A stretch of 25,991 nucleotides of DNA. It comes from a virus. The position numbers were made by a program, and so were the translations under genes. The stretch lies in IMG/VR virus record IMGVR_UViG_3300027782_000320, positions 1 through 25,991 of that record; one strand, given 5' to 3'. The notes below the pieces were generated by a model. That model made no database searches. It was not told where the DNA came from and saw only the letters and a program-made list of their open reading frames with translations. Numbering within the stretch: the stretch's first letter is position 1; the number at the start of each line of letters is the position of its first letter. Shown here one piece after another: positions 1 to 25,991 of the stretch.

Positions 1-2
1 GT

Positions 3-323
3 TTACAGAGTCCGTGGGCCAAGATTTTGACCCCCATACCGGGTCGAAAAGTTTTCTTTTCCACTTTTTGAGTTGTGGCATCGCTTACATAATGGCTGCA
101 AGTTTTCCAAATCCCAAAACTCTCCGCCAACTCTCACTGGCTTTATGTGATCCATAACCGTAGCCGCTTCCAATCCGCAGGCTCGGCACAATGGCTCGTC
201 AATCAGTATTGATGCTCTTAGTTTTCGCCATGCTCTAGTATTGTACTCATCTGAACGCTCCCTTGGTTTGACCTCAAAAGGTTTCTTTTCTCTTATAATC
301 TTAGATTTAGGATAACTCGGCAT
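3..323 (-). CDS. HNH endonuclease (phage packaging type)
   Basis: This 106-residue protein is an HNH nuclease of the small type found next to terminase genes, where it is known in HK97-like phages to assist the terminase in cutting packaged DNA. Visible motifs are a zinc knuckle C46-x2-C49, the D58-H59 pair, N74 in the 'NLQPLC' segment, and C79-x2-C82-H83. The start is the ATG at 323, just after the stop of the primase gene at 326. The gene ends at base 3. On a circular map the next gene on this strand is terS at 25930, which is the usual neighbour. The family is clear from the motifs; the packaging role is inferred from family and position. Confidence 0.93.
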   Translation of the reverse strand: MPSYPKSKIIREKKPFEVKPRERSDEYNTRAWRKLRASILIDEPLCRACGLEAATVMDHIKPVRVGGEFWDLENLQPLCKRCHNSKSGKENFSTRYGGQNLGPRTL

Positions 324-325
324 GA

Positions 326-2644
326 TCAGAATGGTACTTGAATATGTACAAAGATACCGGCATTACCCCTACCTTCTGTAAAGGTATAGGATTTGTAACC
401 GAGATAAGTTCTAACCCACTGAGCGAAACGCTTAGGTGATGCGTGATTGTTACCCGTTGCCTCAATGAATGAGGACAGCATGACGCTGATATAATGCCTT
501 GTGTCTGTCCATTCGTACTCCATAGCCCAATCATAGAAGTCCTTAGATGTCGATTGAATCACACGCTTTGCCTCAGAGTTAATCGACTTGACTGACTGCA
601 GCCCTGTACTTAGGAAGTTCTGCAGGTTGCTCAGCATATAGCAATCGAATGAGGCCCAGTCCTCAGCATTCCAAGAATCAAATAGTAAGCGCCCGTAAAC
701 GTCCATTGGATTCCTGTTCTCGTTGAAGTACTGATGGAATTCAATCTCATGCCTTCGCCTAGCATGTGAGGAACCCGAGCCATTGATTACATAATTTGTC
801 GTTATGATTACTTTAGGCGCCCTCTCAAATGGTATAAATATCTCATCCTTATTCTTGCGGTTTACCGTGATACCTTCCGTTATAAGTGAGAATATAGACT
901 CAAAATTGAACGATTTTTTAACGTCATCAAATGCCAATATCTGAGTATCAAGGTCAACCCTTTGGTATATAAAATCGCCTTTGTTGGGATCAAATGCCTT
1001 TCCATCTATGATGACCACTTTACGGAAGTGTTTAAGAGCATTTATCATTATCGACTTACCGGAGCCACCATTTGGATTGTCAGATATTAGCTCATCGTTT
1101 ACAATGATTGCCTTTTGGTGTTGTTTATCCTTGTACGAATGGATTAGATACCCAAGAGTCGACTCGAGCGCTTGAATTCTCGATGCGTCGCTATTGCTTA
1201 CCTTATGCACTAAATCTTGAAAATTGTTCTCAATTGGTGCCTGGATATAATTTCGTTTGATTATCTGATTATCCCAAATAAAACCATCGCATGAAATATA
1301 TTTTTGCAGCTCAATTGTTTTTGATGTAATTTTTACAACCCCATTTAAAAATGGAACATAGGCTGTCGATTTAGTATCCTTGATCATCTCCATATCGATT
1401 GATTTTAGCATCGTAAGGAATTGCTCAGAGAATAGCTGTTTTGATTTGCTGACATGGTTCCAAACATCAGGCTCATTTATGAGATAATTCAAAACGTCAT
1501 CTTTGATAATTTCAACACTCGTGATTGTTACAATATTTGACTTAACTTTTACAAATGTCGGCTTAACTGCAGTTTCCGGATAATATTTAAAATAACCTCT
1601 GCGCTCCAAAAATGTCTTAAAAAATATAGGAATTATTACGACAGTCCCCTTGGAATTTATCGCCCAAAATTGATTTTCGTCATGAGTCCCCTCAATCTCT
1701 GAAATTATATCCGGAGTGACGGCATGCTGTTGAATTACTTCCTCTTTTGTCTTAGATTTTAGCGCAAATCGTATCTCATTGATTTTATCGATGTCCTCAA
1801 AGTATTTTGTCCCTGCACTTGATCTCATTCGATTATAGGCATTTTTAAAAACATTGGTTGCCTCATCATCTGAAAAATTCCCATAAATCACGTTATTTAA
1901 GACATAATTCAGTCCATAGTCCAAAGACACCCCATGCTCACAAAATGCCTGCGCCAATACTAAAAGATTATTGTTTCGCGCCCCTTCCTCAAATCCAAAC
2001 TTCTTATCCCACCATTTAACCAGTCGTTTAATAATTTCTGTTTCGTTGGTAATTGGTAAAACTGCGGGACGCTCAGAAATTGAATTTTGATAATCACTGG
2101 ATATTTCAGTAAATACGGTTGCTTTGTCATTAATATAAATATTTGGATCATAAGACTCAAAACAAGCCCTTGAAACGTCTTTATTTTTACTATCGAAGTA
2201 CTGACAAGGGAAACGCTCTGAAAATGCCTTAAATCGCCTCGAATGTTCCTCAGGTGAAGATTTGGGAATTGAAACTACTGCTTTAAATCCTTTTCCGGAT
2301 GGTGAAATAAAAGCTGTGATTACATGCGGAATTATTTTTACCTCATCGAAAACAGATTGAAATTCATTTTCGGGAATTTTATCATAGTCACAGATCATGA
2401 GTCCAGAATGCTGATTTAAGCCTTTTATATTTCTGTATGCAAACGTCCCATTGAACATGATTACAATTGACTTCTTTTTCTCCTGGTCATATTCGTCCCC
2501 TGTTAATGCGCGTAATTTCTCAACGTGTAGTTTAGAGTCTCCATTTTTTATGCGCTCAATGACCTCTAAAAGGCTCATATCAAACGGAATAGAGCCTTCC
2601 TTCGTGTCAAATAGAGATTTGAATAGTGTTATAGTGTGTAGCAT
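326..2644 (-). CDS. Primase-helicase fusion (BT4734/VirE-N-type primase + SF3-like helicase)
   Basis: A 772-residue replication protein. Residues about 1-180 resemble the BT4734-like/VirE N-terminal domain, a primase-polymerase-like fold: there is a C-D-Y-D acidic motif at 85-88 and a 'SPSGKGFKAVVSIP' strand near 113-126. Residues about 200-275 look like the helical primase C-terminal segment. Residues about 490-660 form a phage/plasmid-type helicase ATPase, with Walker A GGSGKS at 526-531, Walker B 'LAFDDV' at about 570-575, and a sensor-like 'KVIITTNYVI' strand followed by an arginine cluster (RRR). It should prime and unwind phage DNA at the fork. The gene lies directly after the repeat-rich gap proposed as an origin, and its first codons overlap one of the repeats. 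Domain calls are by motif. Confidence 0.88.
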   Translation of the reverse strand: MLHTITLFKSLFDTKEGSIPFDMSLLEVIERIKNGDSKLHVEKLRALTGDEYDQEKKKSIVIMFNGTFAYRNIKGLNQHSGLMICDYDKIPENEFQSVFDEVKIIPHVITAFISPSGKGFKAVVSIPKSSPEEHSRRFKAFSERFPCQYFDSKNKDVSRACFESYDPNIYINDKATVFTEISSDYQNSISERPAVLPITNETEIIKRLVKWWDKKFGFEEGARNNNLLVLAQAFCEHGVSLDYGLNYVLNNVIYGNFSDDEATNVFKNAYNRMRSSAGTKYFEDIDKINEIRFALKSKTKEEVIQQHAVTPDIISEIEGTHDENQFWAINSKGTVVIIPIFFKTFLERRGYFKYYPETAVKPTFVKVKSNIVTITSVEIIKDDVLNYLINEPDVWNHVSKSKQLFSEQFLTMLKSIDMEMIKDTKSTAYVPFLNGVVKITSKTIELQKYISCDGFIWDNQIIKRNYIQAPIENNFQDLVHKVSNSDASRIQALESTLGYLIHSYKDKQHQKAIIVNDELISDNPNGGSGKSIMINALKHFRKVVIIDGKAFDPNKGDFIYQRVDLDTQILAFDDVKKSFNFESIFSLITEGITVNRKNKDEIFIPFERAPKVIITTNYVINGSGSSHARRRHEIEFHQYFNENRNPMDVYGRLLFDSWNAEDWASFDCYMLSNLQNFLSTGLQSVKSINSEAKRVIQSTSKDFYDWAMEYEWTDTRHYISVMLSSFIEATGNNHASPKRFAQWVRTYLGYKSYTFTEGRGNAGIFVHIQVPF
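349..356 (-). promoter_or_regulatory. Possible -7 box TATCTTTG before the HNH gene
   Basis: TATCTTTG fits the Bacteroidota -7 consensus TAnnTTTG and lies 25 bases before the HNH ATG, inside the end of the primase gene. No convincing TTG -33 element is seen at the expected distance. It could start a packaging transcript, but chance occurrence is possible. Confidence 0.3.
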
Positions 2645-2790
2645 TCGTGTAGCAAATTTTTTTTTAAGTTATTGATATATAATTGATCGTGTAGCAGTGT
2701 ATTATTTTCCCTTTAAAAAAATTCAAAGACAAAAGTAAATATATAAGAAAGGAATAAGTAGACAACTTTTGCTACATTCTACACGGTCAA
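2636..2790. repeat. GTGTAGCA iteron-like cluster, candidate replication origin
   Basis: GTGTAGCA occurs at 2636-2643, 2647-2654 and 2689-2696, spaced 11 and 42 bases apart (about 1 and 4 helical turns). Inverted 7/8 matches lie at 2770-2777 and 2777-2784. TTGATCGTGTAG (2683-2694) and CTACACGGTCAA (2779-2790) form a 12-base inverted repeat with one mismatch around a very AT-rich stretch (2697-2769). The rest of this 142-base gap between genes is A/T tracts. The position, between two DnaA-like genes and the primase-helicase gene, suggests initiator binding sites. An operator for the primase gene is the main alternative. Confidence 0.6.
2730..2737 (-). promoter_or_regulatory. Possible -7 box TACTTTTG for the primase gene
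   Basis: TACTTTTG matches TAnnTTTG, is identical to the box before the fibre gene (12620-12627), and lies 86 bases before the primase ATG between the inverted repeat arms. The nearest upstream TTG is about 25 bases away, longer than the usual spacing. Confidence 0.35.
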
Positions 2791-3062
2791 TTTTCATCTA
2801 AATAACTGATTAGCAATTGTCTGTATTTTTTGTCCATTTCAAAGTCATTTTGAATTATTTGTAGCTGTTTTGTAATTGACTGAACTTGCATATTCAAAAT
2901 TTGCGAAATTTCAATTTTTTCATAGTCCATAAAATTATATAAAATAAACATTATTTCTCTGCGAATTTTACAAATATGATGTCGAGTGTCATTTTTTATA
3001 ATTGAATTTTCGTCAATTTCATAAATATTTGCAACGTATTTAATTAGTTTTTTGTGTAACAT
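2787..3062 (-). CDS. Degenerate DnaA domain IV-like protein
   Basis: This 91-residue protein is not a textbook family member. Its layout resembles DnaA domain IV: an N-terminal 'IKYVANIYEIDENSII' segment, then arginines and a helix at 34-45 (REIMFILYNFMD), then a helix-turn-helix-like stretch (EISQILNMQVQSITKQLQII, 51-70) and a last helix. The DnaA signature GGRDHTTV is replaced by 'NMQVQSIT', so it either reads another sequence or no longer binds DNA. It overlaps the preceding DnaA-like gene by 19 bases and ends at the edge of the repeat cluster. It may be a partner or antagonist of that protein; this is inference from fold-like pattern and position only. Confidence 0.55.
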   Translation of the reverse strand: MLHKKLIKYVANIYEIDENSIIKNDTRHHICKIRREIMFILYNFMDYEKIEISQILNMQVQSITKQLQIIQNDFEMDKKYRQLLISYLDEN

Positions 3063-3484
3063 TCTAGTATATTTTTTGCATCTTCATAAATCCTCGTTTC
3101 GTATTTATAACCGAGTTCCAAATAATTCTGGTAACATTTAACCCCATGAATAACCGTTGAATGATCTCTGTTCGCAAATCTTCCTATCGCAGCATGAGTA
3201 AAACCATAATCCTTGGCAATAAACATAAAACAAAACCTCACAATTGAAATCGGCCGCTTTCGCTCTGGTCCAGTTATGTCTAAAGGTGTCACCATTGAAG
3301 CTTCGGAAACCGCTTGAAGTATTGCAATCAATTCTTTATTTTCGTCAGGCAACTTTTTTGGATTTATTAATTGTACTTTTAATTTTTGCACTTCGCTTTC
3401 AAGTTCCCGAATCCGAGATTCGCTCATTTTTTGAGTGTTTTGAAGTTTACGGGTTGCGTCCAGATATTTAAGATAATAGTCCAT
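3044..3484 (-). CDS. Phage DnaA domain IV-like replication initiator
   Basis: With the ATG at 3484 this is a 146-residue protein. Residues about 15-42 are a likely coiled coil (RIRELESEVQKLKVQL). Residues about 75-140 match the DNA-binding domain IV of DnaA, with 'FTHAAIGRFANRDHSTVIHG' at 95-114; the RDHSTV segment is the DnaA-box reading signature (GGRDHTTV in bacteria). The AAA+ ATPase part of DnaA is absent, so it cannot act as a full initiator alone. It may bind the phage origin or recruit host DnaA. An upstream in-frame start at 3553 would overlap the previous gene by 86 bases; 3484 overlaps by 17 and is preferred. Confidence 0.8.
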   Translation of the reverse strand: MDYYLKYLDATRKLQNTQKMSESRIRELESEVQKLKVQLINPKKLPDENKELIAILQAVSEASMVTPLDITGPERKRPISIVRFCFMFIAKDYGFTHAAIGRFANRDHSTVIHGVKCYQNYLELGYKYETRIYEDAKNILECYTKN

Positions 3485-3701
3485 AATTCTGCTCAAAAAA
3501 GTCCTCAGGTGATTTGTAAAAACAAATGTTAAAATCTCGCTCACCCGCCTCAAATGCTTTTATTAAATGCTGTTTTTCGTGCTTTTCGTATGCTTTAATT
3601 ATTTTAATGGCTGTTTTGAAAATATCTTTTGAATGGTCCAAGATTAAATTAGACTCAATATCTTCCATGTTTTCAATTAGTGTTTGAATTGGTGTTTTCA
3701 T
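3468..3701 (-). CDS. Small hypothetical protein, 77 aa
   Basis: Not assigned to a function. The protein is helical and charged, with 'AYEKHEKQHLIKAFEAGERDF' near 37-57 and 'SPEDFFEQNYG' near the C-terminus. This pattern of a Tyr/Lys helix, an 'A.EAG' turn and an 'ED.FEQ.YG' end recurs in small early proteins of Bacteroidota phages, as I recall it. A strong Shine-Dalgarno sequence (GGAGGTAA) sits just before its ATG, which supports translation. It overlaps the start of the DnaA-like gene by 17 bases, so the two are probably expressed together. Confidence 0.75.
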   Translation of the reverse strand: MKTPIQTLIENMEDIESNLILDHSKDIFKTAIKIIKAYEKHEKQHLIKAFEAGERDFNICFYKSPEDFFEQNYGLLS

Positions 3702-3719
3702 TTGTTACCTCCGTATGTT
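3702..3719 (-). promoter_or_regulatory. Shine-Dalgarno repeat copy 1
   Basis: On the minus strand this reads AACATACGGAGGTAACAA, ending just before the ATG at 3701. GGAGGTAA is close to a perfect complement of the 16S 3' end. It is an 18-base exact repeat of 3833-3850. It contains the stop codon of the 42-residue membrane protein, so the two genes are likely coupled. Confidence 0.75.
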
Positions 3720-3833
3720 TCGTTGTAAATTTTCAATATATGGAATAGCCAATAATAAAACTATTCCGCATAATAAACCAATTACTATACCTGATATAAT
3801 TGTAAACATTACTAAAAATTGTGAATTAATCAT
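3705..3833 (-). CDS. Single-span small membrane protein, 42 aa
   Basis: A short reading frame from ATG 3833 to TAA 3705. Residues about 6-31 are one hydrophobic span (FLVMFTIISGIVIGLLCGIV and onward), followed by a short polar tail that ends in RNIRR. It fills a gap that would otherwise hold no gene. Its start follows an 18-base Shine-Dalgarno block identical to that of the next gene, which is strong support for a real gene. Its start overlaps the end of the preceding gene by 8 bases. Function unknown; a small early membrane effector or superinfection factor is possible. Confidence 0.7.
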   Translation of the reverse strand: MINSQFLVMFTIISGIVIGLLCGIVLLLAIPYIENLQRNIRR

Positions 3834-4041
3834 TGTTACCTCCGTATGTTAGAATTTCTTCTTTGACCATAATCCAAAATATAATTGTATCTGTTCTTTT
3901 AAGTTTTGGATTACTAAATATTGGATATGTTGGCATTGAATTGATTATTTCATTAACTGCAATTAAGGCATATTGCTTAGTCATTTTATCTATTAATTCT
4001 TTGGCTTTGTCAACTGCCCATTGTTTTTTATTGTTGCTCAT
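3826..4041 (-). CDS. Small hypothetical protein, 71 aa
   Basis: No family recognised. It has a charged N-terminal helix (NKKQWAVDKAKELIDKMTKQ), then 'YALIAVNEIINSMPTYP' and a hydrophobic 'IIFWIMVKEEIL' segment. No clear membrane span or catalytic motif is seen. Its ATG shares an ATGA overlap with the stop of the preceding gene (4038-4041), and its end overlaps the next small gene, so it sits in a tightly packed early operon. Confidence 0.7.
   Translation of the reverse strand: MSNNKKQWAVDKAKELIDKMTKQYALIAVNEIINSMPTYPIFSNPKLKRTDTIIFWIMVKEEILTYGGNND
3833..3850 (-). promoter_or_regulatory. Shine-Dalgarno repeat copy 2
   Basis: Second exact copy of AACATACGGAGGTAACAA, here before the ATG of the 42-residue membrane protein. 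In this copy the same bases also encode the C-terminal residues (TYGGNN) of the 71-residue protein, so a ribosome-binding site was fitted inside a gene end. Confidence 0.75.
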
Positions 4042-4271
4042 ACCAATTCCCCCTTCATTTTACCCTTATACATTTTTTTCAATTCTTTATTCGCATTTTT
4101 AGCAACTGGATTCATTTGATTCCAATTTGGCATATCATAAACCTCAGGAGATTCTTTATGTTCAACCTCTTCAAATTGCCTCAATGTTTGGAATGCAACT
4201 GAAATACACCATCCAAAAAAACCAACGCTAACAGCTGCGCCGATAACTGCCAATCCGTCCCAAATTAACAT
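4038..4271 (-). CDS. Small membrane protein, 77 aa
   Basis: One hydrophobic span at about residues 5-28 (GLAVIGAAVSVGFFGWCISV) is followed by a polar, lysine-rich tail ending 'KKMYKGKMKGELV'. No family recognised. It overlaps its upstream neighbour by 7 bases and its downstream neighbour by an ATGA stop-start, which supports coupled translation. Position in the early operon suggests a host-interaction role, but this is a guess. Confidence 0.68.
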   Translation of the reverse strand: MLIWDGLAVIGAAVSVGFFGWCISVAFQTLRQFEEVEHKESPEVYDMPNWNQMNPVAKNANKELKKMYKGKMKGELV

Positions 4272-4453
4272 AATTCAATATTATAAAGCCCCACATAAGT
4301 AAACTCTTCGCATTCGCCGATAATAGCATCATTCCCTTTATATTGGGAATCTGTTGTAATATCTCCGATAATGCCATCTTGCATTTTGCTGATAACCCAG
4401 TCGAAAGCATCGTTTCGAGAGTTAAAATTTTCGATAATAGTTATTTTTACCAT
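4265..4453 (-). CDS. Small hypothetical protein, 62 aa
   Basis: No family recognised. It appears to be a compact alpha/beta protein: 'MVKITIIENFNSR' strand, 'DAFDWVISKMQDG' helix, then 'IIGDITTDSQYKGND' and a C-terminal strand ending in Cys. Upstream (4454-4523) lies a 70-base gap that holds the near-palindrome TTGCAAATATGCAA, so this gene may begin a separate transcript of the small early genes. Another frame through 4228-4410 overlaps it but breaks the gene packing and is not preferred. Confidence 0.62.
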   Translation of the reverse strand: MVKITIIENFNSRNDAFDWVISKMQDGIIGDITTDSQYKGNDAIIGECEEFTYVGLYNIELC

Positions 4454-4475
4454 GTCACAATACTACAACTTAAAT

Positions 4476-4489
4476 TTGCAAATATGCAA
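4476..4489. promoter_or_regulatory. Near-palindromic operator-like site TTGCAAATATGCAA
   Basis: One change away from the perfect palindrome TTGCAAATTTGCAA found at 6690-6703. On the minus strand it reads TTGCATATTTGCAA, which also contains a CATATTTG near-match to the -7 box. It lies 23 bases before the ATG at 4453. Confidence 0.5.
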
Positions 4490-4523
4490 CAACTATTAAC
4501 AATTCATCAACAATTTTACAATT

Positions 4524-4862
4524 CTATGACAAATTAAGCAAATTTTTTGCCTCTTGAATACTGCGACAAATACCCGCAATCCCGCCACACTTATCGACAT
4601 AATCAATAAATCTTTGCTGATCATCACGAATTCTGCCAAACTCTGATTTGACTTCAATGGCTGTAAAAATTGCAACCTTTCGGCCGACATGATGCGGAGT
4701 AATTTCTATTTCAGTCCATCCAATTAAATCTGAGCTTCCAGGCATCAATCCATATTTCACCTTATTTTGTGCGTCAAATCCTACATTATTTCTGAACAAA
4801 CGAACACTGCCTCTTGACAATGTTTGTATTTGCCTCATGATTTCACTTTCTAAAACTGCCAT
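4524..4862 (-). CDS. VRR-NUC domain nuclease
   Basis: A 112-residue stand-alone VRR-NUC protein (PD-(D/E)XK superfamily). The visible core is 'GLMPGSSDLIGW' with D45, then 'AIEVKSEFGRI' with E70 and K72, then 'DDQQRFIDYVDKCGG' with Q82-Q83, and a final 'GICRSIQEA' helix. Such single-domain VRR-NUC proteins are common in phages next to an SF2 helicase and are thought to cut branched or structured DNA. The ATG at 4862 is used because it gives a 20-base overlap with the helicase end; a longer frame from 4946 would run deep into the helicase gene. Confidence 0.9.
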   Translation of the reverse strand: MAVLESEIMRQIQTLSRGSVRLFRNNVGFDAQNKVKYGLMPGSSDLIGWTEIEITPHHVGRKVAIFTAIEVKSEFGRIRDDQQRFIDYVDKCGGIAGICRSIQEAKNLLNLS

Positions 4863-6198
4863 TTTGTTTTTCCTGTTGCTGTGTGTAGCGGATATAAGCC
4901 CATCCTTTCTTATAACCTCTTGAATGAGCGATATTTTCCCACTCACTTAAACTTTTTGCAGACCACTCTTCCTTTTTTAATTGAATTTTTTTCTGCGGAA
5001 TCTCATCGACTGGCACCAATTCACCGGCAATCTTTTTTAGTTCTTTTGGTTCCTTTTGAACCATGGCGCCACATTCTGGACATTTATCAGCTAACGGCCC
5101 AAATACCGCAAAACAATTTTTGCACTGTCTTATCTTTATCATTTTTTTCGTTTCTTTTATTTTTTCGTCTGTCAATTCCCATTCCCTTGAATCGGTCACT
5201 AAGCCATGGCGAAAGCAATTCCCGGCATGATCTAATATAATGCAATGCTTTTTCCCTTCTATTGTCCTCAATCCTCTGCCTGCCTGTTGTAAATACAAAC
5301 CAAGTGATTTGGTCGGCCTCATCATAATAATGCAACCAACTGCAGGAATATCCGTCCCCTCTGAGATAATGTCAACGGATGTTATTATTTTGGTTTCTTC
5401 GGTGCGCAATCTGTTCAGCCTTGCCTTTCGCTCTGTTTTATCCAGTTCACCATGCACAACCTCAGCGCTATGCCCTACCATTGAAAATAATCCTGCAATA
5501 TCCTCGGCATGCTTTATATTGATGCAAAAAACAACCGTTGGCAAATCCTCGGCATATTTTCTCCAACATTCAATCGCTGAGCCAGTGATGGACGGCTTTG
5601 AAAATGCGTCAAATATTTCTTTTTTATCATAGTCGCCTGCAGTCGTTTTGATTTTTGTGAAATCATTCTTTGATGCGTATGTTTTAGGGCTAACTAAAAA
5701 ATTCATATCTATAAGGCTTTTAATATTTGGCCCTTCAATTAATACATCAAATGCCGATTTTAATCCTTTGCCGTCCAATCTGCACGGCGTCGCAGTTACA
5801 CCCAAAATAAACGCACCGGAATAAACAGAGGTTATTTTCTCCCATGATCCCGCCACCGCATGGTGACACTCATCCACAATAATAAACTGTGGACAAAATT
5901 TGTCCAAACGATTTGCCATGGTCATCACGGAAGCGATTTGAATTCTTTGCGTGTAGTCTGGCTCCACACCCGACATAATAATGCCATGAGGCACGCCGAT
6001 TCTCTCCGATGCCTGTTCAATTAATTCCTTACGATGTGCCAGGATTAAAACGTTTTTTGTTGAAGCTTTGGCAATCTCTGAAAATATCATTGTTTTGCCG
6101 CCACCGGTAGGGCAAACAAAAAGCACCCGCCTATGTGAGCGGAATGCGTTTCGTATGTTATTTATTGCGTCGCTTTGGTAGGGCCGTAATACGCTCAT
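4843..6198 (-). CDS. SF2 DEAD/DEAH-type DNA helicase
   Basis: A 451-residue helicase. Residues 5-8 'RPYQ' are the Q-motif region; Walker A PTGGGKT is at 30-36, motif II DECHH at 109-113, motif III TATP at 135-138, and motif VI QQAGRGLR at 304-311. A four-cysteine zinc ribbon follows (C359, C362, C373, C376) before a basic tail. The layout matches phage helicases of the RecQ/UvsW-like DEAD/DEAH group used in replication fork remodelling. It is followed directly by the VRR-NUC nuclease, a common helicase-nuclease pair. Its start overlaps the end of the HTH gene by 41 bases. Confidence 0.93.
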   Translation of the reverse strand: MSVLRPYQSDAINNIRNAFRSHRRVLFVCPTGGGKTMIFSEIAKASTKNVLILAHRKELIEQASERIGVPHGIIMSGVEPDYTQRIQIASVMTMANRLDKFCPQFIIVDECHHAVAGSWEKITSVYSGAFILGVTATPCRLDGKGLKSAFDVLIEGPNIKSLIDMNFLVSPKTYASKNDFTKIKTTAGDYDKKEIFDAFSKPSITGSAIECWRKYAEDLPTVVFCINIKHAEDIAGLFSMVGHSAEVVHGELDKTERKARLNRLRTEETKIITSVDIISEGTDIPAVGCIIMMRPTKSLGLYLQQAGRGLRTIEGKKHCIILDHAGNCFRHGLVTDSREWELTDEKIKETKKMIKIRQCKNCFAVFGPLADKCPECGAMVQKEPKELKKIAGELVPVDEIPQKKIQLKKEEWSAKSLSEWENIAHSRGYKKGWAYIRYTQQQEKQNGSFRK

Positions 6199-6346
6199 AT
6201 ATTTTTGTATAAGTTAAAATTGATTTGGGCGCTTGCTTTTCCCACCTGGATAATACTGAACGATTGATTCCGATGTCGTCAAATACTTGACCTAGGGACA
6301 CCCCACGCTCAGCGCACATTTGTTTTAAATCAGAAAGGGAGGTCAT
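6158..6346 (-). CDS. Small Cro/CI-type helix-turn-helix protein
   Basis: With the ATG at 6346 this is a 62-residue protein with an HTH_XRE-like core: 'GVSLGQVFDDIGINRSVLSR' (15-34) followed by 'WEKQAPKSILTYTKIYERI'. No peptidase or dimerisation domain follows, so it is more like Cro than CI. It is the only clear transcription regulator in the window and is encoded right after ssb, close to the divergent control region at 6669-6704. It overlaps ssb by 17 bases and the helicase by 41. It may bind the TTGCAAATTTGCAA palindrome; that is inference. Confidence 0.8.
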   Translation of the reverse strand: MTSLSDLKQMCAERGVSLGQVFDDIGINRSVLSRWEKQAPKSILTYTKIYERITALPKRRNK

Positions 6347-6668
6347 CACCTGTTTCAATTGGTTGAGTTTGAGTTGGTGCAGGAGCGCCGCCCAATAATT
6401 CCACATTTGAAACCCTGACTTTCAAATAAGCTTTGCCATTATGCTCATGGGCATTTGGTTCACCCTCGATTAATACCTTGGTTCCCTTTTTTAAATAGTC
6501 TACAATAATAGTAGATTGGTCTAATTTTCGCCACATAGCGCAGTCAAGCCATTTTGTCTCGTCTTTTGATACCTTGACACCAACTGAAAAATTGATGACC
6601 TTATAATCCTTAATTTCTTTTATTTCGGCATCTCTTCCAAGATTACCTGTAAATATTATTTTTAACAT
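6330..6668 (-). CDS. ssb: Single-stranded DNA-binding protein
   Basis: A 112-residue OB-fold SSB. It begins 'MLKIIFTGNLGRDAEIKEI', contains the family segments 'NFSVGVK' and 'DETKWLDCAMWRK', and 'YLKKGTKVLIEGEP', and ends in the acidic tip 'ETGDDLPF' that binds partner proteins. The ATG at 6668 is chosen over an upstream in-frame start because the family always begins near here. A TATATTTG -7 box lies only four bases before the ATG, so the transcript may be nearly leaderless. It heads the minus-strand replication block and diverges from the recombination operon. Confidence 0.95.
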   Translation of the reverse strand: MLKIIFTGNLGRDAEIKEIKDYKVINFSVGVKVSKDETKWLDCAMWRKLDQSTIIVDYLKKGTKVLIEGEPNAHEHNGKAYLKVRVSNVELLGGAPAPTQTQPIETGDDLPF

Positions 6669-6672
6669 GTTG

Positions 6673-6680
6673 CAAATATA
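6673..6680 (-). promoter_or_regulatory. -7 box TATATTTG of the ssb promoter
   Basis: TATATTTG matches the Bacteroidota TAnnTTTG box. A TTG lies 20 bases further upstream, an acceptable -33 spacing. The box ends 4 bases before the ATG, so the start point would fall at or next to the start codon. The string TATATTTGCAACATG is repeated exactly before the tail chaperone gene at 18305. Confidence 0.65.
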
Positions 6681-6689
6681 AATAATTTG

Positions 6690-6703
6690 TTGCAAATTTG
6701 CAA
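6690..6703. promoter_or_regulatory. Perfect 14-base palindrome TTGCAAATTTGCAA in the divergent control region
   Basis: A perfect inverted repeat that ends one base before the ATG of the exonuclease gene and lies about ten bases upstream of the ssb -7 box. It contains the TTG that could act as the ssb -33 element. A bound dimer would block both divergent genes, so it is a good operator candidate for the small HTH protein. Confidence 0.6.
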
Positions 6704-6704
6704 T

Positions 6705-7466
6705 ATGGAATATCATAAAAACACAGAAAAGATTTCAAAGTCAGGGTTGGACCTGATTCACAAATCGCCGTTACATTATTGGGACAGGTATCTAAACCCT
6801 GCAGCGCAGGAAAGAAAAACGCCTGCTTTAATTTTAGGCAGCGCAGTTCATTGCGCAGTTTTAGAACCGCAGGAATTCGGAAAGCGCTACGCCATTGCTC
6901 CCGAGGTCGACAAAAGAACCAAGGAAGGCAAAGAGATATTTGCAAACTTTGAGGCATCCATCGAGGGACTTGAAGTAATTTCAAAAGCCGATTCAGTTAT
7001 TTGTGAGCGTATCATGGAAGCGATTAATCGACACGATGAGGCATCGCTTTTAATGTCAAAAATTACATGGGTTGAGAAAGTGATTGAAGTCGATGACATG
7101 AAGTGTCGCCCGGATGCAATTATTGGGCCTCTTAATTTAATTATTGATTTAAAGACTACAGATGACGCAAGTCCGAAAGCATTTGGAAGATCAGCTTTGA
7201 AATATCGTTATGATGTTCAGGCAGCATTTTATATTGATTTATATGAGGCGCATTATAATTGTAAATGCGAAGGCTTTATTTTTATAGCTGTTGAAAAGAC
7301 TCCGCCATTTGGTGTCGGTGTTTATGTTATTGAAGACGAAGACATAGAGTTTGGCCGTCAAAAATACAAAGCGGATTTAGAGCGATGGCGTGAAGCGAAA
7401 GCAAATAATAAATGGACTGGATATACAGGAATAAATAAATTGGAGATGCCGAGTTATGGAAAGTAA
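6705..7466 (+). CDS. PD-(D/E)XK exonuclease (RecE/DUF3799-like)
   Basis: With the ATG at 6705 this is a 253-residue nuclease. The family core is visible: 'LILGSAVHCAVLEP' with H49, 'KCRPDAI' with D137, 'IIDLKTT' with D148 and K150, and 'YDVQAAFYID' carrying the conserved Q. This matches the RecE C-terminal/DUF3799 group of phage 5'-3' exonucleases, which process double-stranded ends to give the single-stranded tails used by RecT. It is the first gene of the plus-strand operon and is encoded two genes before recT. A TTG start at 6687 is possible but would put the start within the palindrome. Confidence 0.9.
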   Translation: MEYHKNTEKISKSGLDLIHKSPLHYWDRYLNPAAQERKTPALILGSAVHCAVLEPQEFGKRYAIAPEVDKRTKEGKEIFANFEASIEGLEVISKADSVICERIMEAINRHDEASLLMSKITWVEKVIEVDDMKCRPDAIIGPLNLIIDLKTTDDASPKAFGRSALKYRYDVQAAFYIDLYEAHYNCKCEGFIFIAVEKTPPFGVGVYVIEDEDIEFGRQKYKADLERWREAKANNKWTGYTGINKLEMPSYGK

Positions 7467-7776
7467 TATAATAATTAAATATGATGATTTAAAAAGATTT
7501 AATAGAGTTCTGTCTTTTATAAATGCAATTAACAAAAAAAATCCTGAATTTATAGAATATATTATATCTATAAAAGATCATGAAGGCAATTTAGATATTA
7601 AATGCAAACCAATGAATTCAAAACAAATATATAAATATTATAAATTATGTTTAGGAATTTGGGAATCGTATGGAGAAAGTACAATTTGGTTTGATTCAGA
7701 TTATATACTTTCAGAACATACGGAAAAAAAATGGAATATGATAAAAGAAGCTTTTAAAAAAATTGATTTATTATGA
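7456..7776 (+). CDS. AT-rich hypothetical protein, 106 aa (moron-like)
   Basis: No family recognised. The protein is rich in Lys, Ile, Asn and Tyr, with 'KYDDLKRFNRVLSFINAINKK' near the N-terminus, 'QIYKYYKLCLGIWESYGEST' in the middle, and a helical C-terminus. My hand count gives 55 G/C in 240 bases (7501-7740), 23%, against 53% and 48% in 60-base samples of the flanking genes. This strongly suggests recent arrival from another source. It overlaps the exonuclease by 11 bases and recT by an ATGA, so it has been fitted cleanly into the operon. Confidence 0.82.
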   Translation: MESNIIIKYDDLKRFNRVLSFINAINKKNPEFIEYIISIKDHEGNLDIKCKPMNSKQIYKYYKLCLGIWESYGESTIWFDSDYILSEHTEKKWNMIKEAFKKIDLL

Positions 7777-8369
7777 CAACCGAATTAACCACCAACCCAG
7801 AGGAACAATTTGACCTCATTCAGCGCAAGGCAAAAGCACTTGCAGCTTCAACCGTAATCCCAAAAGATTATCAAAACAACATCCCCAATACTCTCGTCGC
7901 TCTTGAGATGGCGCATCGCATCGGAGCCTCGCCTTTGATGGTCATGCAAAATTTACACATTATTCACGGACGCCCGTCATGGTCATCGACATTTATTATA
8001 GCCGCTTTGAATTCATGCGGAAGATTCTCAGCCATCAGATTTGAGGATGGCGAAGGATCATGCAAGGCTGTAGCTACAGAAAAGGAAACAGGAGAAATTC
8101 TCACTGGCCCAACGGTTACGATTGATATGGCCAAGAAAGAGGGATGGTTTCAAAAGGCAGGCAGCAAATGGCAAACGATGCCAGAATTAATGTTGAAATA
8201 CAGAGCAGCTTCTTTTTTTGGTCGCCTGTATGCCCCCGAAATAATGATGGGGATGCACACCGAATTTGAAATTCAAGACATACAGCCAGTGAAGGCAAAT
8301 AATGTTCTCAATTTAATTACTCCCAAGGAAGAGGCGGAATCCGAAACCAATACAGAGGCTCCGGAATAA
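7773..8369 (+). CDS. recT: RecT-family single-strand annealing protein
   Basis: A 198-residue RecT-like recombinase. The family segments visible are 'IPKDYQNNIPNTLVALEMAHRIGASPLMVMQNLHII', 'GRPSWSSTFIIAALNSCG', 'TMDMAKKEGW'-like 'IDMAKKEGWFQKAGSKWQTM' and 'PELMLKYRAASFFGRLYAPEIMMGM'. It anneals single-stranded DNA made by the exonuclease and is used for phage recombination and end repair. It is shorter than E. coli RecT (269) mainly at the C-terminus. Its ATG overlaps the previous stop (ATGA). A hairpin terminator begins 70 bases after its stop. Confidence 0.88.
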   Translation: MTTELTTNPEEQFDLIQRKAKALAASTVIPKDYQNNIPNTLVALEMAHRIGASPLMVMQNLHIIHGRPSWSSTFIIAALNSCGRFSAIRFEDGEGSCKAVATEKETGEILTGPTVTIDMAKKEGWFQKAGSKWQTMPELMLKYRAASFFGRLYAPEIMMGMHTEFEIQDIQPVKANNVLNLITPKEEAESETNTEAPE

Positions 8370-8493
8370 TTAGATCCGTCCAATAATTAACCCAATTTTC
8401 GCCGTTGTAAATTGCGACATCATAGTCCGACGTCAAGACTGCCACTCCATCAAGTGGCAGTTTTTTTGTGACGTCAAACCATTCAATTTTCAT
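8317..8493 (-). CDS. DUF551-like small protein, 58 aa
   Basis: A 58-residue frame from ATG 8493 to TAA 8317. Its ATG overlaps the endolysin stop as ATGA, so it is likely coupled to it. The sequence follows the DUF551 pattern: 'EWFDVTKKLPLDGVAVL' (LP..G..VL), a Tyr/Trp middle 'IYNGENWVNYW', and a C-terminal 'PLYWFRIPPLPWE' like the family's 'THWMPLPEPP'. Function of DUF551 is unknown; such proteins are common phage accessories. The last 53 bases overlap the end of recT on the other strand, and the recT terminator hairpin lies inside its coding sequence. Confidence 0.8.
   Translation of the reverse strand: MKIEWFDVTKKLPLDGVAVLTSDYDVAIYNGENWVNYWTDLIIPEPLYWFRIPPLPWE
8439..8467 (+). terminator. 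Intrinsic terminator of the recombination operon
   Basis: CTGCCACT (8439-8446), loop CCATCA, AGTGGCAG (8453-8460) forms a perfect 8-bp stem followed by seven T (8461-8467). It starts 70 bases after the recT stop. GACGTC at 8429-8434 and 8470-8475 can extend the structure. It works in the plus direction only; the minus strand has no T-run after the stem. It is embedded in the antisense DUF551-like gene. Confidence 0.9.
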
Positions 8494-9080
8494 ATTAAAA
8501 CGAAATCTATTTTTTCGCCGTTGGTAAAATGTTTAACAACTTCAAACCAATATTTGTCTGGCACAACTTGACATCCTGCAGACCAGTTGTCTATAAATGA
8601 TCCTAAGCCAGCACGATGTAAATTAATTCCAAATAATCCATTCTGAACATTAAGCTCATCAATTTTATTATCTTTATTGCCATCTCTATATATTTTCATT
8701 GATCCAATTTGCGCAAAGAAAGGGGCGCCGAGCCACAAAGATTTCCAATTTGGGGAGCTTCTAAAAACGTGTGAATATTTCACAGTCTGACGAGCTGCAA
8801 TTGCAGTTCCAGTTATCCCGCCGTGAGTTATTGGATTCTGAATATAGTGCTTGCCTGCAGTCGTCGAGCATGGGAATATAGATGCAATTTCGCCACCTAC
8901 CCACAACACTCCAAAATCATCAAATGTATTTGTGAGCATCTCGTCACACCTTACCCAGGTGATTCCTTTCTTTTGGTTGGTTATGTATTTTTTAATTTCG
9001 ATTTTGGTTTTTTCACCAATGATTCCATCGACTACCAAATTACAGCCGAAACGATTGAGATATGATTGAACTTGTTTCAT
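8490..9080 (-). CDS. Endolysin-like protein: peptidoglycan-binding + L,D-transpeptidase-fold domain
   Basis: A 196-residue protein. Residues about 3-33 resemble a PG_binding_1 repeat ('VQSYLNRFGCNLVVDGIIGEKT'). The C-terminal part resembles the YkuD/L,D-transpeptidase fold: H155 in 'GINLHRAG', then S167-x-G-C170 ('NWSAGCQV'), matching the family's H-x14-17-[S/T]HGC spacing with H replaced by A. A dockerin-like loop at 131-141 (D133, N135, D137, D141) may bind calcium. By position it is the cell-wall enzyme of the lysis cassette. Whether it cuts or crosslinks peptidoglycan cannot be read from sequence. It overlaps both neighbours by ATGA. Confidence 0.8.
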   Translation of the reverse strand: MKQVQSYLNRFGCNLVVDGIIGEKTKIEIKKYITNQKKGITWVRCDEMLTNTFDDFGVLWVGGEIASIFPCSTTAGKHYIQNPITHGGITGTAIAARQTVKYSHVFRSSPNWKSLWLGAPFFAQIGSMKIYRDGNKDNKIDELNVQNGLFGINLHRAGLGSFIDNWSAGCQVVPDKYWFEVVKHFTNGEKIDFVLI

Positions 9081-9388
9081 GATATAAATATTAAAATTAC
9101 GCTAAAAATTGAAGTTATCCACAGCCATTTTGTAAGCTTGACATTCTTGTCCAAAAGTACAGAATTTTTACACAGTTCTTTTTTATAACAAACCCGCAAA
9201 GTATCGATATAAATACTATCAATAGTATGCTTTTTTCTGTACAGCGACACCATCTCGCGAGCCTTTGCGCCTTTAATGAGGTATTCATTCGCACCCTTGA
9301 GAGTCGAGCTGTCTATTGAGAAGGATTGAGCGCTCGAGTAGGTCGGTTGAATAAGGAGTATCAGTAAAACAAATAAATAACGTGTCAT
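9077..9388 (-). CDS. Exported protein with C-terminal membrane anchor (u-spanin-like topology)
   Basis: With the ATG at 9388 this 103-residue protein begins with a signal peptide (TRYLFVLLILLIQPTYSSAQ), has a charged middle part, and ends in one membrane span (WLWITSIFSVILIFIS). An N-terminal export signal plus a C-terminal anchor is the layout of unimolecular spanins, but there is no lipobox cysteine, so it is not a standard lipoprotein spanin. It overlaps the previous gene by 104 bases in another frame, as Rz1 does with Rz, and its stop overlaps the endolysin start (ATGA). Part in outer-membrane disruption is inferred from topology and place. Confidence 0.65.
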   Translation of the reverse strand: MTRYLFVLLILLIQPTYSSAQSFSIDSSTLKGANEYLIKGAKAREMVSLYRKKHTIDSIYIDTLRVCYKKELCKNSVLLDKNVKLTKWLWITSIFSVILIFIS

Positions 9389-9560
9389 ATTTTTGAATGA
9401 TTTTTTTACGAGTGATATAAAATGAGTCGGTTTGTTTTGAATACAACGTATCAATTGAACTAAATATCTCAGGTTCTGTATTTGGTTTTGGTTGCAACCA
9501 AACGAGCGCCAAAAATAAAAGTAAAATTATTATCGCCCCTGTCCTCGTGATTTCTTGCAT
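9285..9560 (-). CDS. Membrane-anchored protein, spanin-like (i-spanin candidate)
   Basis: A 91-residue protein with an N-terminal membrane span (GAIIILLLFLALVWL, about 8-22) and a polar periplasmic-type domain with 'RKKIIQKYDTLFICFTDTPY' and 'LLERSILLNRQLDSQGCE'. This is the layout of an inner-membrane spanin subunit. The next gene starts 104 bases before its stop in another frame, which resembles Rz/Rz1 gene nesting. It overlaps the 37-residue basic protein at its start. No sequence family recognised; the call rests on topology and lysis-cassette position. Confidence 0.65.
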   Translation of the reverse strand: MQEITRTGAIIILLLFLALVWLQPKPNTEPEIFSSIDTLYSKQTDSFYITRKKIIQKYDTLFICFTDTPYSTDLLERSILLNRQLDSQGCE

Positions 9561-9643
9561 GGCTTATTATTTTTGGAGTGAACACCCGGGCGTTTGCGTT
9601 TTGGCTTACGCTTGTGGGTTGCTGTCTGAGTTATTTTTGCCAT
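9530..9643 (-). CDS. Very basic 37-residue protein in overlapping frame
   Basis: A frame from ATG 9643 to TAA 9530 that bridges the holin candidate (38-base overlap) and the spanin-like gene (31-base overlap). Of its 37 residues, 14 are Lys or Arg; the core reads 'HKRKPKRKRPGVHSKNNKP' and the end 'SRGQGR'. From memory, small basic proteins with the 'RKRPGVH(S/A)K ... RGQGR' pattern recur in Bacteroidota phages, which is the main support. Without it the 45 bases between the two neighbours would be empty. Function unknown; nucleic-acid binding would fit the charge. Confidence 0.72.
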   Translation of the reverse strand: MAKITQTATHKRKPKRKRPGVHSKNNKPCKKSRGQGR

Positions 9644-9854
9644 TGCTAAATTTATCTATTGACGTGAATCCAAGCGTTAAAATTACTATCCATTCAACAG
9701 CCTCAACTAATTCTTTGCTAGGTGCCACATCTGTCGGAGTTGTGCTATTGTATGCAAGTGTGCCAAATAAAACAAAAGCACCAATGATTCCAACAAATCG
9801 CTTTGAACTAAATTCGCCTTTATCTCCTTTAAATATTTCTAATATCTTTTTCAT
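9606..9854 (-). CDS. Holin candidate, two membrane spans, 82 aa
   Basis: The protein starts with a charged segment 'MKKILEIFKGDKGEFSSKRF' and has spans at about 20-36 (FVGIIGAFVLFGTLAYN) and 50-66 (AVEWIVILTLGFTSIDK), then a polar Asn/Ser tail. Length and two spans fit class II phage holins, and small proteins with this layout are often annotated as holins in Bacteroidota phages. It lies four genes before the endolysin. ATGA overlap with the upstream gene supports coupling. Confidence 0.7.
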   Translation of the reverse strand: MKKILEIFKGDKGEFSSKRFVGIIGAFVLFGTLAYNSTTPTDVAPSKELVEAVEWIVILTLGFTSIDKFSNGKNNSDSNPQA

Positions 9855-10144
9855 TTATTTTTTAATAATAAATCTTTGATTGCATCCTCTTTCCCTTCCA
9901 ATGCAGAAAGATAAAACTCGCATTCATATTTATACACAGATACCAATGAATCACTTCGTTTCATATTGGTTTGCATTTTTTCAACCTTACTCGCCAAAAC
10001 TTCATTCTCTTTTTTGCAGTTGACAATCAGTTCTTTTTTGGTGTTCTCACTTTCGTAGTACAAAAAGCCCACAACTCCAAGCATTAAAAACGCTACGGCA
10101 CTGATTGGATTCTTTGAAAATTGATCAAATGATATAACACTCAT
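9851..10144 (-). CDS. N-anchored coiled-coil protein, 97 aa (possible Rz-like)
   Basis: One membrane span at about 13-30 (ISAVAFLMLGVVGFLYY) is followed by a coiled-coil-like region (ENTKKELIVNCKKENEVL and onward to about 60) and a short helical end. This is the layout of inner-membrane spanins (Rz), so there are two such candidates in the cassette (also 9285-9560). ATGA overlaps join it to both neighbours. No family recognised by sequence. Confidence 0.68.
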   Translation of the reverse strand: MSVISFDQFSKNPISAVAFLMLGVVGFLYYESENTKKELIVNCKKENEVLASKVEKMQTNMKRSDSLVSVYKYECEFYLSALEGKEDAIKDLLLKNK

Positions 10145-10314
10145 TTTTTTGATTTTAAATAGTAATAACGAATAGCAAATAACCCACTCACGATAGCAAT
10201 CAACCCAGCAAATGCCGTTATAATAGGTTGCATTTGCGTTGATAACGTTGCTAAGAAAGATATTATTGACGTAGTTGCCAGTCCATCGGCTGATGTGTCG
10301 TTAAGGTTTTTCAT
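10141..10314 (-). CDS. Small membrane protein, 57 aa (holin-like)
   Basis: A frame from ATG 10314 to TGA 10141, with ATGA overlaps at both ends (with the 73-residue gene and with the 97-residue gene). It has a polar N-terminus ('MKNLNDTSADGLATTS'), a weakly hydrophobic segment, and one clear span at about 29-48 (QPIITAFAGLIAIVSGLFAI), ending 'RYYYLKSKK'. The stop-start fits at both ends leave little doubt that it is translated. It may be a holin or antiholin; two other membrane proteins in the cassette compete for that role. Confidence 0.8.
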   Translation of the reverse strand: MKNLNDTSADGLATTSIISFLATLSTQMQPIITAFAGLIAIVSGLFAIRYYYLKSKK

Positions 10315-10532
10315 ATTGGAAAAGGTGATGATGGTTTAGGTATGTATTCGCCTTGTGGTAAATCAAACAACCACATAAACTCGGTGTCTTTAAATGCTTC
10401 TTTGTCTTGTTCGTTACCAAAGAAAAAGTAATTTCCCTGAATGTCCGCTACACAATTTATAAACTGATAAGGGTTTATGAATTGACCTTGTACTTGGTCG
10501 TATTGTTGGGTGGTTAAAATATATCCTATCAT
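10311..10532 (-). CDS. Small hypothetical protein after the receptor-type protein, 73 aa
   Basis: No family recognised. The protein is aromatic- and glutamine-rich ('TTQQYDQVQGQFINPYQFIN', 'GNYFFFGNEQDKEAF', 'MWLFDLPQGEYIPKP') with no membrane span. It follows the beta-rich tail-tip gene with a TAATG overlap, so it may be a tail-fibre accessory or assembly protein rather than a lysis protein. Its stop overlaps the next start (ATGA). Confidence 0.7.
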   Translation of the reverse strand: MIGYILTTQQYDQVQGQFINPYQFINCVADIQGNYFFFGNEQDKEAFKDTEFMWLFDLPQGEYIPKPSSPFPI

Positions 10533-11305
10533 TATACGTTACGTGAAAGGGTTGTTTGAAATGCTTGTACGGCTGTATAGAAGTTAGATGCTTGAGTATC
10601 TGTTAAGCCGTCACCAGCACTTAAAAATGCAGTTTGTCTATTTGACCAATATGCTTTTGTTACTGCATTTAATGCTCCATAAATTAACGATAATAATGAC
10701 AAAGCAGTTGATAAATTTGATGATGTATTTTTAACTGTACCATTATAATATGCTTTTTGTAAATTAGATGCAGTTCGTGAAACATTAAAAAACCCAGTAG
10801 ATGTTGATTGCGATCCAGCACTAATTTCAACAGCATTTACAGAATAATAATAAATACCTGCATATTTAGCCACAATTTCCAAATCTTGACCTGCATTAAA
10901 ATCATAAGCATTAATTACAGAATCTGTCCTTGTATACATTGATATATGAGAAGAATTTAATGTCAATGATGTATTTGGAATTAAAGTAGTGTCAAAATAA
11001 GCACTCGTCCCATTAGGAGTAACCCCCGTACTCGCAAACGTCCAACCACTTGTAAAAGTTCCCGTAAAACTACTACTCTTGAGATTCTGCGCACACGCTG
11101 CTGCACTTGCCCCAACCATAGGGTAAATAGCTTTCATAGGTGTCCAAAGTGAATTGGCTTTTAAATCAGCAACTAATTGTTTAGTCGCATTTTGTTCGGT
11201 AGTTGTTAACGAACCACCCGCAGCAATAACTCTATTGTAGTATGCTAACCAATCAGCATCTACACCACTTATTGAACTTATTATCCCGTGACTTGCTAAA
11301 ATCAT
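10532..11305 (-). CDS. LamG-like beta-sandwich tail-tip/receptor-binding candidate
   Basis: With the ATG at 11305 (TAATG overlap with the fibre gene) this is a 257-residue protein. An N-terminal helical part (about 1-55) is followed by 'PMKAIYPMVGASAAACAQNL', 'SGWTFASTGVTPNGTSAYFD' and 'NSSHISMYTRTDS', a pattern I associate with concanavalin/LamG-like domains in Bacteroidota phage tail proteins. The C-terminal 'YWSNRQTAFLSAGDGLTDTQ' ends in a helix. It lies right after a repeat-bearing fibre, the usual place of a receptor-binding protein. Residue-level binding sites cannot be assigned. Confidence 0.65.
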   Translation of the reverse strand: MILASHGIISSISGVDADWLAYYNRVIAAGGSLTTTEQNATKQLVADLKANSLWTPMKAIYPMVGASAAACAQNLKSSSFTGTFTSGWTFASTGVTPNGTSAYFDTTLIPNTSLTLNSSHISMYTRTDSVINAYDFNAGQDLEIVAKYAGIYYYSVNAVEISAGSQSTSTGFFNVSRTASNLQKAYYNGTVKNTSSNLSTALSLLSLIYGALNAVTKAYWSNRQTAFLSAGDGLTDTQASNFYTAVQAFQTTLSRNV

Positions 11306-12615
11306 TATGCTATATCTCCAAATAAATACCACTCATTAGTGTCAATCTTAATCAAAGTTGCACCACTATATTGAGCATTTAATTTAACTTTACTTGCGTT
11401 ACTTCTAATAGTTACACCACTTGTAGGTACTAACGTAGTTTGACCAGCACCATATTGTGCAAGTAAAATCTGTGTACCCGTTGCAAATGCTACCGAACTA
11501 TTTAAAGGTATTGTTAAATTGTTTGCACTGGCGACGTTCATCTCAACAAGTTTATCGGCATCGCTCAAAACAAGTGTATAACTTGCAGTTTGCCTATTTG
11601 CTACGATTAATTTATCAGTCTTCAATGCAAGGTTTGCAATAGTAGCGAATAGTCCGACTGCCCAATCATAAACACTTTTTACACTTGGGTATTTTGTGTT
11701 ACTTGCTTGGTCTGTTGTTACACTTGTGCTTTTGTTTGCTACATTTTCAGGGGTAAAACCAAGAGCATCTTGCTTTGCATTCCACGTCGCAGAACTTGCG
11801 ATTTTTGCATCTGCAATCGCAACACCATTCCAAGTTGCACTAATAATTGAACCAGCATAATCAAGTGTATTTGTTGACCAACTTACGTTTGATGGTGCTA
11901 ATTCGTGTTTCTCCCAACTACCGGCAGCAATTGAATTTGAAAGTAAAGTAACTTCAACATAACCCCCACTTGGTATGCTAACTATTAAAGTATTACTATT
12001 ATTATTTATTGTAATAACACCACTACTTTGGTTATTATTAAAGTAAAAAATATCACCATTATTCAAAGTTGTTGCGTCAGGTAATTTTATCACTTGACCG
12101 CCACTACCAGTTACAACATAACTCCTATTTGAAGCACTTGTAAGGGTTATTAGTGTGCCACTTGCAGCAACAGAAGTAAACCCAAAGAATGTTTGCTTTG
12201 AATTTAATTGGGTTTGAATTGAACTTGTAACTCCATTCAAGTAGTCAAATTCAGTATTTGAAACAAGTCCACTACCTATTTTAGAAGCGTCTATTCCACT
12301 TGGTAAATCACTTGCAGCTAAATCAGCACCTGCAGTTACAAGTCCTTTTGCATCGTATGTGATTTTAGTTTTTGTTGCACCAGTAATGGCTGCGTTTTCA
12401 TCAACCTTCAAATCTAATGCAGTTTGTGTTGCCGAACTTATAGGTTTATTCGCATCACTTGTATTGTCTACATTATTTAAAGCTAATGCAGTTTTTAAAG
12501 CTGTAGGTGTAATCTTTTTAGTTTCAGCCGCTGACGTGTCAACAATGGGAAACAAATCGGCCGCGTTGTCAACGGTTGCAATTGTTGTTAACTGACTAAT
12601 TTTTTGGTCTGCCAT
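11305..12615 (-). CDS. Tail fibre protein
   Basis: A 436-residue, Thr/Ser/Asn/Ala-rich protein. The N-terminus 'MADQKISQLTTIATVDNAADLFPIVD' is the virion-attachment start common to phage fibres. It has tail-fibre repeat segments ('LNNVDNTSDANKPISSATQ'), a 'DYLNGVTSSIQTQLNSKQ' segment, and two beta-rich modules (about 150-235 and 335-436) that contain similar 'GSGGQVIKLPDATTLNNGD' and 'ADKLVEMNVASANNLTIPL' strands. A 'GFTPENVANKSTSVTTDQAS' spacer lies between them. It has its own upstream -7 box. Trimeric fibre structure is inferred. Confidence 0.8.
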   Translation of the reverse strand: MADQKISQLTTIATVDNAADLFPIVDTSAAETKKITPTALKTALALNNVDNTSDANKPISSATQTALDLKVDENAAITGATKTKITYDAKGLVTAGADLAASDLPSGIDASKIGSGLVSNTEFDYLNGVTSSIQTQLNSKQTFFGFTSVAASGTLITLTSASNRSYVVTGSGGQVIKLPDATTLNNGDIFYFNNNQSSGVITINNNSNTLIVSIPSGGYVEVTLLSNSIAAGSWEKHELAPSNVSWSTNTLDYAGSIISATWNGVAIADAKIASSATWNAKQDALGFTPENVANKSTSVTTDQASNTKYPSVKSVYDWAVGLFATIANLALKTDKLIVANRQTASYTLVLSDADKLVEMNVASANNLTIPLNSSVAFATGTQILLAQYGAGQTTLVPTSGVTIRSNASKVKLNAQYSGATLIKIDTNEWYLFGDIA

Positions 12616-12619
12616 ATTT

Positions 12620-12627
12620 CAAAAGTA
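12620..12627 (-). promoter_or_regulatory. Possible -7 box TACTTTTG of the fibre gene
   Basis: TACTTTTG (TAnnTTTG) ends 4 bases before the fibre ATG, in the 43-base gap after the tail hub gene. The short distance to the start codon matches the ssb and tail chaperone promoters. No good TTG -33 element is seen. Confidence 0.4.
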
Positions 12628-12658
12628 AAACAGAACAGAGCCTCATTTGTTACAATTA

Positions 12659-15016
12659 TTAATAATGAGTCTTAATCCAAAACACTGAGCCATCACTCAC
12701 AATTATAACAGATCCATTTTGATTTGTTATATCGTGATGAGATAGGCCGTCAATCGTGCCATTTATTATTACACTGTGCGGATTTGTTGTTTTCTTAAAC
12801 CAAAATTCAACACCCTTGCAAGTATTAGCCGCAGGTAAATTGATTGTAATATTGCCGTCGCTTGTGTTACATAACATCGAGGGCGTTGAAATACTTGCTG
12901 TGTGTGTACCGGATGTGAGGGTTATAAGGGAGCCGAGTTCGGAGAGTGATATAAAATTCTTTTGAGTTGCAGAATCAAACTTTACAGCTAAACTCCATTT
13001 GGTATTTATTGAAGGAGTTGCTGTAATAGGTACATCCGCAATTTGTAATAAGCGATATGGAAGCGCATTAAATACATTTTGAGTTGAAACCTTTTGCTCA
13101 TTTACTTGTTGTAATATACGAACTAATGTAGATCCTTGCGAGTTTGTATTATAATCACTATCTTCAGTATCAATTGGATTATCTATGTCGTCTGGATAAT
13201 TTGCTATTTTTAACCATTCACCATCCCATTGACAACTGGATGCATTAAAAGTACCCCCATTAAAAACCCAAGTACTATCATCAAATATTAATGATTTAGT
13301 TGGGGTATAATTTCCCGCATCAATCCAGTTACCTTGAGCAACTCTAACGGCTCTTGAATACAATGCCATAAAATCAGAGCTTGACGCGGTTACGAATGGC
13401 TCATATTTGCCTGTGACATTATTCCAATATCCAGGAATGGAGTTTGAATTTAAGTCATAGATTGCACCTGAGTCGAAAATACTTTGATTATTTTGATAGT
13501 ATCTTGTTGAAAATTCAACAATTTTTGAAGCATTATTTAAATTCCCTATATCATTAATTTTATCATTCTTATCAATTTGGCAAACATTTACATCCCCCCA
13601 CATATCAATATTTGTGGAAGTCCCTGAACCGATTGCAGTATTTACAAGTCCTATAATTTGAAAGTCAACCCTGACTCCATCAATACCAGTTGAAGCTGAA
13701 AAGTTTCTAAAAAAATCAGTTGTAATAATTGCATTCGTTGGACCTGCTTGCTCAACTGATAAAATATTGCATTCAATACTTTCATAATCTGGAAGCACAC
13801 TTGCAGTAACCCAAGTTGCAGTATTGTAATCATACCATTTTACGCCAGCGCTTACAGTATAAGAATATATTCTAAAAGCAATATAAACCTTTGAGCTTGC
13901 AGGAATGGTATTGCCAGCCCATGTTACATATCCAAACTTAAGAGTTGCTTTTACAGAAATCTCATTGCCTTGTGGCGCTACAAAATCACCAACAGAAAAT
14001 AATGAACTTGACTTATCTCTAAATGCCCTGACGTTGCTGACTAAAGATGATCGTTTATATTTTGTTCTAAAAGTTCTAACCGATGGCTGATGTGTAATTG
14101 TTGGAAACGCTTCAAATCTTCTGCGGCCAAGTCCTGTATTTTCAAAAATACGATGGCCATAATTAATACTATTTGTTTTTGCTCCTGCAGTTGAGTAAAC
14201 TCTATATTCAAATGTAACAGGATAAGCTCCGTTTCCGTATGCAATAGGTTGAATAATCCAATATTTACCAAGGTGCAAAATTATACGAGCGCCATATTTC
14301 TGCAATATATTCTCAATTGCATCATAACAATTCACATAAATATCCGCAAGATCTGGAGTTTCAGTTTGCTCTGTAAATATTTGAAAATTATCAACTACGC
14401 TCGACAAATTAACCTCCCATTTTTTCAAAAATTGCACTGGTCGCGTTCCGCTCAAAGGGTAAGTTTGGACGCAATCATTTATATAATTATCACCAAATCC
14501 AAGATAAATCCAATATTGATGCAAGTTTGCTTTTGAAATACAAAGCCTAATTAAATCAAGCATATTCAATCGGTTTGCTGTACTGAACCAGGTAGGATCT
14601 ACTTTATAATTAGAAAGTAAACTCATCCCATCAATTGAAGTTACTTTATAAATCACATAACCTTCAAGACTTGAGCGATTCCAACTTATTTGATCTGGAA
14701 TAATTCTGCCTATCCAAACTAAGTCGCTTCCTTTATAAGCAACCATTGCATATTTTTGCTCGTCTGCAACCGATAGCGCTTGAAAAAATGTTTCGTCTGT
14801 TGAGTTATTAATGGCAAGAGTTAAAACTGCTTTTCCTTTACGAATTGGATTTTCCCATATTGCATCCCCATCACCTTGGTATTGGATTTGAAACCCGTCT
14901 GAAACAGCTCTTATTTCTGTTCCGCCTGCTCCGCTTCCACTTGGATCATCCCATATCTCAACTCTCCATTGAGCATTGTTTATATCGTAAAATTGTGAAT
15001 AATATTTTCTAGCCAC
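12659..15016 (-). CDS. Tail hub/baseplate protein (tail-tip)
   Basis: A 785-residue protein encoded right after the tape measure, where siphoviruses place the distal tail and hub proteins. The first part ('MARKYYSQFYDINNAQWRVE', 'QIQYQGDGDAIWENPIRKG') resembles a distal tail/hub fold; the middle has 'YDAIENILQKYGARIILHLGKYWIIQP', a pattern repeated in Bacteroidota phage tail proteins. The C-terminal 130 residues ('TLTSGTHTASISTPSMLCN', 'GTIDGLSHH') look like a fibre-type beta domain. The start is GTG at 15016, overlapping the tape measure stop by 8 bases. Exact role is inferred from gene order. Confidence 0.78.
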   Translation of the reverse strand: MARKYYSQFYDINNAQWRVEIWDDPSGSGAGGTEIRAVSDGFQIQYQGDGDAIWENPIRKGKAVLTLAINNSTDETFFQALSVADEQKYAMVAYKGSDLVWIGRIIPDQISWNRSSLEGYVIYKVTSIDGMSLLSNYKVDPTWFSTANRLNMLDLIRLCISKANLHQYWIYLGFGDNYINDCVQTYPLSGTRPVQFLKKWEVNLSSVVDNFQIFTEQTETPDLADIYVNCYDAIENILQKYGARIILHLGKYWIIQPIAYGNGAYPVTFEYRVYSTAGAKTNSINYGHRIFENTGLGRRRFEAFPTITHQPSVRTFRTKYKRSSLVSNVRAFRDKSSSLFSVGDFVAPQGNEISVKATLKFGYVTWAGNTIPASSKVYIAFRIYSYTVSAGVKWYDYNTATWVTASVLPDYESIECNILSVEQAGPTNAIITTDFFRNFSASTGIDGVRVDFQIIGLVNTAIGSGTSTNIDMWGDVNVCQIDKNDKINDIGNLNNASKIVEFSTRYYQNNQSIFDSGAIYDLNSNSIPGYWNNVTGKYEPFVTASSSDFMALYSRAVRVAQGNWIDAGNYTPTKSLIFDDSTWVFNGGTFNASSCQWDGEWLKIANYPDDIDNPIDTEDSDYNTNSQGSTLVRILQQVNEQKVSTQNVFNALPYRLLQIADVPITATPSINTKWSLAVKFDSATQKNFISLSELGSLITLTSGTHTASISTPSMLCNTSDGNITINLPAANTCKGVEFWFKKTTNPHSVIINGTIDGLSHHDITNQNGSVIIVSDGSVFWIKTHY

Positions 15017-17174
15017 GAGCTGAAGCCCTTTCTTCTCTGTTTAATAAAATTAATAAATCTCTGCCGCTTACTCGAGTTTCAAGTGTGCCGCTATTATTAT
15101 TACTTGAAATATTCAACATGCCCTGTAATTTAGACAATGGTGCAATAACTTCAGGATTTGAAGAGGCTCCTGGATATTCACCCATAAGTCCCAATGTTGG
15201 GCCGCTAACTATACCACCGTCGGCAAATGCTGTTGGACCTTTTTGTGCAACTGATCTCACAACAGCGCCCGCAGCAACTAACGCAATACCGGCACCAATA
15301 GCTAATACTGGATTTGCAATCAATAATTTTGTAAACGCTTCTGACGCTACAGCTGCAGCAATCAAAGCTTTTCCGTATGCATCAGCAAATGACGCTACCG
15401 AATTTAATATAATTGAGAATACACTCTGCAACACATTGCCTCCATTCATTAACCCATCAGCAATAGCTAGTCCTATATTTGCGTACGCATCAGATTGAAT
15501 AGTCACTAATTGCGCATTAATTGCCATTGTAAATTTTAAATTATCCTCATTAAATTTAATCATTGTTTCACGCATTTTATTTTCGTGATTCAATTGCCTT
15601 TGTTCTGTCTGTCTTTGCTGAATTAATTGAAGTCCCTGTTTAGTTTTTAAGAAATCACTTAATCCAAACAATCTAGCTTTATACGCTTTATCTTCAGCTG
15701 CTTTTATTGGATCTATTTGAGTCGGGGTTTCGTTTAATTGAGCAGAAGGTATATCTGAGATAGAAAGATTGTTTGCTTTTGTTGCTAATTTAGCATTTTT
15801 TTCAGCGCTTATTTTAACCAAGTCATCATTAAATTTCTTAAAGTTAACTAAATAAACTTTCCATGCTGCCTCTTCTGATTTTAAGGCTTGTTCTTTTGCT
15901 TTATTTTCATCAGTAATATCCTGCTCAGATTTGACTTTTCCCTCAGCTGTTACCAAATCATTGATTGCCATTTGTTGCTTATTTATGACATCGGTCAATA
16001 TTTTATCAGCATCAGCAATGGCCTTTTTATTTTTTAATTTTTCAGTATCTAATTTTTGTTGAGCTTCACCAATATTGTAACTATTTAAAATTGCTTTGTC
16101 AAGATTAATCTGAGCCAATTGCTCAGCCATCATTCCCGAAGTTAAAGCTTTGGTTTTTGCTTCAGAGTATTTTTTTGCAGCATCAGTTATTTCACTTGAA
16201 AAACTTTCTGCAATGGCTTTCTTTTTCAATACTTCCATGTAGTCCATGGTGCGCTGAGAAAGCAAAGCCAAACTATCTCCATTTTTAATATTTATGTCGG
16301 AAGTAGCAACACCTAATTTATTAATTTCCCTAAGCGCAATAATTCTTTCATGATCTGTACGGTTACTATCTTTGACAATTTTTAAATAAATACCTAAGGT
16401 TCTAGAATTCTTTTCTGCTTCAGCTGTATTTTTATTTAATTCATCTCTATATTTTTTAATTGTTTCAAGAGCAAGTTTTGTTTTTTCAGATTGCTCCATC
16501 ATTTTTGATATGAGTAAACCTATTCCGATAATTGCTAAACCTATTCCTGTAGTTGCCAAAGCAACTTTAAAAGCATTCATAGCGGACGCACTTGCGTAAG
16601 TAGCAAGCGCAAGAGCCTCTTCTTGTAATGCTTGAAATCCAGTTATTGCAGCGCTCTCCTCTTTTAATACATTTTGAATAGCTTGAAGTCCATTCATTAT
16701 TGCAATTGCACCCTGAACTTTTACGAGTGCCTTTTGTAGATCTTCATTCTTGCTTCCAAATAAAGCCGCAGCACCTTCTGCAATTCCAAATGCTCCAGCC
16801 ACTCCTTGCGCAGCAGAAACAACTGCGTCAATTCTACGAGTATCACTAGAAAAATATTTAATTTTATCACCAGCGTCGCCTACTTTGTCTTTAATTTTAC
16901 CCGCTGCTTTGATAATTTTATTTGACATATCTTCAAATTCAGGCCCTAAAGCTTGAACTTTGAGAGCTAAGTTTTGAAGCTGAGCAACGGTTCTTTTTGT
17001 ATTCGGTGAATTTGCGATTCGTTCAAAATCTTTTTCAATCGTCTTGACAACGGCTTCCATCTCAGATGAGATTTTTTTACCACTAGCACCAACTACCGTT
17101 ACGGCATCTTTGAAACCTTTTTCAAGTTTGGCAATGTCTGCGCCTATGACAATATTAATTTGCTTTTCTGCCAT
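15009..17174 (-). CDS. Tail tape measure protein
   Basis: A 721-residue tape measure. Long helical stretches are interrupted by a hydrophobic segment at about 204-223 (TTGIGLAIIGIGLLI) and a second at about 603-640 (KALIAAAVASEAF, PVLAIGAGIALVAAGAVV). The C-terminus has the family's 'FADGGIVSGPTLGLMGE' and 'PEVIAPLSKLQ' segment (about 650-683). At the usual 0.15 nm per residue the tail would be near 108 nm, which is an estimate. It follows the tail chaperone and tail terminator genes, the standard order. Confidence 0.93.
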   Translation of the reverse strand: MAEKQINIVIGADIAKLEKGFKDAVTVVGASGKKISSEMEAVVKTIEKDFERIANSPNTKRTVAQLQNLALKVQALGPEFEDMSNKIIKAAGKIKDKVGDAGDKIKYFSSDTRRIDAVVSAAQGVAGAFGIAEGAAALFGSKNEDLQKALVKVQGAIAIMNGLQAIQNVLKEESAAITGFQALQEEALALATYASASAMNAFKVALATTGIGLAIIGIGLLISKMMEQSEKTKLALETIKKYRDELNKNTAEAEKNSRTLGIYLKIVKDSNRTDHERIIALREINKLGVATSDINIKNGDSLALLSQRTMDYMEVLKKKAIAESFSSEITDAAKKYSEAKTKALTSGMMAEQLAQINLDKAILNSYNIGEAQQKLDTEKLKNKKAIADADKILTDVINKQQMAINDLVTAEGKVKSEQDITDENKAKEQALKSEEAAWKVYLVNFKKFNDDLVKISAEKNAKLATKANNLSISDIPSAQLNETPTQIDPIKAAEDKAYKARLFGLSDFLKTKQGLQLIQQRQTEQRQLNHENKMRETMIKFNEDNLKFTMAINAQLVTIQSDAYANIGLAIADGLMNGGNVLQSVFSIILNSVASFADAYGKALIAAAVASEAFTKLLIANPVLAIGAGIALVAAGAVVRSVAQKGPTAFADGGIVSGPTLGLMGEYPGASSNPEVIAPLSKLQGMLNISSNNNSGTLETRVSGRDLLILLNREERASARG

Positions 17175-17653
17175 TATCCTAAAATTTTATCACCACTTTC
17201 AAGCAGCATAAAGTCGCCACTTTCAAGAAGTATTTTGTATTGTGTTGCAATCGAATCTCTGTTAAACATTAAAATGTAATCTTGCGCAATGTGATAAATT
17301 CCCTCTTCACCTGCGCTGTCATCTGACAATAAAACTTCTTGATCAAATTTAATATCATGGCATATTACACCATTGAAAATACCTGGTGCCGATTGCATTG
17401 CGGTTCTAACTTGCGCCGCTAAACTTGTACAGGTTGCAATTGTCATTCCGAAAATATTAATTTGAACCCTTGCAAAATCTGTTTTTGAATATCCAGTCTG
17501 TGTTTGATTTGCAACCAGTGACACTTGAAAATAAGATATTGCAGGGAATGCCGTTGCTTGTGGTAAACGTAAGGGAGAGATTCTCCCGCTCGTTGCAGTG
17601 TTAACAGCCGTATCGTTTTTGAGGATGTTATATGTAATAAGGAGAGAATTCAC
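17174..17653 (-). CDS. Tail terminator/completion protein (DUF3168-like)
   Basis: A 159-residue protein with the DUF3168 pattern: 'LLITYNILKNDTAVNTAT', 'LPQATAFPAISYFQVSL', 'DFARVQINIFG', and 'AAQVRTAMQS'. Such proteins (lambda gpU-like) cap the tail tube at its head end. The start is GTG at 17653, overlapping the chaperone stop (GTGA). Its C-terminus ends with a near-repeat, 'LLESGDFM' then 'LLESGDKIL', an appendage also common in phage fibre proteins. In most phages this gene comes before the major tail protein; here it follows the chaperones. Confidence 0.72.
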   Translation of the reverse strand: MNSLLITYNILKNDTAVNTATSGRISPLRLPQATAFPAISYFQVSLVANQTQTGYSKTDFARVQINIFGMTIATCTSLAAQVRTAMQSAPGIFNGVICHDIKFDQEVLLSDDSAGEEGIYHIAQDYILMFNRDSIATQYKILLESGDFMLLESGDKILG

Positions 17654-18305
17654 AGCCGCAATTTATCAAATATATGTTTGTTTTTCGTTACAATATCAAT
17701 AACCTCTTCAGAGGATTTTTCCTCCCATGGGAATAGACATAAACTTTGAGGCTTTATTTCTTTGCCTTTTTTAGCATGTGGCGACAGCATCACAGCGGCA
17801 AGCCATCTCGTTTGCTCCCATTTATTGCGATACTCTTGCATCTGAACAGATCTCATCCCTTCCAATCGCAATCGAAAATACAATGGCGTTATGTCATCCC
17901 ATTCATGAGGCATTATCGACATCTCGCCCCATGCAATCAATTTAATATCCTTCCAGTTTAACGGCTTTGATTCCGCTTGTGAGCCTTTTAGTCTTGGCTC
18001 TTCACTTGAAAAAAATCACCCACCGCCTTCGTGAATGCTTCTACTGCCGGGTTTAATTCTTCAAACGATTCAATTTCGTCGCCCAATTCTTCACTGTTTA
18101 CAAATGGCATATTTGTTTTATTCTTTTTACAACCTGCTTTAATTCCGTAAAATGCGCAATCTCTTGAAAATTTAAGACTTTTAACTAAATCTTTGTTCTC
18201 ACCAAATGAAGAAAAATCTTCCATTCCTGCAGCTTGCATGATACTCTCAATGGCCGTCATATTAAAAAATAACGGATATTTAATTTTGTTTATTTCGATT
18301 TCCAT
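17650..18305 (-). CDS. Tail assembly chaperone gpGT-type fusion made by -1 frameshift
   Basis: The first chaperone frame (ATG 18305) reaches T_TTT_TTT at 18015-18009. A -1 slip there enters a frame that is closed by TGA at 18018-18016 just before the site and open from there to the stop at 17650. The fusion would have 99 residues of frame 0 plus 119 of the second frame, 218 in all. The second part contains 'IAWGEMSIMPHEWDD', 'YFRLRLEGMRSVQMQE' and 'RWLAAVMLSPHAKK', typical of the T part of tail chaperones. No ATG with good context opens the second frame alone (nearest starts are TTG 17940 and a later ATG). Lambda gpG/gpGT works in the same way. Confidence 0.85.
17988..18305 (-). CDS. Tail assembly chaperone, short (gpG-like) product
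   Basis: A 105-residue helical, acidic protein beginning 'MEIEINKIKYPLFFNMTAIE', as is common for short tail chaperones. It is encoded between the tail tube gene and the tape measure. It coats the tape measure during tail assembly in studied phages. The last six codons (QVKSQD) are read only when no slip occurs. A new promoter and an upstream terminator precede it, so its level may be set apart from that of the head genes. Confidence 0.88.
   Translation of the reverse strand: MEIEINKIKYPLFFNMTAIESIMQAAGMEDFSSFGENKDLVKSLKFSRDCAFYGIKAGCKKNKTNMPFVNSEELGDEIESFEELNPAVEAFTKAVGDFFQVKSQD
18009..18015 (-). other. -1 ribosomal frameshift site T_TTT_TTT
   Basis: On the minus strand the frame-0 codons read GAT TTT TTT CAA, so the heptamer is in the exact X_XXY_YYZ register. 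The frame-0 stop follows 18 bases later, and the -1 frame continues for 119 codons. Confidence 0.85.
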
Positions 18306-18309
18306 GTTG

Positions 18310-18317
18310 CAAATATA
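18310..18317 (-). promoter_or_regulatory. -7 box TATATTTG before the tail chaperone
   Basis: TATATTTGCAACATG, including the ATG, is identical to the ssb site. It follows directly after the T-run of the terminator. The 16 bases 18310-18325 are also identical to 25939-25954 before terS. No TTG -33 element is seen, which could point to activator-dependent late transcription. Confidence 0.6.
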
Positions 18318-18319
18318 AT

Positions 18320-18343
18320 AAAAAAAGGGAGCATTAAGCCCCC
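18320..18343 (-). terminator. Intrinsic terminator after the tail tube gene
   Basis: On the minus strand GGGGGC, loop TTAAT, GCTCCC forms a 6-bp stem (one G-T pair) that can be extended by A-T pairs, followed by seven T. It lies 33 bases after the tail tube stop and directly before the chaperone promoter, so high-level head and tube expression may end here. Confidence 0.82.
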
Positions 18344-18375
18344 TCTCTAAATTTATGGAATATGAAACAAAAAGA

Positions 18376-18810
18376 TTAAGCTACTACTCCAACCGTCAAA
18401 GTTCCGCTACCTTGCAAAGAACATGTGAAAGTTGACACGTCATTTACGGGAGCAGTCCATGCAAAATTAGTTAATAACGCTGAACCAGACAACTTCATAT
18501 CGCCAGTAACATTTGAAGTCATTACAACTGTAATAAGGGCGCCAGTCATCAAATCAGCTAAGACTTCTTTTGGGCTTTGACCTGATGCGACAGATCCATC
18601 TTCTTCATAAAGTCCCTCAAAATTCATGGTCCATGAAGTTAAGCCAACTAAAAATTCTTTGTAAGCGCCACCGTCTTTATTGGTTGCGTCAATTGTGTCT
18701 TTTGTAATGCTAAAATCAGCACTTGTGCCGTTAGCAAATTTGGTTAATACGCCGCTTACATCTTTGTATAAGCAGACGAGTGTACCATTTACGAGTCCTG
18801 TGGTTGCCAT
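18376..18810 (-). CDS. Major tail tube protein
   Basis: A 144-residue protein of the TP901-1-type tail tube family. The signature is 'DFSITKDTIDATNKDGGAYKEF', 'GLTSWTMNFEGLYEED' and the C-terminal strand 'GSALLTNFAWTAPVNDVSTF'. It polymerises into the tail tube. Its place, between the connector proteins and the tail chaperones, is standard. A strong terminator follows it. Confidence 0.92.
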   Translation of the reverse strand: MATTGLVNGTLVCLYKDVSGVLTKFANGTSADFSITKDTIDATNKDGGAYKEFLVGLTSWTMNFEGLYEEDGSVASGQSPKEVLADLMTGALITVVMTSNVTGDMKLSGSALLTNFAWTAPVNDVSTFTCSLQGSGTLTVGVVA

Positions 18811-18821
18811 TTTATATTTTT

Positions 18822-19238
18822 TTAATTTTTGTTATAAGTATCGATTGCAAGTTTAAAGATTCTTTCGGGAACATTTGTTACAATATTTGTTTTATGCTGA
18901 TCAAGAGCAGGTCGCATAAATGGCTGAGCAATTATAAAACCACGAGCTTGACCATCCTTTGTAAATCGCTCAACTGTCCCATATTCAAACGTATGCGCTA
19001 ATTGACCACGATAACCTCCATAATAACGAGGGCCTATAAGCACAGTTTTGGTAAATTTGTTTTCGTTGCGCTCAATAAATCCAATTGATTCTTTAATGTC
19101 TTGACTCGGTGCCTTGGATTGAGCAGTGTTAATAATAGCCTTTGCCTCATCCCTGACAATCTTTTTAACCTCTTGGTCTGTTATTGCCTTACCCGCTTCG
19201 CTTAGCCCCTTTAATACTTCCTGTAATCCAGTAATCAT
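18822..19238 (-). CDS. HK97 gp10-like head-tail connector protein
   Basis: A 138-residue protein with the HK97 gp10 family pattern: 'GLQEVLKGLSEAGKAI', 'VRDEAKAIINTAQSKAPSQ', 'LIGPRYYGGYRGQLAHTFEYGTVER' and 'AQPFMRPALDQH'. It is a neck/tail-joining protein. It overlaps the head closure gene by four bases (ATGA) and ends 11 bases before the tail tube gene. Confidence 0.9.
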   Translation of the reverse strand: MITGLQEVLKGLSEAGKAITDQEVKKIVRDEAKAIINTAQSKAPSQDIKESIGFIERNENKFTKTVLIGPRYYGGYRGQLAHTFEYGTVERFTKDGQARGFIIAQPFMRPALDQHKTNIVTNVPERIFKLAIDTYNKN

Positions 19239-19552
19239 TCCGTCAATTGAGTCATTACTTTCATGTACATGTCCCTTTCAATTCTTTGAATAGAAATCAC
19301 GTTAAAATATGTGCCGTTCATTCTGATGCGATCCCTTACATTTATATCGGTAAATCGAATCTGAAATTTAACTATTTGTTTATTCTCTCGAGTGTCGGCA
19401 TATATGCCCTCTGTTCCGCCATCTGTTGGCTCATAAGTTCCCCAAATATCCAATAACTTAGCCCAAGTCTTGGATCGCTCTCCAGTGTCTGAATCTGTAT
19501 TTTCAGTGTAGCGATAAATTGCCAATGGTGTGTCAAATCTTCCGCCGTTCAT
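19235..19552 (-). CDS. Head closure (head-tail adaptor) protein
   Basis: A 105-residue protein of the SPP1 gp16/HK97-type head closure group. Visible are 'FDTPLAIYRYTENTDSDTGE', 'TWAKLLDIWGTYEP', 'VKFQIRFTDINVRDRIRMNG' and 'FNVISIQRIERDM'. It forms the ring below the portal adaptor. Start and stop overlap the neighbours by one to four bases. Confidence 0.9.
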   Translation of the reverse strand: MNGGRFDTPLAIYRYTENTDSDTGERSKTWAKLLDIWGTYEPTDGGTEGIYADTRENKQIVKFQIRFTDINVRDRIRMNGTYFNVISIQRIERDMYMKVMTQLTE

Positions 19553-20184
19553 TATCCAAAAACAGGTATTTTAAATTTATCCAATAAATGATTTGCGCCA
19601 AATGGCATGTCGCTTGAAATAGTACCGACAATTATATTTTGACGGTTGTCATAATACTGTGCAATTTGTAACATGCAAGCCATTTTAATCGATGCTGGAA
19701 AGTCTGCAGTTGAAAATCCTTCCTGTACTTCAACGATATATTTGGTGTTGTCGTCGGTTAATGTCGTCGGCAAGTTGTTAACAAATATATTTATTCCAAA
19801 ATCTGAAAGCATATCGGGAGAGTCAATCCAATCGGCTGCAGAAAATTCAGTCAATGCATTATTTTGATTGACGTAATACATCTTATTAATGTCGATAACT
19901 CTGGACGCAATTCTTAAATAGTTTCCGATTGTCAATGGCGCCCCATTCAAAGGATTCATTAACGCAGGCTGGCCCACAAGAGAATCAAATCCATAACGTA
20001 CCACGGCCAAAGGAATAGAGAATCCAACATAAAAAGAGGATGCCTCAAGCGCTGCAGTTATAAGCGTAGTAATATAAGCGTCATCAGATGAGTGAGTGAC
20101 TCTTAAATGTGCTTTTGCCTCCGCTACTGATATGTAAGCGGTTGAGGCATTTGTTAGCGATACAACTCTGCGGCCTGTTAACAT
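19552..20184 (-). CDS. Head-tail connector (gp6/gp15-like adaptor)
   Basis: A 210-residue adaptor of the HK97 gp6 type. The N-terminal 'ISVAEAKAHLRVTHSSDDAY' and 'ITTLITAALEASSFYVGFSI' are the family signature; the C-terminal 'PASIKMACMLQIAQYYDNRQ' is the conserved helical end. It attaches under the portal. It overlaps the small head gene by TAATG. Confidence 0.92.
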   Translation of the reverse strand: MLTGRRVVSLTNASTAYISVAEAKAHLRVTHSSDDAYITTLITAALEASSFYVGFSIPLAVVRYGFDSLVGQPALMNPLNGAPLTIGNYLRIASRVIDINKMYYVNQNNALTEFSAADWIDSPDMLSDFGINIFVNNLPTTLTDDNTKYIVEVQEGFSTADFPASIKMACMLQIAQYYDNRQNIIVGTISSDMPFGANHLLDKFKIPVFG

Positions 20185-20354
20185 TAGTCAAATTCTGGAT
20201 TAATTGGTTTTTTCTTTTTTACTTCAATAATCTCTTCACAATAGCCCTCATCGATAAGAGTCTGAGCTTGTTTTGATTCCAATTCTGCAATATCCCCAAC
20301 ACCATAAACTAAATTTAACGCAATAGGGAATTTAATAAACTTTACTTTTTTCAT
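20184..20354 (-). CDS. Small head-region protein, 56 aa
   Basis: A frame from ATG 20354 to TAA 20184, joined to the next gene by TAATG. It reads 'MKKVKFIKFPIALNLVYGVG', then 'DIAELESKQAQTLIDEGYCEEI', and a lysine-rich tail. The 'GD.A.L....A..LID.GY.E' pattern is that of small proteins often found right after the capsid gene in HK97-like phages. Function unknown; a decoration, scaffold or neck accessory is possible. The 63-base gap before it (20355-20417) holds only a weak inverted repeat. Confidence 0.85.
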   Translation of the reverse strand: MKKVKFIKFPIALNLVYGVGDIAELESKQAQTLIDEGYCEEIIEVKKKKPINPEFD

Positions 20355-20417
20355 TGGCAAATGATGGGAGAATTAACCCCCACCACTTCACACGATTAAC
20401 GTCGTGCCGTTTTATTT

Positions 20418-21737
20418 TTATGCAATGATGTCTTTACAAACTGCAAACGCTTTCGGCTGCAATAAGTTTACATCTAAGTAAGCATTCAAAACAAGGTTAG
20501 TCAAACCTGCAGTCGCACCTGAATATGGATCAACTGTTAACTCCATACCACCCCATGAAGCGATACCCAATTTAGAAAAATCACCAAAGATAAGAGCGCT
20601 CAAAGTTGAACCGCTTGTTCCTTTTACCAAAGTAGATGGCACCAAAGTTGAGGTTTTCATTGTGTAACCGTTCAACTCACCTGCACCACTTTGTAAGATG
20701 AAGTTACCTTCAACACCACTAGCTTGTCTTGCAGTAGTTTGCATTGCAGCTTTTACTAATGGATTAGTAATGTAAGCTTGGCCCATTCCGTTATTAGATT
20801 CAACAGATTTCATTAAGCTTACAACGTCTTTCCAAACCATTGCAGCGCCATTCGCTGCAGAAGTAGATCCACCTGCAAATACTACATTTGTATTTGCGTT
20901 TCCGATAATACCTGTTGGCTCGTTAGATCCACCGCCTAAGATAGCAGCTTTCTCCAATTCGATAGCCATTGCGTTAATCAAGTATTGACGAACATAAGCA
21001 TCAATTGAATTTGAAGATTGTCTCAATAACTGATTTGAAACTGAAATAAATGCAGCCAATCTCTTAGGAGAGAAAGTGATTTTAGAGAACGCTGGCGATT
21101 TCTCAGTCGCAGTTCCGTTTTCAGTGTTCCATCCTGCAGCAGGTTGAGTGCTTGCAGTAGGTAAATCTAAGTTACCAGTCAAGCCATCAAAACGAGTTAC
21201 ACCCAATGTAGCTAGTACAGTTGAAGGCAATAACACGTCAACAATTCCGCCCACATTTGTTTGAATGTTAACACCACCTTCAGAACCAGAAGTTCCACCA
21301 GTTGCAGTCATGTCACGTTTAAAAACGTCAGACGGCAACAATACAGAGTGAGCGCTTACGCTAACGCCTGCGCGTTGAAATTCGTCTGCAGCCTCTTTGT
21401 GCATTTCGTACTCGACACCATCACGACGTCCAGTTGTAGCCTGTTCGATTGCTCTTTTAAAAGAGTAAGCGTCAGCCATTTTATTGCGTTCAGTTTTTTC
21501 GCTGCTAGATGCTGCGCCATAAACTGGAGCAGAGGCAACTTTTTCAGATGCTCTCTTCTGCAATTTTTCAAGAGTTTCAGTTTCGCTTCCGATAACGTCT
21601 AGGCGTGCATCGATTTCTGAGAAACGAGTTTTTTCGGTGTCAGTCATTGAACGCGCTTCGGTGTTAATGCTGTTTTGCAGTCCGTTCAATTCTTCGATTA
21701 AACGTCCTTTTTCTTCTTTCAAAGCTTTGATTTTCAT
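20418..21737 (-). CDS. Major capsid protein, HK97 family
   Basis: A 439-residue capsid protein. Residues about 1-70 are a charged coiled coil (LKEEKGRLIEELNGLQN), the delta domain that acts as scaffold and is removed by the protease. The HK97-fold part follows, with 'GGIVDVLLPSTVLATLGVTR', 'AAGWNTENGTATEKSPAFSK', 'FSPKRLAAFISVSNQLLRQS' and the P-loop/A-domain 'YITNPLVKAAMQTTARQASG'. Its ATG overlaps the protease stop (ATGA). The order portal, protease, capsid is standard. Confidence 0.95.
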   Translation of the reverse strand: MKIKALKEEKGRLIEELNGLQNSINTEARSMTDTEKTRFSEIDARLDVIGSETETLEKLQKRASEKVASAPVYGAASSSEKTERNKMADAYSFKRAIEQATTGRRDGVEYEMHKEAADEFQRAGVSVSAHSVLLPSDVFKRDMTATGGTSGSEGGVNIQTNVGGIVDVLLPSTVLATLGVTRFDGLTGNLDLPTASTQPAAGWNTENGTATEKSPAFSKITFSPKRLAAFISVSNQLLRQSSNSIDAYVRQYLINAMAIELEKAAILGGGSNEPTGIIGNANTNVVFAGGSTSAANGAAMVWKDVVSLMKSVESNNGMGQAYITNPLVKAAMQTTARQASGVEGNFILQSGAGELNGYTMKTSTLVPSTLVKGTSGSTLSALIFGDFSKLGIASWGGMELTVDPYSGATAGLTNLVLNAYLDVNLLQPKAFAVCKDIIA

Positions 21738-22306
21738 TTATATTTTAGTTTAAGTATTGTTATTTGGTCTGATTCATTTTGTTTTTTTGGCTTAGTTAAA
21801 TCTAAGCTGCGAGCCTCTGCTTCGGTGTCAACATATGCGGGATAAGTCACTGGACTCACGTCAAACAATTCGTCTACTTCTTTTATAATATGCAAAGATA
21901 AATCGCCATATTTTGAAGACATCTCCCATGATCTATCTTTGACAGTGAATGCAAATGATGACTGAGTGATGTCACCACGAATAATGCTCCGAGCAACTTG
22001 CATATGCAATGGATTCTCGTAATCTGGAACCCATGTGTATTCAAGATTGCCGTCAGCATTCACATATACTGCGCAAGTGTTTGCTTTTGTACGTCCAAGA
22101 ATTGACTCACATTCATGATTAAAAAGACAACGGATGTCATAATCTTTTTTCAATGCGTTGTCAAATGCGCCACGAACTATGCGCTCTTCAAAATATCCAA
22201 GGTCCGTAGTCGTATCAACCACCGCAGCAATGCCTCCGAATTCCTTCGGCATGCCATCACCTGTCGCTCTATAGTTTATACTTCCAATTGCTCTTAAAGT
22301 TTTCAT
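21734..22306 (-). CDS. Prohead protease (HK97 U35 family)
   Basis: A 190-residue serine protease. The family pattern is visible: 'GGIAAVVDTTTDLGYFEERI', the catalytic histidine H64 in 'CLFNHE', and the catalytic serine in 'DITQSSFAFTV' (S116 or S117), then 'LFDVSPVTYPAY'. It cleaves the capsid delta domain. It overlaps portal and capsid genes by four bases on each side. Confidence 0.95.
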   Translation of the reverse strand: MKTLRAIGSINYRATGDGMPKEFGGIAAVVDTTTDLGYFEERIVRGAFDNALKKDYDIRCLFNHECESILGRTKANTCAVYVNADGNLEYTWVPDYENPLHMQVARSIIRGDITQSSFAFTVKDRSWEMSSKYGDLSLHIIKEVDELFDVSPVTYPAYVDTEAEARSLDLTKPKKQNESDQITILKLKYK

Positions 22307-23580
22307 GCCTGTGTGTTATTATTGTTTCCTGTTGGATTATTATTTGAGTAAGCGCTTGCCATCAACTGCTCAATCTTTGCATTCATATAAGCCTCAAATT
22401 GGTCCGCAGGAATAAGATTTGCTTCAACATAATATTTCTCGCCACCAATAAATCCTTCAGCATCTTCAAATGCTCTTGCCTCATTAGGGCTTAACCATCC
22501 GCCTCTGATGCCTTTATTATAAAAGTCTGCGCGATCATTTGCACTGGCTCTCAATAATGAATTAAAATTAAATTTAAAATAAAAGAAAGTTTTATCGTTT
22601 TCGGTTAATAGTTTTCTGCGAAGTTCTTGTTCGATATTTATGCAATAACTCATCAAAGTCCTGGAATAAAAATCTTGATATTCCTGCTCGACGCTTGATT
22701 TGATTCCGTCCTTTGCTCCTATCATTGAAGCCGGTACACCAAAAATACGAGCTATCTCTTCCGCTGAAAATTGACGAGCTTGAATATATTGAGCCTCCTC
22801 TGGAGTCATTGATAATTTTTCCATCTCAACACCATGCGGTAAAACTGCGCTGCGTTGATTACCTTCGATTACATCGTCAAGAGATTTTCTTAATGGAGCA
22901 GCCTGCGCCTGGTCAATCTTTGAAACTGATTTCAAAAGGAATTTTAAAGTTCCATTTTTATAAACCGCGGCGCTCGACTTAATAGCAGCAAGATCAATAC
23001 CCAATGTTTCGGCGTGCATAATAATCGGCGATTTACCTACCAAAACATTATCAGTTGAAAGTCCTTTAAAGTGCAACATATCACTTGCAGGAATCACAGA
23101 TGGAAAGCCAGGAGCGTTCACTCTGTAAAATAATTCCCCGTCCATCATATAGGCCGATACGGTATCGCTTACAATTGGATGTATAGCCGTCGCAATAAAT
23201 CTCTCGTCCCTTTTAATAAATGCATATGCGTTACCTTTTAAAACTAATTGAGCAGTCATAAAAGTCATAAAGTCGAATTTAGTCTGATAAGGATTTGGCT
23301 CGTTCAATACATAGTTAGAATAATGAGCAACGACTTGACGCTTATTTGTTCCGTCATCAAAATATAATTTAAAAGAAAGCCCTGAGATTGCATCGCTTAT
23401 TACTCTCACGCAAGCGTGAACTGACGCAATACTCATTGCGCTTGTAGAATTTACAGCCATGCCGCTCGTTGTTTGACTGCCAAACAATGAAGACAATGAT
23501 TGCATAAGCCAGTCAGTCGGAGCTGATAAGCTTGAGCGCTGTTGTGTTTTTGGTTTGAATATGCTTAACAATGAAGCCAT
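22303..23580 (-). CDS. Portal protein (HK97 family)
   Basis: A 425-residue portal. Visible segments are 'SIASVHACVRVISDAISGLS', 'HYSNYVLNEPNPYQTKFDFM', 'LKGNAYAFIKRD', 'DMLHFKGLSTDNVLVGKSPI', 'SAEEIARIFGVPASMIG' and 'GWLSPNEARAFED', all typical of Phage_portal. It forms the DNA channel and the terminase docking site. The C-terminus is Asn/Thr-rich and low in complexity. A -7 box lies in the 34-base gap before it. Confidence 0.96.
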   Translation of the reverse strand: MASLLSIFKPKTQQRSSLSAPTDWLMQSLSSLFGSQTTSGMAVNSTSAMSIASVHACVRVISDAISGLSFKLYFDDGTNKRQVVAHYSNYVLNEPNPYQTKFDFMTFMTAQLVLKGNAYAFIKRDERFIATAIHPIVSDTVSAYMMDGELFYRVNAPGFPSVIPASDMLHFKGLSTDNVLVGKSPIIMHAETLGIDLAAIKSSAAVYKNGTLKFLLKSVSKIDQAQAAPLRKSLDDVIEGNQRSAVLPHGVEMEKLSMTPEEAQYIQARQFSAEEIARIFGVPASMIGAKDGIKSSVEQEYQDFYSRTLMSYCINIEQELRRKLLTENDKTFFYFKFNFNSLLRASANDRADFYNKGIRGGWLSPNEARAFEDAEGFIGGEKYYVEANLIPADQFEAYMNAKIEQLMASAYSNNNPTGNNNNTQA

Positions 23581-23597
23581 GCCACAATATTAATTTA

Positions 23598-23605
23598 CAA
23601 ATATA
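23598..23605 (-). promoter_or_regulatory. Possible -7 box TATATTTG before the portal gene
   Basis: TATATTTG lies 17 bases before the portal ATG, in the short gap after the 68-residue gene. The nearest TTG is 12 bases upstream, too near for a normal -33. It may start a separate head-gene transcript. Confidence 0.45.
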
Positions 23606-23614
23606 TTTTTGTTG

Positions 23615-23821
23615 TTACAATTTGGGATGAGTTCTCATGTATCTAGAAAGCGTCGCACGGAATACAACGTAACTGCTATATTTATTTTGACCGTACTTCT
23701 CACGATACAAACTCTCAGTATGTTCGTACGCTTCGCCGTATGTTTTGAAATTTGGCAAGTTGTTATAATAGATTTTTATAAAGTCTTCGTGACTATATAT
23801 TTGTAAACCATAGTTCTCCAT
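23615..23821 (-). CDS. Small packaging-region protein, 68 aa
   Basis: With the ATG at 23821 this is a 68-residue basic, Tyr-rich protein. It contains 'TYGEAYEHTESLYREKYGQN' and 'KYSSYVVFRATLSRYMR', a pattern I recall in small proteins near the portal and terminase of Bacteroidota phages. Its start overlaps the terL end by 29 bases. Function unknown; the basic C-terminus could bind DNA. Confidence 0.8.
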   Translation of the reverse strand: MENYGLQIYSHEDFIKIYYNNLPNFKTYGEAYEHTESLYREKYGQNKYSSYVVFRATLSRYMRTHPKL

Positions 23822-25424
23822 CCTGTACAATTTTAGATTGTTCTTGCATGTATGTTCCCAGAGCCATTACTATCGACACAGGTCCATCGACCTTATCGCC
23901 TGACTTGGCTTTGTCAATTTTAATATTTGCCGCAGGATCCTGTCGCAATAATATATTTGACATCATCCATCTTGTAACAGGATTCCCGTCATGATTCAAC
24001 TCGCCAATGTTAACAAGTCGCTCAAGTTCCTTTGTTGGAGCTGACATGCTTACGAATCCTTGTCCGAATGGAAACATAGTCATTCCCTCATTGCCTAACT
24101 CAATAACAAGCTGAGTCGCATTGAACCTATCAAATGCAATCTCTTTAATGTCGTATTGGTCCGATAGTTCTAATATCTTTGATTTGATAAATGAATAGTC
24201 CGTGACGTTGCCATCTGTCAAATGAATCCAATCCTCTTGCGCCCATGTGCGAATCGATACACCGATTTGATCATTGCGACGTTGAGCCGCATTCTCTGGC
24301 AACCAATACCAAGTCTTAACCTTATAGCCATCAGATGGCCAAATTAAACTAAAAGCGCAAAAGTCACCTGTTGACGCCAAATCTAAACCACCATAACAAA
24401 TTCCAGTCGGCTCATCTTCATTGCTGCACTCAATCCATTTTTCGTCACTTATCCAAGTTGTGGCAGTATCTGTCCACACATTTAATAACTTCGTTTTAAA
24501 TTCAACTTGTTTATGAGGCAATTCCCGAGCTTCATTCAATCCCTCTTCCAATTGTCGAGGATTAACACTCACGCCCCAATTTGGATTTGCCTTTTGCCAG
24601 TTGGCAGAATCCGTCCAGTCGTCCTTATCATCAAGTGAATAGATAACAGAAAACAAAGCGTCATCACTTACTCCGCCATTTAAAACCTTTACACAATAAT
24701 CTCGATGTTTATAACATGCCGACTCACGATTAAACCCTGCAGTTGTAATCGTAAATAACAACGGTTGACTTCTGGCACCCATTGAATTCCTAATTACATT
24801 ATACAACTCGTCATTGGTGTGAGCATGATATTCGTCAATGCAACAAAAGTGTGTATTCAATCCGTCTTGTTTACCAGGATTCCATTCGAGCGGCCGATAT
24901 ACGGATGTGCCAAAATTTATGCGCCTGTTATTAACAGAGTTATAAACATTCACATCATCTCGAAGCCAGTCCAATTGTTTGCAAACTCGAGCGCCCTCTG
25001 AAAATACCATCATTGCTTGATCTAGTTTTGTAGCTGCAGAATAAACCTGCGCTCCTTCTTCACCATCCGCAATAAGACCATATAACATAATCGCATTTGA
25101 AAAAGTCGATTTGCCATTTTTACGAGGAACCTCGACGTATGCCCTGGTAAATCTTCGAGTGCCGTCCAGTTTTGCAAACCCGAATATATTCGCAATTATA
25201 AAATGCTGCCAAGGTTCGAGCAGAAATTTCTTTCCGGCATACAAACCGACAGAATGCTCAAGCTCTTCGATAAACTGAACAGCATGAAGATATAAATCAT
25301 TTTCAAATTTTATATCCTTTCGCTTTAAATCAGCCTTAAATCTTTTGCACGCGTTCACAACGTGCTTGCACGCAGGAATATTTTTTGAAATTACATCTTC
25401 ACAGTATTGGATCGATTTGCTCAT
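23793..25424 (-). CDS. terL: Terminase large subunit
   Basis: With the ATG at 25424 this is a 543-residue packaging ATPase-nuclease. The N-terminal ATPase has 'EPWQHFIIANIFG', the Walker A-like PRKNGKS at 100-106, and Walker B 'CCIDEYHAH' with D197-E198. The C-terminal RNase H-like nuclease begins at 'YGGLDLASTGDFCAF' (D348, D354) and includes 'EIAFDRFNATQLV'. This type (HK97-like, Terminase_1) goes with P27-like small subunits. It overlaps the small upstream gene by 26 bases. Confidence 0.97.
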   Translation of the reverse strand: MSKSIQYCEDVISKNIPACKHVVNACKRFKADLKRKDIKFENDLYLHAVQFIEELEHSVGLYAGKKFLLEPWQHFIIANIFGFAKLDGTRRFTRAYVEVPRKNGKSTFSNAIMLYGLIADGEEGAQVYSAATKLDQAMMVFSEGARVCKQLDWLRDDVNVYNSVNNRRINFGTSVYRPLEWNPGKQDGLNTHFCCIDEYHAHTNDELYNVIRNSMGARSQPLLFTITTAGFNRESACYKHRDYCVKVLNGGVSDDALFSVIYSLDDKDDWTDSANWQKANPNWGVSVNPRQLEEGLNEARELPHKQVEFKTKLLNVWTDTATTWISDEKWIECSNEDEPTGICYGGLDLASTGDFCAFSLIWPSDGYKVKTWYWLPENAAQRRNDQIGVSIRTWAQEDWIHLTDGNVTDYSFIKSKILELSDQYDIKEIAFDRFNATQLVIELGNEGMTMFPFGQGFVSMSAPTKELERLVNIGELNHDGNPVTRWMMSNILLRQDPAANIKIDKAKSGDKVDGPVSIVMALGTYMQEQSKIVQDGELWFTNI

Positions 25425-25614
25425 CCTCAACTATTTTCGTAGTAGTGCGATTTTCAAAGTATTGCTTGTTCACGTTTGCAATAAATTCGTTTCGATACAA
25501 ATGCGGCTCGTCAGACCATAGGCCCAGTTTATCACATTCCTTCCATTGCTTACCATTTGCCATCTCAATGATGTAAAACTCAGCCTGTTTTTTGATTCTG
25601 TATTTTTTTGCCAT
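25399..25614 (-). CDS. Small hypothetical protein between terS and terL, 71 aa
   Basis: A basic alpha/beta protein with 'KKYRIKKQAEFYIIEMANGKQW', 'LWSDEPHLYRNEFIANVNKQ' and an acidic end. No family recognised. It overlaps terS by 35 bases and terL by 26, so it is part of the packaging operon. Small proteins between the two terminase genes are frequent and mostly uncharacterised. Confidence 0.75.
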   Translation of the reverse strand: MAKKYRIKKQAEFYIIEMANGKQWKECDKLGLWSDEPHLYRNEFIANVNKQYFENRTTTKIVEDEQIDPIL

Positions 25615-25930
25615 GAGTTAAAAGTTCTAATTTTGTTATTTTGGTTTTTTGTTTGTCCTGAAGTTGAGTCATTGCCAAAATCTTTGCAATCTCTTGCGTT
25701 GCTCTGAGCGATTGCTTGCGAATCGTGTACCAGGGATTAATCATTGGGTAACCGGATGGCGCTGCAGTAATCTCTTCGCTTGCGTTTATTTTCTTGCATG
25801 CCCTTTCAAATGTTTCCATCTCAACAGCATACGCCCCAATTAAATCCAAGTCGACGCAATTTTTATTTGCGCTGAACTCATCGACAGTCTTATCGTAAAT
25901 TTCCTTAGCTCTTTTGTTTAAATGTTTCAT
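25580..25930 (-). CDS. terS: Terminase small subunit (P27-like)
   Basis: A 116-residue protein of the P27 family: 'VDLDLIGAYAVEMETFERAC', 'YPMINPWYTIRKQSLRATQE' and the C-terminal helix 'IAKILAMTQLQDKQKTK'. It recognises phage DNA and starts packaging with TerL. A TATATTTG box is placed 8 bases before its ATG. On a circular map the HNH endonuclease gene lies just upstream. Confidence 0.9.
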   Translation of the reverse strand: MKHLNKRAKEIYDKTVDEFSANKNCVDLDLIGAYAVEMETFERACKKINASEEITAAPSGYPMINPWYTIRKQSLRATQEIAKILAMTQLQDKQKTKITKLELLTHGKKIQNQKTG

Positions 25931-25938
25931 ATTTGCAA

Positions 25939-25946
25939 CAAATATA
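25939..25946 (-). promoter_or_regulatory. -7 box TATATTTG before terS
   Basis: TATATTTG followed by TTGCAAATATG. The 16 bases 25939-25954 equal 18310-18325 before the tail chaperone. The TTGCAA half-site is shared with the palindrome at 6690-6703. No -33 TTG is visible. Confidence 0.58.
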
Positions 25947-25991
25947 ATAAAAAACCCCTATTAGTTTCGTTTCTTGGGTGTGAATTAAAGA

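Follow-up and report, generated by a model that had tools for sequence, protein, structure and literature searches.

A repeat-bearing gap upstream of a phage primase-helicase gene resembles an iteron-type origin, and its repeats follow the primase-helicase rather than the adjoining DnaA domain IV genes

Introduction

The alpha protein of phage P4 combines a primase and an SF3/D5-type helicase in a single protein, and its system contains ori and crr iterons. In gram-negative PICI origins, an AT-rich region lies between two iteron sets (PMC6092414), and SCCmec Cch2 binds its own iterons through its C-terminal domain (PMC7581432). Several Pri-Rep alleles are known in replicons of the SaPI/PICI/SCCmec type (PMC6092414, PMC7581432). 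In the orf56/orf904 operon of plasmid pRN1, a small DNA-binding protein gene also precedes the primase-helicase gene; its product Orf56 is a repressor, and iterons have not been detected in this plasmid (PMC4234260). DnaA domain IV is represented by PF08299, and PHROG 27829 is annotated as 'DnaA-like replication initiation protein'. We found no literature on phage proteins consisting only of DnaA domain IV among open-licence papers.

Here, we analyzed a window of 25,991 nucleotides (positions 1 to 25,991 of IMG/VR record IMGVR_UViG_3300027782_000320), which encodes a terminase, a portal, a protease and a major head protein. The phage is small and tailed and, as its relatives suggest, probably has a Bacteroidota host. 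The locus was similar to the SaPI/PICI pri-rep-ori and SCCmec Cch2 systems in having a primase and helicase close to two groups of short repeats that enclose AT-rich DNA. In contrast to these systems, the repeats are located upstream rather than downstream of the primase-helicase gene, and a DnaA domain IV gene precedes the array; the phage's own terminase, portal and capsid genes also distinguish it from a PICI or other satellite. The single primase and SF3/D5-type helicase protein with a predicted C-terminal origin-binding part recalls P4 alpha, although the primase domain here is of the BT4734/PrimPol type.

Results

The primase-helicase and two DnaA domain IV proteins

The following genes and gene parts were identified beside the gap.

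326..2644, minus strand: primase-helicase, BT4734-like/PrimPol N-terminal domain and DUF5906 helicase
326..574, minus strand: primase-helicase C-terminus, residues 691-772, putative origin-binding domain
2787..3062, minus strand: P0001, 91 aa, very divergent DnaA domain IV-only protein
3044..3484, minus strand: P0002, 146 aa, DnaA domain IV-only protein

The primase-helicase matched PF08800 (E=2.8e-16), PF19263 (E=1.3e-6), PrimPol_Db (E=1.1e-13) and phrog_28855 (E=1e-158). P0002 consists of approximately 45 charged N-terminal residues followed by domain IV, and it scored 50.8 bits against PF08299 (Bac_DnaA_C; E=1.7e-13), above the curated cut-off of 31.5. Its PDB matches were exclusively DnaA, with 1l8q as the top match (E=1.5e-7). 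The P0002 signature is NRDHSTVIHG, and the canonical DNA-contact positions are kept: R75, R83 and K91 correspond to R399, R407 and K415 of E. coli DnaA, and D107, H108, S109 and T110 to D433, H434, T435 and T436. Homologues of P0002 were present in L002, L004, L006, L007 and L013-L037. In contrast to DnaA, both P0002 and P0001 lack domain I and the AAA+ domain III, and profile searches revealed no further domain in either. This agrees with the preliminary description, which had read P0002 as a DnaA domain IV without the ATPase.

P0001, whose reading frame overlaps that of P0002 by 19 nt, had been suspected of being a divergent second domain IV. Against PF08299, it scored 17.2 bits (E=0.0055), below the curated cut-off of 31.5; the NCBIfam DnaA model matched at E=5.3e-6 and covered the whole domain (residues 4-84 on 369-451), and the P0001 score was reached by 0 of 5000 shuffles. 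The alignment-based model was confident (pLDDT 87.7, pTM 0.78), and Foldseek placed it closest to DnaA domain IV in the PDB (3pvp/1j1v, prob 1.00, TM 0.83/0.79), a match to be read with the fact that the input alignment included domain IV relatives. The AlphaFold model from the single sequence was poor (pLDDT 69.5) and gave no fold match in Foldseek. P0001 has NMQVQSITKQ in place of the DnaA signature, with Q, V, Q and S at the positions of D433, H434, T435 and T436, such that the DNA-contact signature is gone; the invariant arginine is retained (R34, corresponding to R407). The profile and model evidence supports the suspicion that P0001 is a very divergent DnaA domain IV without the ATPase.

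No convincing relative of P0001 turned up in viral contigs or phage records, nor in 10 related contigs or 396 Bacteroidota genomes. The corresponding slot was vacant in L004 and L007 and held a DNA methyltransferase in two other relatives. The P0001/P0002 pair is therefore not conserved; upon searching related phages, we found that the repeat-bearing gap recurs and the pair does not. P0001 is probably an additional, strongly diverged copy particular to this lineage, inserted at a variable position that separates P0002 from the origin. It could also be a domain IV copy that is decaying or non-functional and does not serve as a second factor; this reading is compatible with our main explanation. 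Its presence in one genome only, the vacant slots and the substitution of all four DnaA-box-contacting residues in the helix point to decay. However, the 91-codon frame is open, the hydrophobic pattern and invariant arginine are retained, the alignment-based model is confident, and phages L003 and L095 also have two domain IV proteins, which are non-adjacent there; we regard decay as rather doubtful.

Layout of the gap

The 142-bp gap (2645-2786) ahead of the primase-helicase gene presented five CTACAC-type sites around AT-rich DNA, in two opposed sets with two sites in one orientation and three in the other.

2779..2784, plus strand: iteron-like site CTACAC, upstream pair, points away from the primase
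2770..2776, plus strand: iteron-like site TGCTACA, points away from the primase, 7 bp from the 2779..2784 site
2697..2768, no strand: AT-rich spacer between the site sets, candidate melting region, containing conserved block CTTTGAATTTTTTTAAAGGG (minus strand) by alignment
2689..2696, minus strand: iteron-like site TGCTACAC, points towards the primase
2664..2678, minus strand: block ATATCAATAACTTAA, invariant in 5 of 5 close genomes
2647..2654, minus strand: iteron-like site TGCTACAC, points towards the primase, 42 bp from the 2689..2696 site
2636..2643, minus strand: iteron-like site TGCTACAC, 11 bp from the 2647..2654 site

The three GTGTAGCA repeats (2636, 2647 and 2689) and two inverted near-copies (2770-2776 and 2779-2784) noted previously were all found. 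There were no other GTGTAGCA copies in the window, and the expectation for TGCTACAC in the whole window was 0.38 in dinucleotide shuffles. Additionally, we observed that the copy at 2636 overlaps the primase start codon (ATGCTACACAC, minus strand), which had not been described before. In a search of 2.9 million viral contigs, the longer pattern ATATCAATAACTTAANAAAAA of the 2664..2678 block was confined to the four relatives. The previously reported inverted repeat around an AT-rich core was present (2681-2694 and 2779-2792; 14 nt, 93% complementarity, 84 nt between the arms), but its core amounts to two opposed repeats; L005/L006 retain the extra flanking match, which L004 and L007 have lost. 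Of all 250-nt stretches in the window, the region 2551-2850 had the highest repeat density. The G+C content of the gap was 26%, with just 3% of 142-nt windows being lower.

Canonical DnaA boxes (TTWTNCACA) numbered four in the window versus 5.1 expected, with none in the gap, and no known Rfam RNA was found in the window or five related loci. The proposed check by cumulative GC skew gave no information on the replication start because almost all genes are on one strand.

The layout, a short-repeat array beside the putative initiator gene with two sets flanking an AT-rich region, is that of an iteron-type Rep-ori system. The gap might instead be mainly a promoter/operator, with a regulator on the repeats controlling the primase operon in the manner of pRN1 Orf56 and replication starting elsewhere. 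The sites do lie immediately upstream of the gene, one of them overlapping its start codon, and the pRN1 gene order offers a precedent (PMC4234260), although Orf56 is not known to be related. However, 5-8 sites in two opposed sets over approximately 150 bp around AT-rich DNA form the pattern of an iteron origin, and the site spacing is fixed across clades, as in iteron origins. A promoter scan of the gap region, with Bacteroidota promoters outside its coverage, also gave no more than chance. We consider a promoter/operator quite improbable.

Conservation of the gap in related phages

The order domain IV gene, repeat-bearing gap and primase-helicase gene was found in 58 viral loci (20 gap clusters), whose repeats belonged to eight or more unrelated motifs. 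Repeat excess, a level reached by at most 1 of 60 shuffles, was present in 14 of 20 gap clusters versus 4 of 120 control windows; the remaining six clusters, L007 included, had no significant excess by this simple test. Site spacing was conserved across clades with different motifs, and the TACCGG and GTCAT clades both showed distances of 8, 8, 54 and 11 bp. Primase relatives without such repeats were L008, L042, L078 and L084. The clade C relative L043 matched phrog_27829. As far as sequence comparison can indicate, the gap looks like the compact replication-start module that had been proposed, and it is conserved in related phages.

The repeats follow the primase-helicase

The DnaA-like proteins had been proposed to read the repeats. 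In five comparisons, domain IV proteins were 94-100% identical, yet unrelated repeats and a different primase lay alongside; in the reverse case, domain IV proteins only 29% identical accompanied the same repeats and primases 97% identical. In L065/L115, L060/L116, L049/L133 and L139/L136, identity dropped from 93-97% to background at the domain IV stop codon, and in L165/L169 it fell to background 60-100 nt past this codon, behind a shared terminator; L056/L065 and L052/L067 showed the reverse of this drop. Gap and primase changed together across loci. Different repeats were found in 32 pairs with domain IV proteins at least 90% identical and in five pairs with primases at least 80% identical, all five involving related variants (A/B, D2/K). 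L165 and L146 shared repeats and the domain IV protein, though their primases were alike mainly in the helicase core.

Nearest-neighbour prediction assigned the repeat class correctly in 22 of 36 loci from domain IV and in 33-35 from primase segments. Discordant loci stood at 13 versus 0 for the primase C-terminus (p=0.0002), related loci being not fully independent. Residues 691-772 were the fastest-changing part of the primase-helicase and the top predictor (35/36), nearly equalled by the N-terminal, middle and helicase parts (33-34/36). In sequence, this C-terminus did not match any solved DNA-binding or origin-binding domain, that of P4 included, and only one imperfect primase column, residue 35, separated GCGTCA from TTGTCA loci.

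These comparisons between loci indicate that the domain IV proteins do not determine these repeats. A co-evolution of DnaA domain IV and repeats, considered from clades A to E, was rejected when further loci revealed identical domain IV genes beside unrelated repeats. P0002 could still recognise the CTACAC repeats and bring in the primase-helicase, with P0001 perhaps as an antagonist or helper: the domain IV gene adjoins the gap in all 58 loci, the repeats of the close group shift from CTACAC to TCGACAC as the recognition helix changes from DHST/HHST to HHSS, and those of clades A, B and E share the DnaA-box core CAC. This reading is nonetheless unlikely, being opposed by the five comparisons and the reverse case above and by the absence of the CAC core from TACCGG, CAAGGG and GTAAAG arrays. 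Across these loci, the repeats go with the primase-helicase gene, not the DnaA-like genes, which makes the primase-helicase the better candidate for the origin reader.

The gap adjoins the primase gene, so linkage by itself could keep the two together and account for the association between repeats and primase. The repeat sequence co-varies with the proposed initiator helicase, and linkage and function are not fully separable here. Reading by the primase-helicase is also opposed by the lack of a recognisable DNA-binding fold in the C-terminus, the near-equal prediction from its other parts, the L165/L146 case, the primase relatives that lack such repeats and the six clusters with no significant repeat excess.

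Discussion

We think it probable that the gap is an iteron-type origin read by the phage's own primase-helicase and that the adjoining domain IV genes are interchangeable and serve some other function. The origin would comprise the gap 2645-2786 and the primase start codon, where two opposed sets of approximately 7-bp sites flank AT-rich DNA. The primase-helicase would read these sites, probably through its C-terminal domain, and once bound would load itself and melt the AT-rich part, like SaPI Rep, SCCmec Cch2 and P4 alpha. Both the origin function and the reading by the C-terminus are inferred from sequence. The domain IV proteins probably bind other DNA and modulate phage or host replication; their targets might be their own control sites or, for the canonical P0002, host DnaA boxes. 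The repeats here do not track P0002 or P0001.

More tentatively, motor-less DnaA domain IV proteins may form a widespread class in phage replication regions that does not read the adjoining origin, is shuffled freely and perhaps acts on host DnaA boxes or phage control sites. P0001 would be a member whose DNA-reading surface is wholly replaced, possibly an antagonist or partner of P0002.

The natural recombinants separate two candidate origin readers, as the same DnaA-like gene occurs beside different repeats and conversely, and the loci predict which protein binds the phage origin. They provide at least eight matched primase/iteron pairs of similar geometry for studying origin recognition by such primase-helicases, and they raise the question of why a DnaA DNA-binding domain without its motor is maintained in phages beside an origin that it apparently does not read.

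Repeat cluster and recurrence of the module

The window, 25,991 bp long, is a complete IMG/VR record and represents a linear contig from a phage; its minus strand encodes the terminase, portal, protease and major head protein. The region under study contained the following features:

326-2644, minus strand: primase-helicase gene
2645-2786: gap, candidate origin with iteron-like sites
2645-2786 and primase start codon, minus strand: three TGCTACAC sites
2645-2786: two inverted near-copies of TGCTACAC
2787-3062, minus strand: P0001, divergent second domain-IV copy
3044-3484, minus strand: P0002, protein consisting of DnaA domain IV only

The cluster of three repeats and two inverted near-copies noted in the preliminary description was confirmed in the gap and the primase start codon; three TGCTACAC copies were found inside 61 bp, against 0.38 expected per whole window, and no other 250-nt stretch of the window was as dense in repeats as the gap region. 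Canonical DnaA boxes showed no excess in the window.

Related viral loci (L-numbers), which lie on fragmentary contigs, were gathered by two scans, one based on primase alignment and one on domain-IV proteins. A domain-IV gene, a gap and a primase-helicase gene stood in this order in 58 loci, with gap lengths from about 120 to about 570 bp; the gaps formed 20 clusters. Repeats were in excess, being matched by no more than 1 of 60 shuffles, in 14 of the 20 clusters versus 4 of 120 control windows. The earlier proposal of a compact replication-start module is supported by this recurring layout, and the sequences argue for the gap as a real, conserved candidate module of this kind, which would act as an origin. 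The motifs were largely unrelated among the loci.

Repeat motifs in the gaps
CTACAC: window, L004-L006
TCGACAC: L007
TACCGG: L043-L045
GCGTCA/TTGTCA: about 30 loci
GTACAC: L087, L146, L165
GTGCAA: L115, L116 and others
GTAAAG: L136
GTAGTG: L133
CAAGGG: L169

The CTACAC, TCGACAC, TACCGG and GTCAT clades had a common layout, in which a site pair facing the domain-IV stop, an AT-rich stretch and primase-facing sites followed one another. Intervals of 8, 8, 54 and 11 bp were common to the TACCGG and GTCAT clades, and the gaps of these two aligned little better than shuffled sequence. Several primase relatives with no domain-IV neighbour (L042, L078, L084, L008) contained no such repeats. Additionally, nine to 11 TGTGAA copies lay 0-180 nt past the domain-IV stop in L140, L147, L155-L157 and L171-L173, where the profile used recognised no primase downstream.

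The two domain-IV proteins

P0002 matched PF08299 (DnaA DNA-binding domain IV) with E=1.7e-13 and no other domain, and its PDB relatives were DnaA proteins only, consistent with its description as a domain IV lacking the ATPase. At the E. coli DnaA positions in contact with the DnaA box (R399, R407, K415, D433, H434, T435 and T436, numbering of 1J1V), P0002 kept R, R, K, D, H, S and T. Homologues were present in all three close relatives with upstream DNA (76%, 59% and about 40% identity). Proteins of this type, about 46% identical, were also found in another phage group (L002, L013-L037); in L002 the gene directly followed a DnaB-like helicase gene, which indicated that the domain-IV protein occurs in other replication contexts too.

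The P0001 gene overlaps that of P0002 by 19 nt. P0001 scored under the family cut-off in Pfam (E=0.0055), while its residues 4-84 aligned to the entire domain IV of the NCBIfam DnaA model (E=5.3e-6). On a profile built from phage domain-IV proteins it reached 17.7 bits, a score attained by 0 of 5000 shuffles, versus 10.4 bits for the best unrelated natural ORF of similar length. An AlphaFold model, biased towards this fold by the supplied alignment of phage domain-IV relatives, had a pLDDT of 87.7 and pTM of 0.78, and its top Foldseek matches were DnaA domain IV (3pvp and 1j1v; prob 1.00, TM 0.83/0.79); the single-sequence model was poor and gave no structural match. Sequence and model thus give good support to P0001 as a DnaA domain IV, as was suspected. 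Its signature is indeed replaced: only R407 was kept and D H T T became Q V Q S, so P0001 would read another sequence or none.

The suggested pairing of the two proteins was not conserved. In four close relatives (L004-L007; primases 84-95% identical, gap common to all), P0001 was absent. The P0002 homologue adjoined or extended into the gap in L004 and L007, and a cytosine DNA methyltransferase (L005, L006 3971-4843), with the domain-IV gene on one side and the origin gap on the other, filled the slot in the others. Phage MW202483 (L096), too, encoded a cytosine methyltransferase, which lay upstream of the domain-IV gene. Viral contigs, phage records, 10 related contigs and 396 Bacteroidota genomes yielded no relative of P0001, and P0001 is an addition private to this phage and highly diverged. 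L003 (MW202828) and L095 each encoded two domain-IV proteins, placed far apart.

Repeats follow the primase-helicase

The preliminary description took the DnaA-like proteins as the repeat readers. Parallel changes of motif and recognition helix in clades A and B had suggested co-evolution with domain IV, which the larger locus set contradicted. Repeats and primases differed beside domain-IV proteins that were 100% (L065/L115), 99% (L060/L116 and L049/L133), 98% (L139/L136) and 94% (L165/L169) identical, whereas L056 and L065 had the same repeats and 97% identical primases with domain-IV identity of only 29%. In four of these five comparisons DNA identity stopped at the stop codon of the domain-IV gene; in the fifth (L165/L169) it ran on past a terminator-like stem common to both loci before ending. 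In L056/L065 and L052/L067 it started at that stop codon. The first 65 nt past the stop in L165/L169 held an identical stem-loop and T-run, likely a terminator, which stays with the domain-IV gene and marks the exchange point, as most sequence beyond differs. The gap borders on both genes, so the location of the exchange points on the domain-IV side is not accounted for by adjacency alone; a recombination hotspot there would account for it.

When motifs were predicted from the nearest protein (41 distinct loci, 36 cases), domain IV was correct in 22/36, the primase N-terminus in 33/36, the primase middle and the helicase in 34/36, and the C-terminal 82 residues in 35/36. Domain IV and the primase C-terminus were separated by 13 discordant loci against 0 (p=0.0002, only a guide because the loci are related). 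Motifs differed in 32 of the pairs whose domain-IV proteins were at least 90% identical and in five of those whose primases were at least 80% identical; related variants were involved in all five. In L079 and L081, GACGGTC occurred six times behind another small ORF of no recognised family, showing again that repeats are separable from domain IV. In L079, L080, L081, L089 and L093, the six copies lay within the 300 nt upstream of the primase and the small ORF was 82 aa, so that the arrangement resembles that of the window but has another gene as neighbour. From these comparisons, the domain-IV proteins are genuine but apparently not determinants of the repeats.

The L165 and L146 primases, whose helicase cores were up to 98% identical per 60 residues and whose ends were about 30-40% identical, had the same GTACAC repeats, and their sequences suggest domain shuffling inside the putative initiator. 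A leader, GGGGTTTGCGGTTAGCTGCC...AAAAGGTTT...CCTTTCCCC and then a complementary tail, was conserved in the last 100-150 nt ahead of the primase start in L139, L136, L165, L169 and L087, which have different repeats; it resembles an RNA with secondary structure or a control element and had no Rfam match.

Discussion

The favoured interpretation is an iteron origin bound by the primase-helicase (BT4734/PrimPol-like domain and DUF5906 helicase), probably through its fast-changing C-terminus (residues 691-772), with melting of the origin DNA as part of initiation. No structural relative of this C-terminus was detected. The data establish what the proteins are, the repeats and their arrangement, and the linkage of the repeats to the primase; binding, melting, activity as an origin and reading through the C-terminus are inferred. 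Iteron recognition by SaPI Rep and SCCmec Cch2 takes place via C-terminal domains, with isolated-domain binding shown for Cch2 (PMC7581432). In E. coli PICIs, every origin has two iteron sets flanking an AT-rich region, and replication depends on rep (PMC6092414). In these systems the array lies downstream of the gene, whereas in the window it lies upstream of the primase-helicase gene. If the primase-helicase reads the repeats, the domain-IV protein must have another target or role, most likely in control, similar to pRN1 Orf56 (PMC4234260), or in competition for host DnaA boxes. The part made up of iterons and primase-helicase would be a phage variant of an already known iteron replicon type.

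Follow-up and report, generated by a model that had tools for sequence, protein, structure and literature searches.

Why does this phage carry, between its tail tube gene and its probable tape measure gene, two overlapping frames of which the second lacks a good start of its own? The window, as we call the whole stretch of DNA analyzed here, is a virus record of 25,991 bases. A first-pass annotation had proposed that a -1 programmed frameshift at an all-T heptamer joins the two frames into a gpG/gpGT-like pair and that a terminator and a promoter of their own precede them. The explanation that we favor, and hold with high confidence as a whole, is a tail-chaperone -1 frameshift of the lambda G/GT type, with a hairpin after the slip site and a terminator-promoter unit that would restart transcription.

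Two frames between tail tube and tape measure

The genes run from capsid through connectors and tail tube to ORF1 and ORF2, and from there to the tail terminator and a tape-measure-like gene. The names of the genes around ORF1 and ORF2 are based only on family matches or position.

18376 to 18810, minus strand: tail tube protein (PF06199, E 1.2e-10; phrog_1407)
17988 to 18305, minus strand: ORF1, putative gpG-like tail assembly chaperone, zero-frame product of 105 amino acids (weak phrog_2115 match; predicted fold)
18016 to 18018, minus strand: TGA that shuts the -1 frame, adjoining the heptamer (from the sequence)
17650 to 18009, minus strand: ORF2, -1 frame, predicted T-like part of a fusion, with 119 codons and a stop downstream of the slip (phrog_16333)
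17174 to 17653, minus strand: tail terminator or completion protein (PF11367, E 1.4e-10; phrog_347)
15009 to 17174, minus strand: likely tape measure protein (position and length; only phrog matches of unknown function)

Synteny, weak PHROG matches, and predicted folds suggest that the pair encodes tail assembly chaperones. The family phrog_2115, "tail protein," matched ORF1 weakly, in 10 of 18 homologs (best 9e-4), and phrog_16333, which has no function assigned, was matched by ORF2 in 16 of 16. Foldseek matched the predicted structure of ORF1 (pLDDT 86.7) to predicted structures that carry a tail assembly chaperone annotation (E 0.004-0.3), a kinship of fold that is suggestive only. Sequence and fold searches of the PDB with ORF1 gave no significant solved-structure match, Pfam gave no match for ORF1 or ORF2, and tblastn with ORF1 found no phage record.

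At the end of ORF1, the zero frame reads AAG GCG GTG GGT GAT TTT TTT CAA GTG AAG AGC CAA GAC TAA, with the TAA stop at 17990-17988. The -1 frame reads TGA (18018-18016) TTT TTT TCA AGT GAA GAG... and meets its next stop, at 17652-17650, only after 119 open codons, exactly as the first-pass annotation had described. It had also found no good start in the second frame, and this holds well beyond the window. From about 100 related loci, we kept 54 distinct ORF1/ORF2 pairs, 35 in a clade with the seven-T run (the T7 clade) and 19 in a sister clade. The second frame is the -1 frame in all pairs listed, and no ATG, GTG, or TTG lies between the slip site and the conserved ORF2 core in any of the 54 loci. 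Among these relatives, neither an independent start for the second frame nor a fusion of both parts in one frame was found.

These data bear on the idea that ORF2 is a separate gene, with its own start at TTG 17940 or ATG 17922 or translated by reinitiation. Overlaps in the -1 frame are frequent between adjacent phage genes, and in the phage records F4 and phi39:1 two genes are annotated. However, these two earliest candidate starts both lie within the conserved domain, TTG 17940 reads TTA in several close relatives, and the conserved ORF2 residues P16-L17 precede every candidate start codon. We therefore regard a separate gene as highly improbable and return to the frameshift, which would need no second start.

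The slip site and its flanking elements

18009 to 18015, minus strand: slippery heptamer T_TTT_TTT, in register in 35 of 35 distinct T7-clade loci
17981 to 18000, minus strand: candidate stimulatory hairpin GAGCC (18000-17996) / GGCTC (17985-17981) (folding, covariation)
18019 to 18029, minus strand: SD-like AAGGCGGTGGG, candidate stimulator 5′ of the heptamer, restricted to the near clade

The heptamer lies at 18015-18009 in the right register, as first reported; the hairpin after it and the SD-like element before it are absent from the first-pass annotation. By itself, such a heptamer is not rare in an AT-rich genome, since T_TTT_TTT occurs in register in 3 of the 21 window genes used; the -1 frame is open for 16 and 0 codons after the two other occurrences, versus 119 here.

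The first-pass annotation had suggested aligning related phages to check conservation of the T7 run and of the two frames. This stood in the T7 clade, where each of the 35 distinct loci has a run of seven T, never eight, placed in register and with a C after it. It did not stand for the run in the sister clade; a Phe-Phe is invariant in both clades, but TTTTTTT is found there in only 1 of 19 sister loci, and G_GGA_AAC or G_GGA_AAG (G_GGA_AAM) occurs at the end of ORF1 instead. On the capsid tree, the 59 T7 rows and the 23 GGGAAAM rows need one change each, a change without direction, as the capsid of the Bacteroidia MAG contig L138 is too divergent for rooting. Synonymous divergence in ORF1, calculated in nine-codon windows across 16 near members, reaches its minimum at the slip site (KAVGDFFQV), with an observed/expected ratio of 0.145 versus a median of 0.76. 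This maximal constraint also argues against ORF2 as a separate gene.

In E. coli, H_HH.U_UU.Y is counted among the efficient motifs (PMC4066793), and early work there found A_AAA_AAG much shiftier than U_UUU_UUU (PMC5009743). Our literature search found no paper on U_UUU_UUU in tail chaperones, although an earlier mention, for example in Xu 2004, is possible.

The hairpin starts 8 nt 3′ of the heptamer, within the spacer of 5-9 nt often studied for downstream structure (PMC5009743) and taken here as the range for a -1 programmed ribosomal frameshift signal, and it holds the ORF1 stop inside its loop. A stem of at least five pairs was present in 17 of 17 representatives, starting 8 nt after the T7 run (7 in one, L110). 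The stem sequences differ among representatives (GAGCC/GGCTC, CGGAG/CTCCG, CCCAG/CTGGG, CCCGGC/GCTGGG, GGAAGC/GCTTCC); nevertheless, the five core pairs are formed in nine of nine distinct stems, with compensatory changes at all five. Both-side changes amounted to 21 cells in these nine stems versus 6.7 in shuffles, and covariation was 0.93 versus 0.25, a signal destroyed by sliding the arms; the arms were placed by hand, each from its own sequence, and are hence biased to pairing in a way that shuffles and slides leave uncorrected, so that the better guard is the per-sequence chance of such a hairpin, 0.4-5% in the six representatives shuffled. A hairpin upstream of the slip site, CATTCAC/GTGGGTG, was dropped, its arms varying in relatives such as L027.

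A homopolymer T run could also allow RNA polymerase to add or drop a base, so that the fusion would come from edited mRNA, and enterobacterial genes contain fewer TTTTTTT than expected in every frame (PMC4066793). We give such transcriptional slippage very little credence: the run is never longer than seven in the T7 clade and is always in the X_XXY_YYZ register, the covarying hairpin at a fixed downstream distance suits the ribosome and not RNA polymerase, and the G_GGA_AAM of the sister clade is a ribosomal heptamer without a long homopolymer. On the sequence evidence, the relatives strongly support -1 ribosomal frameshifting. The gpG/gpGT-like reading first proposed likewise gains support from the gene order, the fold similarity of ORF1, the lack of an ORF2 start, the conserved slip site, and the covarying hairpin.

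We imagine that most ribosomes would finish at the ORF1 stop, giving a short gpG-like protein, and that a minority would pause at the hairpin 8 nt downstream and shift one base backward on U_UUU_UUU, where two tRNA-Phe would pair anew with UUU; both the slippage and its efficiency are what we infer from these features. In ORF2, the slipped ribosomes would complete a gpGT-like fusion that reads ...AVGDFF-SSEEPRLKG... across the junction. As first proposed, slippage may in this way fix the ratio of the two products. If lambda is a guide, the tape measure protein may be coated by the short part, and the extra domain of the fusion may recruit the tail tube protein.

The SD-like element might be a second, upstream stimulator, acting by pairing with 16S rRNA; this would supplement the frameshift explanation and is no alternative to it. 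For predicted anti-SD pairing, AAGGCGGTGGG ranks in the top 0.02% of minus-strand 12-mers, and the GCG and GTG codons within it, which are unusual, are fixed in 16 of 16 near members. Its GGNGG lies at a distance that counts as stimulatory in E. coli (6-17 nt; PMC4066793), and an SD-like element is retained at Bacteroidia prfB frameshift sites (PMC8710568). However, more distant T7 clades have the T7 run and the hairpin without such an element, Bacteroidia ribosomes have no general SD recognition and mostly ignore SD sequences (PMC9976891), and AAGGCGGTGGG may instead serve RNA structure or codon pace. A stimulatory role seems to us a real possibility, with the balance tipped slightly against it.

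The proposed terminator and promoter before ORF1

18322 to 18348, minus strand: hairpin resembling an intrinsic terminator, folded with an 11-bp stem and the core GGGGGC/GCTCCC (-15.9 kcal/mol, z -3.1)
18310 to 18317, minus strand: TATATTTG, predicted Bacteroidota -7 promoter box, 4 nt 5′ of the ATG at 18305

Both elements are present where they had been placed initially, the terminator core at 18343-18322, with the remaining T run reaching 18320, and TATATTTG at 18317-18310. From 18348 to 18320, a G+C-rich hairpin is followed by a T run, as expected for an intrinsic terminator, and TATATTTG matches the TAHHTTTG -7 box of Bacteroidota sigma-A promoters, with conserved spacing. A TATATT(T/C)G box precedes the ATG in 26 distinct cassettes, of which the T7 clade contributes 25 and the Bacteroidia MAG L138 one; the gap is 4 nt in 23 of the 26, 5 in 1, and 6 in 2. 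Most cassettes have a hairpin and T run directly 5′ of the box, with stem sequences unlike each other; in L049 and L122, the hairpin is placed further upstream. In the GGGAAAM clade, the TATATT(T/C)G box was not found, as searched.

It could be argued that the terminator and box are coincidental and that the late operon is a single transcript. The box alone is common, given that the window has 51 copies of TANNTTTG where chance predicts 36, and no -33 element is visible. Coincidence nonetheless seems very unlikely to us, as the same box, mostly with 4-nt spacing, recurs in the 26 distinct cassettes with differing hairpin sequences. Judged by its sequence, the terminator-promoter unit has been conserved as a cassette.

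In F. johnsoniae, TAHHTTTG covers -12 to -5 (PMC6847099), and thus the predicted start here falls on the A of ATG 18305, giving a leaderless mRNA; in F. psychrophilum, leaderless mRNAs are a minority, at 5.5% (PMC9723704). The intrinsic terminator that follows the tail tube gene would set the transcription of that gene apart, and the sigma-A promoter, with its -7 box 4 nt before the ATG, would restart transcription, probably as a leaderless mRNA. One can envision a further step, in which the normally sequestered anti-SD aids the -1 shift during elongation (AAGGCGGTGGG together with U_UUU_UUU and the hairpin) and the chaperone is made from the leaderless mRNA of a fused terminator-promoter, the T run doubling as an AT-rich upstream element. 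This combined model is speculative, and we consider it rather unlikely.

The same box-to-ATG layout is found before two other genes, at 6666-6680 (minus strand; TATATTTGCAACATG, identical to 18317-18303) and at 12613-12627 (minus strand; TACTTTTGAAATATG), which may mean that this phage uses near-leaderless promoters repeatedly.

The promoter type and the Bacteroidia MAG relative point to a Bacteroidota host. A search with TerL gave one close relative, the Bacteroidia MAG contig L138 (TerL identity, 62%), which at 17197-17861 shares the cassette and has a T_TTT_TTC heptamer, with ORF1 and ORF2 at 42% and 48% identity; a search of species genomes with MCP found no relatives. In another relative, L110, the capsid is 35% but the tail tube 81% identical to that of the window, and the T7 run and cassette are kept; head and tail modules thus appear to recombine. 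Elsewhere in the window, the C-terminal stretch of an ORF at 3044-3553 (minus strand) resembles, from its translation only, what we take to be the DnaA domain IV (DnaA C-terminal) family.

Comparison with known systems

Tail chaperones of many siphoviruses are made as a gpG/gpGT pair by frameshifting, and the slip site of lambda is G_GGA_AAG. Our findings provide comparative evidence for tail-chaperone -1 frameshifting in an environmental Bacteroidota phage group. For so long known a phage trick, the all-T slip site is unusual, and here a terminator and promoter are set tight against the start codon. The use of U_UUU_UUU versus G_GGA_AAM at one homologous junction amounts to a natural experiment in the choice of slip site, and the SD-like element of the near clade makes a role of the occluded Bacteroidia anti-SD in elongation testable. 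The terminator with its near-leaderless promoter would be a compact control unit that could serve Bacteroidota genetics.

Among named phages, Cellulophaga phi39:1 and the Bacteroides phages F2, F4, and Bacuni_F1 come closest. In phi39:1 (gp19-gp20) and F4 (00039-00038), the second half is related to ORF2 (32% and 45% identity, respectively, over part) and likewise lies in -1 relative to a preceding first frame that it overlaps. Their junction is an A-run, however, and both are annotated as two hypothetical genes, without a remark on frameshifting.

Bacterial IS elements use U_UUU_UUC and related -1 heptamers (PMC4066793), of the same class and also with downstream structure, but in another gene and for another purpose. 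The prfB gene of Bacteroidia (PMC8710568) shares an SD-like sequence upstream of the shift site, in a phylum rarely using SD sequences, but its shift is +1 and occurs at a stop codon.

The closest parallel is the frameshift that yields the G/GT tail assembly chaperones of lambda (Levin 1993 and Xu 2004, as cited in PMC5009743). Here, as in lambda, two overlapping frames, the second of them -1, lie between tail tube and tape measure, a conserved in-register X_XXY_YYZ heptamer lies in the overlap, and the second frame has no independent start (54/54); the G_GGA_AAM of the sister clade belongs to the lambda-like heptamer class. The window differs from lambda in its U_UUU_UUU in place of G_GGA_AAG, its conserved downstream hairpin, the terminator and promoter of its own, and a tail terminator gene that separates ORF2 from the tape-measure-like gene. 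By its design and gene order, as read from the DNA, this is a known kind of system, and the site is a new example of it.
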